Shown one piece after another: positions 1 through 64,000 of a stretch of 64,000 nucleotides of DNA (its first letter is position 1; each line of letters starts with the position of its first letter). Under the pieces are notes generated by a model that was given only the letters and a program-made list of their open reading frames with translations, did not search any database and was not told the DNA's origin. Source of the stretch: Sphingopyxis solisilvae. Lineage in GTDB: Bacteria; Pseudomonadota; Alphaproteobacteria; Sphingomonadales; Sphingomonadaceae. The DNA lies in assembly GCF_015475875.1 (NCBI RefSeq), contig NZ_JADKYM010000010.1, positions 62,001 through 126,000 of the forward strand, read 5' to 3'. A program made the position numbers and the translations under genes.

Positions 1-22
1 AGAGGGTCACCATCTTTTTCAT
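1..22 (-). CDS. 5' end of a gene running off the window (partial)
   Basis: On the minus strand an ATG at 22-20 opens a frame reading MKKMVTL before the window edge. An AAGGAG ribosome-binding site lies about 8 nt upstream (plus positions 31-36). Only seven codons are visible, so no product can be named. It would be divergent from the phytase-like gene at 187. Confidence 0.45.
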
Positions 23-186
23 CGTCGTTCTCCTTCGTTCGTCGTTCGGCCCTTCTGGGCGTTGTCGATGAAGGGGGTTATGCGCGATTCGCATTGAGTG
101 AAGCCTGAACATCGCTGTTGGCTGGCGTTCAGCTTCGGGTGCCGAAATGCTTTGCTTTTGCCGGCCGTGACCCTAACCCCGCGCCG

Positions 187-1185
187 ATGCGCCGCGCGAT
201 ACTTGCCTTGCTGATCCTTTTATTCGTCGGACCGATACCGTGGACGGTGCAGCGCTTTCCCGTGGACGACCACCGGCAACAGGTGACCGCGCGTCCGCTG
301 CCCGACCGGCCGCCGCCGTCGGGATCGCTGCATTTTGTGCGCGGCTGGCACCTGGTCAGCCCGCACAGCCGCTTCGGAGGTTTCTCGGCGCTCGCGCGCA
401 CCGGCCCGGGCGCCTTCATCCTGGTCGGCGACAATGGCTACCGGACACGGCTGACGGTCGATGGAGCGGGGCGGGTCAGCGCGGTCGATATCCGCCCGCT
501 ACCGACGCCCGACGGTCGTCCGGCGAGCAAGGCGATGGCCGATGTCGAGGCGTTGTCTGTCGATTCGGTCGGCGACCGCGCGTGGATCGCGCTCGAGGGG
601 ATCAACCAGATCTGGCGGCTCGATGCCGGCCTTTTGCACATCGAGGCGCGGCGCAAGCTGCCGCAGCCGCGCTGGCCGGCGAATCGCGGCGCCGAGGCGA
701 TGGCGCGGCTGCCCGACGGGCGAATGATCGTCTTTTCGGAGGATGCCGACGACGATCCGCGCGGGCGCGAAGCGCTGCTTTATGCCGGCGACCCCGCGAT
801 GCCGGGGCCGCCGCCGCAACGATTCTTCTACGACGCGCGCGGTAAGGGGCTGGTCAGCGACGCCGCGGTGCTGCCCGACGGGCGCATCCTGCTCGTGCAC
901 CGCCGCCTCGGCTTCGATCCGGTGTTTACCACCATTCTGGCCGTGGTAGATCCGGCGGACATCCGCACCGACGGGGTCGTGCGCTCGCAAACGATAGGCC
1001 GCGTCCCGCGCCGCCTCGCCGAAAATTACGAGGGGGCGGCGGTCGGCGTCGAAGGCGGCCGGACGTACTTGTGGCTTGTCTCGGACGATAATTTCAACCG
1101 CTGGCAGCGCAGCCTGCTGCTCCAGTTCGAGCTGGTCGATCGGCCGCCTGTCGAAACGCCGGACAGCAAAAAGGCGGCCCGGTAA
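187..1185 (+). CDS. esterase-like activity of phytase family protein
   Basis: 332 aa. The N-terminus MRRAILALLILLFVG is a signal peptide or signal anchor, so the protein should act in the periplasm. The rest matches the phytase-like beta-propeller family (PF13449): an early GGFSALA motif followed by VGDNGYR, and near the C-terminus NYEGAAVG and LVSDDNF, which are the family's hallmark blocks. Family members are annotated as phosphatases or esterases but few are characterised, so the substrate is unknown. The ATG at 187 is preferred over in-frame codons further upstream because the signal sequence starts there. It converges on rpmB and shares a bidirectional terminator with it. Confidence 0.85.
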   Translation: MRRAILALLILLFVGPIPWTVQRFPVDDHRQQVTARPLPDRPPPSGSLHFVRGWHLVSPHSRFGGFSALARTGPGAFILVGDNGYRTRLTVDGAGRVSAVDIRPLPTPDGRPASKAMADVEALSVDSVGDRAWIALEGINQIWRLDAGLLHIEARRKLPQPRWPANRGAEAMARLPDGRMIVFSEDADDDPRGREALLYAGDPAMPGPPPQRFFYDARGKGLVSDAAVLPDGRILLVHRRLGFDPVFTTILAVVDPADIRTDGVVRSQTIGRVPRRLAENYEGAAVGVEGGRTYLWLVSDDNFNRWQRSLLLQFELVDRPPVETPDSKKAAR

Positions 1186-1201
1186 ACCCGGCCGCCTTTT
1201 T
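1168..1201. terminator. bidirectional rho-independent terminator
   Basis: An A5 run, a GGCGGCC...GGCCGCC stem and a T5 run form a hairpin overlapping the stop codon of the plus-strand gene. The A and T runs on both sides let it serve the plus gene ending at 1185 and the convergent rpmB ending at 1223. Confidence 0.85.
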
Positions 1202-1222
1202 GCGTCAGCGATGGAAACGCGC

Positions 1223-1516
1223 TTAGGCGGCCTTTTCGGCCAGCTTCTTCGCGACTTCCTTCTTCACCTTGCGCGCCGATGCCGACAGCTGGTCGTCGCC
1301 GGCCTTCAGCAGCCAGTTGTCGAGGCCGCCATTATGCTCGACGGTGCGCAGGCCGTGCGTCGACACGCGCAGCTTCACGCCCTTGCCCAGCGCATCCGAC
1401 AGCAACGTCACATTCTGCAGATTGGGCAGAAAGGTGCGCTTGGTCTTGTTGTTGGCGTGGCTGACATTGTTGCCAACCATACGACCCTTGCCGGTCAGTT
1501 CGCAGATGCGCGACAT
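1223..1516 (-). CDS. rpmB: 50S ribosomal protein L28
   Basis: 97 aa, the usual length for alphaproteobacterial L28 and longer than the 78 aa E. coli protein. It opens with [27 protein letters not shown], whose CELTGK and VSHANNKT blocks are diagnostic of L28, and ends in a Lys-rich tail. It is a large-subunit protein placed near the exit region of the ribosome. It stands alone, convergent with the upstream gene and separated from tadA by 141 bp. The ATG start has a purine-rich AGGAC about 6 nt upstream. Confidence 0.97.
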
Positions 1517-1594
1517 GCTGTTTGTCCTCGTACAAAATTTCGGTTCGGCGTCCGGGTGCGTCCCGCAAAATCGGGGGCAGCAGGACCGGAGTGA

Positions 1595-2112
<518 letters not shown>

Positions 2113-2113
<1 letters not shown>

Positions 2114-2170
2114 AGAAGGGGGTCGGCTTGGGGGTGGGAAATTGACATTCGCCCATTCTCCCTCCTTCTT
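2113..2170. repeat. degenerate hairpin repeat after tadA
   Basis: AAGAAGGGGG at the left and CCTCCTTCTT at the right pair with one mismatch, and the interior carries TTGGGGGTGGG, a block also present in the four-hairpin element at 35529-35653. It may be a decayed copy of that element and may act as a tadA terminator. Confidence 0.35.
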
Positions 2171-2197
2171 GCTGTTCCAAAGGATTGTAGGAGCAAG

Positions 2198-2614
2198 ATG
2201 GGGATGAGACGCTGCCACCACAACAGCTTCTTATTTGCCGTATCGGCGTCGTTGGCTCTACCGATCGTCGCGTGTGGCGACGCCGAGAAATTACCTGTTG
2301 ATGACTCACGCCCATCGTTGAGCAATGCCGCTGGCGGATGCTCTGCAGCTAGATTCAGCTACTTAGAAAACCTGAAGGCAGTCCATCACGATAGCGCTGA
2401 TCCCATCGTAGAAGCTGCATGGATCGCAGCTGCCGATGCCGCTGGAGAGCGACGCGATAGCTTTGCTTCGGAGCATTGTTCAGTGGAAGTTCGCGCCCCT
2501 CCTGATAATGTGCGATGTTTTCAATTCTATATGAAGGAACCGGCGCCGGGCGGTGCCATTCAGCTGTGCTTGGATGACAACCGGAAAGTTTCACGCATTC
2601 ATCTCGATGAATAG
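2198..2614 (+). CDS. putative lipoprotein of unknown function
   Basis: 138 aa. The N-terminus has a hydrophobic stretch ending in IVAC (Cys26), a lipobox-like site, which suggests a lipoprotein. The mature part contains four further cysteines and no domain I recognise. GGAG at about 2190 sits a few bases before the ATG at 2198, supporting this start. Its base composition is visibly less GC-rich than its neighbours, which may indicate recent acquisition. It lies between tadA and the convergent sirtuin gene. Confidence 0.6.
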   Translation: MGMRRCHHNSFLFAVSASLALPIVACGDAEKLPVDDSRPSLSNAAGGCSAARFSYLENLKAVHHDSADPIVEAAWIAAADAAGERRDSFASEHCSVEVRAPPDNVRCFQFYMKEPAPGGAIQLCLDDNRKVSRIHLDE

Positions 2615-2652
2615 GCTTGTGAAGGTCCGCAACTGGTCGTTTCCCGCCGCAG

Positions 2653-3357
2653 TTAGCCACCCAAAACCTCCTCCACCCATTCGGGTACCAGCCGCGTCGC
2701 CGGGCCGTGCCGTGCCTCGGCGAACCAGTAGCTGCCCTGGCTCGGTTCCATGTTCAGTTCCAGCGTCAGCGCCCCCGACTGGCGCGCCTCGCGCACAAAT
2801 CCGGCGGCCGGATAGACCGCGCCAGAGGTGCCGATCGAAACGAACAGGTCAGCGCGGTTCAGTGCGTGGTAAATCTCGTCCATCCGGTACGGCATTTCGC
2901 CGAACCACACGATGTCGGGGCGCAGCGTGCCACCCGCGCCGCAGGCCGGACAGGCGGGCCGATCAAACAGCGGACCGGTCCACGACGTGCGCGCGTCGCA
3001 CGCGGTGCACCAGGCGTTCAGATGCTCGCCGTGCATATGGATCAGCCGCTTCGCCCCCGCGCGCTCGTGCAGGTCGTCGACATTCTGGGTGACGATGGTC
3101 AGCTCGCCCGGCCATTCGGCGTCGAGCCGCGCCAGCGCGCGATGCGCCGCATTGGGCTCCTTCGTCTGGATCGCGGCGCGCCGCAGGTCATAGAATCGCA
3201 GCACCAGATCGGGGTCGCGCGCGAACGCTTCGGGAGTCGCGACATCCTCGACGCGGTGCTGCTCCCACAAGCCGCCGCCGTCGCGAAAGGTGTCGATGCC
3301 GCTTTCGGCCGACACCCCGGCGCCGGTCAGGATGACGATGTTCTGAACTTTTTCCAT
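2653..3357 (-). CDS. NAD-dependent protein deacylase, sirtuin class III (CobB-like)
   Basis: 234 aa Sir2 enzyme that removes acyl groups from lysine using NAD. Visible features: the NAD-binding GAGVSAESGI near the N-terminus, the TQNVDDLHERAG block, the catalytic His in IHMHGE, and a zinc site of two CxxC pairs (CTAC, CPAC). FYDLRR carries the Y-x-x-R pair that marks class III sirtuins, known for desuccinylase or demalonylase activity. The start MEKVQNIV at 3357 is chosen because the upstream frame runs into a palindromic repeat. It is divergent from dapB. Confidence 0.92.
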   Translation of the reverse strand: MEKVQNIVILTGAGVSAESGIDTFRDGGGLWEQHRVEDVATPEAFARDPDLVLRFYDLRRAAIQTKEPNAAHRALARLDAEWPGELTIVTQNVDDLHERAGAKRLIHMHGEHLNAWCTACDARTSWTGPLFDRPACPACGAGGTLRPDIVWFGEMPYRMDEIYHALNRADLFVSIGTSGAVYPAAGFVREARQSGALTLELNMEPSQGSYWFAEARHGPATRLVPEWVEEVLGG

Positions 3358-3369
3358 ATCCAATCCTAT

Positions 3370-3443
3370 CCGTTCGCCTCGAGCGAAGTCGAGAGGCGTT
3401 TGGCGCCGGACCAACGTGTCTCGACTTCGCTCGACACGAACGG
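3370..3443. repeat. palindromic repeat, family A (copy 1)
   Basis: About 74 bp bounded by CCGTTCG and CGAACGG, with inner arms CGAGCGAAGTCGAG and CTCGACTTCGCTCG. Related copies are at 8536-8607 and 51907-51980. This one fills the gap between the sirtuin and dapB starts. Confidence 0.8.
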
Positions 3444-3475
3444 CTAAAGGAAGGCCGCGTATCAGGGGACGGATC

Positions 3476-4210
3476 ATGACCAGCATCGGCATTATCGGCA
3501 GCGAAGGGCGGATGGGCGTCGCGCTCGCCGCGGCGATCTCCGAAGCGGGGCAGCGGCGCTGCGGCATCGACAAGGGTGGCGACGTTGCCCGCCTCGCCGC
3601 CGAAGCCGACGTCCTCGTCGATTTCTCCTCGCCCGCCGCGCTCGAAGCCACGCTCGACGCCTGCGTCGCGGCGAAAAAGCCGATCGTCATCGGCACTACC
3701 GGGCTCGAGGAACGTCACCACTATCTGATCGACGATGCCGCCGCAGACATTGCGGTGCTCCAGACCGGCAATACCTCGCTCGGCGTCACCCTGCTCGCGC
3801 ATCTGGTCCGCGAGGCGGCGGCGCGGCTCGACCCCGAATATGATATCGAGATTGTCGAGATGCACCACCGGATGAAGCTCGACGCGCCCAGCGGCACCGC
3901 GCTGCTGCTCGGGCAGGCCGCCGCCGAAGGGCGCGGCATCGACCTCGGCAAATGCTCCGAACGCGACCGCGACGGCGTCACCGGCGCGCGCGGCCATGGC
4001 AAGATCGGCTTCGCGAGCCTGCGCGGCGGCACCGTCGCGGGCGATCATGACGTGATCTTTGCCGGGCCGGAGGAAATGATCACCCTGTCGCACCGCGCCG
4101 AAAACCGCATGATCTTCGCCCGCGGCGCGGTGGAGGCGGCGCTGTGGCTGACCGGGCAGAAACCGGGGCGCTACACGATGCCGCAAGTGTTGGGGCTGCC
4201 CGACCAGTGA
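3476..4210 (+). CDS. dapB: 4-hydroxy-tetrahydrodipicolinate reductase
   Basis: 244 aa. It reduces the dehydrated product of DapA with NAD(P)H in the diaminopimelate/lysine pathway, supplying peptidoglycan and lysine. The Rossmann motif GSEGRMG is at the N-terminus, and EMHHRMKLDAPSGTA in the middle is the DapB signature carrying the catalytic His and Lys. The ATG at 3476 (MTSIGIIG) is preferred because the upstream in-frame sequence is repeat DNA. Its stop overlaps the GTG of nth (GTGA), so the two genes are likely translated together. Confidence 0.96.
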   Translation: MTSIGIIGSEGRMGVALAAAISEAGQRRCGIDKGGDVARLAAEADVLVDFSSPAALEATLDACVAAKKPIVIGTTGLEERHHYLIDDAAADIAVLQTGNTSLGVTLLAHLVREAAARLDPEYDIEIVEMHHRMKLDAPSGTALLLGQAAAEGRGIDLGKCSERDRDGVTGARGHGKIGFASLRGGTVAGDHDVIFAGPEEMITLSHRAENRMIFARGAVEAALWLTGQKPGRYTMPQVLGLPDQ

Positions 4211-4863
4211 AAAAGGCCGACATATTCGAATTCTACCGCCGCCTCGCCGAGCTTAACCCCAGCCCCGAAACCGAACTGCAGTTCGGCAACACCTACCAGC
4301 TGCTCGTCGCGGTCGTGCTGTCGGCGCAGGCGACCGACGTCGGGGTGAACAAGGCGACGCGCAAACTCTTTCAGCAGGTGACGACGCCGCAGGCGATGAT
4401 TGATCTGGGCGAGGAGGGTTTGAAAGATCATATCAAGACGATCGGGCTGTTCAACGGCAAGGCGAAGAATGTCATCGCGCTGTCAGAAATCCTCGTCCGC
4501 GACCATGGCGGCGAAGTCCCCGCCGACCGCGATACGCTTGTCGAACTACCTGGGGTGGGGCGAAAGACCGCCAATGTCGTGATGAACTGCGCGTTCGGCG
4601 CCGAAACCTTCGCCGTCGACACCCATATCTTCCGCGTCGGCAACCGCACCGGCCTTGCCCCCGGCAAGACGGTGCTCGCGGTCGAAAAGGCGCTGGAAAA
4701 AACCACCCCCGCCCCGTTCCGCGTCGGCGCCCACCACTGGCTGATCCTCCACGGCCGCTACATCTGCAAGGCGCGCACCCCCGAATGCTGGCACTGCCCG
4801 GTCGCCGACTTGTGCCGGTTCAAGCCAAAGACCCCAGCACCGAAGGGGTGGCAGGGGGTCTGA
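4207..4863 (+). CDS. nth: endonuclease III
   Basis: 218 aa base-excision-repair DNA glycosylase/AP lyase for oxidised pyrimidines. It has the helix-hairpin-helix LPGVGRKTANV with the catalytic Lys, the catalytic Asp in VDTHIFRVGNR, and a C-terminal [4Fe-4S] loop with spacing C-x6-C-x2-C-x5-C (CKARTPECWHCPVADLC). The GTG at 4207 gives MKKADIFEFYRRL, overlaps the dapB stop, and gives a normal family length. Confidence 0.96.
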   Translation: MKKADIFEFYRRLAELNPSPETELQFGNTYQLLVAVVLSAQATDVGVNKATRKLFQQVTTPQAMIDLGEEGLKDHIKTIGLFNGKAKNVIALSEILVRDHGGEVPADRDTLVELPGVGRKTANVVMNCAFGAETFAVDTHIFRVGNRTGLAPGKTVLAVEKALEKTTPAPFRVGAHHWLILHGRYICKARTPECWHCPVADLCRFKPKTPAPKGWQGV

Positions 4864-4982
4864 ACTACTCCTGTTGCGCACATGTCCGCGTCGGGGTGGG
4901 AAGTGGACGCGATGGACGCGGTCCAAACCCCTAAATCCTGTTAGAAGGCTCTCCAAGGAAGCCAACGCTTCGGCACTAACCA

Positions 4983-5126
4983 TCATCTATTGAACATGAT
5001 CGCGGCTATGCCCATCGCAAAAAAAGCTAGGCCGACCCAGATAATCCCAATTGTATAGTAGGCGAGAAGGGAAAGCATAATCAGCATTGAAATCTTAATA
5101 GGGTTTGGAATTGAACTAAATTTCAC
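4983..5126 (-). CDS. small membrane protein, 47 aa, unknown function
   Basis: Found by direct translation of the gap after nth. A GTG start is preceded at 7 nt by a perfect GGAGG (CCTCC at plus 5134-5138), and the frame runs 47 codons to TGA. The peptide starts MKFSSIPNPIKISML and continues as two short hydrophobic stretches (roughly residues 13-30 and 32-45) separated around Trp30, ending FNR. I recognise no family. The strong ribosome-binding site, the amphipathic N-terminus and the low GC content against GC-rich flanks support a real gene. Confidence 0.6.
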   Translation of the reverse strand: MKFSSIPNPIKISMLIMLSLLAYYTIGIIWVGLAFFAMGIAAIMFNR

Positions 5127-5322
5127 GCTGTAACCTCCGCCCCATTGTCGCGAGCTTGCCGCTCGCCTCGGCAGATTTGCACGCAGTCATATAATCTTCA
5201 AAATATTAAAGATACCTCCTGAGTCCGCAACCGGTCGTTTCCAGAAATGCGGCGTTTGGTCGCAGTGCGGTCACAACGATTGCCACTTGCCGTCTGCCCT
5301 TGACCCGCCATAACCCGTTGCC

Positions 5323-6696
5323 ATGCGCACGCCTTACGCCCCGCTCGCCCTCGCTGCCGCTCTGCTCGCCGCTGCGCCCGTTCATGCCAAACCGGCCGAC
5401 GCCGACACCGCGAAGCAGATTTTGAAAGACAGCATCGCGATCCCGACGGTCGAGGGGCGCGGCAAGGTGCCCGAGCTGGCGGCCTATTACGCCGGGGTGC
5501 TGAAGGCGGCGGGCTTTGCCGACGGCGACATCGAAATCACCCCGATGGGCGAAACCGCAACCCTCGCCGCGACGTTCGCCGGCACAACGAAGAAAAAGCC
5601 GATCCTGCTGCTTGGTCATATGGATGTTGTCGCGGCCGATCCGAAGGATTGGACGCGCGATCCCTTCGTCCCGGTCGAGGAAAATGGCTATATTTTCGGT
5701 CGCGGGTCGGAGGACAACAAGTTCGACATCGCGATGATGGTCGCGACGATGGCGCAACTGAAAAAGGACGGCTTCAAGCCGCAGCGCTCGATCATCCTGT
5801 TGCTCACGGGCGACGAGGAAACCCAGATGGTGACGACCCGCGCGCTCGCCGCCAAGTACAAGAACGCCGAATTTGCGCTCAACGGCGACGGCGGCGGCGG
5901 GACGCTCGCCGAGGATGGCAAACCGCAATATTACGGGCTGCAGGCGGGGGAAAAAACTTACGCCGACTTCACCATTGAGGTCACCAACCCCGGCGGCCAC
6001 AGTTCGCGCCCGTCGCCGGTCAACGCGATCGTCCAGCTCGCCGCGGCGCTCGAAAAGGTCGGCGCCTATAAATTCGCGGCGCAGCAAAACGAGCTGACCA
6101 GGATCGGCCTGCCGATCGTCGCCGACCAGGTCGGCGGCGACATCGGCGCGGCGCTTAAGGCCTTTGCGGCCAATCCGGCCGACAAAGCGGCGATCGCCAA
6201 GATTCGCGCCGATCCCGAATATGTCGGTCAGATCGGTACCACCTGCGTGCCGACCATGGTCAAGGGCGGTCACGCCGAAAACGCGCTGCCGCAGCGCGCG
6301 ACCGCGAACATCAACTGCCGCATCTTTCCGGGCGTTGCGGTCGAAACGGTGCGCGCCGAGCTCGAACGCGTGATCGGCGATCCGGCGGTCAAGGTAAACA
6401 CCGATCCCGACGCCAGCGCCAGCGATGCTTCGCCGCTGCGCCCCGACGTGATGGCGGCAGTCAAGAAAGCGGTTCACGCCCGCGCCCCCGGCCTGCCGAT
6501 CATCCCGTCGATGAGCGCCGGAGCGACCGACAGCTATCATTTCCGTATGCATGGGGTGCCGAGTTATGGCGTCGCCGGGCTGTTCAGCAAAGCGAGCGAC
6601 AGTTTCGCGCACGGCCTCAACGAACGCGTCCCCGTCGACGCCATCGCGCCCGCGCTCGCGCATTGGGACAGCTTGCTGCGCGATTTGTCGAAGTAA
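5323..6696 (+). CDS. secreted M20 family zinc metallopeptidase
   Basis: 457 aa. A signal peptide ends at AHA around residue 22, so the enzyme is exported. M20 catalytic residues are in place: GHMDVV (His99, Asp101), GRGSEDNK (Asp131, bridging zinc ligand) and GDEE (Glu165 as base, Glu166 as ligand), with a dimerisation domain starting around the GGHSSRPS block near residue 225. Members cleave dipeptides or small peptides. The start lies 13 nt after an upstream TAA and opens directly on the signal peptide. It stands alone and converges on the TetR gene. Confidence 0.9.
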   Translation: MRTPYAPLALAAALLAAAPVHAKPADADTAKQILKDSIAIPTVEGRGKVPELAAYYAGVLKAAGFADGDIEITPMGETATLAATFAGTTKKKPILLLGHMDVVAADPKDWTRDPFVPVEENGYIFGRGSEDNKFDIAMMVATMAQLKKDGFKPQRSIILLLTGDEETQMVTTRALAAKYKNAEFALNGDGGGGTLAEDGKPQYYGLQAGEKTYADFTIEVTNPGGHSSRPSPVNAIVQLAAALEKVGAYKFAAQQNELTRIGLPIVADQVGGDIGAALKAFAANPADKAAIAKIRADPEYVGQIGTTCVPTMVKGGHAENALPQRATANINCRIFPGVAVETVRAELERVIGDPAVKVNTDPDASASDASPLRPDVMAAVKKAVHARAPGLPIIPSMSAGATDSYHFRMHGVPSYGVAGLFSKASDSFAHGLNERVPVDAIAPALAHWDSLLRDLSK

Positions 6697-6730
6697 AAGC
6701 TCGTCGCCCCCGCGTTCATGGGGGCGGCAG

Positions 6731-7321
6731 CTAGACCAATGCCTCCACCGCCCGCTCGACCATCGCCACCGCCGCCTCGGCGCCAAAGCTGCCCGCGTCG
6801 AGCGACAGTTCGAGCCACAGCCCGTCGACCATCGCGGTCAGCATGATCGCCAGCCGGTCGGCATCGCGCGCGCCGCAAGAGGTCAGCAACTCGCCCAGCC
6901 GCGCGCGGTAGCCGGCGTAACTTTCCGCGTGAATATCGGCCATCCGCGCGTCGCTGCGCGCCAGCGCCCAGAAGGCCGTCCACGCCCCCAGCAGCTCGGG
7001 ATCGGTCACCGGCGGGCGGAAGCTGGCGGTCAGATACGCCGTCAACTTCGCGCGCGGATCGGCACCGGCACCGTCGACCGCCGCGGCGAAAATCGCGTCC
7101 ATCCGATCGCTCGTCGCCTGATAGGTCGCCGCGACCAGATCGTCGATGCCACCGAAATAATGGCGCAGCAGCCCCGGCGAGACCCCGGCGCGCGCGCAGA
7201 TCGCGCGGACGTTCGTGCCTGCCAGGCCGACATCCGCCAGACACGCCGCAGTCGCCTCGATCAGGTCCGCCCGGCGGGCATCGGCGCTTTCGCGCGTAAA
7301 GGCTTGGCGAGCGGGCTGCAT
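6731..7321 (-). CDS. TetR family transcriptional regulator, BetI-like
   Basis: 196 aa, close to BetI length. The N-terminal helix-turn-helix is around residues 17-60 (LIEATAACLADVG ... ARAGVSPGLLRHYFG), and the rest is the all-helical ligand domain. It is divergent from the Rieske oxygenase with 33 bp between start codons, and a palindrome in that gap is the obvious operator. The simplest model is a repressor of the oxygenase/oxidoreductase genes that also controls itself. BetI-type regulators often sense choline or other quaternary amines, but the ligand here is not known. The ATG at 7321 is chosen because upstream sequence is the operator. Confidence 0.88.
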   Translation of the reverse strand: MQPARQAFTRESADARRADLIEATAACLADVGLAGTNVRAICARAGVSPGLLRHYFGGIDDLVAATYQATSDRMDAIFAAAVDGAGADPRAKLTAYLTASFRPPVTDPELLGAWTAFWALARSDARMADIHAESYAGYRARLGELLTSCGARDADRLAIMLTAMVDGLWLELSLDAGSFGAEAAVAMVERAVEALV

Positions 7322-7322
7322 C

Positions 7323-7344
7323 TTGTTATACGTTTGTACAACAA
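7323..7344. promoter_or_regulatory. candidate TetR operator between divergent genes
   Basis: A 22-bp imperfect palindrome: left half TTGTTATAC, right half TGTACAACAA around a short centre. TTGTT/AACAA and TAC/GTA positions match in the two halves. It lies directly beside the TetR start codon and 10 bp before the Rieske start, so binding could affect both genes. Confidence 0.7.
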
Positions 7345-7354
7345 GGATCGATTC

Positions 7355-8521
7355 ATGGCAACGCTGCGCGACACTTTCGACAACATCGACGAACTTGACG
7401 GCTGGTCGCTTCCGGCATGGACCTACAACGACCCCGACTTCTACGCCGCCGAAATGGCGCGCATCTTCCGCCCCAGCTGGCAGGTCGTCTGTCATGCGTC
7501 AGACATCCCGAACGCGGGCGACTGGCACAGCATCGACTATTGCGGCGAAAGCGTGATTGTCGTGCGCGGCGCCGACCGCGCCGTCCGCGCCTTCACCAAC
7601 GTCTGCCGCCACCGCGGCTCGCGCCTCGTCGACGGCAGCGCGGGCTGCGCGAAAAAGCTCGTCTGCCCCTATCACGCCTGGACCTACGACCTCGACGGCC
7701 GCCTGACCGGCGTCCCCGACAGTGCCAGCTACCCGACCCTCGACAAGGGCAAGGCGTCGCTGGTGCCGGTCGATCTCGAACAATGGCGCGGTTTCTGGTT
7801 CGTGCGTCTGACCGATGACGGTGGCCCCTCGGTTGCGGCGATGATGGCGCCCTATGAAGCGCAGGTCGCGCCCTATCGCTTCGAGGAACTCGGCGCTTTG
7901 GGCCGCGTCACGCTGCGCCCGCGCGACGTGAACTGGAAAAATGTCGGGGACAATTATTCCGACGGCCTCCACATCCCCGTCGCCCACCCCGGCCTCACCC
8001 GCCTGTTCGGCAAAAGCTATGGCGTCGAGGCGACGACCCACGTCGACCGCATGTGGGGCGACCTGATCGACCGGCCGTCGGTCAATTGGTCGGAGCGGAT
8101 GTACCAGTGGCTTCTGCCGTCCGTCCCGCATCTGCCCGAGGACAAGCAGCGCCACTGGCTCTATTTCAAACTCTGGCCGAATGTCGCGTTCGACATCTAC
8201 CCCGATCAGGTCGATTTCATGCAATGGCTGCCGACTGGCCCGACGAGCTGCCTGATCCGCGAAATCAGCTACGTCCTCCCCGATGAGCGGCGTGAGATGC
8301 GCGCGGCGCGCTACCTCAACTGGCGGATCAACCGTCAGGTCAATGCCGAGGACACGCTGCTCATCACCCGCGTCCAGCAGGGGATGGCGTCGCGGAGCTT
8401 CACCATGGGGCCGCTCAGCGACAAGGAAGTGTGCCTCAAGCATTTCTGCGCCCGGATGCGCGACCTGATCCCCGAATCCCGCCTCGAACAAGCCCCGCGT
8501 GCGGGATGGAGCCAAGAATGA
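7355..8521 (+). CDS. Rieske [2Fe-2S] ring-hydroxylating-type oxygenase, alpha subunit
   Basis: 388 aa. The Rieske cluster ligands are C84-x-H86 and C104-x2-H107 (CRHRG ... CPYHAW). The mononuclear iron domain follows, with NWKNVGDNYSDGLHIPVAHP giving His206 and His211. This architecture covers aromatic-ring dioxygenases and the glycine-betaine/carnitine/stachydrine demethylase-type monooxygenases. The BetI-like regulator next door slightly favours the latter, but this is inference. The ATG at 7355 directly follows the operator. No ferredoxin or dedicated reductase is adjacent, so electrons must come from elsewhere or from a non-neighbouring reductase. Confidence 0.88.
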   Translation: MATLRDTFDNIDELDGWSLPAWTYNDPDFYAAEMARIFRPSWQVVCHASDIPNAGDWHSIDYCGESVIVVRGADRAVRAFTNVCRHRGSRLVDGSAGCAKKLVCPYHAWTYDLDGRLTGVPDSASYPTLDKGKASLVPVDLEQWRGFWFVRLTDDGGPSVAAMMAPYEAQVAPYRFEELGALGRVTLRPRDVNWKNVGDNYSDGLHIPVAHPGLTRLFGKSYGVEATTHVDRMWGDLIDRPSVNWSERMYQWLLPSVPHLPEDKQRHWLYFKLWPNVAFDIYPDQVDFMQWLPTGPTSCLIREISYVLPDERREMRAARYLNWRINRQVNAEDTLLITRVQQGMASRSFTMGPLSDKEVCLKHFCARMRDLIPESRLEQAPRAGWSQE

Positions 8522-8535
8522 CCAATCAGCTTTTT

Positions 8536-8607
8536 CCGTTCGTGTCGAGCGAAGTCGACACACCATGCGGGAACGAGGGGCGTCTCGACTACGCTCGACG
8601 CGAACGG
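8536..8607. repeat. palindromic repeat, family A (copy 2)
   Basis: Starts CCGTTCGTGTCGAGCG and ends in CGAACGG, same family as 3370-3443. It fills almost the whole gap between the Rieske gene and the following oxidoreductase and ends 8 bp before its ATG. Confidence 0.8.
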
Positions 8608-8615
8608 AATTTGAT

Positions 8616-10220
8616 ATGACCAAGCAATATGATGCCCTGATCATCGGCGCCGGCCACAACGGCCTCGTCTGCGCCTTCTATCTGGCGCGGGCAGGGCTGA
8701 AGGTCCGCATCGTCGAGGCGCGTGATGTCGTCGGCGGCGCCGCGGTGACCGAGGAATTTGCGCCGGGGTTCCGCAATTCGGTCGCCAGTTATACGGTCAG
8801 TCTGCTCCAGCCCAAAGTGATCGCCGACATGAAGCTCGCCGATCATGGCTATCGCGTGATCGAGCGGCCGATCAGCAACTTCCTGCCGCAGGAAGGTGGC
8901 GGTTACCTCAAGCTCGGCGGCGGGCTCGAACGCACGCAAAAGGAATTCGCCCGCTTCTCGGTGCATGACGCGGCGCGCCTGCCCGAATATTATGACATGC
9001 TCGAAGGTGTTGCCGATGTGCTGCGCGACCTCGCGCTGAAATCGCCGCCCAATGTCGGCGACGGGTTCAAGACGCTGATCGACGCGGCGCGGCAGGGGCG
9101 CGGGTTGACCAGGCTCAGCCTGTCGCAGCAGCGCGACGTGCTCGAACTGTTCACCAAATCGGCGCGCACCTTCCTCGACAGCTGGTTCGAAAGCGAGGCG
9201 GTCAAGGCGGCGTTCGGTTTCGACGCGGTCGTCGGCAATTATGCCAGTCCGGATACCCCGGGCAGCGCCTATGTCCTGCTCCACCACGTCTTCGGCGAAG
9301 TGAACGGCAAGAAGGGCGCATGGGGCCACAGCATCGGCGGCATGGGCGCGATCACCCAGATGATGGCAAAGGTCTGCACGCAGCTGGGGGTCGAGATCAG
9401 CCTCGAAAGCCCGGTATCGCGGGTGCTGGTCGATGGTGGCAAGGCGGTCGGCGTCAAGCTGGTCGGCGGCGAAGAAATCGCCGCTGACCGCGTCATCGCC
9501 AATGTCGGCCCGAAACTGCTCTACGAGCGAATGTTTGACGCAGGCGACATCGCGCCCGAGTTCCAGCGCCGGATCAAGGCGTTAAAGGCGGGCAGCGGGA
9601 CGTTCCGGATGAATGTCGCGCTCAGCGAGCTGCCCAAATTCACCTGCCTGCCCGAACCGGGCGAGCATCATCAATCGGGGATCATCCTCGCCCCGACGCT
9701 CGACTATATGGACCGCGCGTTCCTCGACGCGAAGCAATTTGGCTGGTCGAAGCAGCCGATCGTCGAAATGCTCATCCCCTCGACCGTCGACGATAGCCTC
9801 GCGCCGCCGGGGCAGCATGTCGCCAGCCTCTTCTGCCAGCAATTCGCCCCCGAACTGCCCGACGGCCGGGACTGGGATGCCGAAGAAGATGCCGCCGCCG
9901 ACTGCATCATCGACACCGTCGAAGCGCATGCCCCCGGCTTCCGCGCCTCGATCGTCGGCCGCCAGATCCTCAGCCCCAAGGGGCTCGAGCGCAAATTCGG
10001 GCTGATCGGCGGCGACATCATGCACGGCAATATGAGCCTCGACCAGCTGTGGTCGGCGCGCCCGGTGCTCGGCAACGGCGCCTATCGCGGGCCGCTGAAG
10101 AACCTCTACATGTGCGGCGCGGGCACTCACCCCGGCGGCGGCGTCACTGGCGCGCCGGGGCATAACGCGGCGCAGGTGATCCTGCGGGATCGGGGTTTCT
10201 TCGCGCCGCGGTGGCGTTGA
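8616..10220 (+). CDS. NAD(P)/FAD-dependent oxidoreductase, phytoene-dehydrogenase-related (PYROXD2-like)
   Basis: 534 aa flavoprotein. The dinucleotide-binding motif GAGHNG is at residues 11-16, with a matching second half RIVEARDVVGG. The C-terminal block MCGAGTHPGGGVTGAPGHNAA is typical of carotenoid-isomerase/PYROXD2-type amine oxidoreductases. The substrate is unknown. Its place behind the Rieske gene, separated only by a palindromic repeat, suggests the same transcription unit and a shared catabolic role. The ATG at 8616 is preferred because the upstream frame is repeat DNA. Confidence 0.88.
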   Translation: MTKQYDALIIGAGHNGLVCAFYLARAGLKVRIVEARDVVGGAAVTEEFAPGFRNSVASYTVSLLQPKVIADMKLADHGYRVIERPISNFLPQEGGGYLKLGGGLERTQKEFARFSVHDAARLPEYYDMLEGVADVLRDLALKSPPNVGDGFKTLIDAARQGRGLTRLSLSQQRDVLELFTKSARTFLDSWFESEAVKAAFGFDAVVGNYASPDTPGSAYVLLHHVFGEVNGKKGAWGHSIGGMGAITQMMAKVCTQLGVEISLESPVSRVLVDGGKAVGVKLVGGEEIAADRVIANVGPKLLYERMFDAGDIAPEFQRRIKALKAGSGTFRMNVALSELPKFTCLPEPGEHHQSGIILAPTLDYMDRAFLDAKQFGWSKQPIVEMLIPSTVDDSLAPPGQHVASLFCQQFAPELPDGRDWDAEEDAAADCIIDTVEAHAPGFRASIVGRQILSPKGLERKFGLIGGDIMHGNMSLDQLWSARPVLGNGAYRGPLKNLYMCGAGTHPGGGVTGAPGHNAAQVILRDRGFFAPRWR

Positions 10221-10227
10221 GCGGCGA

Positions 10228-11532
10228 TCAGGCGGAGGTGCTGGCGATCCGTGCCGCGGCGAAGCGCGTCCAGGCATAGAGCGGCAGGCCTGCCGCCATC
10301 AGCACGAGGCTGAGCGCGCTGACGCTGATCCCGGCACCCCACAAGGTCCACAGCGCATAGGAAAGGCCGAGCAGCGCGACCGGGATCGCGACGCGCAGCC
10401 GCAAGGCGGCGGCAGCGCAGGCGAGGTAGAGCCACAGCGTCACCGACGTCGACAACACCGCCATGAAGGTGAACATCTCGCTGGTCGATTTATTGTTGTT
10501 CAGCACCACGCATGCGGTGGCAATCAGGCTGGACAGCAAAAGCGAGACAGCCGGGGTGCCGTGCCGGTTCTGCCGCGCCAGCCAGGCAGGCAGCAGACCC
10601 CGTTCGGCCAGCCGGGCGGGCTGTTCGGCCTGGATCAACGTCCAGCCGTTGAGCGCGCCGAGCGCGCTGATCGCCGCAAATGCGGCAATCCATGCCCCTG
10701 GCCCGGGTCCCCAATAGGTTTCGACGAAAAGCGAGAAGGGCGCTTCCGACGCGGCGACGGCGGCGGGCGGCAGCATCAGTGCGATCGCCGAACAAACGAC
10801 CAGATAGATCACCCCCGTCGCCAAGGTTCCGATCATCGTCGCGCGCGGGATATTGACCGCCGGCCTGTCGACCTTGGCGGCCGCGACGCTCGCCGATTCG
10901 AAACCGAGCAAGGCCCACAGGGTCAGGATTGCCGAACCGCTGACCGCCGTGAGCGACAATCCGTCGACGGGGAAGGGGGTCAAGACGACCGGTTCGCTGC
11001 GCGAAAAGGCGATCGGGATCAGGATGATGACGGCCAGCAGCGGGATCAGCTTGATCGCCAGTGTGACGACCTGAAATCCGCCGCTGGCGCGGGCGCCCTG
11101 CCAGTTGATCGCGGTAACGATCCAGATCAGCGCGATCGTCGATATGGCCATATGCTGTCCCAGCACCGGCATGAACAGGCTGAGAAAGCTGACCGCCGCG
11201 ACCGCCAGCGTGACGTTGGCGGTCCATACCGACACCCAATAGGCCCAGCCGATCATGAAGCTGGGGACGCGGCCAAAAGCGCGCTCGACAAACCCCGTCG
11301 GGCCGCCGGCGTCGGGGTGGGCGACCGTCAGGCGCGCCAGGACAAAGGCCAGCGCGAGCGCGCCGCCGATGGTGATGACCCAGCCGACCACGCCGTTCCA
11401 GCCAAAGGGGGCAAGGCTGGCCGGGAGCAGGAAAACCCCCGAACCGATCATGTTGCCCATGACCAGCGCGATCGCCATCGAAAGGCCAAGCTTGCGCGGC
11501 GGCCTTTCGCGGGGATTCGTCGTCGCGGTCAC
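10228..11532 (-). CDS. APC superfamily amino acid permease
   Basis: 434 aa with about twelve hydrophobic segments. The opening GLSMAIALVMGNMIGSGVFLLPASL is the APC signature for TM1 and its unwound G-rich substrate site (GSG). The general pattern recalls AdiC/PotE-type antiporters, but specificity cannot be read from sequence. The GTG start lies 4 nt after the TonB-receptor stop, so the two genes are probably co-transcribed and translationally coupled. The partnership suggests an outer- and inner-membrane uptake route for the same substrate or its breakdown product. Confidence 0.88.
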   Translation of the reverse strand: MTATTNPRERPPRKLGLSMAIALVMGNMIGSGVFLLPASLAPFGWNGVVGWVITIGGALALAFVLARLTVAHPDAGGPTGFVERAFGRVPSFMIGWAYWVSVWTANVTLAVAAVSFLSLFMPVLGQHMAISTIALIWIVTAINWQGARASGGFQVVTLAIKLIPLLAVIILIPIAFSRSEPVVLTPFPVDGLSLTAVSGSAILTLWALLGFESASVAAAKVDRPAVNIPRATMIGTLATGVIYLVVCSAIALMLPPAAVAASEAPFSLFVETYWGPGPGAWIAAFAAISALGALNGWTLIQAEQPARLAERGLLPAWLARQNRHGTPAVSLLLSSLIATACVVLNNNKSTSEMFTFMAVLSTSVTLWLYLACAAAALRLRVAIPVALLGLSYALWTLWGAGISVSALSLVLMAAGLPLYAWTRFAAARIASTSA

Positions 11533-11536
11533 CCGG

Positions 11537-13921
11537 TCAGAAGTCCTTGCTGACCTTGATTCCGATCAACCGCGGGCGGATGACATTGTCGTAAAAGACG
11601 CCGCCGGTGCTGCTGATCCCGTCGGGATCGCCGCAGATCGATTCGCCGCACTGGACCGCGCTGTTGATGACGCCGCGGCTGTTGAACAAATTGGTCGCGA
11701 AAAGCTCGCTGCTCCAGCCCTCGCCCTTGATGCCGAAACTGATATCGGCGGTGGTATAGGCCTTGAAATTGCCGACGATGCCGTTCTCGAACGGCCGGAG
11801 GTCCGACCGGCGCTTGCCGATATGATTGGCGGCGAACTGGACATGGCCGTCCATGCCGCCGATCGGAAAGACATAGCGCGCGATCGCATTGCCCTTGAAT
11901 TTGGCGGTGACCGGCAGGCGTGAACCGGCGGGCGCCAGCAGTGCGTTGGTCTGTCCCGGCGGGTCGATCGTGCAATCGAAAGTGGGATTGGCGATGCGGC
12001 AGAAATCGCGGCGGATCGTCGCATCGTTATAGCTGCCGCCCAGGCTGAGCGACAAGCCGCCCGACCGATAGTTGAGATCGGCCTCGATCCCGCGGATGCG
12101 CGCGATCCCGGCGTTGCGGATTTCGGTGAGTCCGTTGGCGCCCAGGAACGACAGCTGGATGCCTTTCCAGTCCTGCTGGTAAACGGCGCCGTTGAACCGC
12201 AGCGGCCCGAACGATGTTTTCCAGCCGAACTCGTAATTGTCGAGGGTATCGGGGCTGTAGGGAGGCAATGTGCCGCGCCGGTTGATCCCCCCCGGGCGGA
12301 AGCCGCGCGACCAGGTGCCGTACAGCATGACATCGTCGCTGACCTTGTAGGTCAGGTTGAGCTTGTGAATGAAATCGGTGTCCTTGGTCCGCTTGTCGAG
12401 GTTGGTGCAGGGCGAACCGGCGACGATGGTCGGCGCGAAGCAGGCGGCTTCGCCCGTCCGGCTGCTGAACCCTGCCGAATAGCCGAAGAAACCGACCAGG
12501 CTGTTGTCGAATTTATACACGCGGCCGCCACCGGTCAGCGTCAGCTTGTCGGTGATGTCGAAACTGACCTCGCCGAATGCCGCATAGTCGCGGTCGATGC
12601 GCAATTGCTTGGTCAGCCAGATATTGCTGCCGGTTCCGGTGACGGTGATCGCGTCGGCGATATTGTCGATGATGTAATTCTGTTCGATATTATGCGCCTG
12701 GCGCTGCCAGAACAGCCCGCCGATAAAGCGGATGCGCGCGTCGGCGGGCGAAGCGACGCGGATTTCGGCAAAGCTGCGCTTATAGCGGTCGATGCCCTGA
12801 ATATACTGGTTCGGGTTGACCGGATCACCGTTGTTGTCGGTGAAATAGGCGCCATAGCCATAGAGCGCGTCATAGAAATAGGCGTAGTCGGAATAGTCGC
12901 TTTCGGTCTCGGTCTTGCGACGCAGGTGGCCACCAGTCGCAGTCAGGTCCCAGCTGCCGATCTTGCCTTCGATCGTCATCGCGGCCTGGATCCATTTGTC
13001 GTCGCCGCGTTCGGGATTATACTGCACCGTTTGCAGTGTGCGGCTCACCGCACTCGACCGCTCCTGCGCAAAGCTGCCATTGGCTTTCTGAATCTGTCCC
13101 ATCACATTGGGACGGATCGTCCAGTTGTCGTCGAGTTCGATTCCGAGCGCCAGGCGTGCGCCATAGGTATCGACGTCGTTATAGTCCTTTTCGACCAGAT
13201 TGGCGTTCGACTGGGTGATGCCGCTGGTCGGATAGGTGCGGCTCCCCGCGATATTGTCGATATAGCCGGCGTCGTGGCGATACCAGCCGACCAGACGCAG
13301 CGCGGCGCGCTCGCCAAGCGCCGCGTTGACGAAGCCTTCCGCCACACCGCCGATGCCGCCGCGCGACACCGAATTGAGCTCGAGCCCCAGCGAGCCATAG
13401 GTGCCGCTGGTGTCGGGCTGGTTGGTGACCAGCTTGATCGTGCCCGCCATCGAACTGGCGCCGTACAGCGTGCCCTGCGGCCCGGCGAGCGCCTCGACGC
13501 GCGCCAAGTCATAGGCGTGGATGTCGAGCGCACCCTGGATCGTCGTGATCGGCATTTCGTCCAGATAGGTGCCGACGGTCGGCAGCGACGCCGAGTGGTT
13601 GGCATTCTCGCCCGACGCAACGCCGCGGAAATAGACCTGGCTGAATCCGGGGGCGAGCGTCTGGATCGTCACCGACGGCAGAAATTTGACGACGTCCTGA
13701 AATTCCTTGACCTGCAACTCGTCGAGCCGCTCGGCCCCGATTGCGGTGATCGCCAGCGGTACGTCCTGCAGATTCTGTTCGCGCTTCGACGCGGTGACGA
13801 CGATGTCGCGATCGTCGTTGGTCGTCGAGCCCTGCGCCAGCGCCCCGCCCGACGTGCACAGGATCGTGCTGCCCAGCAGCAGTGCGCCGCCGCGTGCCAG
13901 CTTTGCCGAAACTTTCATCAT
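11537..13921 (-). CDS. TonB-dependent outer-membrane receptor
   Basis: 794 aa. A signal peptide (MMKVSAKLARGGALLLG... ending ALAQ) precedes a TonB-box-like DIVVTA stretch, the plug domain (REQNLQDVPLAITA; later GPQGTLYGASSMAGTI), and a 22-strand barrel ending in a C-terminal Phe (VSKDF). It imports a bulky ligand using the TonB-ExbBD system. The ATG at 13921 has GAGAGGGG upstream. Pairing with a TPR-sulfotransferase upstream and a permease downstream is typical of sphingomonad nutrient-uptake loci. The ligand is unknown. Confidence 0.94.
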   Translation of the reverse strand: MMKVSAKLARGGALLLGSTILCTSGGALAQGSTTNDDRDIVVTASKREQNLQDVPLAITAIGAERLDELQVKEFQDVVKFLPSVTIQTLAPGFSQVYFRGVASGENANHSASLPTVGTYLDEMPITTIQGALDIHAYDLARVEALAGPQGTLYGASSMAGTIKLVTNQPDTSGTYGSLGLELNSVSRGGIGGVAEGFVNAALGERAALRLVGWYRHDAGYIDNIAGSRTYPTSGITQSNANLVEKDYNDVDTYGARLALGIELDDNWTIRPNVMGQIQKANGSFAQERSSAVSRTLQTVQYNPERGDDKWIQAAMTIEGKIGSWDLTATGGHLRRKTETESDYSDYAYFYDALYGYGAYFTDNNGDPVNPNQYIQGIDRYKRSFAEIRVASPADARIRFIGGLFWQRQAHNIEQNYIIDNIADAITVTGTGSNIWLTKQLRIDRDYAAFGEVSFDITDKLTLTGGGRVYKFDNSLVGFFGYSAGFSSRTGEAACFAPTIVAGSPCTNLDKRTKDTDFIHKLNLTYKVSDDVMLYGTWSRGFRPGGINRRGTLPPYSPDTLDNYEFGWKTSFGPLRFNGAVYQQDWKGIQLSFLGANGLTEIRNAGIARIRGIEADLNYRSGGLSLSLGGSYNDATIRRDFCRIANPTFDCTIDPPGQTNALLAPAGSRLPVTAKFKGNAIARYVFPIGGMDGHVQFAANHIGKRRSDLRPFENGIVGNFKAYTTADISFGIKGEGWSSELFATNLFNSRGVINSAVQCGESICGDPDGISSTGGVFYDNVIRPRLIGIKVSKDF

Positions 13922-14029
13922 GAGACCCCTCTCGAATGACAACTGTATGACGACAGCATGACGCCGCGCCGCGTCAGCACAAGCCTTGTTCGCCGTACCG
14001 GTGCATGGCTGCTCGAAAATGTCGCCTGC

Positions 14030-14047
14030 TGTTGCCGAAAGGCAACA
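14030..14047. promoter_or_regulatory. hairpin upstream of the TonB receptor
   Basis: TGTTGCC-GAAA-GGCAACA is a perfect 7-bp stem with a GNRA-type tetraloop, followed by TTTTGT on the plus strand. It lies in the 154-bp gap between the sulfotransferase stop and the receptor start. It could be a leader structure of the receptor mRNA or a weak plus-strand terminator. Confidence 0.35.
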
Positions 14048-14075
14048 TTTTGTCGCCGTCGATCGGTGCTTCGCG

Positions 14076-15890
14076 TCAGTCGAAGACCTGCGGAACCGCG
14101 GGATAATCCTCCAAAACCGCGCCCAGCGCATCCTTCAGCGGGGCGAGCCAGGCTTCGTAGGGTCGCCACTGGTCCACTCCGTCGCGGTTGATCGGACGCC
14201 GCACCTGTTCACTCGACGCGGTGCGCACCGCGCGTGCGTTGGTGTGAAACGCCATGCACGCGTCCTCGAACGGCAGGCCGAGATAGCCGAGCATGGCGCG
14301 CACCTCCGCCTCGGGATCGCCCAGCAATGCTTCGTGGATGACGCGGTGAACGCGGCCCGGCTGCACGCTGTCGATATGCGCCATCAGGCGGACATAATCG
14401 CGGTAATAGGCGCCCATGTCGGCCAGACCATAGCTGAACGCCTGACCCTTGGCATAATGCTGGCGGAAATTGGACCAGCAGCAATCGAGCGGGTGGCGCC
14501 GCGCGTCGATGATCTTGGCATTCGGCAGGATCAGCCGGATCAGCGGCACATAGCGCCAGTTGTTCGGTAGCTTGTCGATATAGAATGGCTTGCCGGACTT
14601 GCGCTGCACCGCGGTGCGGCGGAGGAAGGCGGCGCCCATTTCGGCCAGCCGTTCGGGCGGTGCGTCGGCGAGCGCGGCGACCCAGTGGCGTCCCTCGCCC
14701 CGCGTTTCGCGCCCGAGGCCGAGCGCCAGCGCCGGAATGTCGGGCAGTTCCATCGTGCCTTCGATCGCCGAATGGCTGGCCAATATCTGTTCGATCAGCG
14801 TCGATCCGGCGCGCGGCATACCGAGGATGAAGATCGGATCGGGGGCTGGATCGCCGGCGCCCGCGCGGGCGGCAAAAAACTCGGCGGTGCAGGTCGCGAT
14901 CGCCGCATCGACGATCATCCGCGTATCGGCGGCGTCATAACCGAGTTGGGCGGCGCGGATCGCATTGCCCGCAGCATAGTGACCGAAGGCCGCGTCGGCA
15001 TTACCCGCATCGTCATACGCCTTGCCGAGCGCGAAATGCAGGTGCAGCCGGTCGTCGTCGCGCGCCGCATCGTCTGGGTTGGCGGCACCCAGCGCCGCCT
15101 CCATCGCCGCACGGTCGTCGGCGTCGAACCGGATCGTCTTGAGATTGGCAAGGCTCCACCACAATTCGCCAAGGCCGGGATCGACCCCCAGCGCGTGGCG
15201 ATAGGCGGCAATGCAGTCCTCCTGACGCCCCACCGTCTTGAGCATATGACCATAGCTCATCCACAGCTTGGCGTGGTCGGGGAAGCGCCGGGTCAATTGT
15301 TCGTACAGCGCGATCGCTTCGTCATAGCCGCCGATGCGGCCGAGCGCGGCCGCCTTCAGATTGGCGTGCGCCGGATTGTCGGGGTCCTCGCCCAGCACGG
15401 CGTCGAGCGCCGCGACCGCGTCGGCGTAGCGGTTCTGCTTGTAATAGACCGTCGCCAGATTTGCCTGCGCGGCGCCGAAACCCGGCGCCAGTTCCAGCGC
15501 CCGCGTCAGCAGCTTTTCGGCGTCGCCATAGCGGCCGATCCGCCCCGCGACTTCGGCCAGCATCCGGATCGCCGCGACATCGGTCGCATCCTCGCGCAGC
15601 CGCGCGCGCAGTGCGGCCTCGGCATCGGGCAGCCGGTCTTCGGCCAGCGCCAGCGCCGCGGCGACCATGGCGTCGTCGTGGATCGTTGCCGCGACGGCGG
15701 CGAGCGACGCGGCTTGCGCGTCCGCTTCGCGGCCCAGCGCTCTCAGCGCGTGGGCGGCGATACGGTGCGCCGCCGCGGATGTCGGCACCGCCGCGATGAT
15801 CGCCTGCGCTTGCGCCAGTGCGCTGCCGGGCTCGGCCGCCAGCAACTGGCGGGCGTTGGCGAGCGCCGCGTCGAGCGTGACCGTCGCCAC
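14076..15890 (-). CDS. tetratricopeptide-repeat sulfotransferase family protein
   Basis: 604 aa. Residues 1-330 are TPR-like helical repeats (one clear unit reads FGAAQANLATVYYKQNRYADAVAAL). The C-terminal domain from about residue 350 is a sulfotransferase: PIFILGMPRAGSTLIEQIL is the PAPS 5'-phosphosulfate loop, and the DARRHPLDCCWSNFRQH region is the 3'-phosphate site. The acceptor is unknown. The GTG start is 8 nt after the DsbA-like gene's stop, so it belongs to the same transcript and lies just upstream of the TonB receptor. Such genes recur beside TonB receptors in sphingomonads. Confidence 0.88.
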   Translation of the reverse strand: MATVTLDAALANARQLLAAEPGSALAQAQAIIAAVPTSAAAHRIAAHALRALGREADAQAASLAAVAATIHDDAMVAAALALAEDRLPDAEAALRARLREDATDVAAIRMLAEVAGRIGRYGDAEKLLTRALELAPGFGAAQANLATVYYKQNRYADAVAALDAVLGEDPDNPAHANLKAAALGRIGGYDEAIALYEQLTRRFPDHAKLWMSYGHMLKTVGRQEDCIAAYRHALGVDPGLGELWWSLANLKTIRFDADDRAAMEAALGAANPDDAARDDDRLHLHFALGKAYDDAGNADAAFGHYAAGNAIRAAQLGYDAADTRMIVDAAIATCTAEFFAARAGAGDPAPDPIFILGMPRAGSTLIEQILASHSAIEGTMELPDIPALALGLGRETRGEGRHWVAALADAPPERLAEMGAAFLRRTAVQRKSGKPFYIDKLPNNWRYVPLIRLILPNAKIIDARRHPLDCCWSNFRQHYAKGQAFSYGLADMGAYYRDYVRLMAHIDSVQPGRVHRVIHEALLGDPEAEVRAMLGYLGLPFEDACMAFHTNARAVRTASSEQVRRPINRDGVDQWRPYEAWLAPLKDALGAVLEDYPAVPQVFD

Positions 15891-15898
15891 CGGTTCCG

Positions 15899-17521
15899 TC
15901 AGCCCTTGGCCGCGCGGGCCTTGGCGACCGCCTGGCGCAGCGCGTCATAGCCGATCTGGCCCTGCAGCATCTGGTCGCCGACGATCCAGGTCGGGGTGGC
16001 GTTGAGCTGCAGCTGCGTCGCGATCGCGAGGTTGCTGTCGAGCTCGCGCTGGAACAAGGCTTCGTTGGCGGTGGCATCGGCGCTGCCGTCGGTCACCACG
16101 CCGGCGCGCCGCGCCGCCTCGGCGATCCCCGCGGCGTCAAGCGAGCCGACCGCGAACATCGCATGGTGGAACGCGTCATATTTGCCCTGCCGCGCGGCGG
16201 CGAGCGCCATCAGCGCCGCGTCGCGGCTCTGCGGCGCAATGATCGGCAATTCGCGGAACACCACTTTCAGCCTTTTGTCCTCACGGATCAGCCGGTCGAC
16301 ATCGGGGACGCTCGCGCGGCAAAAGCCGCAGGCATAATCGGTGAACACCACCAACGTCACATCGCTGTCGGCGTTACCCGCCCATGCCCCGGCATAGGGT
16401 TTTTCGAGCGCCGGGCGGATCGCGCCGATCGCCTTGGCGATTTCGCCGTCCCGCTGCGCTTCCAGCGCTTCGGGAATGATCTGCGGATTGGCCCTGATAT
16501 AGTCGGCAACGATCGTTTCGACCTCGCCCTTGCTCATGCCCCCGCCCAACCGTCCGCCGAGCCAGAAGGCGGCGGCGAGTAGCAGAACCCCGCCCGCTGC
16601 CAGCACGATCCACGTTCGCGTCGATCCCCCGTCCATGCCGTTCCCCTTGAGCTGCGGCAAAGGGCTTGCCGCCATCGCTCGCGCCGCCGATCGTTTCGGC
16701 TTGGCCACGGGCAGCGGCGAACGGTCGTCGCCTTCTCCGGACGGCGTCGCAGCCGACAGCTCGGCGCGCGGGGGCACTGCGGCCAGCGTTGCATCACCGG
16801 CAAAGAGCGGCAGGTCGGCGCTTGCCGGACTGGCCTGCTGCGTCGCCGCTTCCTCGCGCGCCAGCAATTGTTCGAGCCCCGACGGCGGCGGCACATCCTC
16901 GGCGCGCGGCGCCGGGCGCAGCCGGGTCGCCGCTTCGCCCAGACTGTCCTTGATGCTCTCGCTGCCCGATCGGGCGATCTGGCCAACGCTCGCCTTCGTT
17001 TTCCCGGCCACTTCGCCCAGTCCGCGTCCGGCTTCGCTCGACAGCTTGCGGGCCTTGTCGCCCAGCGCCAGCCTGTCCCACGCAGCGCCGCTGGCCCGCG
17101 CGGCGGTGCGGGCGGCGCTGGCCGATGTGCGCCCCGCGGCGCCTGCGGCCCTGGTCGTCGCGGCCGCGATCTTCGCTGCGCCCTCGCGCGTCCGGCGCGG
17201 AATCTCCATCGCTTCGACGCGCGCCGGAAAGTCGGCGCGGTCGCCAAGGTCGATCGTCCAGTCGGCGAAACGCGCGGCACCGCGGCGCAGCGCCTGCCAC
17301 AGGCGGGCGCTTCCCGCTTTCACCTGGTCCGCGGTGACCACCGGCTTGCGCGCAGGTGTTTCGGGTGCGGCATAGCGCGACACGTCGAGGCCGACGGGCG
17401 GCACCTCGCGCGGCTTGGCCAGCCCTTCGTCGCGCGCGACCGGCGCCGATGGCGCGGCGTCCGTCGGCGACGCGGCGTCGCGCAGCCATGGCTGGTAATA
17501 ATCGTCTTTCTTATCGGTCAC
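15899..17521 (-). CDS. membrane-anchored DsbA-family thioredoxin with long N-terminal extension
   Basis: 540 aa. Residues 1-300 are low-complexity, Ala/Arg/Ser-rich, with a stretch around 105-200 that looks like amphipathic helical repeats. A single transmembrane segment covers about 303-323. The C-terminal 210 aa are a DsbA/Com1-like domain with active site CGFC (residues 398-401) and the cis-Pro loop NATPTW. The periplasmic domain should catalyse thiol-disulfide exchange, leaving the 300-aa extension in the cytoplasm, which is unusual since most DsbA proteins are about 210 aa and fully exported. GTG start. It precedes the sulfotransferase by 8 nt and follows the M48 protease gene by 55 nt. 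Confidence 0.85.
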   Translation of the reverse strand: MTDKKDDYYQPWLRDAASPTDAAPSAPVARDEGLAKPREVPPVGLDVSRYAAPETPARKPVVTADQVKAGSARLWQALRRGAARFADWTIDLGDRADFPARVEAMEIPRRTREGAAKIAAATTRAAGAAGRTSASAARTAARASGAAWDRLALGDKARKLSSEAGRGLGEVAGKTKASVGQIARSGSESIKDSLGEAATRLRPAPRAEDVPPPSGLEQLLAREEAATQQASPASADLPLFAGDATLAAVPPRAELSAATPSGEGDDRSPLPVAKPKRSAARAMAASPLPQLKGNGMDGGSTRTWIVLAAGGVLLLAAAFWLGGRLGGGMSKGEVETIVADYIRANPQIIPEALEAQRDGEIAKAIGAIRPALEKPYAGAWAGNADSDVTLVVFTDYACGFCRASVPDVDRLIREDKRLKVVFRELPIIAPQSRDAALMALAAARQGKYDAFHHAMFAVGSLDAAGIAEAARRAGVVTDGSADATANEALFQRELDSNLAIATQLQLNATPTWIVGDQMLQGQIGYDALRQAVAKARAAKG

Positions 17522-17576
17522 TTGTCGCCCTCGAGCCGCGCTGGATCGCGATGCGCCGCCCCTGCCTTACCCGAAT

Positions 17577-18980
17577 CTAGCGCCGTTTGCGCGTGCGTTC
17601 CACCTCGGCGCGCGCCACCAGCGAAATATCCTGTGCGCGGATCCAGTCGGGCGAGCCTTGGGGCAAGCCCTGCATCGCCATTTCGGCATTACGCAGCGCC
17701 AGCGCCGCCTGTCCACCCTGGAGATTGTAACGCTCCGCCGAAGCGAGCGCGGCGCGCGATTGATCACCCTTGTTCGCATAGACGATGCCGAGCTGGTACC
17801 AGGCAAAGGGATTTTTATTGTCGAGCGCGACGGCGGTCCGCAGCACTTTTTCGGCTTCGGCAAAATTGGCCGGGTCTTCGGTGGCAATCAGCGCGTGGCC
17901 CAGCGTTGCCGCGATCAGCGGCTGCGACCGCGATTTCGCGACCGCTTCGCGCAGCGGCGGCAAGGCTTCTTTCGGCCGCCCCGATTCGAGCAGGATCTGC
18001 CCCTCGAGCTCGAGGAAATAAGGATCGTCCCGATCGGTAGCGAGGAGCGCTTCCACCTCCGCGAGCGCCTTTTGCGGATAGGCGCTGCGATGCCAGGCAT
18101 AGGCGCGGGCATAGCGCGCCGGGATGCTGGTGTCGGTTTCGGGATATTTGCGCAGCGTCCGGTCGGGGTCGGTCATATAGCCTGACAGCTTGGCCTTCAC
18201 GCGCTGGAACCGCCGCTCGATATCGGGATCGGCCGGTTTTTCCCACGCCGGATCGATGACATAGACCTCGCGCAGCGTCTGGATGCGGTCACCCGACATC
18301 GGGTGGGTCCGCCCATAGGCCTGGTCGTCATCCTGTTTGACGGCATAGCGAAACTCCAGATTCTGGAGCTTCTTGAAAAAGGTCAGGCTGCCGCGGCCGC
18401 TGATCCCCGCGGCCGACAGATATTGGGCGCCGGCAGCGTCGGCGGTCGATTCTTGCACCCGGCTGAAGGCGAGGAATTTGCCGAGCGCGGCCTGTTGGCC
18501 CGCCATCATGATGCCCATGCCGGCTTCGCCGCCGCCCGCCGCAATCGCCGCCGCGCCGAGCAACAGGCTAAGCAGCGAAATCCCCGTCGCCGCGCTCGCG
18601 CCTTCGTTGATGCGGATGGCATGGCCGCCGATGATATGGCCAAGCTCGTGCGCCAGAACCCCCTGAACCTCTTCCGCCGTGTCGGCGGCCTCGATCAATC
18701 CGGCAAAGACATAGACATCCTGGCTGCCCGCTACAAAGGCGTTGATACTGCGATCGCCGAGCAGATGAACGCGGACCTGGCCGGGCTGAAGCCCCGCCGC
18801 GACCGTCAGCGGGTCCATCATGTCCTGGAACAATTGTTCGGTTTCGGCATCGCGCAGGATCGATTGCGCCATCGCCGGGCGCGCCGCGAAGGCAAGCACC
18901 GCCAGCATCGTCAGCAGGATCCGGATTAGATGACGGGGCGCACGCACCGCGCGTGTGCGGTGTAGGGGCAGGGCGGTCAT
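17577..18980 (-). CDS. M48 family metalloprotease with C-terminal TPRs (BepA-like)
   Basis: 467 aa. A signal peptide ends AMAQ around residue 39. The zinc motif HELGH is at residues 111-115, and the third ligand is Glu177 in QESTAD. The C-terminal third (from about residue 300) holds TPR-like helices. This matches BepA/YfgC, a periplasmic protease and chaperone for outer-membrane assembly. I take the start at 18980 (MTALPLHR) because GGAGG lies 5 nt upstream. An in-frame ATG at 19025 lacks a comparable site. It heads a minus-strand run with the DsbA-like and sulfotransferase genes. Confidence 0.9.
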   Translation of the reverse strand: MTALPLHRTRAVRAPRHLIRILLTMLAVLAFAARPAMAQSILRDAETEQLFQDMMDPLTVAAGLQPGQVRVHLLGDRSINAFVAGSQDVYVFAGLIEAADTAEEVQGVLAHELGHIIGGHAIRINEGASAATGISLLSLLLGAAAIAAGGGEAGMGIMMAGQQAALGKFLAFSRVQESTADAAGAQYLSAAGISGRGSLTFFKKLQNLEFRYAVKQDDDQAYGRTHPMSGDRIQTLREVYVIDPAWEKPADPDIERRFQRVKAKLSGYMTDPDRTLRKYPETDTSIPARYARAYAWHRSAYPQKALAEVEALLATDRDDPYFLELEGQILLESGRPKEALPPLREAVAKSRSQPLIAATLGHALIATEDPANFAEAEKVLRTAVALDNKNPFAWYQLGIVYANKGDQSRAALASAERYNLQGGQAALALRNAEMAMQGLPQGSPDWIRAQDISLVARAEVERTRKRR

Positions 18981-19175
18981 GGCCGCCTCCGTCGCCCGGC
19001 GCGTCTGAACCTTGCGTGAAGCCATAGGGACTTATTGGGGGTCCGCGCTCGCGGGTGCAAGCGCGGCGTGCGATTTCTGCGGCCGATGGTTGTCGGGACG
19101 ACGATGGCCGGGGTTGGCCGGAGGCCCGGCCCCACGCGTGCGAGGAGACCGGGCCTCGCGATCAAATGGCGCGTG

Positions 19176-21851
19176 TCAGTTGCCGAAGGTTCTTTGCCAC
19201 CAGCCGCGACGCGGCTCGCCATCGGGGCCGGTACCGCCCGCATCGCCATCGGCTGCGACCGGTTCGGCCTCGCCGGTTGCAACGGCTTCGGGCGCCGCTT
19301 CGGCCGCCACCGCCTTTTTGGCGCGGCTGGCGCGCTTTTTGGGAGCGGGCTTGGCGGGTTCGGCCTCGACCTCCGCCGCAGCGACTGTCGTTTCGACCGG
19401 GGCCGTCGCCTCGGCGGCTTCCGCGGTTTCGCTCGCTTCGGCTTCGGCCGCAGCCTTGGTCTTGCGCGGCGCGCGCTTGCGCTTCGGCTTTTCCTCGGCA
19501 GCGGGGGCTTCATCGGCGACCGGTTCCGCCGCTACGGCATCGGCGACCGGCTCGACGTCGTCTGCCGCTGCGCCGTCGTCGGTCGCATCACTCGCATCGG
19601 CCTTTTTGCGTCCGCGACCGCCGCGGCGGCGGCGTGGTTTGGCTTCGGCGGCCTCGGCATCGACGGTTTCGACGGTTTCGCCGGTTCCTTCGGGTGCCGC
19701 ATCGGCAACGGTATCGGCTTCCGCGTCCTGGCTGTCGGTCGCCTCGCCGCCTTCGGCAATTTCATTACCTTCTTCGTCGCGGCGACCGCGGCGACCGCGG
19801 CGGCGGCGGCGGCGGCGCTTGCGGCCTTCACCGTCGGTGTCGCCGTCGCCTTCCTCGCGCGTACGTTCGCGCGGGCGCCGGTCTTCGGCGGCTTCCGCTT
19901 CGGTGACGTCTTCATCCTCGTCCTCGGGGATGTCGTCGTCGTCGTCATCCTCAATCGGGGCGATCGGGGCAAAGCTGCGACGCTGGGTCGGCGGCGGGCC
20001 GGTGACCTCGACCGCCATGCGCGCGCCCTCGGTCTCGCCGTCGGGCAGGATTTCGACGGTGACGCCGTAGAGTTCCTCGATGTCGCGCAGCTCGCGGCGC
20101 TTTTCGTTGAGCAGGTAGAAGGTCGCTTCCTGGCTGGCGCGCAGGGTGATGCGGCTGCCCTTGCCGCGCGCCGCTTCCTCTTCGATCAGGCGCAAAGCGC
20201 TGAGCCCCGCCGACGATGCGGTGCGGACGAGGCCGGTGCCTTCGCAATGCGGGCACGGGCGGGTCGACGCTTCGAGCACGCCGGTGCGCAGGCGCTGGCG
20301 GCTCATTTCCATCAGGCCAAAGCCCGAAATGCGGCCGACCTGGATGCGCGCGCGGTCGTTCTTCAGCGCGTCCTTCATCGCGCGCTCGACCTTGCGGACG
20401 TTCGAGCCATGATCCATGTCGATGAAGTCGATGACGATCAGACCTGCCATGTCGCGCAGACGCAGCTGGCGCGCGATTTCGGCCGCCGCTTCCAGATTGG
20501 TGCTGACCGCGGTCTGCTCGATATTATGCTCGCGCGTCGAGCGGCCCGAGTTAATATCGATCGACACCAAGGCCTCGGTCGGGTTGATGACCAGATAGCC
20601 ACCCGATTTCAGCTGGACGACGGGATTGAGCATCCCCGCCAGTTGATCTTCGACGCCGTAACGCTGATACAGCGACACCGGATCGGCATATTGCTTCACG
20701 CGACGCGCGTGGCTCGGCATCAGCAGTTTCATGAACTGCTTGGCGGCCTTATAGCCCTCGTCCCCCTCGACGAGCACTTCCTCGATGTCCTTGTGATAGA
20801 TGTCGCGGATCGCGCGCTTGACGAGGTCGCTGTCCGAATGGACCAGCGCGGGGGCGCTCGATTCCAGCGTCTTTTCGCGAATCTCGTCCCACAGCCGCGC
20901 CAGATAGTCGAAGTCGCGCTTGATCTCGACCTTGGTGCGGCTCATCCCGGCGGTGCGGACGATGCAGCCCATCGTCGGCGGCAGCGCCAGTTCGTCGATC
21001 ATCGCCTTCAGCTTGCGGCGATCGGCGCCGTTCGAAATCTTGCGGCTGATCCCGCCGCCGTGCATCGTGTTGGGCATCAACACGCAGTAACGACCGGCGA
21101 GCGACAAATAGGTGGTCAGCGCCGCGCCCTTGTTGCCGCGTTCTTCCTTGACGACCTGGACCAGCATCACCTGGCGACGACGAATGACGTCCTGGATCTT
21201 GTAACGGCGGCGCAGCGACATGCGGTTTTCGCTGTCGTCTTCGTCGCGGCGGCTGCTGCGGCCGCGGCCACCGCCCTTGCGACCATTGCCGCGCCCGCGG
21301 CCGCGACCCTTGCGGTCGCCGCGATCGTTCCGACCTTCACGGCCTTCTTCGGACCCTTGGCGGCCCTCTTCGCCGTCGCCGTTGTCGGCGTCGCCCTGAT
21401 CGTCGCGGTCGTCGTCGTCGCCATCATTGCGCTCGTCACGATCGTCGTCGTCGCGGTCGTGGCGGCTGTCGCCATTGTCGTCTTCGTCATGATATTCGAC
21501 GTCGGCGACATCGCCTTCCAGCTCGTCGAGGTCGTCCTCCGCGCGCTGCGCGGCGGCGGCAGCATGTTCGGCTTCTTCGCGCAGCAGCGCGTCGCGGTCT
21601 TCCTTCGGAATCTGGTAATAGTCGGGATGGATTTCGCTGAATGCCAGGAAACCGTGGCGATTACCGCCATATTCGATGAACGCCGCCTGCAGCGACGGTT
21701 CGACGCGGGTAACCTTGGCCAGATAGATATTGCCCTTGAGCTGCTTGTGCTCGGCGGACTCGAAATCAAACTCCTCGATGCGGTTTCCCTTGGTGACGGC
21801 GACCCGGGTTTCTTCCCGGTGCCGCGCGTCGATCAACATGCGCGTGGTCAT
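19176..21851 (-). CDS. rne: ribonuclease E/G
   Basis: 891 aa endoribonuclease of mRNA decay and rRNA/tRNA processing. The S1 domain (residues about 35-90 and 212-245) is split by an insertion of roughly 125 residues that is Asp/Arg/Gly-rich. The catalytic core carries IDINSG and IDFIDMD (metal-binding aspartates), and CPHCEGTG is the zinc-link. Residues after about 640 are charged and disordered, expected for a degradosome scaffold. The ATG at 21851 (MTTRMLIDAR) has GGAG 8 nt upstream. The insertion in S1 is a known feature of alphaproteobacterial RNase E. Confidence 0.95.
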   Translation of the reverse strand: MTTRMLIDARHREETRVAVTKGNRIEEFDFESAEHKQLKGNIYLAKVTRVEPSLQAAFIEYGGNRHGFLAFSEIHPDYYQIPKEDRDALLREEAEHAAAAAQRAEDDLDELEGDVADVEYHDEDDNGDSRHDRDDDDRDERNDGDDDDRDDQGDADNGDGEEGRQGSEEGREGRNDRGDRKGRGRGRGNGRKGGGRGRSSRRDEDDSENRMSLRRRYKIQDVIRRRQVMLVQVVKEERGNKGAALTTYLSLAGRYCVLMPNTMHGGGISRKISNGADRRKLKAMIDELALPPTMGCIVRTAGMSRTKVEIKRDFDYLARLWDEIREKTLESSAPALVHSDSDLVKRAIRDIYHKDIEEVLVEGDEGYKAAKQFMKLLMPSHARRVKQYADPVSLYQRYGVEDQLAGMLNPVVQLKSGGYLVINPTEALVSIDINSGRSTREHNIEQTAVSTNLEAAAEIARQLRLRDMAGLIVIDFIDMDHGSNVRKVERAMKDALKNDRARIQVGRISGFGLMEMSRQRLRTGVLEASTRPCPHCEGTGLVRTASSAGLSALRLIEEEAARGKGSRITLRASQEATFYLLNEKRRELRDIEELYGVTVEILPDGETEGARMAVEVTGPPPTQRRSFAPIAPIEDDDDDDIPEDEDEDVTEAEAAEDRRPRERTREEGDGDTDGEGRKRRRRRRRGRRGRRDEEGNEIAEGGEATDSQDAEADTVADAAPEGTGETVETVDAEAAEAKPRRRRGGRGRKKADASDATDDGAAADDVEPVADAVAAEPVADEAPAAEEKPKRKRAPRKTKAAAEAEASETAEAAEATAPVETTVAAAEVEAEPAKPAPKKRASRAKKAVAAEAAPEAVATGEAEPVAADGDAGGTGPDGEPRRGWWQRTFGN

Positions 21852-22453
21852 TGGTAACACTCCAAGCGCGCCGCGGCGCGCCATCAAAAAATCCCGCAGA
21901 CTCCTGTAGTGGAGGGCCGCGGCGGATATGGGTGAAATGGAAAAAATCGTTATTGCCGAAGGCGGCTTGCGTCCGGTCCTGGACGCGCATGCGGTCTTCC
22001 CGTCCGGCGAGCGGGGCAAAAGCGCCCGCGTCGGGATGGAAAGAGGGCATGGCAAGCCTCATGCGGCATCAACCTGTTGTGGGATGAGCGGGCGGGCAGG
22101 GCGGGCGTATAGGCAAACGCCCCGACTGTCCGGTCAACCGGGTGGGCTGGCGGCGGGTTGCCGACCCCCGCATATCCGGCACCAAGGCGGCCATGTTCCG
22201 CAAATTCGCGGAGCAGGCCTTCCCCTCAAAAGGCCGGACGGCAGCGGAAACGGCACCGTCAGTGGGGGTGTGCTAGCATCGGCAGCCGCCGACGGCAACA
22301 GCACCCGCGCAGAAAGATGGGAGCGAATGCGGCTTTCGCAAGGGCGCGGGCCGGGCTGAATATACTGAATTGCCGGTTAACCCTACCGGTTGACCGGGGT
22401 TTGACGCCCCATGGCTAACAGGCGGTTCACGACATTCTGCCGCTGGGGGCCAT
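21852..22453. other. 602-bp intergenic region between rne and the amidase gene
   Basis: Divergent leader region. On the rne side it holds a 16-bp perfect palindrome near the start codon (annotated separately) and a T6 run just upstream of it. On the amidase side there is an AT-richer stretch around 22360-22400 that may include a promoter, and a CCGGTTAACC/ACCGGTTGACC near-repeat. Open frames here look like shadows, with no ribosome-binding site or family match. A long 5' leader for rne is expected from its known autoregulation in other bacteria. Confidence 0.4.
21866..21881 (-). promoter_or_regulatory. 16-bp palindrome in the rne leader
   Basis: GCGCGCCGCGGCGCGC is perfectly self-complementary and ends a few bases before the GGAG ribosome-binding site of rne. 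As RNA it would form a strong hairpin or pair between molecules, so it could affect rne translation. Confidence 0.4.
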
Positions 22454-23719
22454 ATGTTTCGGAATAAGCACTGGACCATCCCGCGGCGGCGGCGGCATAG
22501 AGGCGTGATGGGCCTGTTGCTCGTCCTGATGGCGATGATATCGAACCCTGCGGCGGTGCTGGCGGGCCAGATCGGTGCGGTCGAAGTCGGCGATTCGGCC
22601 GTCACCTTGCGTTTCGATGGCCTGGTTGCCGGCGCCTCCACCTTTCTGCTCGCGGGTCCAGACCGCATCGCGCTTGACATCGCGGGCGCCGAGCCGGGGC
22701 GCTCCTCCGCGGGTGCCGGGCTGGTGCGGGCCGTCCGCCAGGGCCGGCCCGATACGGGCACGGCGCGCGTTGTTCTCGACCTGGCCCAACCCGCAATCGT
22801 GACTGGCGCGCGTTTCGCCGCCGACGGTCGCAGCCTGACATTTCAGCTGCGCCCCGTATCGGCCGACGAGTTTCAGCGCGTGTCGCGCGGTCCGCGCACC
22901 GAACTGGTGCCGCCCGCAGGTTTCAGCGCCAAGCCGCCCGAAAAGCGATACAGCGTCAGCGTTCCGATTGGAAAACCAAAGCCTGCGGTGGCACTCCCGC
23001 AGATCGAGGGACCGGCGGGCGACCGCCTGCCGCTGGTGGTGATCGACGCCGGGCACGGCGGCCATGATCCCGGCGCGATCAGTCCGCACAGCGGCAAGCG
23101 CGAAAAGGATATCACGCTGGCTTTGGCGCGCGCCATCCGCGACGAGCTTCTCGCGTCGGGCCGCGTTCGCGTCGCGCTGACCCGCGCCGACGACCGCTAT
23201 CTGGTGCTGGAAGAACGCTTCGGCATCGCGCGGCGGCTGAAGGCCGACCTGTTCATTTCGATCCACGCCGATGCCGCCGAAAATCAGGAAGCCAGCGGCG
23301 CGTCGATCTATACCTTGTCCGAAGTGGCGTCGGACCGCGAGGCGGAGCGGCTGGCGGCGCGCGAGAACAAGGCCAATGTTATCAACGGTGTCGATCTGGG
23401 TGCGCACAGCGGCGAGGTGTCATCGATCCTGCTCGACCTGACCCAGCGCGAGACGATGAACATCGCCTCCGATTTTGCCCGCCTGCTCCAGCGCGAGGCC
23501 GGCCAGGCGGTCAAATTCCGCAGCCACGCGCACCGTTTTGCATCTTTCGTCGTGCTGAAGGCGCCCGACACGCCGTCGGTCCTGTTCGAAACCGGTTTCA
23601 TCTCGAACAAGGACGATGCCGAATTTCTCGCCTCGAGCGCCGGTCAGAAAAAGGTTGCTCGCGGCGTGCGCGATGCGGTCCAGCTCCACTTCGCTCGGCA
23701 GATCGCCTCCAGCCGATAA
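22454..23719 (+). CDS. N-acetylmuramoyl-L-alanine amidase with AMIN domain
   Basis: 421 aa, AmiA/AmiC type. A basic N-terminus and hydrophobic segment (about 17-37) form the signal peptide. An AMIN domain follows (about 38-130), then the Amidase_3 catalytic domain (about 195-415). Zinc and catalytic residues are visible in VVIDAGHGGHDPGA, REKDITLALA, ISIHADAA and LFETGFISN. It cleaves the lactyl-amide bond in peptidoglycan during daughter-cell separation. The ATG at 22454 follows GGGGG. It lies divergent from rne and upstream of PBP1A, a gene order seen in other alphaproteobacteria. Confidence 0.94.
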   Translation: MFRNKHWTIPRRRRHRGVMGLLLVLMAMISNPAAVLAGQIGAVEVGDSAVTLRFDGLVAGASTFLLAGPDRIALDIAGAEPGRSSAGAGLVRAVRQGRPDTGTARVVLDLAQPAIVTGARFAADGRSLTFQLRPVSADEFQRVSRGPRTELVPPAGFSAKPPEKRYSVSVPIGKPKPAVALPQIEGPAGDRLPLVVIDAGHGGHDPGAISPHSGKREKDITLALARAIRDELLASGRVRVALTRADDRYLVLEERFGIARRLKADLFISIHADAAENQEASGASIYTLSEVASDREAERLAARENKANVINGVDLGAHSGEVSSILLDLTQRETMNIASDFARLLQREAGQAVKFRSHAHRFASFVVLKAPDTPSVLFETGFISNKDDAEFLASSAGQKKVARGVRDAVQLHFARQIASSR

Positions 23720-23789
23720 TTCTTGACCCATCCGCCTGCGCCCGACAGCTTTAAATCGGGCAACGGATGAACGCGGGCGGGAGAGCGGC

Positions 23790-25043
23790 ATGGGTTGGAA
23801 CAACTGGTCGGGCAGTGTCGCCGCGCCGGTCGGCGTGACGCGCCCCGAAAGCGAGGACGAACTCGCCGGTCTGATCCGCAAGGCCGCCAAGGTGCGCGCC
23901 ACCGGTGCCGGGCACAGTTTCATGCCGCTATGCGCCTCGGACGAGCTGATTCTGGGCCTCGACGCCCTGCCCGGCCGGATTACGATTGCCGCCGATCGCC
24001 GCACCGCGCGGATTCCGGCGGGGTGGAGCATCAAGCGGTTGACGGCAGCGCTTTGGGACGAAGGCCTGGCGCTCGCCAACCAGGGCGATGTCAATCCGCA
24101 GTCGCTGGCGGGCGCGATGGCGACCGGGACGCACGGCACCGGCGCCGAACTTGGCAGCCTGTCGACGATGGCGCGCGGTTTCCGGCTGGTCGGGGCCGAT
24201 GGCGAAGCGCGCTGGTGCGATGCCATAACCAATCCCGATCTGTACGAGGCGCAGCGCCTGTCGCTCGGTATGTTCGGGATCGCGACCGAGATCGAGGTTG
24301 GGGTGGTCCCGGCTTTTCACCTGTCCGAGCGCATCGAAAAGCGGCGTTGGGACGAGATTCGCGAAAGTTACGACGATCTCGCGGCGCGGCACCGTCATAT
24401 CGAATTCTGGTTCTTCCCGCACACCGACCATGTAATCCTGAAAACGCTCGACCCCTGCGACCCCTGCGATCCGCCGCCGACCACCACCGATATGGAGGAA
24501 GCGGCTTTCCGGCGGGTGCTGGGCATCGCCGCCCGGGTGCCCTTCCTGACCCCCTGGCTGCAACGCGGCATGATGAAGGCGAACATGAACGGTCACCGCC
24601 GCGGCCCGGCGCACACAATCTTTCCGTCCGACCGCACGATCCGGTTCGAGGAAATGGAGTATGAAATGCCGCGCGCCGCCGGAATCGATGCGCTGGCCGA
24701 GGTCGTCGGCTGGATCCGGCGGAAGCGCCTGCCCGTGACATTTCCCTTCGAATATCGCACCGTCGCCGCCGACGACATCTGGATGAGCCCGATGAACGGC
24801 GGACCCGTCGCCGCGATCTCGATGCACCAATATGCGCCGATGCCGTGGCAAGTGCTTTTCACCGATGCCGAGGCCATATTCCGCGCACATGGCGGTCGTC
24901 CGCATTGGGCCAAACGCCACCGGCTGACCCGCAGCGACGTCGACGCGCTCTACCCGATGGCCGAACGCTATCGCAGCGTCCGGCGCGCCGCCGATCCCGG
25001 CGGAAAATTCCTCAACCCGCATCTGGAAGCCCTGTTTTCATGA
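23790..25043 (+). CDS. FAD-linked aldonolactone oxidase (D-arabinono-1,4-lactone oxidase family)
   Basis: 417 aa. The N-terminal FAD-binding PCMH domain contains ATGAGHSF, where the His is the usual covalent FAD attachment site, and GATGTHGTG-like MATGTHGTGAEL. The C-terminal ALO domain includes FEYRTVAADDIWMSPM and ends with the typical PGGKFLNPHL. Family members oxidise sugar lactones such as L-gulono- or D-arabinono-lactone using oxygen. The stop overlaps the ATG of the next gene (ATGA), so the two form a coupled pair placed between the amidase and PBP1A genes. Confidence 0.88.
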   Translation: MGWNNWSGSVAAPVGVTRPESEDELAGLIRKAAKVRATGAGHSFMPLCASDELILGLDALPGRITIAADRRTARIPAGWSIKRLTAALWDEGLALANQGDVNPQSLAGAMATGTHGTGAELGSLSTMARGFRLVGADGEARWCDAITNPDLYEAQRLSLGMFGIATEIEVGVVPAFHLSERIEKRRWDEIRESYDDLAARHRHIEFWFFPHTDHVILKTLDPCDPCDPPPTTTDMEEAAFRRVLGIAARVPFLTPWLQRGMMKANMNGHRRGPAHTIFPSDRTIRFEEMEYEMPRAAGIDALAEVVGWIRRKRLPVTFPFEYRTVAADDIWMSPMNGGPVAAISMHQYAPMPWQVLFTDAEAIFRAHGGRPHWAKRHRLTRSDVDALYPMAERYRSVRRAADPGGKFLNPHLEALFS

Positions 25044-26176
25044 CCGACGATCTGACCCTTCACGCCCATTTGGTCGGCCGGCAGGGCAGCCGCGCCGATC
25101 TCAATACACCGGTGCTGGTGCTCGATGCCGATGCGTTGGAGCGCAATATCGCGGCGATGGCCGGTCTGGTTGCCGCGCATGGCGTCGGCCTTCGCCCCCA
25201 TGCCAAGACGCACAAGAGCGTTGAGATCGCCAAGCGCCAGATCGCGGCAGGTGCGGTCGGCGTCTGCTGTGCCAAGATCGGCGAGGCCGAGGTGCTGGCC
25301 GCGGACGGGATCGAAGGCATCCTGGTGACGTCGCCCGTCGCGGCACCGCGTGCAATCGAACGGCTTGCGGCGCTGGCTGGCAAGGCGAGGGGATTGATGG
25401 CCGTGGTCGATCACCCTGCGGTTGCCGCACGCCTCGATACCGCGCTGGCGGGCCGCCTCGATGTCATCATCGATATCGATCCGGGCATTGCGCGCACCGG
25501 CGTTGCCTCGCCCGAGGCGGCGGTTGCGCTGGCTGAGACGATCGCGGCGCTGCCGAACCTCGAATATCGCGGGGTCCAGTTCTATTGCGGTTCGCAACAG
25601 CATATCGAGGGTTATACGGAGCGCCGGACCGCGATCGAAGAGCGCACCGCCTATCTGCGGACCGTGATCGCCGCGCTCGCCGCCGCCGGTTTTGCGCCCG
25701 AAATCGTCACCGGATCGGGAACCGGCACGCACCGAATCGACCTGGCGCTCGGCGTGTTCACCGAATTGCAGGCCGGAAGTTATGTCTTCATGGACAAGCA
25801 ATATCTCGATTGCGACCTCACCGGCGACGGATCGGTCCCGTTCGAAACATCGCTTGGCGTCGATTCCCGCGTCGTCAGCGCCAATCACAGCGGCCTCGTC
25901 ACCATCGACGCGGGCTATAAATCGCTCTCGACCGACGGCGGGGTCGCGGTGGTCCAGCGCGGCGCGCCCGCAACGAGTTTCTTTGCTTTCATGGGCGACG
26001 AACATGCGGCGCTGATCGCGCCCGGCATCGGGACCGAACTTGCGCCGGGCGACCCCGTCAGCCTGACCGTGCCGCACTGCGACCCGACCGTGAACCTGTA
26101 CGATCATTATCACGTCGTGCGGGGTGACACGCTGGTCGCCATCTGGCCGGTCGGCGCGCGGGGAAGGGCGCGATGA
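25040..26176 (+). CDS. DSD1 family PLP-dependent enzyme (D-threonine aldolase / D-serine dehydratase-like)
   Basis: 378 aa fold-type III PLP enzyme. The N-terminal alanine-racemase-like barrel carries the Schiff-base lysine in RPHAKTHKS, GSGTGTH binds the phosphate, and the C-terminal PHCDPTVNLYDHY contains the His/Cys zinc site of the DSD1 family. It acts on beta-hydroxy D-amino acids (D-threonine aldolase or D-serine dehydratase); which one cannot be decided from sequence. The ATG at 25040 overlaps the lactone oxidase stop by 4 nt, indicating translational coupling and possibly a joint role in hydroxy-acid or hydroxy-amino-acid metabolism. Confidence 0.88.
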   Translation: MTDDLTLHAHLVGRQGSRADLNTPVLVLDADALERNIAAMAGLVAAHGVGLRPHAKTHKSVEIAKRQIAAGAVGVCCAKIGEAEVLAADGIEGILVTSPVAAPRAIERLAALAGKARGLMAVVDHPAVAARLDTALAGRLDVIIDIDPGIARTGVASPEAAVALAETIAALPNLEYRGVQFYCGSQQHIEGYTERRTAIEERTAYLRTVIAALAAAGFAPEIVTGSGTGTHRIDLALGVFTELQAGSYVFMDKQYLDCDLTGDGSVPFETSLGVDSRVVSANHSGLVTIDAGYKSLSTDGGVAVVQRGAPATSFFAFMGDEHAALIAPGIGTELAPGDPVSLTVPHCDPTVNLYDHYHVVRGDTLVAIWPVGARGRAR

Positions 26177-26259
26177 CCCCGCCGTTCGATGGCGCGGACC
26201 ATCTCCCCGCCGCAACCATGCTTCCCTTTCGCGGTCGCACGCTTTAGAGGCTTGGCGAT

Positions 26260-28776
26260 ATGGCCGCCGAGACCACGTCCCACTTTCGCTATCGCCTGCG
26301 CCGTGACAGCAACGCCGTTCTCCACTGGCTGCGCGACATGTGGACGCGGCGCTGGTTCCGCTGGCTTGGCTATCTTGTCCTTGCCGGATTGCTCGCACTG
26401 ACCCTGATCTGGGCGCTGTTCGCGCGCGACCTGCCGTCGGTTGACCAGCTGCGCGATTATGAACCGCCGCTGCCGACGATGGTCCGCGATGGCGAGGGCA
26501 AGCCGGTCCACAGCTATGCGCGCGAACGGCGCGTCCAGCTCGACTATAGCGAATATCCGCAACTGCTCGTGCGATCGTTCCTGGCCGCAGAGGACAAGAC
26601 CTTCTTCAGCCACGGCGGCATCGATTATCCCGGCATCGCGTCGGCGATTCTCAACAATCTGACCAGCGATGGCCGCCCGGTCGGCGCGTCGACGATCACC
26701 CAGCAGGTGGCGAAAAACCTGCTGCTCACCAACGAACTGAGCTATCGCCGCAAAGTGCGCGAGGCGATCCTGGCGATGCGGATCGAAAATGCGCTGAGCA
26801 AGGAACAGATTCTCGAACTTTATCTCAACGAAATTCCGCTCGGCCGCCGCGCCTTTGGCGTACAGGCGGCCAGCCGCGCTTATTTCGACAAGGATGTCGA
26901 CCAGCTGCAGCTCCATGAAATGGCGTTCCTCGCGATCCTGCCCAAGGCACCCGAAAAATATGGCCGCGCGCGCAACGAGGCCGAAGGGTTGGCCCGGCGC
27001 AACTTCGTGCTCGGCGCGATGCACGGCAACGGCTGGATCACCGCGGCACAGCGCGACGCCGCGCGCGCCATGCCGCTCGGCCTCACCAACAGCGGCAACA
27101 CTGCGGTGGCACAGGTCGGCGGCTATTATATGGAAGAGGTTCGCCGCCAGCTGATCGCCCAGTTCGGGGAAACCGCCGAAGACGGCCCGCTCAGCGTCTA
27201 TGCCGGCGGCCTGTGGGTTCGCACGCCCTATGACGCCAAGATGCAGGAAGCGACCACCATGGCGCTCCGCAAGGGGCTGCAACGCTATGATGCGGGCAAG
27301 GGCTGGTCGGGGCCGATCGCGACGATCGAGGCCGACGACCAGTGGCAGAGCCGCCTCGCGTCGAGCTTTATTGGCATTGATTACGATAACTGGCGTGTTG
27401 CCGCGGTGCTGTCGAAGTCGGCGGGTGCGGCGCGGATCGGCTTTGCCAACGGCGATACCGGCACGCTTCCCGCCAGCGCCGCGACGATGGGTTATCGCAA
27501 GACCGGCGGCAATGCTTTTGCGGCGATGCGCCCGGGAGACCTGATCGCCGTCAAATCGACCGGCGGCAGCAATTACGCGCTGCGTAACATTCCCGAGGTA
27601 TCGGGCGGCATGGTCGTCGAAAGCCCGCATTCGGGGCGTATTTATGCGATGCAGGGCGGCTTCGACGTGCGTCTCTCGCCCTTCAACCGGGCGACGCAGG
27701 CCGAGCGCCAGCCGGGCTCGACGATCAAGCCGTTCGTCTATGCCGCGGCGCTCGACAACGGCATGACCCCTGCGACAATGATCGTCGATGGCCCGTTCTG
27801 CGTCTATCAGGGCGCGCGTTTCGGCAACAAATGTTTCCGCAATTTCGGCGGCGCCGGCGGGTCGGGCGAACATACGATGCGCTGGGGGCTCGAACAGTCG
27901 CGCAACCTGATGACGGTGCGGGCGGCGAGTCAGGTCGGCATCGAGCCGGTCGTCGAAACGATCGCGACGATGGGGATCGGAAAGCACGAACCCTATCTGT
28001 CGACGGCGCTCGGCGCCGGATCGACGACGGTCGAAAAAATTACCAATGCCTATGCGATGCTGGCCAATCACGGCCGCGAGCTGAAGCCGCGGGTGATCGA
28101 CTATGCGCAGGATCGCCGCGGCAAGGTGATCTTCCCGGCAAACTGGAAGCCGTGCGCGGGGTGCAACAAAAAAGACTGGGACGGCCGCCCGATGCCGCGT
28201 TTTGCCAAATCGGGCCGGCAGTTGATGGATCCGATCACCGCCTATCAGGTCGTCCATATGCTGGAAGGCGTCGTCCAGCGCGGTACCGCGGTGCGGCTGC
28301 GCGATCTGAATGTGCCGCTGTTCGGCAAGACGGGGACGACCACCGGGCCGAACGATGTGTGGTTCGTCGGCGGCACTCCCGACGTGATCGCGGGTATGTA
28401 TATCGGTTTCGACCAGCCGCGCAGCATGGGCGGATATGCCCAGGGCGGCAGTTATGCGGCGCCGATTTTCAAGGATTTCGCGCTCGCCGCGCTCGCCGAC
28501 CGTCAGCCGATCCCGTTCGCCGCGCCCAAGGGCGTGCGGATGGTCCGCATCGATCGCCAGTCGGGTCGCCGCGTTTACGGCAGCTGGCCGGGGACCGATC
28601 CCAAGGCGTCGATCATCTGGGAGGCGTTCAAGCCCGAAAGCGAACCGCGCCGCACCATCCGTCAGGAAGAAATCAGGCCGCCGAAAGCGGCGCCCCGTCA
28701 GGACGCGCCGGTTCAGCAGGGTAACGGACGCCGCAGCGACAGCGATTTTCTGGAGGATCGCGGCGGCATCATCTGA
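26260..28776 (+). CDS. mrcA: penicillin-binding protein 1A (bifunctional transglycosylase/transpeptidase)
   Basis: 838 aa class A PBP. A short cytoplasmic N-terminus precedes a membrane anchor (about residues 33-55). The GT51 domain has AAEDKTFFSHGGID with the catalytic Glu, and GASTITQQVAKN. An OB-like insertion separates it from the transpeptidase domain, whose motifs are STIK (QPGSTIKPFVY), SRN and KTGTT. It polymerises and cross-links peptidoglycan in the periplasm. The C-terminus has a Lys/Arg/Pro-rich tail. The ATG at 26260 is followed directly by the cytoplasmic segment. It is followed by prfB after 72 bp. Confidence 0.96.
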   Translation: MAAETTSHFRYRLRRDSNAVLHWLRDMWTRRWFRWLGYLVLAGLLALTLIWALFARDLPSVDQLRDYEPPLPTMVRDGEGKPVHSYARERRVQLDYSEYPQLLVRSFLAAEDKTFFSHGGIDYPGIASAILNNLTSDGRPVGASTITQQVAKNLLLTNELSYRRKVREAILAMRIENALSKEQILELYLNEIPLGRRAFGVQAASRAYFDKDVDQLQLHEMAFLAILPKAPEKYGRARNEAEGLARRNFVLGAMHGNGWITAAQRDAARAMPLGLTNSGNTAVAQVGGYYMEEVRRQLIAQFGETAEDGPLSVYAGGLWVRTPYDAKMQEATTMALRKGLQRYDAGKGWSGPIATIEADDQWQSRLASSFIGIDYDNWRVAAVLSKSAGAARIGFANGDTGTLPASAATMGYRKTGGNAFAAMRPGDLIAVKSTGGSNYALRNIPEVSGGMVVESPHSGRIYAMQGGFDVRLSPFNRATQAERQPGSTIKPFVYAAALDNGMTPATMIVDGPFCVYQGARFGNKCFRNFGGAGGSGEHTMRWGLEQSRNLMTVRAASQVGIEPVVETIATMGIGKHEPYLSTALGAGSTTVEKITNAYAMLANHGRELKPRVIDYAQDRRGKVIFPANWKPCAGCNKKDWDGRPMPRFAKSGRQLMDPITAYQVVHMLEGVVQRGTAVRLRDLNVPLFGKTGTTTGPNDVWFVGGTPDVIAGMYIGFDQPRSMGGYAQGGSYAAPIFKDFALAALADRQPIPFAAPKGVRMVRIDRQSGRRVYGSWPGTDPKASIIWEAFKPESEPRRTIRQEEIRPPKAAPRQDAPVQQGNGRRSDSDFLEDRGGII

Positions 28777-28848
28777 CCTGCCGCGCCTCCTTCCCCTGCG
28801 GCTGTTCAGGCCGTAAGGGCGAGGTCAACATTTCTCAGGAGCAAGGAC

Positions 28849-29976
28849 ATGCGCGCCGAAGCGCAGGATCATATCGACAAGATTGGCGCCGCGCTGGCGC
28901 TGTTGCGGCGTTTCCTCGACTGGGACCGCGCATTGCGGCGGCTCGACGAACTCAACGCCAAGGTCGAGGATCCGACCTTGTGGAATGATGCCAAGGCGGC
29001 GCAAGAGGTCATGCGCGAACGCCGCCGTCTCGACGAGGCGATCACCGCGACGCGCGCAATCGAAACCGAATGCGCCGACACCGCCGAACTGATCGAACTC
29101 GCCGAAATGGAAGGCGACGAAGCGATGGTCGACGAGGCGGTGGCCTCGCTGGCGGTGCTTGCGGCCCGCGCCGAGGAAGACAAGATCAAGGCGTTGCTGG
29201 CGGGCGAGGCCGACGGCAATGATTGCTATATCGAGGTCCACGCCGGCGCGGGCGGCACCGAAAGCCAGGACTGGGCCGAAATGCTCCAGCGCATGTACAG
29301 CCGCTGGGCCGAAAAGCGCGGGTTCAAGGTCGAACTGGTCGAATATCAGGCCGGCGAACAGGCGGGCATCAAATCGGCGACGATGCTGGTCAAGGGCGAC
29401 AATGCCTATGGCTATGCCAAGACCGAAAGCGGCGTCCACCGCCTCGTCCGCATTTCACCCTACGACAGCTCGGCGCGCCGCCACACCAGCTTTTCCAGCG
29501 TCTGGGTCTACCCGGTGATCGACGACAATATCGAAATCGAAATCAACGAAGGCGACCTCAAGATCGACACCTATCGCGCCTCGGGCGCGGGCGGCCAGCA
29601 CGTCAATACGACCGATTCGGCGGTGCGCATCACCCACATCCCGACCGGCATCGTCGTCGCCAGCCAGAACGACCGCTCGCAGCACAAGAACCGCGCGACC
29701 GCGATGGGGATGCTGAAGGCGCGGATGTACGAGGCCGAGCTGCAAAAGCGCGAGGCCGCGGCGTCTGGCGAATATCAGGCCAAGACCGAAATCGGCTGGG
29801 GCCACCAGATCCGCTCCTATGTTCTCCAGCCCTATCAGCTGGTGAAGGATCTGCGCACCGGCGTCACGTCGACCGCTCCCGCCGACGTGCTCGACGGCGC
29901 GCTCGATCCGTTCATGGCGGCGGCGCTGTCGCAGAAGGTGACGGGCGAAAAGGTCGAGGTCGAGGATATCGATTGA
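28849..29976 (+). CDS. prfB: peptide chain release factor 2
   Basis: 375 aa. RF2 ends translation at UGA and UAA. The hydrolysis motif GGQ is in GAGGQHVN. The stop-codon-reading tripeptide position reads SPY ([14 protein letters not shown]) instead of E. coli SPF. The frame is uninterrupted, with no internal UGA near codon 26, so the programmed +1 frameshift of many bacteria is absent, as expected in alphaproteobacteria. AGGAGCAAGG lies just before the ATG at 28849. Its TGA shares a base with the next gene's ATG. Confidence 0.97.
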
Positions 29977-30692
29977 TGAAGCGATTCGCCGCCCTGCTTG
30001 CGTTGTCGCTGCTGCTCGGCGGCTGCGACGCGCCATGGCAGACCGGCGGCGACCGCATCGAAACGGCGCGCGAGTTTCCGCCCGCCGACCGGCCGGTGGC
30101 GCCAACCGTGTCGACCAAATGGTCGACCGAGGAAGCGCGCGACCGCGTCAACGAAGCGGAAGACGTGATGAACTCGGCCGACGTCCGGCCCGGAATGACC
30201 GTTGCCGACATCGGGGCGGGTGACGGCTATTACACCGTCCGCCTCGCGCCACGGGTCGGTGCTACCGGCCGGGTGCTGGCGCAGGACATCATGCCCGAAG
30301 TGATCGAGCGGCTGGCCGACCGGGTTGCGCGCGAACGGCTCGACAATGTGTCGCTGAAACTCGGTGCGGTCGACGATCCGCGCCTGCCCGCGGCCAGTTT
30401 CGATCGCGTGTTCATGGTGCATATGTACCACGAGATTGGCGAGCCTTACGCCTTCCTCTGGCGATTGCGCCCGGCGCTGCGTGAAGGTGGGCAGGTGATC
30501 GTCGTCGACGGCGACCGCCCGATCGCCGATCATGGCACGCCCTTTCGCCTGCTCGTCTGCGAGTTTCAGGCGGTGGGGTTCAAGCTCCTGTCCTATGACG
30601 ACAAACAGCATGCCGGGGGTTATCTGGCGCGATTTGTACCCAGCGGGAGGCGACCCGAACCGGGCGCGATCAAGGTCTGCGCCAATCCGTGA
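29976..30692 (+). CDS. lipoprotein with class I SAM-dependent methyltransferase domain
   Basis: 238 aa. The N-terminus [17 protein letters not shown] is a lipoprotein signal with lipobox LGGC (Cys17). Asp18 at +2 is the inner-membrane retention signal in E. coli. The rest is a Rossmann methyltransferase with motif I VADIGAGDGYY around residues 77-87, a motif around AVDDPRLP and a post-motif YHEIGEPY. S-adenosylmethionine is cytoplasmic, so an exported methyltransferase fold is odd; it may bind a different ligand or not be a methylase. The ATG at 29976 overlaps the prfB stop by one base (TGATG), suggesting coupling. Confidence 0.82.
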   Translation: MKRFAALLALSLLLGGCDAPWQTGGDRIETAREFPPADRPVAPTVSTKWSTEEARDRVNEAEDVMNSADVRPGMTVADIGAGDGYYTVRLAPRVGATGRVLAQDIMPEVIERLADRVARERLDNVSLKLGAVDDPRLPAASFDRVFMVHMYHEIGEPYAFLWRLRPALREGGQVIVVDGDRPIADHGTPFRLLVCEFQAVGFKLLSYDDKQHAGGYLARFVPSGRRPEPGAIKVCANP

Positions 30693-30698
30693 CCGATT

Positions 30699-30831
30699 GA
30701 TCCTCCCTGTCGCGAAGCGATGGGGAGGGGACCATCCGAAGGATGGTGGAGGGGCCGCAACGGTCCGCCATGACCCGTCGGTCAGCGCTGCACGCTGCTA
30801 CCTCCCATGGCTTCGCCACGGGGAGGATCGG
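30699..30831. repeat. palindromic repeat, family C (copy 1)
   Basis: About 133 bp whose ends are inverted copies (GATCCTCCCTGTCGCGAAGC at left, CTTCGCCACGGGGAGGATC at right) with inner hairpins such as CCATCCGAAGGATGG. A related copy in opposite orientation is at 43587-43727. It fills the gap between two convergent genes. Confidence 0.8.
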
Positions 30832-30834
30832 CCT

Positions 30835-31200
30835 TCAATAAACGATCAACCGATCGTCCCCCGCCACTGCCGCCAGGAAACTGACGACCCCGCCGGCCTT
30901 CACGCCCTCCACAATCCGGTCCGCGGTTAAATCGCTCAGCGCCAGCCCCGATTGGCACACGACCATCTCAACCCCGCTCGCCAGCGCCTCGTCGATCAGT
31001 TCGCCCAGGCCCGGCAGCCCCGCCGCGCGGCGCGCGGCGTCGCCCGCAAAGCCCGCGGGCGCGCGCAGCATCGCGGCGGCGTCGCCTTGCAAAAATACGC
31101 GCGCGGGCTGCCCCAGCGCCACGGCGGCGATTGCGGTCTCCAGCGCCGCACAGAAACGCCGCCCCTCGGCCGAAGCGACGATGATGTTCAGCCCCGGCAT
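30835..31200 (-). CDS. DsrE family protein
   Basis: 121 aa, small alpha/beta protein of the DsrE/DsrF (sulfur-relay-type) family: MPGLNIIVASAEGRRF at the start, a VFLQGDAA strand, and a conserved VVCQSGLALSDL loop with Cys85 where family members keep a sulfur-carrying cysteine. GGAG lies 8 nt before the ATG at 31200. The gene overlaps the end of the MoeB/ThiF-like gene by 13 nt. Pairing with an adenylyltransferase hints at sulfur transfer, but the partner is unknown. Confidence 0.75.
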   Translation of the reverse strand: MPGLNIIVASAEGRRFCAALETAIAAVALGQPARVFLQGDAAAMLRAPAGFAGDAARRAAGLPGLGELIDEALASGVEMVVCQSGLALSDLTADRIVEGVKAGGVVSFLAAVAGDDRLIVY

Positions 31201-31937
31201 ATCGGACACTCCGTATCCTTCGCGACCGCGACCTCGCGCCAGCGCCGGTCGAGCATGTCGACGATCGCCAGTCGCCCGGTCAGGGCCGAACCCCAGCCGG
31301 TCAGCGCGCGCACCGCCTCCAGCGCCGCCATCGTCCCGACCATCCCCGCCAGCGCGCCCATCACCCCGGTCTCGGCGCAGTTGATCCCGGGCCGGTCGGG
31401 ATCGTCGCCGACCAGGCAGGCATAGCAAGGGCTGCCCGTGCGCCAGCCCTCGTACAGCGCCACCTGCCCCTCGAACGCCCCGATCGCGGCGCTGAGCAGC
31501 GGGGTCCGCAGAGCAACCGCGGCGCGGTTGACCGCCAGCCGGGTCGCGAAATTGTCGCAGCCGTCGAGGATCAGGTCGGCGCCCGTCAGCAGCGCCGCAG
31601 CATTCGCATTGTCGATCCGCCGCGCCACCGCGACTGCCTCGACATGCGGGTTGATCCGCTGCGCGGCCGCCGCCGCCACCTCGGCCTTGCCCGCGCCGAT
31701 GTCGGCATCGGTGAACAGCGGTTGCCTTTGCAGGTTCGACAATTCGACGACATCATCATCGATGATCGTCAGCCTGCCGACCCCCGCCGCGGCCAGATAG
31801 GTGATCGCCGGGCAGCCGATGCCCCCCGCGCCGACGATCGCGACATGTGCGGCCTCCAGCTTTGCCTGCCCCGCGCCGCCGAACGCGGGCAGGATGATCT
31901 GGCGCGCGTAGCGGTCGAGTTCGGCGTCGCTGAGCAA
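31188..31937 (-). CDS. HesA/MoeB/ThiF family adenylyltransferase
   Basis: 249 aa E1-like enzyme that adenylates the C-terminal glycine of a sulfur-carrier protein. It has VAIVGAGGIGCPA (nucleotide-binding glycines), the DDDVVELSNLQRQPLF block with the adenylation aspartate and arginine, and a zinc site formed by CYAC and CPIC. The length is typical of MoeB. The start is a TTG, 3 nt after the dut stop, so the gene depends on the upstream operon. No moaD, thiS or rhodanese is adjacent, so MoeB versus ThiF cannot be settled. Confidence 0.85.
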   Translation of the reverse strand: MLSDAELDRYARQIILPAFGGAGQAKLEAAHVAIVGAGGIGCPAITYLAAAGVGRLTIIDDDVVELSNLQRQPLFTDADIGAGKAEVAAAAAQRINPHVEAVAVARRIDNANAAALLTGADLILDGCDNFATRLAVNRAAVALRTPLLSAAIGAFEGQVALYEGWRTGSPCYACLVGDDPDRPGINCAETGVMGALAGMVGTMAALEAVRALTGWGSALTGRLAIVDMLDRRWREVAVAKDTECPICRG

Positions 31938-31940
31938 GCT

Positions 31941-32489
31941 CTACTCGCTCGATCGGCGGGTCTTGATCCCCGACAGCGAGGCCAGCCCCGCGGCGTCGGC
32001 GGTTTCGTCGACGGGTTCGCTCTCGACGCCGGTCGATCCGAAACCGCCCGCGCCGCGTGTCGTTTCGTCAAGCGTCGCCACTTCGGCGAAGTTCGCGCGC
32101 TGGACCGGCGCCGGAACCAATTGCGCGATGCGGTCACCGCGCTTCACTTCGAAATTATCTTCGCCCAGATTGGCCAGGATTACCTTGATCTCGCCGCGAT
32201 AATCGCTGTCAATCGTCCCGGGCGTGTTGAGGCAGGTGATGCCATGCTTCAGCGCGAGTCCCGAGCGTGGGCGCACCTGCACCTCATAGCCCGCAGGGAT
32301 CGCCATCGCGAAGCCGGTCGCCACCGCATGGCGGGTGCCAGGGCGGATCGTCAGCGACTCCGCCGCGACGACATCCATCCCCGCCGCGCCGTCGCTGGCA
32401 TAGGCGGGCAGAGGCAGGCCGCCGCCATTGGGCAGCCGCTGGATGCGAATTTCAATCGGACTGGCGGGGGCTACGCGCATCGAGCTCAT
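31941..32489 (-). CDS. dut: dUTP diphosphatase
   Basis: 182 aa trimeric dUTPase that hydrolyses dUTP to dUMP. All family motifs are present: AGMDVVAA (1), [10 protein letters not shown] (2), [16 protein letters not shown] (3), RGDRIAQLV (4) and [10 protein letters not shown] (5). The C-terminus runs about 29 residues past motif 5, longer than the E. coli enzyme. The start codon lies inside the end of coaBC (38-nt overlap); 32489 (MSSMRV) and 32480 (MRVAPA) are both possible. The coaBC-dut order is conserved in many proteobacteria. Confidence 0.95.
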
Positions 32490-33714
32490 CGGCGATCTTT
32501 TCCATCAATTTGCGGGCGACAGCAGCTTTCGGCAATCGGTCCCAGCTGTCTATCCCGTCTTTGCTAACGATATGCACGCGGTTGCTTTCGCCGCCCATCG
32601 GGTCGGCGGACACGTCGTTGGCAACGATCCAGTCGCAGCCCTTCTTCGCCAGCTTCGCCTCGGCATGCGCGATGACGTCATTGGTCTCGGCGGCAAAGCC
32701 GATCAGCAGCGTCGGGCGCTCGGCGCTCTTGGCAACCCCGGCAAGGATGTCGGGATTTTCGGTCAGCGCGAGCGGCGGCACCGCGCCGCTGCCGTCCTTC
32801 TTGATCTTCTGCACCGATGTGTCGGCGGCGCGCCAGTCGGCGACCGCAGCGACCATTATCGCGGCATCGACGGGTAACCCCTGCCGCACCTCATCGGCCA
32901 TTTCGACCGCGGTTTCGACATCGACGCGGATCACCCCCGGCGGGGTCGGCAGGTCGACCGGACCGGCGACGAGCAGCACTTCGGCGCCCGCTTCGGCGGC
33001 GGCGGCGGCGATCGCAAAACCCTGTTTGCCGCTTGACCGGTTGGCGATGTAGCGCACCGGATCGATCGGCTCGTGCGTCGGACCCGCCGTGATCAGGATG
33101 CGTCGGCCGTATAGCGGCCGGTGGTTTGCAGGCGCGAAATCGGGCTGGCCAGTCATCGCGGTGATGGCAGGTCCAGCGGCGAGCGCGGCATCAATCGCGT
33201 CCTTGATCGCTGCCGGTTCGGGCAAGCGTCCCGGGCCAAACTCACCGCACGCCATCTCGCCGTCGTCGGGCGCCATCACCGTCACCCCATCGCCGCGCAA
33301 GGTCGCGACATTGCGCTGCGTCGCGGGGTGAAGCCACATGCGGACATTCATCGCAGGCGCAGCGAGCACCGGCTTGTCGGTCGCGAGCAGCAGGGTGGTG
33401 GCGAGGTCGTCGGCGATGCCCGCAGCCATCTTTGCCAGCAGATCCGCGGTCGCGGGCGCAACGACGACAAGATCGGCCTCGCGGCTCAGCTGGATATGCC
33501 CCATCTCGACCTCGTCTTTCAGGTCGAACAAATTTGTGTAAACCTTGTTCTCGGACAGCGCCGCCAGCGTCAGCGGCGTCACGAACTGCTCGCCCGCGCG
33601 GGTGATGACACAGCGCACAACATATCCTGCCTTGCGGAGCAGGCGGACCAGCTCGATCGATTTATACGCAGCGATGCCGCCGCCGATGATGAGCAGGATG
33701 CGGGGCTTGGTCAT
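32452..33714 (-). CDS. coaBC: bifunctional phosphopantothenoylcysteine decarboxylase/phosphopantothenate-cysteine ligase
   Basis: 420 aa. The N-terminal CoaC flavodoxin-like domain shows [29 protein letters not shown] and [12 protein letters not shown]. The C-terminal CoaB domain has [25 protein letters not shown] and AAVADWR. Together they make 4'-phosphopantetheine for coenzyme A. The ATG at 33714 (MTKPRILL) is preferred over an upstream TTG. It overlaps dut downstream and lies 58 nt after the CcdA-like gene. Confidence 0.96.
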
Positions 33715-33772
33715 ATGACCCAAATATCAAAGCTGCTTGGAAAAGCCACGGGGTCCGTTGCGTCCCCACCCA

Positions 33773-33937
33773 TTATTTGCCGAGTGCCTTGCGTAGACGG
33801 TGGACGCGTTCTGCCAGGCCGCGTTCGCAAGCCGCGCTAACGTTGATCCCAAGCCTCTTTGCTTCAAGGAGCAACTCGGCGTTGAGCGTTACCTTCGTTG
33901 GCCGTTTGCGACGTGAGGATTTGCAGTCAACCGTCAT
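33773..33937 (-). CDS. CcdA-like antitoxin, orphan (54 aa)
   Basis: Found by direct translation: ATG at 33937 to TAA at 33773. The peptide begins MTVDCKSSRRKRPTKVTLN and continues AELLLEAKRLGINVSAACERGLAERVHRL, matching the ribbon-helix-helix pattern of CcdA antitoxins (basic N-terminal strand, then the helices around LLLEAKRLGINVSA). CcdA normally pairs with a CcdB gyrase-poison gene immediately downstream; here the next gene is coaBC and no ccdB is seen. It could be a relic, an anti-toxin for a toxin elsewhere, or a stand-alone repressor. It interrupts the ubiB-coaBC order. Confidence 0.75.
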   Translation of the reverse strand: MTVDCKSSRRKRPTKVTLNAELLLEAKRLGINVSAACERGLAERVHRLRKALGK

Positions 33938-33955
33938 CAATTGGGTCTACAATTG
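33938..33955. promoter_or_regulatory. candidate operator of the CcdA-like gene
   Basis: Two CAATTG boxes 6 bp apart abut the start codon on its upstream side. Ribbon-helix-helix antitoxins commonly bind short palindromic repeats at their own promoters, so this may be an autoregulatory site. Confidence 0.4.
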
Positions 33956-33980
33956 GACGCACCGCCGAACAAGCGGAGCA

Positions 33981-35525
33981 TCATCCGAACCAGACCATTC
34001 CCGCGGTTGCAATGGCCCCGCCCGCCAGCGCCGTTAGCACATAACGCCACCACACGTGCCGCTCGCCCTTTTCCCACATCAGCGGGATTTCCGGCAGCGG
34101 CGGGGCGGGCGGCGCGGCGCCCTTGCGCGGCAATTGTGCGTCGAGGCGGCGGATGATGTCGGGGATCAGCGCCAGCGTCTTGCCTTGCTCGCGGAGGCCA
34201 TCGGCGAGCGCGGCTTCGGGGCCGAGTTCGTCGCGAATCCATTCCTTCACGAACGGCCCCGACACGTCCCACATGTTGATCTTGGGATTGAGCATCGTTG
34301 CGACCCCCTCGACCATGACCATCGTTTTTTGCAGCAACAACAGGTGCGGCTGCGTCTGCATGTCGAAATCGCGGGTGATCGCGAACAGCCCGTCGAGCAT
34401 CTGGCCGACCGACAATTCGCTCACCGGCTTGCCGCGCATCGGTTCGCCGACCGCACGCAGCGCTGTCGCGAATTCCTCGACATTGTGGTAATCGGGGACG
34501 TACTGCGCCTCGAAGTGGATCTCGGCGACGCGGCGGTAATTGCCCGTGGTCAGCCCATAGAGGATTTCGGCCAGCCAGTAGCGCGCCTGCCGGTTGATCC
34601 GCCCCATAATGCCGAAATCGACCGCGGCGATCGTGCCGTCGGCCTTCACGAACAAATTGCCCTGGTGCATGTCGGCGTGGAAAAAGCCCTCGGCGATCGC
34701 CTGGCGCAGGAAGGCGTGGACCAGATTGCGGGCGAGTGCCTCCATGTCGTGACCCGCCGCGATCAGGTCGTCGCGGCGCGAAATCTTGATCCCGTCGATC
34801 CAGCTCAGCGTCATCACGCGGCTGGTCGTGCGGTCCCAGTCGATTGCCGGGACTTCATAGGTCGGCACCCCGACCATCGCATCGGCGAGTTCGGATGCCG
34901 AGGCGGCTTCGCGGCGCAGGTCGAGCTCACGCAAGGTCCAGCGGCGGAAATTGGCGATCACCTGCCGCGGGCGCAGCCGCGATGCTTCGCCGCCGAGCGC
35001 CTCCAGATGCGCCGCCGCCCATTCATAGGTTTCGATGTCGCGCGCGAACTGCTTGTCGATGCCCGGACGGCGGACCTTTACCGCAACCTGGCGGCCGTCG
35101 GTGGTCACCGCGCGGTGCACCTGCGCGATCGACGCCGACCCCACCGGGTCGGGATCGAATTCGCGGTACAGGCTTTCCAGCGGCACCTCGAACGTCGCCT
35201 CGATCTCTTGGCGGATCCGTTCGAACGCGACCGGGGGCAGCGCGTCCTGCAAACTCAGCAGGTTGCGCGCCGCTTCCTCGCCGACCAGATCGGGCCGGGT
35301 GGCCAATGTCTGACCCAGCTTGACCGCGGCGGGGCCGATCGCCTGAAAGGCCGCGGCATAGTCGGGGATTTTCGGCTGGATCGTGCCCAGCCGCGCGATC
35401 CGGCACAGTCGCTTTACCCCCGGCGGGGTCTGCGGCGCGGTCTCGATCCCGCGCAGCGCCCCGTGGCGCGCCAAAATGCGGCCCCATTTCAGCAGGCGCA
35501 GGATATGGGTGACGGGACGGGTCAC
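33981..35525 (-). CDS. ubiB: UbiB family protein (ubiquinone biosynthesis accessory kinase-like)
   Basis: 514 aa atypical kinase of the ABC1/ADCK family, required for ubiquinone biosynthesis and bound to the inner membrane. The family's N-terminal KxGQ motif is present (AAVKLGQTLATRPD), with the kinase core ADMHQGNLFV and AVDFGIMG (DFG). A C-terminal hydrophobic helix (YVLTALAGGAIATAGMVW) is the membrane anchor. GTG start at 35525 with GGAG 5 nt upstream. It follows ubiE, separated by a repeat element. Confidence 0.95.
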   Translation of the reverse strand: MTRPVTHILRLLKWGRILARHGALRGIETAPQTPPGVKRLCRIARLGTIQPKIPDYAAAFQAIGPAAVKLGQTLATRPDLVGEEAARNLLSLQDALPPVAFERIRQEIEATFEVPLESLYREFDPDPVGSASIAQVHRAVTTDGRQVAVKVRRPGIDKQFARDIETYEWAAAHLEALGGEASRLRPRQVIANFRRWTLRELDLRREAASASELADAMVGVPTYEVPAIDWDRTTSRVMTLSWIDGIKISRRDDLIAAGHDMEALARNLVHAFLRQAIAEGFFHADMHQGNLFVKADGTIAAVDFGIMGRINRQARYWLAEILYGLTTGNYRRVAEIHFEAQYVPDYHNVEEFATALRAVGEPMRGKPVSELSVGQMLDGLFAITRDFDMQTQPHLLLLQKTMVMVEGVATMLNPKINMWDVSGPFVKEWIRDELGPEAALADGLREQGKTLALIPDIIRRLDAQLPRKGAAPPAPPLPEIPLMWEKGERHVWWRYVLTALAGGAIATAGMVWFG

Positions 35526-35528
35526 TTC

Positions 35529-35653
35529 TTCTCCCCTCCCGCAGGCGGGAGGGGTTGGGGGTGGGCAGCGACGGTGAGAAGACCCACCCCGCTGCGACTA
35601 ACGAACAAGTTCGTAAGTCTCGCTGCCCCTCCCGCCTGCGGGAGGGGAGAGAA
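35529..35653. repeat. four-hairpin palindromic repeat between ubiE and ubiB
   Basis: Both ends are hairpins of CCCCTCCCGC/GCGGGAGGGG; inside are a GGGGTGGG/CCCACCCC pair and an ACGAAC/GTTCGT palindrome. The whole element is symmetrical, about 125 bp. A possible decayed relative is at 2113-2170. Confidence 0.8.
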
Positions 35654-35664
35654 ATGGCATTCGG

Positions 35665-36402
35665 TCATGCCTTCCACCCGCTGTGGATCGCGACCAGCCC
35701 GCCCATTATCGGCTCGACCTTGACCGACGTGAAGCCCGCTTCGCCGATCATCTTCGCAAATTCGGGCATCGGCGGGAAACGGCGGATCGATTCGATCAGG
35801 TAACGATAGCTGTCCTCGTCCTGTGCGATCAGCTTGCCGAGCTTGGGGACGAGGTGGTGCGAATAAGCGTCATAGGCCTGCGCGAAGCCCGGCCATTCGT
35901 TGGTCGAAAATTCGAGGCAGAAAAAGCGCCCGCCATAACGCAGCACGCGGTGCGCTTCTTTCAGCGCCGCGGGAATGTCGGTGACATTGCGGATACCGAA
36001 GGCGATCGTATAGGCATCGAAAAACTGGTCGGGGAACGACAAGGTCTCGGCATTCTGCTCGCTCCACACCAGCGAATCGATACCGCGCTGCGCCGCGCGT
36101 TCCATGCCGACGCCCAGCATGTCGGGGTTGATGTCGGCGACGGTGATGCTGGCGCCCGACGGCTCCATGCGAAACGCGATGTCGCCGGTGCCGCCCGCCA
36201 TGTCGAGGATTGCCTCGCCCGCGCGCGGTTTCACGCGGCGGACGAAGCGGTCTTTCCACAATCGGTGCATGCCGCCCGACATGGCGTCGTTCATGATATC
36301 ATATTTGCGCGCGACGCGGCTGAACACCTCGCCGACCTTGGCGGTTTTCTCGGTCGCGGGAACCTGTTCATAGCCAAAGCTGACGGTTTCGGGGGTGGTC
36401 AT
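35665..36402 (-). CDS. ubiE: ubiquinone/menaquinone biosynthesis C-methyltransferase
   Basis: 245 aa class I SAM methyltransferase acting on the quinone ring. Family signatures: KYDIMNDAMSGGMHRLWKD near residue 35, motif I DMAGGTGDIAF, and the later GIRNVTDIPAAL and RYGGRFFCLEF blocks. The ATG at 36402 (MTTPETVSFG) lies in a 94-bp gap divergent from mutM. The order ubiE-ubiB-coaBC-dut beside mutM is shared by many alphaproteobacteria. Confidence 0.96.
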   Translation of the reverse strand: MTTPETVSFGYEQVPATEKTAKVGEVFSRVARKYDIMNDAMSGGMHRLWKDRFVRRVKPRAGEAILDMAGGTGDIAFRMEPSGASITVADINPDMLGVGMERAAQRGIDSLVWSEQNAETLSFPDQFFDAYTIAFGIRNVTDIPAALKEAHRVLRYGGRFFCLEFSTNEWPGFAQAYDAYSHHLVPKLGKLIAQDEDSYRYLIESIRRFPPMPEFAKMIGEAGFTSVKVEPIMGGLVAIHSGWKA

Positions 36403-36496
36403 CGATCGGGCGCCTTTGCGGGGGAGAAGCGAAGTCTGACCGGCCTTTAGCCAAGGGTTGAAGCGCAGGCAAATGGCGCGTAGCCCGAACCGCGAC

Positions 36497-37309
36497 ATGC
36501 CCGAGCTCCCCGAAGTCGAAACCACCGTCCGCGGCCTGATGCCGCATCTCACCGGCCAGCGGCTGGTGCGCGTGTCGACGCTGCGTCCCGACCTCCGCCG
36601 CCCGTTCCCGGTCGATCTGGCGCAGCGGCTGACCGGATCGATCGTCACTGGGCTCACGCGCCGCGCCAAATATGGCATCATCGCGACCGACCGCGGCGAC
36701 CATATGATCTTTCATCTCGGCATGTCGGGCAGCTGGCGGATCGGCGCGGGCGAGCCCGGCAAGCACGACCATCTGCTGATCGACACCGCCGCGGGGCAGC
36801 GGCTGATGCTCCATGATCCGCGGCGGTTCGGGTCGGTGGATCTGGTCGCGGGCGATCCGCTGACAGGCTTTCCGGCCTTTGTCACCCTCGGTCCCGAACC
36901 CCTGTCCGACGCTTTCGACGCCGCCTATCTTGGCCGCGCCCTCGCGGGGCGCCGTGCGCCGATCAAGGCGATGCTGCTCGACCAGACGATCGTCGCGGGG
37001 CTCGGCAATATCTATGTGTGCGAGGCGCTCAACATGGCGCGCATCCATCCGGCTAAACCCGCCGCCGACGTCTCGCGCGCCAAACTCGCGGGACTGGTCC
37101 CGGCCATCAAGGCGGTGCTCGAGGCATCGATCGCGGCGGGCGGCTCGACGCTGCGCGATTATAAACAGCCCGACGGCGAACTTGGCTATTTCGCCAAGGA
37201 CTGGCGCGTCTATGGCCGCGAGGGCGAGGCGTGCGCATGCGGCGGCCCGATCGCGCGGATCGTCCAGAGCGGACGTTCGACCTTCTACTGCCCGAAATGC
37301 CAGCGGTGA
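36497..37309 (+). CDS. mutM: formamidopyrimidine-DNA glycosylase
   Basis: 270 aa repair enzyme for 8-oxoguanine and formamidopyrimidines. It must begin MPELPEVET because the processed N-terminal proline is the catalytic nucleophile, which fixes the start at 36497. The DNA-binding zinc finger at the C-terminus is C-x2-C...C-x2-C (CAC/G..., CPKC). The length fits. It is divergent from ubiE and followed by rpsT and dnaA. Confidence 0.97.
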   Translation: MPELPEVETTVRGLMPHLTGQRLVRVSTLRPDLRRPFPVDLAQRLTGSIVTGLTRRAKYGIIATDRGDHMIFHLGMSGSWRIGAGEPGKHDHLLIDTAAGQRLMLHDPRRFGSVDLVAGDPLTGFPAFVTLGPEPLSDAFDAAYLGRALAGRRAPIKAMLLDQTIVAGLGNIYVCEALNMARIHPAKPAADVSRAKLAGLVPAIKAVLEASIAAGGSTLRDYKQPDGELGYFAKDWRVYGREGEACACGGPIARIVQSGRSTFYCPKCQR

Positions 37310-37333
37310 CGCGCGCATCTGCCGCAAAAATGA

Positions 37334-37362
37334 TTGACCAATGGGGACTGTCTGGCTATGCG
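37334..37362 (+). promoter_or_regulatory. candidate sigma-70 promoter for rpsT
   Basis: TTGACC and TATGCG separated by 17 bp, about 134 bp before the rpsT start. The spacing is optimal and the boxes are close to consensus. Confidence 0.5.
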
Positions 37363-37495
37363 CGCACCCTTCGAGCAGGGTCCGGGCTACCGGAACCGGC
37401 CGTATCCGGACATTGATTCGCCTCCTTGCGCGATTCGGCTGCTCCGGTGACGCTGCGCTCCGACTGACTTAGACCGTTTGGAAACCGAGGAATTT

Positions 37496-37759
37496 ATGGC
37501 CAATACGCCGCAGGCAAAAAAGCGCATCCGCCGCAACACCGCGCGCACCATCGTGAACAAGAATCGCGTTTCGCGCATTCGCACGCTGGTGAAGAAGGTC
37601 GAGAATGCGATCGCTGCCGGTGACAAGGATGCCGCTGCCACGGCGCTGAAGGCCGCCCAGCCCGAAATGGCGCGCGGCGTCGCCAAGGGCGTGCTGCACA
37701 AGAACACCGTGGCGCGCAAATATTCGCGCCTGACCAAGAGCGTGAACCAGCTCGCCTGA
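37496..37759 (+). CDS. rpsT: 30S ribosomal protein S20
   Basis: 87 aa, typical length. Starts [21 protein letters not shown], the S20 signature, and is Lys/Arg-rich throughout. GAGG lies just upstream of the ATG at 37496; an in-frame TTG at 37478 would give an atypical extension. It is followed by a strong terminator and then dnaA, as in many alphaproteobacteria. Confidence 0.97.
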
Positions 37760-37781
37760 TTCCGCTGTCCCGAAAGGGAAC

Positions 37782-37820
37782 AAAAAAGACCCGCGGCGCG
37801 CTGCCGGCGGGTCTTTTTTT
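37782..37820 (+). terminator. rho-independent terminator after rpsT
   Basis: A6 then GACCCGC, a GC-rich loop, GCGGGTC and T7 form a symmetrical hairpin 23 bp after the rpsT stop. Confidence 0.9.
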
Positions 37821-37859
37821 GTGCCCGCGATTGTGACGCCACGATGGCAATAATGTTGC

Positions 37860-37888
37860 ATCGCGGTAAGTGACGGATTTACCGCGAT
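37860..37888. promoter_or_regulatory. 10-bp inverted repeat upstream of dnaA
   Basis: ATCGCGGTAA and TTACCGCGAT flank a 9-bp spacer. A third TTTACC lies right after. Perfect symmetry in a non-coding, AT-richer region suggests a protein-binding site for dnaA control. Confidence 0.5.
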
Positions 37889-38092
37889 TCGTTTACCACG
37901 CCCGCGAAGTGGCTGGTTAAATCACTGTAAAACAAATACAAATATGTTATTTGACGCAAATCCGGCGACCCCGGCGAGTCAAGATTTTTATTTCAGTATT
38001 TTTACATTGCTGCCCCTTGATCGACTCGGCGTGCCCTGACTAGACAAGGGGGTCGTCGGCCTTCGCTGGCGGCCGCCACATCGACATGATTC
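37886..38092. promoter_or_regulatory. cluster of four GANTC sites upstream of dnaA
   Basis: GANTC occurs at 37886 (GATTC), 37976 (GAGTC), 38023 (GACTC) and 38088 (GATTC), dense for GC-rich DNA. In Caulobacter the CcrM methyltransferase acts on GANTC, and methylation affects dnaA transcription. The same idea may apply here. Confidence 0.45.
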
Positions 38093-38168
38093 ACGCTTTG
38101 TCGGGCCGATCGGTCCGGGAAGGACGCTTGCGCCTGCTGCGCGGGCCGGATCGGCATGTGACGCGGCC

Positions 38169-38200
38169 GGGGGGAGTGCGGGGGCAGGGGGATCAGGGGG
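38169..38200 (+). promoter_or_regulatory. potential G-quadruplex directly before dnaA start codon
   Basis: Four G-runs of 6, 5, 5 and 5 with loops of 5, 2 and 4 bases lie on the coding strand and end 9 nt before the GTG start at 38210. No Shine-Dalgarno of the usual kind is visible apart from these G-runs. Confidence 0.55.
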
Positions 38201-38209
38201 CAGTGCGGC

Positions 38210-39622
38210 GTGGCGGAAAGCGGGAATCGGGATGGATATGGCGCGGGCGACAAGGCGATGAGCGGCGATGCCGCGACGCTGTGGCCGCGTGTCGCCGAAG
38301 GGCTGCGCCGTGACCTCGGCGCCCGCACCTTCGACCATTGGCTGAAACCCGTGCGGTTTGCCGATTTTTGCACCTTGTCGGGCGTCGTCACGCTCGAAAC
38401 CGCCAGCCGTTTTTCGGCCAACTGGATCAATGAACGCTTCGGCGACCGCCTCGAACTGGCGTGGCGCCAGCAGCTGCCCGCGGTGCGCAGCGTCACCGTA
38501 CGTGGCGGCGCCGCGGCGAGCGAGCGCGCCGCAGCGCTCGCCCACCCGCCGCTGCCCGCGTTCGACACGTCGGCGACGCAACCTGCCGCCAATCCGGCGC
38601 TGCTCGGGTTCGATCCGCGCCTGTCGTTCGAGCGCTTCGTGATCGCGCGCTCGAACATTCTCGCGGCCAACGCCGCGCGCCGCATGGCGATGGTCGAAGC
38701 GCCGCAATTCAACCCGCTCTATCTCTGCTCGGGAACCGGCCAGGGCAAGACGCACCTGCTCCAGGCGATCGCGCAGGATTATGCCCGGGCGCATCCGACC
38801 GCGACCATCATCCTGATGTCGGCGGAAAAATTCATGCTCGAATTTGTCGGCGCGATGCGTGGCGGCGACATGATGGCGTTCAAGGCGCGGCTGCGCGCCG
38901 CCGACCTGCTGCTGCTCGACGACCTGCAATTCGTCATCGGCAAGAATTCGACGCAGGAAGAATTGCTCCACACGATCGATGACCTGATGACTGCGGGCAA
39001 GCGGCTGGTGGTCACCGCCGACCGCCCACCCGCGATGCTCGACGGGGTCGAGGCGCGGCTGCTGTCGCGCCTGGCGGGCGGGCTTGTCGCCGATATCGAG
39101 GCGCCCGAGGACGACCTGCGCGAACGCATCATCCGCCAGCGGCTGGCCGCGATGCCGATGGTCGAGGTGCCCGACGATGTCGTCGCCTATCTGGTCAAAC
39201 ATTTCACCCGCAACATCCGCGAGCTCGAAGGCGCGCTCAACAAACTGCTCGCCTATGCCGCGCTCACCGGGACGACGATCGACCTTCGGCTCGCCGAGGA
39301 TCGGCTGGCAGAAAATGTCCGCTGCGCGCGGCCGCGGATCACGATCGAGGAAATCCAGCGCGCGGTCTGCGCGCACTATCGGCTCGACAAGTCGGAAATG
39401 GCGTCGAAGCGCCGCGTCCGCGCCGTCGCCCGCCCGCGCCAGGTCGCGATGTACCTCGCCAAGGAACTGACGCCGCGCTCCTATCCCGAAATCGGGCGCC
39501 GTTTCGGCGGCCGTGATCATAGCACGGTGATCCACGCGGTTCGCACCGTCGAGGCGCTGCGCGTCGCCGATAGCGAACTCGACGCCGAGATTGCCGCGAT
39601 CCGGCGCAGTTTGAACAGCTGA
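38210..39622 (+). CDS. dnaA: chromosomal replication initiator protein DnaA
   Basis: 470 aa. Domain I is around 20-90 (LWPRVAEGLRRDLG...), followed by a linker rich in Ala/Pro, the AAA+ domain with Walker A GTGQGKTH (175-182) and Walker B LLLLDDLQF, and the domain IV DNA-binding signature FGGRDHSTVIHA. GTG at 38210 is used; an internal ATG at 38258 (MSGDAATLW) is a possible alternative start. The protein starts replication at oriC and acts as a transcription regulator. It follows rpsT. Confidence 0.96.
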   Translation: MAESGNRDGYGAGDKAMSGDAATLWPRVAEGLRRDLGARTFDHWLKPVRFADFCTLSGVVTLETASRFSANWINERFGDRLELAWRQQLPAVRSVTVRGGAAASERAAALAHPPLPAFDTSATQPAANPALLGFDPRLSFERFVIARSNILAANAARRMAMVEAPQFNPLYLCSGTGQGKTHLLQAIAQDYARAHPTATIILMSAEKFMLEFVGAMRGGDMMAFKARLRAADLLLLDDLQFVIGKNSTQEELLHTIDDLMTAGKRLVVTADRPPAMLDGVEARLLSRLAGGLVADIEAPEDDLRERIIRQRLAAMPMVEVPDDVVAYLVKHFTRNIRELEGALNKLLAYAALTGTTIDLRLAEDRLAENVRCARPRITIEEIQRAVCAHYRLDKSEMASKRRVRAVARPRQVAMYLAKELTPRSYPEIGRRFGGRDHSTVIHAVRTVEALRVADSELDAEIAAIRRSLNS

Positions 39623-39652
39623 TCCACAGGGTTATTCCCGCAACTGTCCACA
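39620..39652. promoter_or_regulatory. two weak DnaA-box-like sites after dnaA
   Basis: TGATCCACA at 39620 (one mismatch to TTATCCACA) and CTGTCCACA at 39644 (two mismatches). Their position just past the gene is suggestive, but the match is weak and no cluster is present. Confidence 0.25.
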
Positions 39653-39687
39653 AGGCGGAGAGCCGATCTCAAGACGGCTGCGACAAG

Positions 39688-40230
39688 TTAGCCGGTGACC
39701 GCGGTCGCCATCAATTGTCCGGTGCCGGTCAGCGCGTAACGGCTTGCCGGTGGCCGCAGGTCCAGTAATTCGCGCCGCACCAGCCCTTGTTCTCCCAGCG
39801 CCGACAGCCCCTGCGACAGAGCGCGCGGGGTCGCAGGGGCGAGCAGGCGTGACAGCGCGTTAAAGCGGTCGTGGCCCGCGCTGATCCCGGCCACCAAGGG
39901 AAGGCTCCATCGCGTCGTCGCGCCGGGCGGCAGGCCGATCTTGCTCTGTGCCGCAGCGATCGTCGCGGCGCGCGCGGCGGCGGCTTTGCCCGCTTCGGTG
40001 AGGATATATTCGGGGCGCAGCGGGTGGCCGTGGCCGGGGTTGCGCTGGACCCAGCCGATCGTCGCCGCGGCGCTCAGGGTGCGCGTCAGGCTGTCGCGCG
40101 AAAGCCCAAGCCGGTGGAGCAGCTCGACGAACCGCGCGCCGCGATGCGCCCCCAGATCGGCGAGCAGCGGCACCAGCCAGCGGTGGCTGCCGAGCTGGAG
40201 CAGGAGCGGAACGGGTGTGCTTGACGGCAT
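39688..40230 (-). CDS. tandem winged-helix transcriptional regulator (HxlR-like)
   Basis: 180 aa with two winged-helix units in series: one at about residues 10-85 (WLVPLLADLGAHRGARFVELL ... LSRDSLTRTLSAAATIGWVQR), the other at about 105-178 (WSLPLVAGIS... RFNALSR ... SQGLSALGEQGLVRR). HxlR proteins usually have one such domain and dimerise, so this looks like a fused dimer. The ATG at 40230 is preferred over a TTG at 40236. It is divergent from the VOC protein gene, across a repeat. Confidence 0.75.
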   Translation of the reverse strand: MPSSTPVPLLLQLGSHRWLVPLLADLGAHRGARFVELLHRLGLSRDSLTRTLSAAATIGWVQRNPGHGHPLRPEYILTEAGKAAAARAATIAAAQSKIGLPPGATTRWSLPLVAGISAGHDRFNALSRLLAPATPRALSQGLSALGEQGLVRRELLDLRPPASRYALTGTGQLMATAVTG

Positions 40231-40300
40231 TTGCAACTAACTATACAAATCGGACCGTTGAGGCAAGGGGATTGGAGTTCTGGCGCTGATTCTCGAGCAC

Positions 40301-40386
40301 CGTCATTGCGAGCGCAGCGAAGCAATCCAGAGCGGGTTTGCGCCTACTCTGGATTGCCGCGTCGCCTTCGGTTCCTCGCAATGACG
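40301..40386. repeat. palindromic repeat, family B (copy 1)
   Basis: Begins CGTCATTGCGAGCGCAGCGA and ends CTCGCAATGACG, with inner CAATCCAGAG/CTCTGGATTG arms. Family copies lie at 45887-45971 and 59671-59766. Confidence 0.85.
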
Positions 40387-40430
40387 ACTGCAAGGGCGGG
40401 AACGCGGTTTTTCAGAAAGGGAGCAACCAC

Positions 40431-40805
40431 ATGACAATCGAATTCGGATCCGAACTCACCTGTTCGATGGGGGTGACCGACATGACTGCGGCGATCGCCT
40501 GGTACGAGCGCGTGATGCACTGCAAATTGCTCTACCGCGCCGACGAGATCGGCTGGTGCGAGCTGGCGACCCCGATGGCGGGGGTCAATATCGGGCTCAG
40601 CCAGGTTGAGAGCGTCGTGCAGGGCGGCGGTGCGACCAATGTGTTCGAGGTCGCCGACATCGACGCGGCCAAGGCGCATCTCGACGCCGAGGGGGTGCGG
40701 CAGGATGGCGATATCCAGCACATCCCCGGCATGGTGAAACTGATCACCTTCTACGATCCCGACGGCAATGCGTTCATGTTTTCGCGCTCGGAAATGGCGG
40801 CATGA
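40431..40805 (+). CDS. VOC (glyoxalase/bleomycin-resistance-type) family protein
   Basis: 124 aa. It has the beta-alpha-beta-beta-beta pattern of the vicinal-oxygen-chelate fold: VTDMTAAIAWYERVM at the start and ITFYDPDGNAFMFS near the end, the common metal-site and substrate-loop blocks. The ATG at 40431 has GGGAG 8 nt upstream. The stop overlaps the next gene by ATGA. The function is unknown and could be a small-molecule lyase, isomerase or binding protein. Confidence 0.85.
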   Translation: MTIEFGSELTCSMGVTDMTAAIAWYERVMHCKLLYRADEIGWCELATPMAGVNIGLSQVESVVQGGGATNVFEVADIDAAKAHLDAEGVRQDGDIQHIPGMVKLITFYDPDGNAFMFSRSEMAA

Positions 40806-41287
40806 CGGCGCAGTGGGGGATCGCGGCGCTGCTGGCGATTGCGGCCCCCGCGGCGACCGAGGATCCGGTACCGTCGCTGGCCGCATGGCACGGAACATGG
40901 ACCGGCGAAGGCACGGCGTTCGGAAAAGCGGCGATCGCGACGCTGGTGATCAAGCCGGCGCCCGACAGCGACGCGACGGCGCTCGCCTATCGACTGGCGG
41001 TGCCCGGCACGACGCCGATCGAATATGCGGCGGAAGCGATTTGCCGCGTCGATGCCAAGGGCCGGGTGCGCGGCAACTGGACCGACAATAGGGGCCGGAC
41101 ACGCCCGATCGGCGGGCGCGTGGCCGGGTCCGAATGGCACAATCATTGGGGCAGCGCCGACATAGAAATTGGCCGCTCCACCTATGTACTGGAAACGCCC
41201 GACCGGATGGTTGTCACCGATTCGGTGCTGCAGGATGACGGCAGCTGGTGCGTCTTTGCGACGCTGCGCTTTCGACGAACGGCCTGA
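40802..41287 (+). CDS. small exported protein of unknown function
   Basis: 161 aa with an N-terminal hydrophobic segment (WGIAALLAIAAPAATED) that looks like a signal peptide. The mature part is beta-strand-like, with blocks GTWTGEGTAFGKAAIA, RGNWTDNRGR and a C-terminal WCVFATLRFRR, reminiscent of small lipocalin-like or DUF1579-type proteins. I do not recognise it firmly. It overlaps the VOC gene by 4 nt. Confidence 0.65.
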   Translation: MTAQWGIAALLAIAAPAATEDPVPSLAAWHGTWTGEGTAFGKAAIATLVIKPAPDSDATALAYRLAVPGTTPIEYAAEAICRVDAKGRVRGNWTDNRGRTRPIGGRVAGSEWHNHWGSADIEIGRSTYVLETPDRMVVTDSVLQDDGSWCVFATLRFRRTA

Positions 41288-41323
41288 AAACCGGCGCTTT
41301 CTTTTGCTCCGAATCGCGCGGAC

Positions 41324-41385
41324 AAAAAAAGAGGGCCGGGACTTGCGTCCCGGCCCAGCCTTTCAGGCTCTCCCCTCCTGAAACT
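41324..41385 (-). ncRNA. candidate small RNA or terminal hairpin pair (minus strand)
   Basis: Reading on the minus strand: a TTTCAGG/CCTGAAA stem with loop AGGGGAGAG, then a perfect 10-bp stem GGGCCGGGAC/GTCCCGGCCC with a 4-nt loop, followed by a T-rich tail (A7 on the plus strand). This is the look of a short RNA with an intrinsic terminator. The 5' end is not visible; AT-rich sequence near 41400 may hold a promoter. It may also terminate transcripts from amtB. Confidence 0.4.
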
Positions 41386-41519
41386 GTTGACGCAATGAAT
41401 GCCATATTAATGTCATGTTGGGAAGGCCTAAATTTGCGGCAAGCCTGCCTGTTTATTGTGCACCGCAGCGTGGTGGCGCACAGGTCCGATCCGGCTGTTT
41501 CGACGGGTCGCCAACGGAC

Positions 41520-41568
41520 AAAAAATGGCCGGGACATACGCCCCGGCCAGTGGTTCGCAGGAGGAACC
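41520..41568 (-). terminator. terminator of amtB with an upstream CTCCTGC-loop hairpin
   Basis: On the minus strand TGGCCGGG/CCCGGCCA (41526-41549) is followed by T6. Just upstream, GGTTC/GAACC (41552-41568) closes a loop reading CTCCTGC, complementary to Shine-Dalgarno sequences, as in some alphaproteobacterial regulatory RNAs. The pair lies 65-114 nt after the amtB stop. A 3'-UTR-derived small RNA is possible. Confidence 0.65.
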
Positions 41569-41633
41569 CGGTGAGGACCCCGCCGCCGTCTTTTGAAAGG
41601 AGAGAGACGTGCGGCGACGGGTATCCTGTCTCG

Positions 41634-43010
41634 TCAATAATTATAGGCGCGTTCGCCATGCTCGCCGAGGTCGAGCCCTTCGCGCTCCACCTCTTCGGCG
41701 ACGCGGCCGCCGGTGACCAGTTTGGCGATATAGAAGGCGATGGCCGAACCGACGCCCGACCACAGGATCGCGACGAGGACTGACTTGACCTGGATCCACA
41801 GCTGGGTGCCAAGGACATAATCGTCGCCCGCCGGCCCGCCGAGCGCGGTCAGCATGGTGAAGGCGGTCAGGACCGATCCGATGATGCCACCGAGGCCATG
41901 GATGCCGAACACGTCGAGCGAATCGTCGAAGCCGAGCTTGGGCTTGATCTTCATCACGAACCAGCAGCAGACGACCCCGGCAATCGCGCCGAGCAGGATC
42001 GCGCCGAACGGACCCGCGTTACCCGCGGCCGGCGTGACCGCGACCAGGCCGGCGATCGCCCCCGAACAGGCGCCGAGCAGCGAACCCTTGTGGCCGAGTG
42101 CGCGTTCGGTGAGCATCCAGAACAGGACACCGGCGGCGGTGGCGGTGAAGGTGTTGATCAGCGCAAGTCCGGCCGACCCGTTGGCTTCGAGCGCCGACCC
42201 GGCGTTAAAGCCGAACCAGCCCACCCACAGCAGCCCGGTGCCGATCAAGGTCATGGTCAGCGAGTGCGGCGCCATGATCTCTTTCTGGTAACCGGTGCGT
42301 TTGCCGATGATGAAACAGCCGACCAATGCCGCGATGCCCGCGTTGATGTGAACGACGGTGCCGCCCGCAAAATCGAGCGCGCCCCAGCCAAAGATCAGCC
42401 CGGTCGTCGCCTCGTCGGCGCCTTCGTACCACACCATATGCGCGATCGGATAATAGACGATCGTCAGCCAGATGACGGCAAAAACCATCACCGCCGAAAA
42501 CTTCATGCGTTCGACAAGACCGCCAAGCACCAGGGCGACGGTGATCGCCGAGAAGGTCATCTGGAATGCGATAAAGACGAATTCGGGAATTTCGAAACCT
42601 TCCGAAAAGGTCGCCGCCGTCGTGTCCTGGGTGACTCCGGCCAGGAAGAATTTGCCCGTTGAAATAAACCGGTTGGCGTCGCCGCCGAACGACAGGCCGA
42701 ATCCGTAGATCACCCACAGGATCATCGCGAGGCTGGCCACGGCGATGATCTGGGTCAGCACCGACGCCATGTTCTTGGTGCGGACAAGGCCACCATAAAA
42801 CAGCGCGAGGCCAGGGACGATCATCGCCATTACCAATATGGTCGCGACGATCATCCAGGCGGTATCGCCCTTGTCGACTACGGCCGTGACTGTTTCTTCG
42901 GCCACTTCGGTCGCCGCCTCCGCGGCTTCCTGCGCCCACACGGGCATTGCGGCGAACAGCGCGAGGCCGGCGGCCCCCGCGGTCGCCGCCGTCTTTGTCA
43001 TGAAGTTCAT
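41634..43010 (-). CDS. amtB: ammonium transporter
   Basis: 458 aa Amt/Rh-type channel with a signal peptide (MNFMTKTAATAG... ending VWAQ) and eleven transmembrane helices. Signature blocks are MILWVIYGFGLSFGG, the pore region ALDFAGGTVVHINAGIAALVG and DDSLDVFGIHGLGGIIG, with the two pore histidines. The ATG at 43010 is preceded by GGGGG; an ATG at 43028 overlaps the glnK stop. It forms an operon with glnK, whose PII protein blocks the channel under nitrogen sufficiency. Confidence 0.97.
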   Translation of the reverse strand: MNFMTKTAATAGAAGLALFAAMPVWAQEAAEAATEVAEETVTAVVDKGDTAWMIVATILVMAMIVPGLALFYGGLVRTKNMASVLTQIIAVASLAMILWVIYGFGLSFGGDANRFISTGKFFLAGVTQDTTAATFSEGFEIPEFVFIAFQMTFSAITVALVLGGLVERMKFSAVMVFAVIWLTIVYYPIAHMVWYEGADEATTGLIFGWGALDFAGGTVVHINAGIAALVGCFIIGKRTGYQKEIMAPHSLTMTLIGTGLLWVGWFGFNAGSALEANGSAGLALINTFTATAAGVLFWMLTERALGHKGSLLGACSGAIAGLVAVTPAAGNAGPFGAILLGAIAGVVCCWFVMKIKPKLGFDDSLDVFGIHGLGGIIGSVLTAFTMLTALGGPAGDDYVLGTQLWIQVKSVLVAILWSGVGSAIAFYIAKLVTGGRVAEEVEREGLDLGEHGERAYNY

Positions 43011-43027
43011 TGCTTCCCCCTTCGTCA

Positions 43028-43381
<354 letters not shown>

Positions 43382-43400
43382 TTATGGCACCATGTTGCAG

Positions 43401-43416
43401 TGCAACAGCCGTGCCA
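43401..43416 (-). promoter_or_regulatory. sigma-54 promoter of glnK-amtB
   Basis: On the minus strand TGGCACGGCTGTTGCA matches the -24/-12 consensus (TGGCAC-N5-TTGCA) with correct GG-to-GC spacing. Its downstream edge is 34 bp from the glnK start. Confidence 0.85.
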
Positions 43417-43511
43417 GATTGCGCGCGGGGCAGAAAAATTAACATTTTGTGACGACTTGGGAGGTCAATGGCAAAGAATCGGTCGTTTGCTGGGCAATGG
43501 AGGCAAGGAAT

Positions 43512-43528
43512 TGCCTAAAATTTAGGCA
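43512..43528. promoter_or_regulatory. palindrome upstream of the sigma-54 promoter (possible NtrC site)
   Basis: TGCCTAAA-A-TTTAGGCA is a perfect 17-bp palindrome about 100 bp upstream of the promoter, the usual location of an NtrC enhancer. The form resembles NtrC sites (GCAC-N-AT-rich-GTGC) only loosely. Confidence 0.5.
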
Positions 43529-43586
43529 GTGCGGTTCACTTGTGATGGGCTTATCGGACATGGGAAATGGCTGGTTTCGGCCATTG

Positions 43587-43727
43587 GTCCTCCCTGTGAC
43601 GCAGTCATGGGGACGTGGCAGCGCGAAGCGCTGACGGAGGGGCTTTGGCGCGACCGTCGCGGCCCCTCCTCCACCACTTGCTTCGCAAGTGGTCCCCCTC
43701 CCCATCGCTGCGCGACAGGGAGGATCG
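43587..43727. repeat. palindromic repeat, family C (copy 2)
   Basis: Inverted relative of 30699-30831: GGTCCTCCCTGTGACGCAGTC at the left, GCGCGACAGGGAGGATC at the right, with an inner CCACTTG/CAAGTGG hairpin. It ends about 50 bp from the stop of the next minus-strand gene. Confidence 0.8.
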
Positions 43728-43777
43728 GCTATGTCCCAGCGTTCCAACCGAAAGTGGGACGTCCAAAGCTGTCGCGG

Positions 43778-44473
43778 TTATCCCGCCGCCCTGAACCGCG
43801 CCCAGATCGGCAGATGGTCCGATGCCCGTGCGGCGAGCGCGCTGCGATGCACTCCGGCGTCGATCGTTTCCAGATCGGGCGAGGCGAAGATGCGGTCGAG
43901 CTTGGCGACCGGGCGGCGGCTGTGAAAACTGTGGCCGGTGTCGACCAGCCGGTGGCGCTCGCCGAAATCATGGAGGCAGCCGCCCTGGTTCCGCCATTCG
44001 TTGCAGTCGCCCATCAAAATCGTCGGCAAATCCTCGCCCTCGGCGACATGGTTCAGGATCGCGCGCGCCTGATGGCGCCGGCGCAGCCCCGAAATGTCGA
44101 GGTGCATGCCGACCACCCGCAACCTGGTGTCGCCGATGCGGACCGTCGCCGCGACCGCACCGCGCGGTTCGAGCGTCGGCAGGTGCAGCGCATGGCTTTC
44201 CTCGACCTCGGCACCCTTGCGGACGAGCAGCGCGTTGCCGTGCCAGCCGATGCTATGGGGCCGGTTGTCGAGTGCGACCGCCACATAATCGCTATGCTCG
44301 TCCAGCATATGCGGCGGGATCGCGCTGGCGCGGGTACCGAAACGCCGGTCGGCCTCCTGCAGCGCGACGATATCGGCGTCGAGCTCTCCAAGGACCGCCA
44401 GCACTCGCCCGGGATCGCGGCGGCGGTCGAGCCCGATGCCCTTGCGCATATTGTAACTGGCAACTTTGATCAT
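43778..44473 (-). CDS. endonuclease/exonuclease/phosphatase family protein
   Basis: 231 aa with the EEP fold. Visible motifs: SYNMRKGIGLD and LQEADRRFG (metal-binding Asn and Glu), MHLDISG, GDCNEWR (catalytic Asp/Asn) and ASDHLPIWA (Asp/His). Family members include DNases and phosphodiesterases; no specific substrate is indicated. It opens the minus-strand stretch with DUF2007, PPOX-like and DUF924 genes. Confidence 0.85.
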   Translation of the reverse strand: MIKVASYNMRKGIGLDRRRDPGRVLAVLGELDADIVALQEADRRFGTRASAIPPHMLDEHSDYVAVALDNRPHSIGWHGNALLVRKGAEVEESHALHLPTLEPRGAVAATVRIGDTRLRVVGMHLDISGLRRRHQARAILNHVAEGEDLPTILMGDCNEWRNQGGCLHDFGERHRLVDTGHSFHSRRPVAKLDRIFASPDLETIDAGVHRSALAARASDHLPIWARFRAAG

Positions 44474-44477
44474 AGTC

Positions 44478-44723
44478 TCAGCGGTCTAGCGCTCCAGCCG
44501 CCAAGCCGTTCCCGGGATTCTCAAATTCCGCCAGCAATGCGCGCGCTTCGGCCAGATCCTCGTCGAGCACCATGATCCGCACCGGGATCATCAGCCCGAC
44601 GCTTTCGGCGATGTTCATGCCGGCGTCGAAGCACACCGCATGCACCCCGGCGCTTTCGATCCGTCCGCGCAGCAGTTCGGCCTCCGCGCCATTGGGCAGG
44701 CGCACCAGCTCGACCAGCGGCAT
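44478..44723 (-). CDS. DUF2007 domain-containing protein
   Basis: 81 aa. It begins MPLVELVRLPNGAEAELLRGRIESAGVHAVCF, the pattern of DUF2007 (putative signal-transducing protein, a small ACT-like fold). The function is unknown. The ATG at 44723 shares a base with the stop of the upstream gene (TGATG), suggesting coupling. It precedes the EEP gene by 4 nt. Confidence 0.75.
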   Translation of the reverse strand: MPLVELVRLPNGAEAELLRGRIESAGVHAVCFDAGMNIAESVGLMIPVRIMVLDEDLAEARALLAEFENPGNGLAAGALDR

Positions 44724-45289
44724 CAGGCGGTCTCGCCTTCGACGAAGCGGTCGGTCGGACGCGTCGGCAGGCCGTCGATGCTGCGGTCGCGTTCCTTGAA
44801 CTTTTCGACCCACAGCGCGCGGTCGGCCTGGCGGTGATATTTTTGGAGCGTGTCGCGTTCATGTTGTAGCTCCATCATCGGCACGCCCCAGCCGCAGCTG
44901 GTCTGGACGCTTTCCACATCGATGACGAAAATCTGGCGGGTGCCGGGCAGCAGGGTGAAATGCGCCGCGAGTGCGTCCCATTCCTCGTCCTGCGGCAACA
45001 CCGGCCGACCGCGGCCATAGATGCGCAGGATCAGCGCGCTGCGGTCGAACGCGCAGAACATGATCGTGATGCGGCCGTCGGCGGCAAGGTGCGCGTGGGT
45101 TTCGTTGCCCGACCCGCCAAGATCGAGATAGGCGACCCGGCTTTCCGAAAGCACTCGGAAACTGTCGGCATAGCCCTTGGGTGACAGGTTGATCCGCGCG
45201 TCCGCGGCGGAGGTCGCGGTGAAAAAGACCGGCTGTTTCTCGATGAAGGCGATGTGCTTGTCGGTCAGCGTGTCGGTGAATTCAGCCAT
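44723..45289 (-). CDS. pyridoxamine 5'-phosphate oxidase family protein
   Basis: 188 aa flavin-binding split-barrel protein. Blocks FIEKQPVFFTATSA, RINLSPKGYADS and the Ser/Tyr/Leu-rich strand VAYLDLGGSGNETHAHL match this family (PF01243-like). It may bind FMN, heme or F420. Its substrate is unknown and it is not the PdxH of vitamin B6 synthesis. It is coupled to DUF2007 downstream. Confidence 0.85.
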   Translation of the reverse strand: MAEFTDTLTDKHIAFIEKQPVFFTATSAADARINLSPKGYADSFRVLSESRVAYLDLGGSGNETHAHLAADGRITIMFCAFDRSALILRIYGRGRPVLPQDEEWDALAAHFTLLPGTRQIFVIDVESVQTSCGWGVPMMELQHERDTLQKYHRQADRALWVEKFKERDRSIDGLPTRPTDRFVEGETA

Positions 45290-45316
45290 GGTGCGTCTCC
45301 GTATCGGGCCGTCCTA

Positions 45317-45892
45317 TCACCAATTTTTGCCCTCTTCTATCGCGGCTTCCTCCTCGGGCCGGGTCGTGCGACCCAGCGCATCGTTGCGGTGCGGGAAGCG
45401 GCCGAAGCGGTCGATGATGTCGAAATGTTGCCGCGCATAATCGTGAAAGACCGGGTCCGCGAGCTGGTTCATCAGCCGCAGCGATTCGCGCTGGTCGGCC
45501 ATATCCTCGCTATGCTCGAAGGGCAGATAGGCAAACTGCCGCCGTTCGTCGGGCCATCCCTGGTCCCACCCTTTCGCGACGATCCCGCGCGCAATCTCGC
45601 GCGCAAGGCTGTCGGTGGCGAAGGCGTCGGCGTGACCCCGAAAGATATTGCGCGGCACCTGATCGAACAGGATCGCCGCGGCGAGCGCGGTGTCGGGGTC
45701 GGTGAGGAAGGTTTCGGCGGGCTGCGAGCGGAGCGCGTCGTGCCAGTCCCCGGCCAGTTCGCGCACATCGGCGTCAAAATCAGGGCCGCCGCCGTACCAG
45801 TCGTCCATGCCATGCGCGTCGAACCAGAAGGCGAGCAGTTGCTTCGCCCAGTTGTGGGGTGGGTTGGCGCTGGTTTCGGAATTGTTCGTCAT
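45317..45892 (-). CDS. DUF924 family protein
   Basis: 191 aa, TPR-like all-helical. The WFDAHGMDDWYGGGPDFD and ILFDQVPRNIFRG motifs are characteristic of DUF924, as is the QRESLRLM region. Its role is unknown. The start codon sits inside the end of a family-B repeat (45887-45971), so the element forms its immediate leader. Confidence 0.85.
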   Translation of the reverse strand: MTNNSETSANPPHNWAKQLLAFWFDAHGMDDWYGGGPDFDADVRELAGDWHDALRSQPAETFLTDPDTALAAAILFDQVPRNIFRGHADAFATDSLAREIARGIVAKGWDQGWPDERRQFAYLPFEHSEDMADQRESLRLMNQLADPVFHDYARQHFDIIDRFGRFPHRNDALGRTTRPEEEAAIEEGKNW

Positions 45893-45971
45893 TACGAGCG
45901 AAGCGAAGCAATCTGGAGCGGATTACGCAAGCCCTGGATTGCCGCGTCGCCTTCGGCTCCTCGCAATGACG
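45887..45971. repeat. palindromic repeat, family B (copy 2)
   Basis: CGTCATTACGAGCGAAGCGA at the left and CTCGCAATGACG at the right. The left end overlaps the first codons of the DUF924 gene. Confidence 0.85.
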
Positions 45972-45983
45972 GAGGAAACGGAA

Positions 45984-46385
45984 TCACTCGCCCTTGACGC
46001 GCCGATACGGCACGAACTCGCCGAGCGAGACGAAGCCGCGATAGAAATGGCTGGAGCGATCGACCAGCTGCACCGTGTCGATGCTGCACAACTGGTTGCC
46101 GATCGTCTTGGTGACGAGGATGTCGTCGTCGTCGAGCCACTCGGCGCCACCGCGCGGCCGGTTGACCCACAAGGTGTTACCGACGCGGTAAACGATCGCG
46201 GTTCGGTCGACGATCTGCGAGCCGCGCGCAATCGACAGCGGGATGCACTGCTGGGCCTCGCCCGCGATGCGCCCTTCGAGCAGCTTGGCAAGCTTCGCTT
46301 CGGGCTCGATCTTGTCGCGCGCGACCGCGGCGGGGGAGGCTGCCACCGCCGCGGCGGCCAGGATTGTCGGTATCAGGTGACGCAT
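45984..46385 (-). CDS. small exported protein of unknown function
   Basis: 133 aa. A signal peptide (MRHLIPTILAAAAVAASPAAVA) is followed by about 110 residues with conserved-looking blocks EGRIAGEAQQCIPL and GNTLWVNRPRGGAEWLDDDD and two cysteines at about residues 47 and 100 that could form a disulfide. Similar hypothetical proteins are familiar from sphingomonads, but I cannot name a domain. The ATG at 46385 opens the signal peptide. Confidence 0.65.
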   Translation of the reverse strand: MRHLIPTILAAAAVAASPAAVARDKIEPEAKLAKLLEGRIAGEAQQCIPLSIARGSQIVDRTAIVYRVGNTLWVNRPRGGAEWLDDDDILVTKTIGNQLCSIDTVQLVDRSSHFYRGFVSLGEFVPYRRVKGE

Positions 46386-46468
46386 GGTTCGACTCCGGTC
46401 TTCAACATTGCCTACCCAGCACCCAAGCTACTCCGACGCCGGTGAACAGAGGCTGACTGGCCGCGGCG

Positions 46469-47677
46469 TCAACAGGCGCCGTCGGGTAGCGGAATGCCCA
46501 GCGGGCCTTTGCATTTCTTCTTTTTTGCGGGCGCTTCAGCGGTGCCGCCGCCCGTCGCGCCGCTGCCCATCCCGCCGAAATCGACGCCAACCATCAGCAT
46601 CGTATAGGAACGGAAACGCACTTTGGCGGTCCAGTCGATATTCCATGGCGCGTTGCCTGCGGGTTTCGGGGGATAGGAAAAATTGGCTTCCGGTCCAAAG
46701 GCGTTGAGATTGCCGATCATCATCTCACCCGACGCCTTCTTGACCTCGGCGGGGATCTGGCAGCTGGTCTGCGAAGGCGGCATGACGATTTTTTTGGTGA
46801 CGAGGTTGGCAACGACCGACGGCGGCAACCAATCCCACAATCCGCCGCCAAACTCCTTCGCGTCGCTGCTCGACCACCAGATGATGTCGCCGCCACGTTC
46901 CAGCTTGTCCATCCCGCCAAAAGCCCAGGCGGCGTAGCCCGTCGCGGCTTGCAGCGGGCTCCAGCGGATCATCACCGACCCGTCGGTCTGGATCGCGGTC
47001 GAAGCCTGCAACCCGGGCATGTAATCCTGCGCCAGCGTGAAGTTGATGTCGGGGCCGACATTGCTCGCGATTCGATGCGCGCCGAGCAGCGAGCTGTCGC
47101 GCGACGGCATCTTGTCCGATTTGCCATTCGGCCATTCCATATAGGACCGGCTGTTCGCCGCCGACACTTCGCGGATCACCGGGACCGCGGTCGAAAACAG
47201 GCCCGGCGGGATCTGTCCTGCCGCGACCTTGGCGAAATCGATGATGACGGGCTGGCCCGGCCCCGCTTTGGCGCCGCAGCCCCAGTACAGCAGCAGGCGG
47301 CCCTTCGGCCGCTCGAAATCGGGACTATATTCGCCGGTCTTGCGCTCGGGGCTGATCAGCGGCACCGACTTGCCGAGTTTGGCGGGCGGCAAAAAGAAAT
47401 GGTCGCCCTTGGGCGGCGGCGCGGTCGGCACCTCGTTCGATCCCAGCCGCAGGAACAGCTGGCGCGCGATGGCATTGTCGGGCCCGCCGCCGAACATCAT
47501 GCTCATCGCCCCGCCCATGCCGCCCTTGCCGCCACCCATCGCGGCAAAGCCCGACATCGTCGCGGCGTCCATCTCGTATCGTTCTTTGGGGCCGGTGGTC
47601 TTTTGCTGCGCCGCAAGCGGGGAAGCGAGCATCGCCGCGATGGCGGCGGCGGACACGAAACGGAAAGTCGGACGCAT
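46469..47677 (-). CDS. exported protein of unknown function
   Basis: 402 aa. A signal peptide (RFVSAAAIAAMLASPLAAQ) precedes a Gly/Met-rich segment (MGGGKGGMGGAMSMMFGGG), then a domain with LLLYWGCGAKAGPGQP, GYAAWAFGG and a Trp-rich WWSSSDAKEFGGGLWDWLPP. The C-terminus is Lys/Cys-rich (KKKKCKG...DGAC). No family is recognised. It stands alone between the small exported gene and tldD. Confidence 0.65.
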   Translation of the reverse strand: MRPTFRFVSAAAIAAMLASPLAAQQKTTGPKERYEMDAATMSGFAAMGGGKGGMGGAMSMMFGGGPDNAIARQLFLRLGSNEVPTAPPPKGDHFFLPPAKLGKSVPLISPERKTGEYSPDFERPKGRLLLYWGCGAKAGPGQPVIIDFAKVAAGQIPPGLFSTAVPVIREVSAANSRSYMEWPNGKSDKMPSRDSSLLGAHRIASNVGPDINFTLAQDYMPGLQASTAIQTDGSVMIRWSPLQAATGYAAWAFGGMDKLERGGDIIWWSSSDAKEFGGGLWDWLPPSVVANLVTKKIVMPPSQTSCQIPAEVKKASGEMMIGNLNAFGPEANFSYPPKPAGNAPWNIDWTAKVRFRSYTMLMVGVDFGGMGSGATGGGTAEAPAKKKKCKGPLGIPLPDGAC

Positions 47678-47835
47678 AAATTCCTCCCTGCAACCGGAGG
47701 CTGTGCCTTCGGCGAAAAATTCATGCGACCCGATTCTGCCTTATGTTTGCGGCAGGTATAGGCCGGAGAAGGCCCGACGCCAAGTGAGCACGGTCACAGG
47801 CCACGCCCGCATGGCCGCGCGATCGGCGGCGGACG

Positions 47836-49278
47836 CTACGCGGTCCCGCCCACCGTCAGCCCGCTGACCAGCAACGTCGGCTGGCCAACCCCCGCAGGGA
47901 CGCTCTGGCCACCCTTGCCACAGATGCCGATGCCTTCGTCGATCGCCATGTCGTTGCCGATCCCCATCACCTTGGTCAGCACGCTCGGCCCGTCGCCGAT
48001 CAGCGTCGCGCCCTTGATCGAGTCGCCCAGCTTGCCATTCTCGATCTTGTACGCCTCGGTGCAGCTGAACACGAACTTGCCCGACACGATATCGACCTGG
48101 CCGCCGCCAAAGCTCTTGGCAAAAATGCCGTTCTTCACGCGCGACAACAGCTCGGCGGGGTCGTCGTTGCCCCCGCGCATGAAGGTGTTGGTCATCCGCG
48201 GCATCGGCGCGTGCGCGAAGCTTTCACGCCGTCCGTTGCCGGTGGGTTCGACCCCCATCAGCCGCGCGTTGAGGCGGTCCTGCATATAGCCCTTCAAAAT
48301 GCCGTCCTCGATCAGCACCGTTTCGCTGGTCGGGGTGCCTTCGTCGTCGATGCTCAGCGAGCCGCGGCGACCGCCGCCGACCGGGCTGTCCATCGCGCCG
48401 TCGTCGACCACGGTGACGCCGGGGGCGGCGACGCGTTCGCCGATGCGGCCCGAAAAGGCGCTGGTGCCCTTGCGGTTGAAATCGCCCTCGAGCCCGTGGC
48501 CGACCGCTTCGTGGAGCAGCACGCCGGGCCAGCCGGGGCCGAGCAGCACGGTGAACTCGCCGGCGGGGGCATCGACCGCGCGCAGGTTGACCAGCGCCTG
48601 CGCCAGCGCCTCGTCGATCGCGCGGTTCCACTGTGCGGGTTCGAACAGATGGTCGTACATATAGCGCCCGCCGAGCCCGAAAACCCCGCTTTCGCGCCGC
48701 CCATTCTCCTCGACCACGATCGAGACGTTGAGGCGGACGAGCGGGCGGATGTCGGTGGCGAGGAAACCGTCGGCGCGAACGATCTCGACCACCGACCAGC
48801 TGCCCGCCAGACTCACCGACACCTGCGCGATGCGCGGATCGCGCGCGCGCGCCGCGGCGTCGATTTCCTGGCACAGCGCGACCTTCTTGGCGAAGGGGAT
48901 CAGGTCGAGCGGATTCGCCTCATCATACAGATGGCGGTTGGTACGCGGCGGCGGGGCGGCGTGCGGCTGGCTGGCGGGGTCGAGCAGCGCCAGTGTTTCG
49001 GCGGCGCGGCGGATCGCCCCGGCGCTGATGTCGCTGGCATGGGCAAAGCCCGTCATCTCGCCCGATACGGCGCGCAGGCCGAAACCGGCATCGGTCGAAT
49101 AATCGGCGGTCTTGAGCCGCCCGTCATCGAACCCGAAGCTCTCGGTCGCGCGATATTGCAGGTACAGTTCGCCGTCGTCGGCTTTGGCGAGCGCCTCGCG
49201 GGTCAGCGCCTGCGCCAGATCGGGATCAAGCGCGTCGGCGCGATAGAGGAAGCGGCGGGGGTCGGTGGGACTGGTCAT
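47836..49278 (-). CDS. tldD: metalloprotease TldD
   Basis: 480 aa, near the 481 aa of E. coli TldD. The zinc site HEAVGHGLEGDF (HExxxH) is in the middle, and FARKGSSAFSGRIGE-like GTSAFSGRIGERVA follows. TldD forms a complex with TldE (PmbA) that degrades peptides and acts in modified-peptide processing. No tldE is adjacent. The ATG at 49278 gives MTSPTDPRRF and the expected length; earlier in-frame starts would be longer. Confidence 0.95.
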   Translation of the reverse strand: MTSPTDPRRFLYRADALDPDLAQALTREALAKADDGELYLQYRATESFGFDDGRLKTADYSTDAGFGLRAVSGEMTGFAHASDISAGAIRRAAETLALLDPASQPHAAPPPRTNRHLYDEANPLDLIPFAKKVALCQEIDAAARARDPRIAQVSVSLAGSWSVVEIVRADGFLATDIRPLVRLNVSIVVEENGRRESGVFGLGGRYMYDHLFEPAQWNRAIDEALAQALVNLRAVDAPAGEFTVLLGPGWPGVLLHEAVGHGLEGDFNRKGTSAFSGRIGERVAAPGVTVVDDGAMDSPVGGGRRGSLSIDDEGTPTSETVLIEDGILKGYMQDRLNARLMGVEPTGNGRRESFAHAPMPRMTNTFMRGGNDDPAELLSRVKNGIFAKSFGGGQVDIVSGKFVFSCTEAYKIENGKLGDSIKGATLIGDGPSVLTKVMGIGNDMAIDEGIGICGKGGQSVPAGVGQPTLLVSGLTVGGTA

Positions 49279-49320
49279 GCCGTGGATATAGGCACGGCGC
49301 GCCACACGCGCAAACCGCTG

Positions 49321-49875
49321 TCAGAGATAATTGACGGTGAGCGTGAAGGTGCCGCTGTAATCGCCTGCGGGCTGGTTGGCAGGGACGGTCAGCGTGCCGC
49401 CGATGTAATAGGTCTGCACCCCGCTGGGCAGCAGCGTCGATCCCAGCAGCGCAATGCCGCCGCCGCTGGTGCTCGCGGCGCGAACGAGGCTGGCGGTCAT
49501 ATTGGGGGCGCCGCCGCCGACCCGTGCCAGCGTGACCGACGTGCTGCCCGACACGGTGATCAGCAAGATGCCGCCCGTTCCCTGGAATCTCGCCCGCTGC
49601 GCGCCAGTGCCGACCAGCGTGACGCCGCCCGTCGAGGTGCGCGCACCGGAAACGGCGTTGACCGACACGGTGCCGCCAGTCGGGCCGCTGGTCAGCGTGC
49701 CGAAATCGAGATCGTCGGTCTTGATCAGCGTGTTGGGGCGAATCACCGCCGCATTGGCGGTGACATTGGTGTCGGCGGCATGCGCCGATGCGCACAGCAT
49801 CGCGGCCGCCGCCGCAGCGACGATGGTCAGGCCGCGTCCCGCGTCCCGACAGTGTCTGGTCCCTCGAATCCCCAC
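49321..49875 (-). CDS. DUF4402 domain-containing exported protein (1)
   Basis: 184 aa. A signal peptide (GLTIVAAAAAAMLCASAHA) is followed by a beta-sandwich DUF4402 domain: LDFGTLTSGPTGGTVSV, TSTGGVTLVG and the terminal GDYSGTFTLTVNYL. Proteins of this kind resemble pilin or spore-coat folds, but their role is unknown. GTG at 49875 is used because AGGAG lies 8 nt upstream; a longer in-frame ATG is at 49899. A second copy of the same length is at 50305-50859. Confidence 0.82.
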   Translation of the reverse strand: MGIRGTRHCRDAGRGLTIVAAAAAAMLCASAHAADTNVTANAAVIRPNTLIKTDDLDFGTLTSGPTGGTVSVNAVSGARTSTGGVTLVGTGAQRARFQGTGGILLITVSGSTSVTLARVGGGAPNMTASLVRAASTSGGGIALLGSTLLPSGVQTYYIGGTLTVPANQPAGDYSGTFTLTVNYL

Positions 49876-49968
49876 AGATTCTGCTCCTGTCTGACACATT
49901 TATGCCAGCGGGGCGTGAGCGGTTGATGCACGGGCGTGGTAAAGAGGCTGTTTACGTTCAGCCGACGA

Positions 49969-50166
49969 TCAACCTTTATCGGCGACCCCGCCGATCAGGA
50001 TGAAACGCCGGTCGCAATAGCCGCAGTCGACAAAACCTTGGTCCGCATCGATTTCCAGCCATACGCGCGGGTGGCCGAGCGCGGCGTCGGCCAGGCCGTC
50101 GCCGGTGCCGTCGCACGCGATGCGGGTTTTCGGGGTGCGGATTGTTTCGGGCGCGGGCTGGGTCAT
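49969..50166 (-). CDS. small zinc-finger protein (NDUFS6-like zf-CHCC)
   Basis: 65 aa. The zinc site is visible as Cys18, a following His (LGHPRVWLEID) and C-G-Y-C (DCGYCDRRFIL), the pattern of the zf-CHCC family related to a subunit of respiratory complex I. It may assist complex I assembly. Located between the two DUF4402 genes, with its start at 50166 (MTQPAPETIR). Confidence 0.85.
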   Translation of the reverse strand: MTQPAPETIRTPKTRIACDGTGDGLADAALGHPRVWLEIDADQGFVDCGYCDRRFILIGGVADKG

Positions 50167-50237
50167 CGATCGCGCCCATAGCAAGCGCGCGGGGCGGGAG
50201 CAATCGGGTCTGCGCAGCATCTGGAGGCTGGGGTCAT

Positions 50238-50284
50238 GACGGCACCGGCAGGGTTGTTGAACCCTGTGGTCGTCCGGTGCCGTC
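50238..50284. other. nested-hairpin structure between the zinc-finger and DUF4402 genes
   Basis: An 11-bp perfect outer stem GACGGCACCGG/CCGGTGCCGTC encloses a 7-bp stem CAGGGTT/AACCCTG with a 4-nt loop and a 7-nt bulge. It follows the DUF4402 stop on the minus strand but lacks a T-run, so it is not a standard terminator. Confidence 0.5.
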
Positions 50285-50304
50285 GTCCCCCCACAGGACA
50301 AAAG

Positions 50305-50859
50305 TCAAAGATAGTTGAGCGTGATCGTGAAGGTGCCGTTGTAGACGCCGGGCGCCTGGTTGGCGCCGACTTCCAGCGTCGCCCCGACCGGGAAATTATA
50401 ATTGCCCAGCGGGGTAGTGATGCGAAAACGCGTCGGCGTGGTCGACAGGATCGCGGTCGGGGTGCTGCCGATTTCAAAGGTGCGCACGCGCATCTGGGTG
50501 CCGGGGCCGGTGATGAAGATCGTGTTCGACCCGAGCGAGATGTTCACCTGTCGGTTGAAGCTGCCAAGACCTGCGAAGCGAGCCGGAGCGCCGTTGCTGC
50601 CCGCCAGCGTGACGCCGCCGGTACGGCTGCGCGACCCGTCGGGCGCGATGGTCACTGTCCCCGCGACATTCGACGGAATGATGTCACCGAAATCGAGGTC
50701 GTTGACCTTGAAGAAGGAAAGCGGGCGCAGCACGATGGCCTCGCTCTGGCTCTGCGCGGTCTGTTGCGCCTGCGCCGCACCGGCCGGAACCGTCATCAGC
50801 GCACAGGCGGCGGCGCAGCGCAGCGCGAACTGCGGCTTATGGGTGTGTCTGGTCCTCAC
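50305..50859 (-). CDS. DUF4402 domain-containing exported protein (2)
   Basis: 184 aa, the same length as the first copy. The signal peptide ends AAQA around residue 31. The domain shows LSFFKVNDLDFGDIIPS, RTGGVTLAGS and GVYNGTFTITLNYL, aligned with the first copy. GTG start at 50859 with GAGG 7 nt upstream. The two genes likely arose by duplication and are separated by the zinc-finger gene and a structured element. Confidence 0.82.
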   Translation of the reverse strand: MRTRHTHKPQFALRCAAACALMTVPAGAAQAQQTAQSQSEAIVLRPLSFFKVNDLDFGDIIPSNVAGTVTIAPDGSRSRTGGVTLAGSNGAPARFAGLGSFNRQVNISLGSNTIFITGPGTQMRVRTFEIGSTPTAILSTTPTRFRITTPLGNYNFPVGATLEVGANQAPGVYNGTFTITLNYL

Positions 50860-50972
50860 AGCCTTGCCTCTAATCGCGACTTTCCAACATTGGGTTAACG
50901 CCGCGCTCGCCAGTCGAATGTTCCTGCGATCAGTCCTTTGCGATGCGCGGGCGCGCGGCTATGGCAACCGCC

Positions 50973-51896
50973 ATGACCGAAGCCGCCATCCGCATCGACG
51001 CCGTCTCCAAAATCTATGCCGGCGGCAAGCAGGCGCTCGACAATGTCAGTTTCGACGTCCCACGCGGCCAGATTTTCGGGCTGCTCGGCCCCAATGGCGC
51101 GGGCAAGTCGACGCTGATCAATATCCTCGCCGGGCTGGTCAACAAGACCGCCGGGTCGGCCAGCATCTGGGGCTTCGACATCGACGCCGACCCGCGCAAC
51201 GCCAAATATTCGATCGGCATCGTGCCGCAGGAAATCGTCTTTGATCCCTTTTTTACGCCCTATGAGACGCTGGAGAATCAGGCGGGGCTGTACGGCGTGC
51301 CGCGGGCGAAGCGCATTTCGGACGATTTGCTCGCCGCGGTGCATCTGACCGACAAGCGCGACGCCTATGCGCGCACGCTGTCGGGCGGCATGAAGCGCCG
51401 CCTGCTGGTGGCCAAGGCGATGGTCCATTCGCCGCCGATCATCGTCCTCGACGAACCGACCGCGGGGGTCGACATCGAACTGCGCCAGCAGCTCTGGGAG
51501 TATGTGCAGTCGCTCAACGATCGCGGCGTTACCGTGGTGCTGACGACGCATTACCTCGAAGAGGCCGAGGAGTTGTGCGACCGCATAGCGATCATCAACC
51601 ACGGCAGACTGATCGCGAACAAGCCGACGCGCGAGCTGGTCGACATGGCGCGCGAAAAGATCGTCGTCGTGACGCTCGATGCCGACGTGACCACGCTGCC
51701 CACGCACCCGGCGTTCGAAAAGGTCGAGCGCGAGGGCGAGCGCGGGCTGGCGATCAGCTATAACAAGGACCGGATGAACGCGGGCGAAGTGCTCGCGGCG
51801 GTGAATGCAATGGGCCACGGCATCGTCGATGTCTCGACGCGCGAGGCCGATCTGGAAGACGTGTTCCTGAACCTGACGCGCGCGGCGAATGGCTAG
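50973..51896 (+). CDS. ABC transporter ATP-binding protein
   Basis: 307 aa. Walker A GPNGAGKST, signature LSGGMKRRL, Walker B IIVLDEPTAG and the switch His in LTTHYLEEAEELCD are present. It has the subtype of drug/polysaccharide-export ATPases with a C-terminal regulatory domain. No permease gene is adjacent: nadB follows directly. The ATG at 50973 (MTEAAIRID) is the best start; an earlier in-frame ATG at 50961 is possible. Confidence 0.9.
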   Translation: MTEAAIRIDAVSKIYAGGKQALDNVSFDVPRGQIFGLLGPNGAGKSTLINILAGLVNKTAGSASIWGFDIDADPRNAKYSIGIVPQEIVFDPFFTPYETLENQAGLYGVPRAKRISDDLLAAVHLTDKRDAYARTLSGGMKRRLLVAKAMVHSPPIIVLDEPTAGVDIELRQQLWEYVQSLNDRGVTVVLTTHYLEEAEELCDRIAIINHGRLIANKPTRELVDMAREKIVVVTLDADVTTLPTHPAFEKVEREGERGLAISYNKDRMNAGEVLAAVNAMGHGIVDVSTREADLEDVFLNLTRAANG

Positions 51897-51906
51897 CCCC
51901 GGCTGT

Positions 51907-51980
51907 CCGTTCGTGTCGAGCGAAGTCGAGACACGTCGTAGCCGGGCCGGACACATCTCGGCTTCGCTCGATGGAAACGG
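51907..51980. repeat. palindromic repeat, family A (copy 3)
   Basis: CCGTTCGTGTCGAGCGAAGT at the left, a degenerate right end (CTTCGCTCGATGGAAACGG). Between the ABC ATPase stop and the nadB start. Confidence 0.75.
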
Positions 51981-51997
51981 GCTTAGGGTTTGACGAT

Positions 51998-53584
51998 ATG
52001 ACCGACACCACCCCCCACGACGTCATCATCGTCGGCTCGGGTGCCGCGGGCCTCACTGCCGCGATCGCGCTCGCCGACCATTGCAAGGTGCTCGTGCTCG
52101 CCAAGGGCGACCTGACCGGCGGATCGACCGCCTGGGCGCAGGGCGGGATCGCCGCGGTGCTCGACGCGGGCGATACGTTCGAAAATCATATCGACGACAC
52201 GATGGTCGCGGGCGCCGGACTCAACCGGCGCGAGACGGTCGAGTTCGTCGTCGAAAATGCGCCCGCCTCGATCGAGCGCCTCGTCGAAATGGGCGTCCCG
52301 TTCAACAAGGATGCCGAGGCGCTGCACCTGACGCGCGAGGGCGGCCATTCGCACCGCCGCATCGTCCATGTCGACGACGCGACGGGCTGGGCGGTGCAGG
52401 CGGCGCTGCTCAAGACAGCCGCGGCGCATCCGAACATCACCCTGCTGCCGGGGCAGGCGTGCGTTGACCTGATCACCGGACGGCACGAGGAACGCTATTC
52501 GGGATCGGGCCGCGTGTGGGGCGTCTATGCGCTCGACGAAAAAACCGGAGAGGTTCACGCGCATGTCGGCCGCGCGACGATCCTCGCCAGCGGCGGCGCC
52601 GGGCGCGTCTATCAATTCTCGACCGCCCCTAGAGGCGCGACCGGCGACGGCATCGCGATGGCCTGGCGCGCCGGCTGCCGCGTGTCGAACATGGAAATGA
52701 TGCAGTTCCACCCCACCTGCCTGTTCAACCTCGACGTCAAGAATTTCCTGATCACCGAGGCGGTGCGCGGCGAGGGCGGCATTTTGAAGCATCCCGAAAC
52801 CGGCCACCGCTACATGCCCGACTATGACCCGCGCGCCGAACTCGCGCCGCGCGATGTCGTGGCGCGCGCCAACGACGACCAGATCAAGCGCTTCGGGCTC
52901 GACTATGTCCACCTCGACATCAGCCACCTCGACCCCGATTTTGTCGCGAGGCATTTCCCGAACATCTATGAAAAGCTGCTGACGCTCGGCATCGACATGA
53001 CCCGGCAGCCGATCCCCGTGGTCCCTGCGCAGCATTATACCTGCGGCGGCATCTTGATCGACCTTGCTGGGCGCACCGACCTGCCGGGGCTGTATGCCGC
53101 GGGCGAATGCACCGAAAGCGGGCTGCACGGCGCCAACCGCCTCGCGTCGAACAGCCTGCTCGAATGTTTCGTGTTCGGCGAGGCCGCGGCGAAGGACATC
53201 ATCGCGCGCTGGGACCAGCTCGAACCGCCCCCCGCGATCCGCCCATGGGACGAAAGCCGGGTCACCGACTCCGACGAAGAGGTGATCATCAAGCAGAACT
53301 GGACCGAGATCCGCCGCTTCATGTGGAATTATGTCGGCATCGTCCGCACGACCAAACGGCTGGAGCGCGCCCAGCACCGCATCCGCCTGCTGACCGACGA
53401 GGTCGAGGATTATTACGGCCACTTCCGCGTCACCACCGACCTGATCGAGCTGCGCAACCTGCTGCAATGCGCCGATCTGATCGTGCGCAGCGCGCTCCAT
53501 CGCAAGGAAAGCCGCGGGCTGCATTATACGCTCGATTATCCGGAGATGCTGGCGGAGGCGGTGGATACGGTGCTGGTGCCGTGA
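51998..53584 (+). CDS. nadB: L-aspartate oxidase
   Basis: 528 aa FAD enzyme making iminoaspartate in de novo NAD synthesis. FAD motif GSGAAGLTAAIA at the N-terminus; active-site region HPTCLFN, EAVRGEGG and ANRLASNSLLE. C-terminal helical domain. nadA and nadC are not adjacent. The ATG at 51998 (MTDTTPHDV) has AGGG upstream; an in-frame ATG at 51971 lies within the repeat. Confidence 0.95.
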   Translation: MTDTTPHDVIIVGSGAAGLTAAIALADHCKVLVLAKGDLTGGSTAWAQGGIAAVLDAGDTFENHIDDTMVAGAGLNRRETVEFVVENAPASIERLVEMGVPFNKDAEALHLTREGGHSHRRIVHVDDATGWAVQAALLKTAAAHPNITLLPGQACVDLITGRHEERYSGSGRVWGVYALDEKTGEVHAHVGRATILASGGAGRVYQFSTAPRGATGDGIAMAWRAGCRVSNMEMMQFHPTCLFNLDVKNFLITEAVRGEGGILKHPETGHRYMPDYDPRAELAPRDVVARANDDQIKRFGLDYVHLDISHLDPDFVARHFPNIYEKLLTLGIDMTRQPIPVVPAQHYTCGGILIDLAGRTDLPGLYAAGECTESGLHGANRLASNSLLECFVFGEAAAKDIIARWDQLEPPPAIRPWDESRVTDSDEEVIIKQNWTEIRRFMWNYVGIVRTTKRLERAQHRIRLLTDEVEDYYGHFRVTTDLIELRNLLQCADLIVRSALHRKESRGLHYTLDYPEMLAEAVDTVLVP

Positions 53585-53602
53585 GGATGGCGTAAAAGAA
53601 AC

Positions 53603-54071
53603 CTCACGCAAAGGCGCGAAGGCGCAAAGAAGGGGATGCGTCGGGGTGGGTATCGAAGAAATCGCCAGCGTCACCGTCGATTGCGGATTTCATCTACACA
53701 AGAATTTGGGACCGGGCCTGCTCGAGTCGGTTTATGAAGCCATCATGGCCGATCAGTTGGTGCGGCGCGGGCTGAATGTGCAGCGGCAGGTGCCGATTCC
53801 CATTCGTTATGATGGGATTGAGTTGCCGGAGGGATTTCGAGCGGACTTGCTGATTGAGGGCGTGCTGTTGGTCGAACTGAAATCTGTGGAGCGGTTGTCA
53901 CCGCTCCATGGCAAGCAAGTCCTGACATACCTTCGCCTGCTAGATATGCCATTGGGGTTGCTGATCAACTTTGGCGGCGAAACCTTTAAGGAAGGCGTCA
54001 AACGCATCGTCAACAACCATCAAAGCTGACTTTGCGCCTTCTTTCTTTGCGCCTTCGCGCCTTTGCGTGAG
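53603..54071. mobile_element. inverted-repeat unit carrying the GxxExxY gene
   Basis: The gene is enclosed by a perfect 27-bp inverted repeat (left arm 53603-53629, right arm 54045-54071), both carrying the pattern CTCACGCAAAGG...GCGCAAAG and its complement. No transposase is present. A gene-less palindrome with related ends is at 58256-58327. Confidence 0.6.
53646..54029 (+). CDS. GxxExxY protein (predicted PD-(D/E)xK nuclease-like)
   Basis: 127 aa. It carries the family motif G-L-L-E-S-V-Y (GxxExxY) near residue 25, and the nuclease-like signature FRADLLIEGVLLVELKSV, where D and E-x-K match a PD-(D/E)xK core. No enzymatic function is established for the family. GTG at 53646 is used; AGGGG lies 10 nt upstream. 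It is the only gene inside the inverted repeat unit and is transcribed outward past the right arm toward a convergent neighbour. Confidence 0.88.
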   Translation: MGIEEIASVTVDCGFHLHKNLGPGLLESVYEAIMADQLVRRGLNVQRQVPIPIRYDGIELPEGFRADLLIEGVLLVELKSVERLSPLHGKQVLTYLRLLDMPLGLLINFGGETFKEGVKRIVNNHQS

Positions 54072-54082
54072 ATAATTTTTTC

Positions 54083-54328
54083 TTACCCACCAACCCCCAA
54101 CAACCGCCCGGCCAAAATCAGCACAATCGCCCCGATCACCGACGCCAGGCACCCCGCACGGTGAAAGTCGCCGCGGCCGCGCGACGTTGCGAGGCCCGCC
54201 AGCAGTGAGCCGCCGATGCCGAGCAGGATCGTCGCGATCCACCCCATCTGCACCGCGCCCGGATAAAAGAACCGCGCCAGCGCGCCGATGATCAGGCCCG
54301 AGATGATTGCGCCGATGATATTGATCAT
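54083..54328 (-). CDS. GlsB/YeaQ/YmgE family membrane protein
   Basis: 81 aa with three hydrophobic stretches and the glycine-rich pattern SGLIIGALARFFYPGAVQMGWIATILLGIGGSLLAG. Family members are stress-associated small inner-membrane proteins. AAGGG precedes the ATG at 54328, which overlaps the amidohydrolase stop (ATGA). Confidence 0.88.
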   Translation of the reverse strand: MINIIGAIISGLIIGALARFFYPGAVQMGWIATILLGIGGSLLAGLATSRGRGDFHRAGCLASVIGAIVLILAGRLLGVGG

Positions 54329-55545
54329 GCGTTGAACCCTTCGTTCAAAAACCGCTCGGCCAGTGCCGCATGCAGCGCCGCGCCGCGTGCCATCACTTTT
54401 TCGTCCAGCACCATGCGGTTCGAGTGCAGCCCGCAGCAGGCGCGCCAGTCGCTGCCCTCCGCGCTCGCGCCCAGCCAGAACATCGCGCCGGGCACTTTTT
54501 CGAGCACATAAGAGAAATCCTCGGCGCCCATCACCGGATGATCCATCGTCAGCCACGCCGCCTCGCCGAACGTCGCCTCGACGACCGACTGGCCGAACGC
54601 GACCGCGCGGCTGTCGCAGATGGTGACCGGAAAGCCCTCGTCGATCTGCACCTCGGCGGTGCAGCCATGCGCCTCCGCGATTGCGGGGGCGAGGCGTTTC
54701 AGCTCGCGCGCCACCATCGCGCGCCGTTCGGGCGACAGCGTGCGGATCGTGCCGAGCAGCTCGGCGGTTTCGGGGATGATATTGTTCGTCGTCCCGGCGC
54801 TGATCTTGGCGATGGTCACGACGGCGGGATCGAACACCGACACGCGCCGCGTCACCATCGTCTGGATCGCGGTGACGATGGCGCAGGCAACCGGGATCGG
54901 GTCGACCGCATCGTGCGGCATCGACGCATGGCCGCCCGCGCCCTTGACGGTGATCGACAGGACATCGGATGAAGCGAGCAGCGGTCCGGCGCGCGATGCG
55001 AAAATCCCGTGCGGCGCATTGGGCATGATGTGGAGCGCGAACGCCGCGTCGGGCAGCGGGTCGATGATCCCGTCGTCCAACATGAAGCGCGCGCCATGAT
55101 GGCCTTCCTCGCCCGGCTGGAACATGAACATCACCGTGCCGGGCAGCCGGTCGCGCGCCGCGCACAGCAGCTTCGCCGCGCCAACCAGCATCGCGACATG
55201 CGTGTCATGCCCGCACGCATGCATCGCGCCGGTGGTTTCGGAGCTGAAGTCGAGCCCCGTATCCTCGACCAGCGGCAACGCATCCATGTCGCCGCGCAGC
55301 AGGACGGTGCGCGCGTTGCCCCCATTCCCCGCCAAGCCCCCGCGCAGGATCGCGACCAGCCCCGTCGTCGACGGCCCCTCGCGAAATTCCAGCGGCAGCC
55401 CGGCGAGCGCCTGTTTGATCTTCGCAAGCGTCTTGGGGTTTTGCAGCCCGAGTTCAGGCTCGCGGTGGATCGCGCGGCGCAGGTCGACCAGGTCGTCGAG
55501 CAGCGTTTCGGCCTCGGCGGGCCAGCTATGTGTTTGGGTGTCCAT
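54325..55545 (-). CDS. M20 family amidohydrolase (hippurate-hydrolase/aminoacylase-like)
   Basis: 406 aa metal-dependent amidohydrolase. It carries the blocks IHREPELG, RGDMDALP, HACGHDTHVAML and QPGEEGHHGARFML, which hold the metal-binding residues, and MGAEDFSYV near the end. Cytoplasmic, with no signal. Members act on N-acyl amino acids or on indole-type conjugates. It overlaps the GlsB-like gene. Different subfamily from the secreted M20 peptidase at 5323. Confidence 0.92.
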   Translation of the reverse strand: MDTQTHSWPAEAETLLDDLVDLRRAIHREPELGLQNPKTLAKIKQALAGLPLEFREGPSTTGLVAILRGGLAGNGGNARTVLLRGDMDALPLVEDTGLDFSSETTGAMHACGHDTHVAMLVGAAKLLCAARDRLPGTVMFMFQPGEEGHHGARFMLDDGIIDPLPDAAFALHIMPNAPHGIFASRAGPLLASSDVLSITVKGAGGHASMPHDAVDPIPVACAIVTAIQTMVTRRVSVFDPAVVTIAKISAGTTNNIIPETAELLGTIRTLSPERRAMVARELKRLAPAIAEAHGCTAEVQIDEGFPVTICDSRAVAFGQSVVEATFGEAAWLTMDHPVMGAEDFSYVLEKVPGAMFWLGASAEGSDWRACCGLHSNRMVLDEKVMARGAALHAALAERFLNEGFNA

Positions 55546-55648
55546 GCGGCGAATGTGCCGCGAAGCCCAGCCCGTGTCGAGGGGATGATGGCTGCTGTAT
55601 TAGAAGCCCGCGTTTCGCGGCGGATGCCGCGATCGATCCGATGGTTTG

Positions 55649-55705
55649 ATAACCTTGATTAATTCCGTAGCTCTTGAGAACCTAGATCACCTTAATAACC
55701 TTGAT
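55649..55705. repeat. iteron-like short repeats at the start of the next gene
   Basis: ATAACCTTGAT at 55649 and again exactly at 55695, with a degenerate AGAACCTAGAT at 55677. The spacing is irregular (28 and 18 bp). They lie just before the likely start codon at 55718. Confidence 0.5.
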
Positions 55706-55717
55706 GGGGTCGTTTTG

Positions 55718-56878
55718 ATGTGCTACGGCGCATATGTGATGAGCTCGGCAACTGCGTCAAATCAAATCTTGCAGCCCGAAAAACGGCGTCGGGGGGAAGG
55801 CAAAGGCAGTAGCTTTTTTGCCATCGGCCGCGATGTTTGGGAGGCGCTCTGGAGCGTCCCTACCACTAACCGCCTCAACCTGGTTCTTACCTATTTTACG
55901 TTGCTGGCCGGTACCGGTAGTGACCATCGGCTGACAAAATGGTCTGCTTCAGCGTGTGAGCAATATCTTGGTATCGGTAAGCCGCGCGCAAAGCACGCGA
56001 TTGACGAACTGATTGGTGGCAGCTTGATCAAGCACACGGAAAATTCTACCCGTTTGTCCCCTCAGTACGAGTTGCCGACGCTGCCGTTGGAAGCTGAGCC
56101 AATTTTTCTTCCGGTACAAGCGCTGACGGGGTTGAAGGGGGAGAACCCGATTTTCCGGCGAGTTCGTGAGACCGGCGACGCTATGCTGCTACGCATGCTT
56201 GTGGACTTGTATGGCATGGTCGACACTGATGCCACCTTCGGCGTTCCGATCGCCAGTCTCCGCAACGGCAGTCATGCCAACTCTGAAGTCGTTTCGCGCA
56301 AAGTTGCGCAGGTCGGCGTCCATGCGGTGTGGGCGTTGGAGGAAGGAACATATCAAAGCGCCGGGGGAGATTGGGCCCTGCGCCACGTATCCGAGAGCCG
56401 CAAAGGTGGCGGATATGATTGGACAAAATTCTGGGAGCGGGTCGCTCAGTTAAAACAGATTGGCGCCATCTACTACGAGCCTTGGCTATTCGAAGGCGCC
56501 GAGATGGATGCCGAACCGCTGATGCCGCTCGATCCGGCTGGGCTTTATCAGGTTTCAGAGCGGGACGATGGTGGGCGATTGACCAAGCTCGCCTATGATG
56601 CGGCATATGCGCTGGTCAGCGAGGAACGTCCCTACGTATTTGAGAACTCTGGCGCAGACTACTTTGTGCCGCTGCCGCTTCACCATCAGCCTCCTGCATT
56701 GAGAGGTGTCGCTAGGCTTCGTGTCGAGGCAGATACCCCGGGCCGGCGTCTCGCGTGGAAGCGTCGTCGGACGCTAGTTGAAAATTGGGAGAAGGCGCTC
56801 ACTCAATTGCAAAGCGATGCGCAGCAAGGGCTGTTCGATCGCCCAATGCAGCTAGCCGCGAAGAGGAGCAGTCGATGA
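55718..56878 (+). CDS. winged-helix-like protein of unknown function
   Basis: 386 aa, lower in GC than the flanks. After a basic N-terminal segment (QPEKRRRGEGKG), residues roughly 25-110 look like a winged-helix domain (VLTYFTLLAGTGSDHRLTKWS, then ACEQYLGIGKPRAKHAIDELIGG). The rest is unrecognised. I choose ATG 55718 rather than TTG 55646, because the extra N-terminus would be encoded by the repeats. It may be a replication-initiator-like or regulatory protein of an integrated element, given the iteron-like repeats; this is inference. Its TGA overlaps the next gene by ATGA. Confidence 0.6.
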   Translation: MCYGAYVMSSATASNQILQPEKRRRGEGKGSSFFAIGRDVWEALWSVPTTNRLNLVLTYFTLLAGTGSDHRLTKWSASACEQYLGIGKPRAKHAIDELIGGSLIKHTENSTRLSPQYELPTLPLEAEPIFLPVQALTGLKGENPIFRRVRETGDAMLLRMLVDLYGMVDTDATFGVPIASLRNGSHANSEVVSRKVAQVGVHAVWALEEGTYQSAGGDWALRHVSESRKGGGYDWTKFWERVAQLKQIGAIYYEPWLFEGAEMDAEPLMPLDPAGLYQVSERDDGGRLTKLAYDAAYALVSEERPYVFENSGADYFVPLPLHHQPPALRGVARLRVEADTPGRRLAWKRRRTLVENWEKALTQLQSDAQQGLFDRPMQLAAKRSSR

Positions 56879-57030
56879 TCCAGCTAGCATTTGACGGAGC
56901 TGGCTTCGCGGCGGCTTGCACCGGCGTTGCCGCTATTATCGGTTCAACAGCAACCTTGATATGGGCTATTCGACGGGATCCACGCGGGCCGGGAAAGCAA
57001 GAATCATCTCGCCTTCCGCCCCCCGAATAA
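56875..57030 (+). CDS. small single-pass membrane protein, unknown function (51 aa)
   Basis: Starts ATG at 56875, with GAGGAG 6 nt upstream and an ATGA overlap with the winged-helix gene. It has one hydrophobic helix (about FAAACTGVAAIIGSTATLIWAI) and a short basic/Pro-rich tail (RRDPRGPGKQESSRLPPPE). It overlaps the end of the convergent acyl-CoA dehydrogenase gene by 27 bp. Confidence 0.6.
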   Translation: MIQLAFDGAGFAAACTGVAAIIGSTATLIWAIRRDPRGPGKQESSRLPPPE

Positions 57031-58185
57031 TTGCCGCCCCGCAAGGTCGAGCATGATTTCCTCGCTGCCTCCCCCAATGGCGTTGACACGCACCTCGCGG
57101 TAGATGCGCTCGACCTTGCTGCCGGTGATATAGCTTGCGCCGCCCAGCACCTGCGCGGCCTCGCGCGCGACGCTCTCCAGCATCCGCGTTGCCTGTACCT
57201 TCAGCATCGCGAAGTCGGCGGGGCGGTCCTTGCCGTTTTTCACCTGCCAGGCGCACAGGTCGACCCACGCCTGCGTCGCCTCGATCTGGCGCTCCATGTC
57301 GGCGAGCTTGATGCGGATCGACTGGTGGCCGACGAGGGGTTTGCCAAAGGTTTCGCGGTTCTGCGCCCACTCCGCCGCCTCGGCCATCGCGACGCGCGCA
57401 TAGGCGCAGCAGCCCATCGCCATGCCGAGCCGCTCGCTGTTGAAATTGCGCATGATGCCGATGAAGCCGCCGTTTTCGGGGCCGATCAGGTTTTCTGCCG
57501 GGACGCGCACGTCGCTGAAGTGGATGGCGGCGGTATCGCTGCACCGCCAGCCCATCTTGTCGAGCCTTGTGCGTTCGACGCCGGGGCTGTCCATGTCGAT
57601 CAGCAGCAGCGAGATGCCCGCCGCGCCCGGCCCGCCGGTGCGCACCGCGCAGGTCAGCCAGTCGGCGCGCATCCCCGACGTGATGAACATCTTGCCGCCG
57701 TTAACGACGTAGTGATCGCCGTCTCTGACCGCGGTGGTTTTGAGGTTCGCGACATCGCTGCCGCCGCCGGCCTCGGTGATGCCGAGCGCGATGATCTTGT
57801 CGCCGCTAAGCACCGGCGGCGCGACGCGCTGTTTCAGCTCCTCGGACCCCAGCGCGAGGATTGGCGGCAGCCCGATCCCATGCGTCATCAGCGACGCGCC
57901 CAGTCCGCCTGCGCCGACCGCGGCGAGTTCCTCGGTCAGAACCAGCCCATGGAAATTGTCGAAGCCTTCGCTGTGGCCGCCATATTGTTCGGGATAGCGC
58001 AGCCCGAGGATGCCCGCCTCGGCAGCTTTCTTGTGCAATTCGCGCGGCAGCTCGCCCTCGGCCTCCCAGCGGTCGATATGCGGCGCTATCTCGCGCTCGA
58101 CGAAGCGGCGGACGCTCTGGGCCAGCGCTTCATGGGTCTCGTCATAATAGGGCGAACGCGCGCGCCAGTCGTCGAAAGCTGTCAT
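57004..58185 (-). CDS. acyl-CoA dehydrogenase
   Basis: 393 aa flavoenzyme of fatty-acid or branched-chain degradation. Domain order N-terminal helical, central beta (ITEAGGGSDVANLKTTA, FAD/substrate loop) and C-terminal helical. The C-terminal signature is IGGGSEEIM with a glutamate where the base is often found. The substrate cannot be fixed from sequence. The ATG at 58185 lies 20 bp from the palindrome at 58205-58220, suggesting MerR-type (LiuR-like) control. Confidence 0.9.
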   Translation of the reverse strand: MTAFDDWRARSPYYDETHEALAQSVRRFVEREIAPHIDRWEAEGELPRELHKKAAEAGILGLRYPEQYGGHSEGFDNFHGLVLTEELAAVGAGGLGASLMTHGIGLPPILALGSEELKQRVAPPVLSGDKIIALGITEAGGGSDVANLKTTAVRDGDHYVVNGGKMFITSGMRADWLTCAVRTGGPGAAGISLLLIDMDSPGVERTRLDKMGWRCSDTAAIHFSDVRVPAENLIGPENGGFIGIMRNFNSERLGMAMGCCAYARVAMAEAAEWAQNRETFGKPLVGHQSIRIKLADMERQIEATQAWVDLCAWQVKNGKDRPADFAMLKVQATRMLESVAREAAQVLGGASYITGSKVERIYREVRVNAIGGGSEEIMLDLAGRQLFGGRKAR

Positions 58186-58204
58186 CGGGCGATGCTGCGC
58201 ACGG

Positions 58205-58220
58205 TTGACGTAAACGTCAA
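58205..58220. promoter_or_regulatory. LiuR-like operator upstream of the acyl-CoA dehydrogenase
   Basis: TTGACGTAAACGTCAA: TTGACGT and ACGTCAA halves. This resembles the palindromic sites bound by MerR-family LiuR regulators of branched-chain acyl-CoA degradation. It is close to the start codon, where a regulator could act on the promoter. Confidence 0.6.
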
Positions 58221-58255
58221 GGTCGGTCCTTCGCAGCGAAGCTGCAAGGAGAATG

Positions 58256-58327
58256 TCTCACACAAAGACACAAAGATGGCGGCTCCCTCGCGCGAGCAAA
58301 CCGCCATCTTTGTGTCTTTGTGTGAGA
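58256..58327. repeat. gene-less palindromic element related to the GxxExxY unit
   Basis: Arms of at least 26 bp pair perfectly (left 58257-58282, right 58301-58326) around an 18-bp centre. The outer pattern CTCACACAAAGACACAAAG resembles the end of the GxxExxY unit (CTCACGCAAAGGCGCGAAG). It could be a miniature derivative of that unit. Confidence 0.6.
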
Positions 58328-58406
58328 TCAATATAGCGCGACCTGTCGGCCGCGCAGCTGCGTTGCGGGGTTGCGCCTTCCGTCCAAGCACTTAAGGTCG
58401 CGCCCC

Positions 58407-59663
58407 ATGAACAAGCCCATCCTGCTCGCCGGCCTTGCCGCTCTCGCCCTCATCACCACCCCCGCCGCCGCGCAGAAATCGCCCGAGGCCGTTGCCGAAG
58501 CCGCGCTCCAGCGCGCGCCGGTGTTCGACGGACATAATGACGTGCCGTGGGAACTGCGCGGGCAGGTCGGCAATGTCATCAACAACTTCGACTTTCGCGA
58601 CACGACCAAGCCAAAGCCCGACGGAACGGTGATGCACACCGACATCCAGCGCCTGCGCCAGGGGCGCGTTGGGGCGCAATTCTGGTCGGTCTATGTGCCG
58701 TCGAACACCAACGAGCAGCTGGCGGTACAGCAGACCATTGAACAGATCGACGTCGCAAAGCGGCTGATCGCGCGCTACCCCGCCGACCTGTCGCTGGCTT
58801 ACAATTCAACCGAACTCCAAAGCCAGATGAAGGCGGGCAAGATTGCCGGGATGCTGGGGATCGAGGGTGGCCAGTCGATCGGCTCCTCGCTCGCCGTGCT
58901 GCGCGAAATGTTCGGCATGGGGGTGCGCTACATGACGCTGACCCATGGCAAGAATGTGCCATGGGCCGACAGCGCGACCGACGCGCCGAAGCATGACGGG
59001 CTCACCGATTTCGGGCGCCAGGTCGTGCAGGAAATGAACCGGCTCGGCATGATCGTCGATCTTTCCCACGTCAGCGAAGCGACGATGAAGGATGCGCTGG
59101 AGGTTTCGAAGGCACCGGTGATGTTCAGCCATTCGGGGGTGCGCGCGGTCAACGACCATCCGCGCAACGTCCCCGACAGCGTGTTGCCCGCGGTCAAGGC
59201 CAATGACGGCGTGATCATGGTGGTATTCTACGCCGCGTTCGTCGATCCCAATTTGCGCGCCCACGGCCTGACGCGGACGGCCGAGCGGGCGCGGCTCGAC
59301 ACGCTGTATCTGGGCAATCCCGATGGCGCGGCGACAGCGCTGAAGGCGTGGGATGCTGCCAACCCGCCGCCGTCGACCCCGCTGGGGCTGGTGGCCGATC
59401 ATATCGACCATATTAAAAAGACGATCGGCGTCGACCATATCGGGCTGGGCGGCGATTATGACGGGATGGACGCGGTCCCCGTCGGGCTGGAGGATGTCAC
59501 AGGTTATCCGGCGCTGTTTGCCGAGCTGGCGCGGCGCGGTTACACGCAGGCCGAGCTGGAAAAGATCGCGAGCGGTAACATGCTGCGCGTGCTGAAGGCG
59601 AACGAAGCCTATGCGGCCAACCAGAAGGGGCAGTCGCCCGTCGAGACGCCGGTGGTGAAATAA
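58407..59663 (+). CDS. membrane dipeptidase, M19 family
   Basis: 418 aa. A signal peptide (MNKPILLAGLAALALITTPAAA) is followed by a renal-dipeptidase fold: FDGHNDVPW (zinc ligands), GIEGGQSIGSSLAVL (bridging Glu), MTLTHGKNVPWADS, IVDLSHVS and FSHSGVRA, then a GGDYDGM block near the end. It hydrolyses dipeptides in the periplasm. The ATG at 58407 begins the signal peptide. Confidence 0.93.
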   Translation: MNKPILLAGLAALALITTPAAAQKSPEAVAEAALQRAPVFDGHNDVPWELRGQVGNVINNFDFRDTTKPKPDGTVMHTDIQRLRQGRVGAQFWSVYVPSNTNEQLAVQQTIEQIDVAKRLIARYPADLSLAYNSTELQSQMKAGKIAGMLGIEGGQSIGSSLAVLREMFGMGVRYMTLTHGKNVPWADSATDAPKHDGLTDFGRQVVQEMNRLGMIVDLSHVSEATMKDALEVSKAPVMFSHSGVRAVNDHPRNVPDSVLPAVKANDGVIMVVFYAAFVDPNLRAHGLTRTAERARLDTLYLGNPDGAATALKAWDAANPPPSTPLGLVADHIDHIKKTIGVDHIGLGGDYDGMDAVPVGLEDVTGYPALFAELARRGYTQAELEKIASGNMLRVLKANEAYAANQKGQSPVETPVVK

Positions 59664-59670
59664 GGAACCT

Positions 59671-59766
59671 CGTCATTGCGAGGAGCCGAAGGCGACGCGG
59701 CAATCCAGAGTAGCGTAAACCCGCTCTGGATTGCTTTCCCCGGCTTTCGCCGGGGTCGCAATGACG
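59671..59766. repeat. palindromic repeat, family B (copy 3)
   Basis: CGTCATTGCGAGGAGCCGAA at the left and GGTCGCAATGACG at the right, inverted relative to the other copies and with an extra CCCCGGC/GCCGGGG hairpin. It lies between convergent genes. Confidence 0.85.
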
Positions 59767-59768
59767 GA

Positions 59769-60173
59769 TCAGGTTTTGCGTACCTTAAACGGCCACTCCA
59801 CCGCCCCGCTCGCCCACAGCGCCCACCAGATGATCGCCGGCTGCAACGCCAGCCGCGGGCCGTGGTACCACCAGCTCAAGGTCTCGCCGCCGATCGCGAT
59901 ATTCGCGAGCGCGTGGTGGACATTGGCGGGCCAGACGCACAGCGCGTAGAGCGCCAGGCCCCAACCCGCCGCCTTGCGCAACCGCGGGATCATCAGGCCG
60001 ATCGCGCCCAATATCTCGGCCACCCCGGTGACGGCGACGACCAGTTCGGGTTGCGGCACCCACGGCGGGGTGATCGCCAGAAACGGAGCCGGGCGCGCCA
60101 GATGCGCCCAGCCGGCATAGCCATAAGCGACCGCCAGCAGCCAGCGCAGCGCCGTGCGGACGCGGTCCTTCAA
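59769..60173 (-). CDS. DoxX family membrane protein
   Basis: 134 aa with four hydrophobic segments. The motif LAVAYGYAGWAHLARP and the GVAEILGAIGLMIP helix are typical of DoxX-like proteins, small membrane proteins linked to redox and thiol stress. TTG at 60173 is the best start, 22 nt after the reductase stop; the frame continues upstream without a good alternative. Confidence 0.8.
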   Translation of the reverse strand: MKDRVRTALRWLLAVAYGYAGWAHLARPAPFLAITPPWVPQPELVVAVTGVAEILGAIGLMIPRLRKAAGWGLALYALCVWPANVHHALANIAIGGETLSWWYHGPRLALQPAIIWWALWASGAVEWPFKVRKT

Positions 60174-60195
60174 CGCGCTTTGCCGTCTGCGGGCG

Positions 60196-61488
60196 TCACC
60201 GCCCGATCGCCTCCAGCATCGCCTCGACGCTGGTGAATTTCTCGCGCGGGTTGCCGTCGAGCGCCGCTGCGACTTCGGCCGCCTCGATCCGCCGCCAGTC
60301 GGCAAAGGTCACCGGCGCCACCCCGCGGCTCGCCAGCAACGCGTCGAGCCCCGGGCGTCCGGCCTTGCCCGCGCCGCGCCCGACATCGTCCAGCACCAGT
60401 TCGGCGATCCGCGCGCCGTCGGGCTTGTTGGTGCCGATCGTCCCCGACGGCCCGCGCCGCGCCCACCCGACACAATAAAGCCCGGGCAGGATGCGCCCCT
60501 CGTCGCTCGCAAAGCGGCCGCGGCCATGTTCATAGGGCACACCGGGGATCGGCGGCGTCTGGTAACCGATGCAGCTCACCACCAGCCCCGCATCGATCGC
60601 ATAGGTTTCGCCGGTGCCGTGGCTGCGCAGGTCGTCGTTGAGCCGGGTACGCTCGACGATCACGCGCTGCGCTTTACTTTCACCCTCGATCGCCACCGGC
60701 ATCGCGAAAAAATCGAAATCGATCGTCACCGGCTTGGCGACGGGGTTGGCCGCAAAGCTGCGCAGATGCGTCACCGACTTGCGCATCCCGGGTTCGAGCA
60801 GCGCGTCGTCGCCCTCGGGCGGCAGGTCGGCGGGGTCGACGCGCGGGCTGGCGCGTTCCAGATGCGCCAGCTCGCCCAGCTCCTTCGGCGTCATCGCAAT
60901 CTGGTGCGGCCCGCGGCGGCCGAGGATATGGATATGCCGCACCGCGCTTGTCGCCAGCTGCGCCCGCGCATGCGCAACGATGTCGCTGCCCGCAAACTCT
61001 TGCGGCGTCTTGGCGAGGATCCGCGCGACGTCGAGCGCGACATTGCCGTTGCCGATCACCGCGACCCCCGCCGTATCGAGCGGCGGGTTCAGCGCCGCGA
61101 AATCGGGATGGCCGTTGTACCAGCCGACAAAGGCCGCGCTGCCGATGACACCGGGCAGGTCGGCGCCGGGAATATCGAGCGGCCGGTCGTTCGGCGCCCC
61201 GGTCGCCAGCACGACCGCGTCGTACAGCGCGGTCAGTTCGTCGATCGTCACGTCGCTGCCGACCGCGACATGGCCGACGAAGCGGACATTGTCGGTCAGG
61301 GCGACGCCCTCGTACCGCCGCGACACCGCCTTGATCGACTGATGGTCGGGGGCCACCCCGGTGCGGATCAGGCCATAGGGGACGGGCAGCCGGTCGATGA
61401 CGTCGATCGCGATGTCGCCCGCCTTTTGCAACGCTTCGGCGGTGTAATAGCCTGCGGGACCCGACCCAACGATCGCGACATGACGCAT
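60196..61488 (-). CDS. ferredoxin-NADP+ reductase, adrenodoxin reductase type (FprA-like)
   Basis: 430 aa FAD- and NADPH-binding enzyme. GSGPAGYYTAEAL binds FAD; IGNGNVALDVARIL binds NADPH; the GWARRGPSGTIGTNKPD block near the C-terminus is typical. It could serve the Rieske oxygenase in the cell, but the genes are far apart. GGAG lies 7 nt before the ATG at 61488. It precedes the DoxX gene by 22 nt. Confidence 0.9.
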   Translation of the reverse strand: MRHVAIVGSGPAGYYTAEALQKAGDIAIDVIDRLPVPYGLIRTGVAPDHQSIKAVSRRYEGVALTDNVRFVGHVAVGSDVTIDELTALYDAVVLATGAPNDRPLDIPGADLPGVIGSAAFVGWYNGHPDFAALNPPLDTAGVAVIGNGNVALDVARILAKTPQEFAGSDIVAHARAQLATSAVRHIHILGRRGPHQIAMTPKELGELAHLERASPRVDPADLPPEGDDALLEPGMRKSVTHLRSFAANPVAKPVTIDFDFFAMPVAIEGESKAQRVIVERTRLNDDLRSHGTGETYAIDAGLVVSCIGYQTPPIPGVPYEHGRGRFASDEGRILPGLYCVGWARRGPSGTIGTNKPDGARIAELVLDDVGRGAGKAGRPGLDALLASRGVAPVTFADWRRIEAAEVAAALDGNPREKFTSVEAMLEAIGR

Positions 61489-61595
61489 CAGTCCACTCCT
61501 CCCGGCGTCCGCGGCGCGGCACCGATTGTTATGACGCGATGCTAGCGACGAAATGCGGCAGGGCAAGCGGACTCGTTCGCCCCGTCCCGCCGGTC

Positions 61596-61624
61596 TTGAC
61601 ACGAACGCCACGCAATCATATTGC
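61596..61624 (+). promoter_or_regulatory. candidate promoter of the tRNA-Gln gene
   Basis: TTGACA at 61596 with an AT-rich ATCATATT stretch 14-20 bp downstream. The -10 box is not sharply defined. The tRNA starts about 12 bp further on. Confidence 0.4.
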
Positions 61625-61635
61625 GCCCGCCTCAT

Positions 61636-61709
61636 TGCCCCGTCGTCTAATGGTAAGACTACGGATTCTGATTCCGTCTATTGAGGTTCGAATCCTCACG
61701 GGGCATCCA
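61636..61709 (+). tRNA. tRNA-Gln (anticodon CTG)
   Basis: Acceptor TGCCCCG/CGGGGCA, D-arm GTCT...AGAC, anticodon stem ACGGA/TCCGT with loop TTCTGAT (anticodon CTG), T-arm TGAGG-TTCGAAT-CCTCA, and CCA encoded at the 3' end. All stems are fully paired. Confidence 0.97.
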
Positions 61710-61745
61710 CCTTCCCGGCAAGCGACTTTAACCCCGAAACCGGCG

Positions 61746-62477
61746 TCAGTACGGGCGGGCGGTGCTGTCTTCGCCGTCGATGCCCTGATATTTCAGCTGC
61801 AGATAGCGTTCGCGCGTCGCCAGCTTGTCGAGCTCACCTGCGGCCAGACTGCGCGCGGCGTTGCCGATCTCGGCTTCGAGCATCTTCAGGCCGCCGACCA
61901 AAGTCTCGTCGGGGGTGCGTCCGGCATGCGCTTCGCCGCGCAGCCCGGCGGGGATGCGCTGATAGCCCGCAACCAGTTCGGGCAGGTCTTCGCCGACCAG
62001 CTTGCGGATGTTCGCCGCCGCGGGTTCTTGCGGATCAAGCGTCTGGAGCTGCGGCGCGAGCAGGTCGAGCTGGACGCCGATGCCGTCAACCAGCTGCCTC
62101 GCCGGGGCGGGCAGCATCGGGCGCTGCGCCTCCAGCCAGATTTCGGTGCGCCCCGCGAGCTGCTTCAGGTCGGTCTTCGGCAGATCGGCCTGGCGCGGTT
62201 CGGGAAAGGGCGTCCGCCCGAACAGCGCCGCGACCCCGATCAGGAGCACGAACAGCGCCAGCAGCCCCGTGAACCCCAGCGGCTGGATCAGCGCCCCGAA
62301 CAGCGCGGCGCCCAGCAGCACGACGCCGCCCGCGATCAGTACCCGCCCCAGCTTCTTGAACAGATGCTGGCGGCGCAGCGCGACGCTTTTGGTACCGATC
62401 GGGCGGCGGCGTTCGCGCGACCGTTCGATCGCGGCGTTGCCGAGCGCACTGACCTTGTCGACCTCGCTCATCGTCAT
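61746..62477 (-). CDS. XpaC-like membrane protein (partner of TelA)
   Basis: 243 aa. Two closely spaced transmembrane helices (about 47-65 and 70-86) precede a cytoplasmic helical domain. It lies directly after telA, overlapping it by 4 nt (ATGA), as XpaC-family proteins (5-bromo-4-chloroindolyl phosphate hydrolysis) often do. No clear domain was confirmed, so the assignment rests mainly on the operon context and layout. Confidence 0.65.
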   Translation of the reverse strand: MTMSEVDKVSALGNAAIERSRERRRPIGTKSVALRRQHLFKKLGRVLIAGGVVLLGAALFGALIQPLGFTGLLALFVLLIGVAALFGRTPFPEPRQADLPKTDLKQLAGRTEIWLEAQRPMLPAPARQLVDGIGVQLDLLAPQLQTLDPQEPAAANIRKLVGEDLPELVAGYQRIPAGLRGEAHAGRTPDETLVGGLKMLEAEIGNAARSLAAGELDKLATRERYLQLKYQGIDGEDSTARPY

Positions 62478-63685
62478 CCTTCGAGCGACGCGAGCGGGCT
62501 CTCGGCGCCGCCGACGCTCGCCTGCGCCTGGCTTGCCCCTTCGGCGCGCGCGATATAGCCCTTCGACTTGGCGACCTCGCCCTCCAGCGTGTTGACGGTG
62601 GTCTTCATGCTGTCGAGCGCCTTCAGCTTGAAGGTGTCGATCGCGTCCATCGTGTCATAGATATTCTGGAAGGCGCGTTGCAGCGTTTCCATCGGGATCG
62701 TGCTCGACGCCGCCTGTTCGTGGATGCGCGCGGTATTGTCCTTCAGCATCTTCGACGTGCCGTCGATGATGTTGGCGGTGGTGGTGTTGAGCGCGGTGAT
62801 CTGTTCGAGCACCAGCTTCTGGTTGGTCATCGCCTGCGCGACGGTGATCGCGGTTTTCAGCGCGCCGACGGTGGTGGTGCTGGCGCGATCGACCCCCTTC
62901 ACCAGTTCGACATTGTTCTTCTTGACCAGGTCGAGCGCGAGATAGCCCTGCACCGTCACTGCCATCTGGGTGAGCAGATCCTGCGTCCGCTGGCGCGCAT
63001 AGAACAGCGCATTTTCGCGCAGCACCTTGGCTTTCGCGGGGTCGCTGCTGTCGAGTTCCTCGGCCTTCGCTTCGAGTTTGGCGTCGAGCGTCTGGGCGAT
63101 GTGGACCATCTGTTCCAGCTTGCCCATCGCCTCCCACAATTTCCGCCGCTCGACGTCGATCGCGGCATTGTCCATCAGCAGCTCGTCCTTGCCGTTGGCC
63201 AGCGCGGTCAGCACGCCCGAGATATGCGACTGGGCGCTGCGATATTGGGCGAAATAATTGGTGACGCGATTGCCCAATATCTTGTCGAGGAAACCACGCT
63301 TGGTCAGCAGCTTGCCGTTCGCCGACGGGTCGAGCCGTTCGACGGTGTTGCGCAGTTCGATCAGGTTCATGCCGATGTCGCTGTCGCGGTCCATCGCCTT
63401 GATCGGGCGGTCGAGGAAGCGGTTCGACTGGTTCGCCGCCTCCAGCATTTCCTTGCGGCCCATATTGGTGATCTGGTCGACCTTTTGGCCAAAGGCGGGC
63501 GAGTTGACGTCCTGCGCGACCAGATCGTCGATAAAGCCATCGACGCGCTCTTCCAGCTTCGATTTCTGCTCGCCCGACAGCGGCACCAGCCCCGCGGCCT
63601 TTTCGGGCGCCACCGCGTGCACCGGGTCGGGCGGGGTCAGCTTCAGCTCGTCGGTTGCGGTTGCCGTCGCGGTCTGCTCGCTCAT
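62474..63685 (-). CDS. toxic anion resistance protein (TelA family)
   Basis: 403 aa, almost entirely helical and coiled-coil-rich. Blocks KVDQITNMGRKEMLEAANQSNRFLD, MNLIELRNTVERLDPS and LVKKNNVELVKGVDRASTTTVGALKTAI match the TelA/KlaA family, annotated for tellurite resistance although a general envelope-stress role is likelier. It forms an operon with the XpaC-like gene. Confidence 0.88.
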   Translation of the reverse strand: MSEQTATATATDELKLTPPDPVHAVAPEKAAGLVPLSGEQKSKLEERVDGFIDDLVAQDVNSPAFGQKVDQITNMGRKEMLEAANQSNRFLDRPIKAMDRDSDIGMNLIELRNTVERLDPSANGKLLTKRGFLDKILGNRVTNYFAQYRSAQSHISGVLTALANGKDELLMDNAAIDVERRKLWEAMGKLEQMVHIAQTLDAKLEAKAEELDSSDPAKAKVLRENALFYARQRTQDLLTQMAVTVQGYLALDLVKKNNVELVKGVDRASTTTVGALKTAITVAQAMTNQKLVLEQITALNTTTANIIDGTSKMLKDNTARIHEQAASSTIPMETLQRAFQNIYDTMDAIDTFKLKALDSMKTTVNTLEGEVAKSKGYIARAEGASQAQASVGGAESPLASLEG

Positions 63686-63737
63686 TCGTCTTCCTTCCAG
63701 CCCCGTGCCGCCTGCCTATATGGCATGCGTCTCTGTG

Positions 63738-64000
63738 TTATTCAAGCACTACACCTGTTGGTTGCCTTGCCAAGGCCGGCGCGATCCATGCCGACAGGAT
63801 CAGTTGCGCCATATGATAGACGAGGATCGGGACCAGCACCATGCCCGCGGTGGCGGGCGGAAACAGCGTCGCCGCCAGCGGCGCGCCGACCGCGATGCTT
63901 TTCTGCGCGCCCGCGAACAGCAGGGTGATGCGGTCCGGGCGTGCGAGCTTGAGCATCGCGCCAAAAGCCCAGGCGCCGCCGAACGACAGCGCCAGCAGGA
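63738..64000 (-). CDS. bile acid:sodium symporter family protein (partial, C-terminal end)
   Basis: The visible 87 residues include ITLLFAGAQKSIAVGAPLAATLF, with AGAQKS matching the conserved core of SBF-like (YfeH/BASS) transporters, and a last transmembrane helix before the stop. The gene continues past 64000, so its start and length are unknown. Confidence 0.75.
   Translation of the reverse strand, partial: LLALSFGGAWAFGAMLKLARPDRITLLFAGAQKSIAVGAPLAATLFPPATAGMVLVPILVYHMAQLILSAWIAPALARQPTGVVLE

Follow-up and report, generated by a model that had tools for sequence, protein, structure and literature searches.

A GxxExxY nuclease-like gene boxed by inverted arms, and its gene-less arm pairs, as a candidate transposase-free kind of mobile DNA

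We analysed a GxxExxY gene that lies between inverted repeats, here called arms, in a 64,000-nt stretch of Sphingopyxis DNA (the window), and compared it with its relatives in other genomes. Together, the boxed nuclease gene and its repeats resemble an undescribed class of mobile DNA that has no transposase. The explanation that we favour, and consider somewhat probable, is a two-part system, in which an arm-boxed GxxExxY nuclease cassette would be accompanied by gene-less arm pairs on which the nuclease acts in trans. We read it as a nuclease-repeat partnership that has the layout of REPIN-RAYT and is built on a PD-(D/E)xK nuclease. If this is true, a widespread protein family would gain a function and a substrate, a repeat class common in many bacterial genomes would be explained, and the system would represent a second, unrelated route to the REPIN-RAYT way of life, with a nuclease in place of a transposase. 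A literature search, mostly without subscription papers, returned no description of the nuclease-repeat system and mentioned the GxxExxY family only in passing; searching for the arm sequences gave nothing apart from unrelated papers.

Results

The left arm (CTCACGCAAAGGCGCGAAGGCGCAAAGAA; 53603-53631, + strand) contains three tandem 8-nt CRCNNAG units and forms a perfect inverted repeat with the right arm (54043-54071, - strand), which is the same sequence in the opposite orientation. An earlier note on this DNA described a perfect 27-bp inverted repeat around a nuclease-like gene with nothing else between the arms, and the description holds with small adjustments. The match is slightly longer, being perfect over 29 bp, and an extended match of 38 nt is 89% identical. 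The 23-nt arm core has exactly 2 copies in the window with 3 mismatches allowed, against 0/100 dinucleotide shuffles. The enclosed gene (53646-54029, + strand) has a GTG start, encodes 127 amino acids and is the only GxxExxY gene in the window's genome. Beyond it, all that was seen between the window arms is an incomplete additional arm unit on the inner side of the right arm (54030-54041, - strand), which is a 12-nt repeat of families D1 and I8. On the left, the conserved flank contains an ORF (51971-53584, + strand) that we take to be nadB, encoding L-aspartate oxidase, and that was used as a synteny marker. On the right, a small membrane-protein gene, presumably GlsB/YeaQ-like (54083-54328, - strand; ends taken from the sequence), is convergent with the left neighbour, and the ORF at 54325-55545 (- strand), which we take to be an amidohydrolase-like gene, served as the marker for the flank tree.

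The window protein is a member of the GxxExxY family, as the earlier note had proposed. It scores 129.1 bits against TIGR04256 (cut-off 35; E 9.8e-38) and 127.8 bits against PF13366 (PDDEXK_3; cut-off 22; E 3.3e-37), both far above the cut-offs. PDDEXK_3 is the only Pfam match between the arms, and no transposase was found there. An AlphaFold run without an alignment gave a pLDDT of 35; repeated with an 80-row alignment, it gave 95.5. In these 80 rows, D67, E77 and K79, the predicted catalytic residues, are invariant and Q91 and Y95 are nearly so. They make up a conserved D, an ExK and a Q-x3-Y pair. E27 is also invariant in the 80 rows, but the scan pattern required it; in 22 unselected rows it is conserved in at least 90%. 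The closest solved fold is SSO0001, which we take to be Cas4 (Foldseek E 0.017, probability 0.99-1.00; VIA Z 9.3), and other nucleases of the PD-(D/E)xK superfamily, among them LHK-Exo, lambda exonuclease and MGME1, are also among the best fold matches, with modest E-values. No Foldseek match is as good as E 0.001, and a Z of 8 was reached by three chains only. A sequence search for solved relatives returned none at E up to 1, and PADLOC gave a single weak match (E 0.0027). Judged from the model and the alignment, the protein has a PD-(D/E)xK fold with the catalytic residues kept and is a predicted nuclease. Pairwise comparison of coding sequences indicates that the gene is under purifying selection, with a dN/dS of at most 0.16 in 14/15 pairs; the remaining pair, at 0.35, consists of nearly identical sequences.

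Flanking inverted arms are found at 62/62 Sphingopyxis loci, with scores above the best of 565 shuffles (12); the marginal locus among them, L051, scores 13 and fails against a second shuffle set, whose best is also 13. These loci take in 63 of the 65 GxxExxY matches, two fragments being omitted. Elsewhere in the phylum, 37/51 loci have flanking inverted arms and 14/51 show no clear repeat. A wide scan of 84,980 species, with one genome per species and a single peptide pattern, gave at least 575 relatives, of which the best 80 were kept. By record title, 23 of these 80 are sphingomonads, and the others come from Verrucomicrobia, Planctomycetes, Cyanobacteria, Bacteroidetes, Chloroflexi, Acidobacteria, Geobacter and other groups. 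Inverted arms scoring above all 240 shuffles are present in 70 of the best 80; among them is L246, where the repeat consists simply of purines. Of the 57 loci outside the sphingomonads, 47 have such arms, and all ten loci with no clear repeat are in this group.

The arms are about 25-30 bp long. In Sphingopyxis they read TCAC or TCGC and run on as tandem CRCNNAG units, and most of them are no more than about 60 nt away from the gene region that was matched. In the wide-scan set, tandem pairs of CRCNNAG units with a spacing of 8-9 nt face the gene on at least one side in 73/80 loci and on both sides in 54/80. We observed 259 gene-facing unit pairs vs 0.47 expected from shuffles, with 3 in 146 distal windows; outward-facing pairs number 56 in the 80 loci. 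The boxed GxxExxY gene is thus, by sequence comparison, a family spread over many phyla and not a one-off locus. In a record of Sphingomonas parapaucimobilis (L362, 2992-3420), fabD and fabG of the fatty-acid operon stand on either side of the GxxExxY gene; the record is labelled plasmid, yet it has ribosomal-protein genes.

At the window locus, species with flanks about 90-92% identical have the cassette forward, a cassette of the other arm type inverted, or no cassette, and the breakpoints in the flank alignments fall directly at the arms or close to them; each species in the set is represented by a single genome. In the sister species G021, a flank identity of 90-92.5% extends to 20 bp short of the left arm and, on the other side, reaches into the right arm, while the gene is 72% identical, inverted and bounded by the other arm type. 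Two relatives, G048 and G034, are empty at this locus. Their flank alignments stop at 53580 and restart at 54084 in G048 and at 54090 in G034 (gap to 54089), and the interval missing from G048 (53581-54083) includes AT-rich edges outside the arms. The place is empty in 11/29 relatives, where nadB runs directly into the convergent gene. The earlier note had suggested searching relatives for the arms with and without the gene and for empty sites, and the search found both gene-less pairs and the empty alleles of G048 and G034.

In the window neighbourhood, 16 species have a cassette of the CACGC or CACAC type, some of them in the next intergenic place. The tree of these 16 cassettes needs a single change of arm type (support 100/98), whereas 6 are needed (bootstrap range 5-7) when the tree is that of the neighbouring, presumably amidohydrolase-like gene; the well-supported branches of this flank tree by themselves force 2. 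Placing the CACAC set in a single clade is rejected on the flank tree (log-likelihood 128 lower, p-AU 7e-65). Among the ten species with a cassette at the window place, the cassette tree implies 3 changes of orientation and the flank tree 4. The conflicting cassette and flank trees therefore support exchange of the unit between the arms. Comparison of these sequences supports the view that the cassette is exchanged, inverted, and present or absent as an arm-bounded unit while the flanks stay.

The Sphingopyxis gene is mostly found at a few recurring home sites. No match was found in 50,697 phage records (0/50,697), no relative was found in viral contigs, and 8 of 72,556 plasmid records matched. 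The best plasmid-record match has ribosomal-protein and fab genes aboard and looks chromosomal. Given the few home sites and these phage and plasmid counts, the gene is not an aggressive mover. The earlier note had seen in the locus the layout of a transposase-free unit that is mobile or processes itself. In favour of this are the forward, inverted and absent states, the flank homology that runs to or near the arms, and the conflicting trees; the unit is, however, no isolated case, and in Sphingopyxis the gene keeps mostly to its home sites and dispersal is mainly that of gene-less arm pairs. A scheme in which cassettes hop among many sites was revised: S3 and S6 proved to be the same place, occupied by cassettes of opposite orientation. 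Sites S7 and S11 are one small gene away from S3/S6, and four inverted cases were aligned.

The window's genome contains 14 sites within 3 mismatches of the 20-nt arm core and 45 sites of arm type by a degenerate pattern, both gene arms included, against 0 for the reversed control. Several sites are gene-less inverted pairs 100-220 bp apart, and among gene-less pairs one arm type is often nested within another. The 20 gene-less elements that we fetched have full arms and short filler that often holds small hairpins; by eye, filler hairpins are shared between elements with different arms. As grounds for doubt, the earlier note had named arms that always occur at one place and arms with unrelated genes between them; the arms occur at many sites, and the gene-less copies that were read hold short filler and no unrelated genes. 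A second element in the window (58256-58327) is gene-less, with 27-bp perfect inverted arms (TCTCACACAAAGACACAAAGATGGCGG) of the CACAC type and an 18-nt loop; it is located 4.2 kb from the cassette and is flanked by two unrelated genes. One arm type encloses another common palindrome in gene-less elements. The CACRAAG-type arms of L281-L284 surround a separate palindrome with (T)TCGACAAGCTC(A/G)GGG.

At three sites of gene-less elements, the relatives compared either lack the element, show other repeats there, or carry one with a different arm type. Relatives without the arm element can have another repeat, CATGCCGGACTTGATCCGGCATCC ... GGATCAAGTCCGGGGTGA, in its intergenic place (L167, L169, L170 and L178). 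We also looked for target-site duplications, as the earlier note had proposed, and found no convincing case at 23 elements whose ends are approximate: with 4 offsets, there are no flanking direct repeats of at least 4 bases, and repeats of 2-3 bases are few (at most 4 vs 1.8 expected; 1 vs 0.09).

Outside Sphingopyxis, arm-like sites are present in 24/24 gene-bearing genomes, with 740 sites in total, gene arms included, vs 12 in the control. Here 16/24 genomes have at least 10 arm sites and 8/24 have fewer than 10; in one genome, all 13 sites lie in a single cluster. These counts cover gene-bearing genomes alone, and the comparison with genomes that lack the gene was made within Sphingopyxis.

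Among 80 Sphingopyxis genomes, the number of arm sites follows the gene. After subtraction of the genome's own gene arms (two sites per gene), the median is 32.5 in the 40 genomes with the gene vs 2 in the 40 without it (p 4.8e-10), and the rank correlation between arm-site number and gene number is 0.74. At least 10 arm sites are found in 34/40 genomes with the gene vs 10/40 without it, and 6/40 genomes with the gene have fewer than 10. The left and right arms of one locus are alike, while arm types differ between loci. On the tree of 61 Sphingopyxis proteins (60 rows typed), the arm type changes 8 times, where the least possible number is 6; shuffled arm types give a mean of 36.3 changes, and 0/200 shuffles are as low as observed. 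The comparison supports co-divergence of arms and protein.

The arm type of the gene also matches that of the dispersed copies. We compared the dispersed copies of each type between genomes with that arm beside their own gene and gene-bearing genomes of other types. The copies number 14 vs 1 for GGAG (13 vs 27 genomes, p 3e-6) and 15 vs 1 for CACRAAG (10 vs 30 genomes, p 1e-4). For AGAG they number 12 vs 1 (9 vs 31 genomes, p 0.005). Two of the nine AGAG genomes, G005 and G053, qualify solely by an AGAG remnant next to their GGAG gene; G009, which has a gene fragment, was placed in the other-type set. Counter to the match, AGAG sites number 38, 22 and 19 in three genomes that have a gene of another type, and some of those copies are nested with GGAG elements. 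The host-tree control, made on a flank-gene tree of 35 genomes, leaves 3-5 well-supported independent pairs per type, none significant alone; on all branches there are 8, 8 and 5. In the parts of the output that were viewed, the independent pairs run in the expected direction and almost none are opposed. The strength of the type match is reduced because shared ancestry leaves few independent pairs. The results support, at the level of genome comparison, gene presence and arm type as predictors of the dispersed copies. The second part of the system would thus be the gene-less inverted arm pairs that share a genome with the gene and among which its own arm type is over-represented.

Discussion

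We propose that the GxxExxY protein acts in trans on arms of its own type, which it may recognise either as a multimer spread over the tandem units or in the form of a hairpin or cruciform made by paired arms, and that it cuts or trims DNA there. Repair of arm with arm would then copy, flip or swap the enclosed content. Such a process would keep left and right arms alike and let arm pairs spread, and it would allow one cassette to replace another or to re-enter arm-bearing sites; the model needs no transposase or integrase. Recognition and catalysis at the arms are what we infer for the protein, whereas association, type match and exchange are comparative results. The wider claim, on which we are evenly divided, is that this is a transposase-free class of mobile DNA found in many phyla, in which a Cas4/RecB-like PD-(D/E)xK nuclease would break or trim DNA at tandem-octamer arms and so drive the copying, flipping and swapping of its own cassette and of co-evolving gene-less arm pairs. 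The existence of several natural arm types makes specificity directly testable.

Host recombination could produce some of these patterns alone, if the arms are ordinary dispersed repeats that RecA-type or annealing recombination swaps and flips, and the nuclease is a passenger with another function. Arms of about 25-30 bp are abundant, and inverted repeats allow both inversion and arm-bounded exchange. However, this leaves unexplained why one gene family has one arm unit design across phyla, and it gives no account of dispersed copies that are predicted by gene presence and arm type; we regard it as unlikely, although deserving of some weight. A function kept by the host is distinctly unlikely in our view. 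Here the nuclease would trim or remove palindrome hairpins, and gene and repeats would persist together because the repeats are costly without the nuclease. The co-occurrence of gene and arms, the purifying selection and a fold like that of end-processing nucleases would fit such a role, which by itself does not explain cassette exchange. In addition, arms seem to be tolerated without the gene, because a quarter of the gene-free genomes (10/40) hold at least 10 arm sites. It is very improbable that the arms are unconnected with mobility and serve only as regulatory or terminator hairpins of the gene or as structures at the transcript level. The short distance between arms and gene region fits such hairpins, and six gene-less elements fold as RNA at -80 to -127 kcal/mol; against them stand the many gene-less copies, the type match in trans, the arm-bounded exchange and the lack of any match to Rfam families in 20 sources.

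The arms could also be ends that a RAYT or another transposase moves in trans, with the GxxExxY gene as cargo or as an accessory factor. The layout and the dispersed doublets resemble REPIN-RAYT, and Y1 genes occur in 15/80 Sphingopyxis genomes, including the window's. Across all 80 genomes, those with Y1 are richer in arms (median 27 vs 9, one-sided p 0.006). Among gene-bearing genomes, however, there is no clear difference (median 50 in the 10 with Y1 vs 33 in the 30 without, p 0.46). Y1 is absent from 30/40 gene-bearing genomes, several of which are among the richest in arms, and GxxExxY-type arms are absent from all 10 Y1 loci fetched (of 17 matches). We consider movement by a transposase in trans to be rather improbable, and a Y1/RAYT mover was set aside as not required, most gene-bearing genomes among the 80 being free of Y1. 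A Y1_Tnp match with an E of 3.2e-7, over the cut-off, lies at G000:C2:56563-56832, on the same contig as the window and some 5 kb to its left.

Compared with known systems, the two-part nuclease-repeat system is closest in layout to REPIN-RAYT. In the parts of the two source papers that bear on this, REPIN-RAYT is described as a gene between two inverted repeats with dispersed gene-less doublets, repeat flavours that go with the gene, and a gene tree that largely follows the species (PMC2817692, PMC3116915). To the extent covered by these parts, the GxxExxY gene is similar, since it lies between inverted repeats that recur genome-wide as inverted doublets. Unlike RAYT, the GxxExxY protein is predicted to have a PD-(D/E)xK fold and not that of a Y1/HUH transposase, and its arms are made of tandem 8-9-nt units and not of GTRG-headed self-palindromes. 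The cassette system is not a REPIN-RAYT member, because it lacks both the Y1 transposase and the REP head. MITEs and DDE insertion sequences likewise combine short terminal-inverted-repeat elements without a gene and a gene-bearing relative; here, however, the single gene between the arms encodes PDDEXK_3 and not a transposase, and the 23 elements, with their approximate ends, gave no convincing target-site duplication.

The cassette shares with homing endonuclease elements a free-standing small nuclease-like gene and the occurrence of empty and occupied alleles, and there are weak fold matches to the PD-(D/E)xK homing endonucleases I-Ssp6803I (E 0.46) and I-Bth0305I (E 0.94). It differs in that no intron or intein was seen and in that the bounding arms are also found in many gene-less copies. 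Nucleases of the Cas4/RecB type are among the best fold matches, with modest E-values, and share the conserved D, ExK and Q-x3-Y. The GxxExxY protein, however, is of a length class of about 125 residues, with no helicase part, and by eye no cas genes were recognised among the ORFs listed around the gene. A Cas4-type iron-sulphur site, which takes four cysteines, is not expected, because the window protein has a single cysteine. Ten further sites (L352-L361) are head-to-head, or inside-out, joints of two arms with a spacer of 10-14 nt that is mostly AT-rich; these joints resemble a joined-ends product, and, judged by eye, two of these places are each found in two species.
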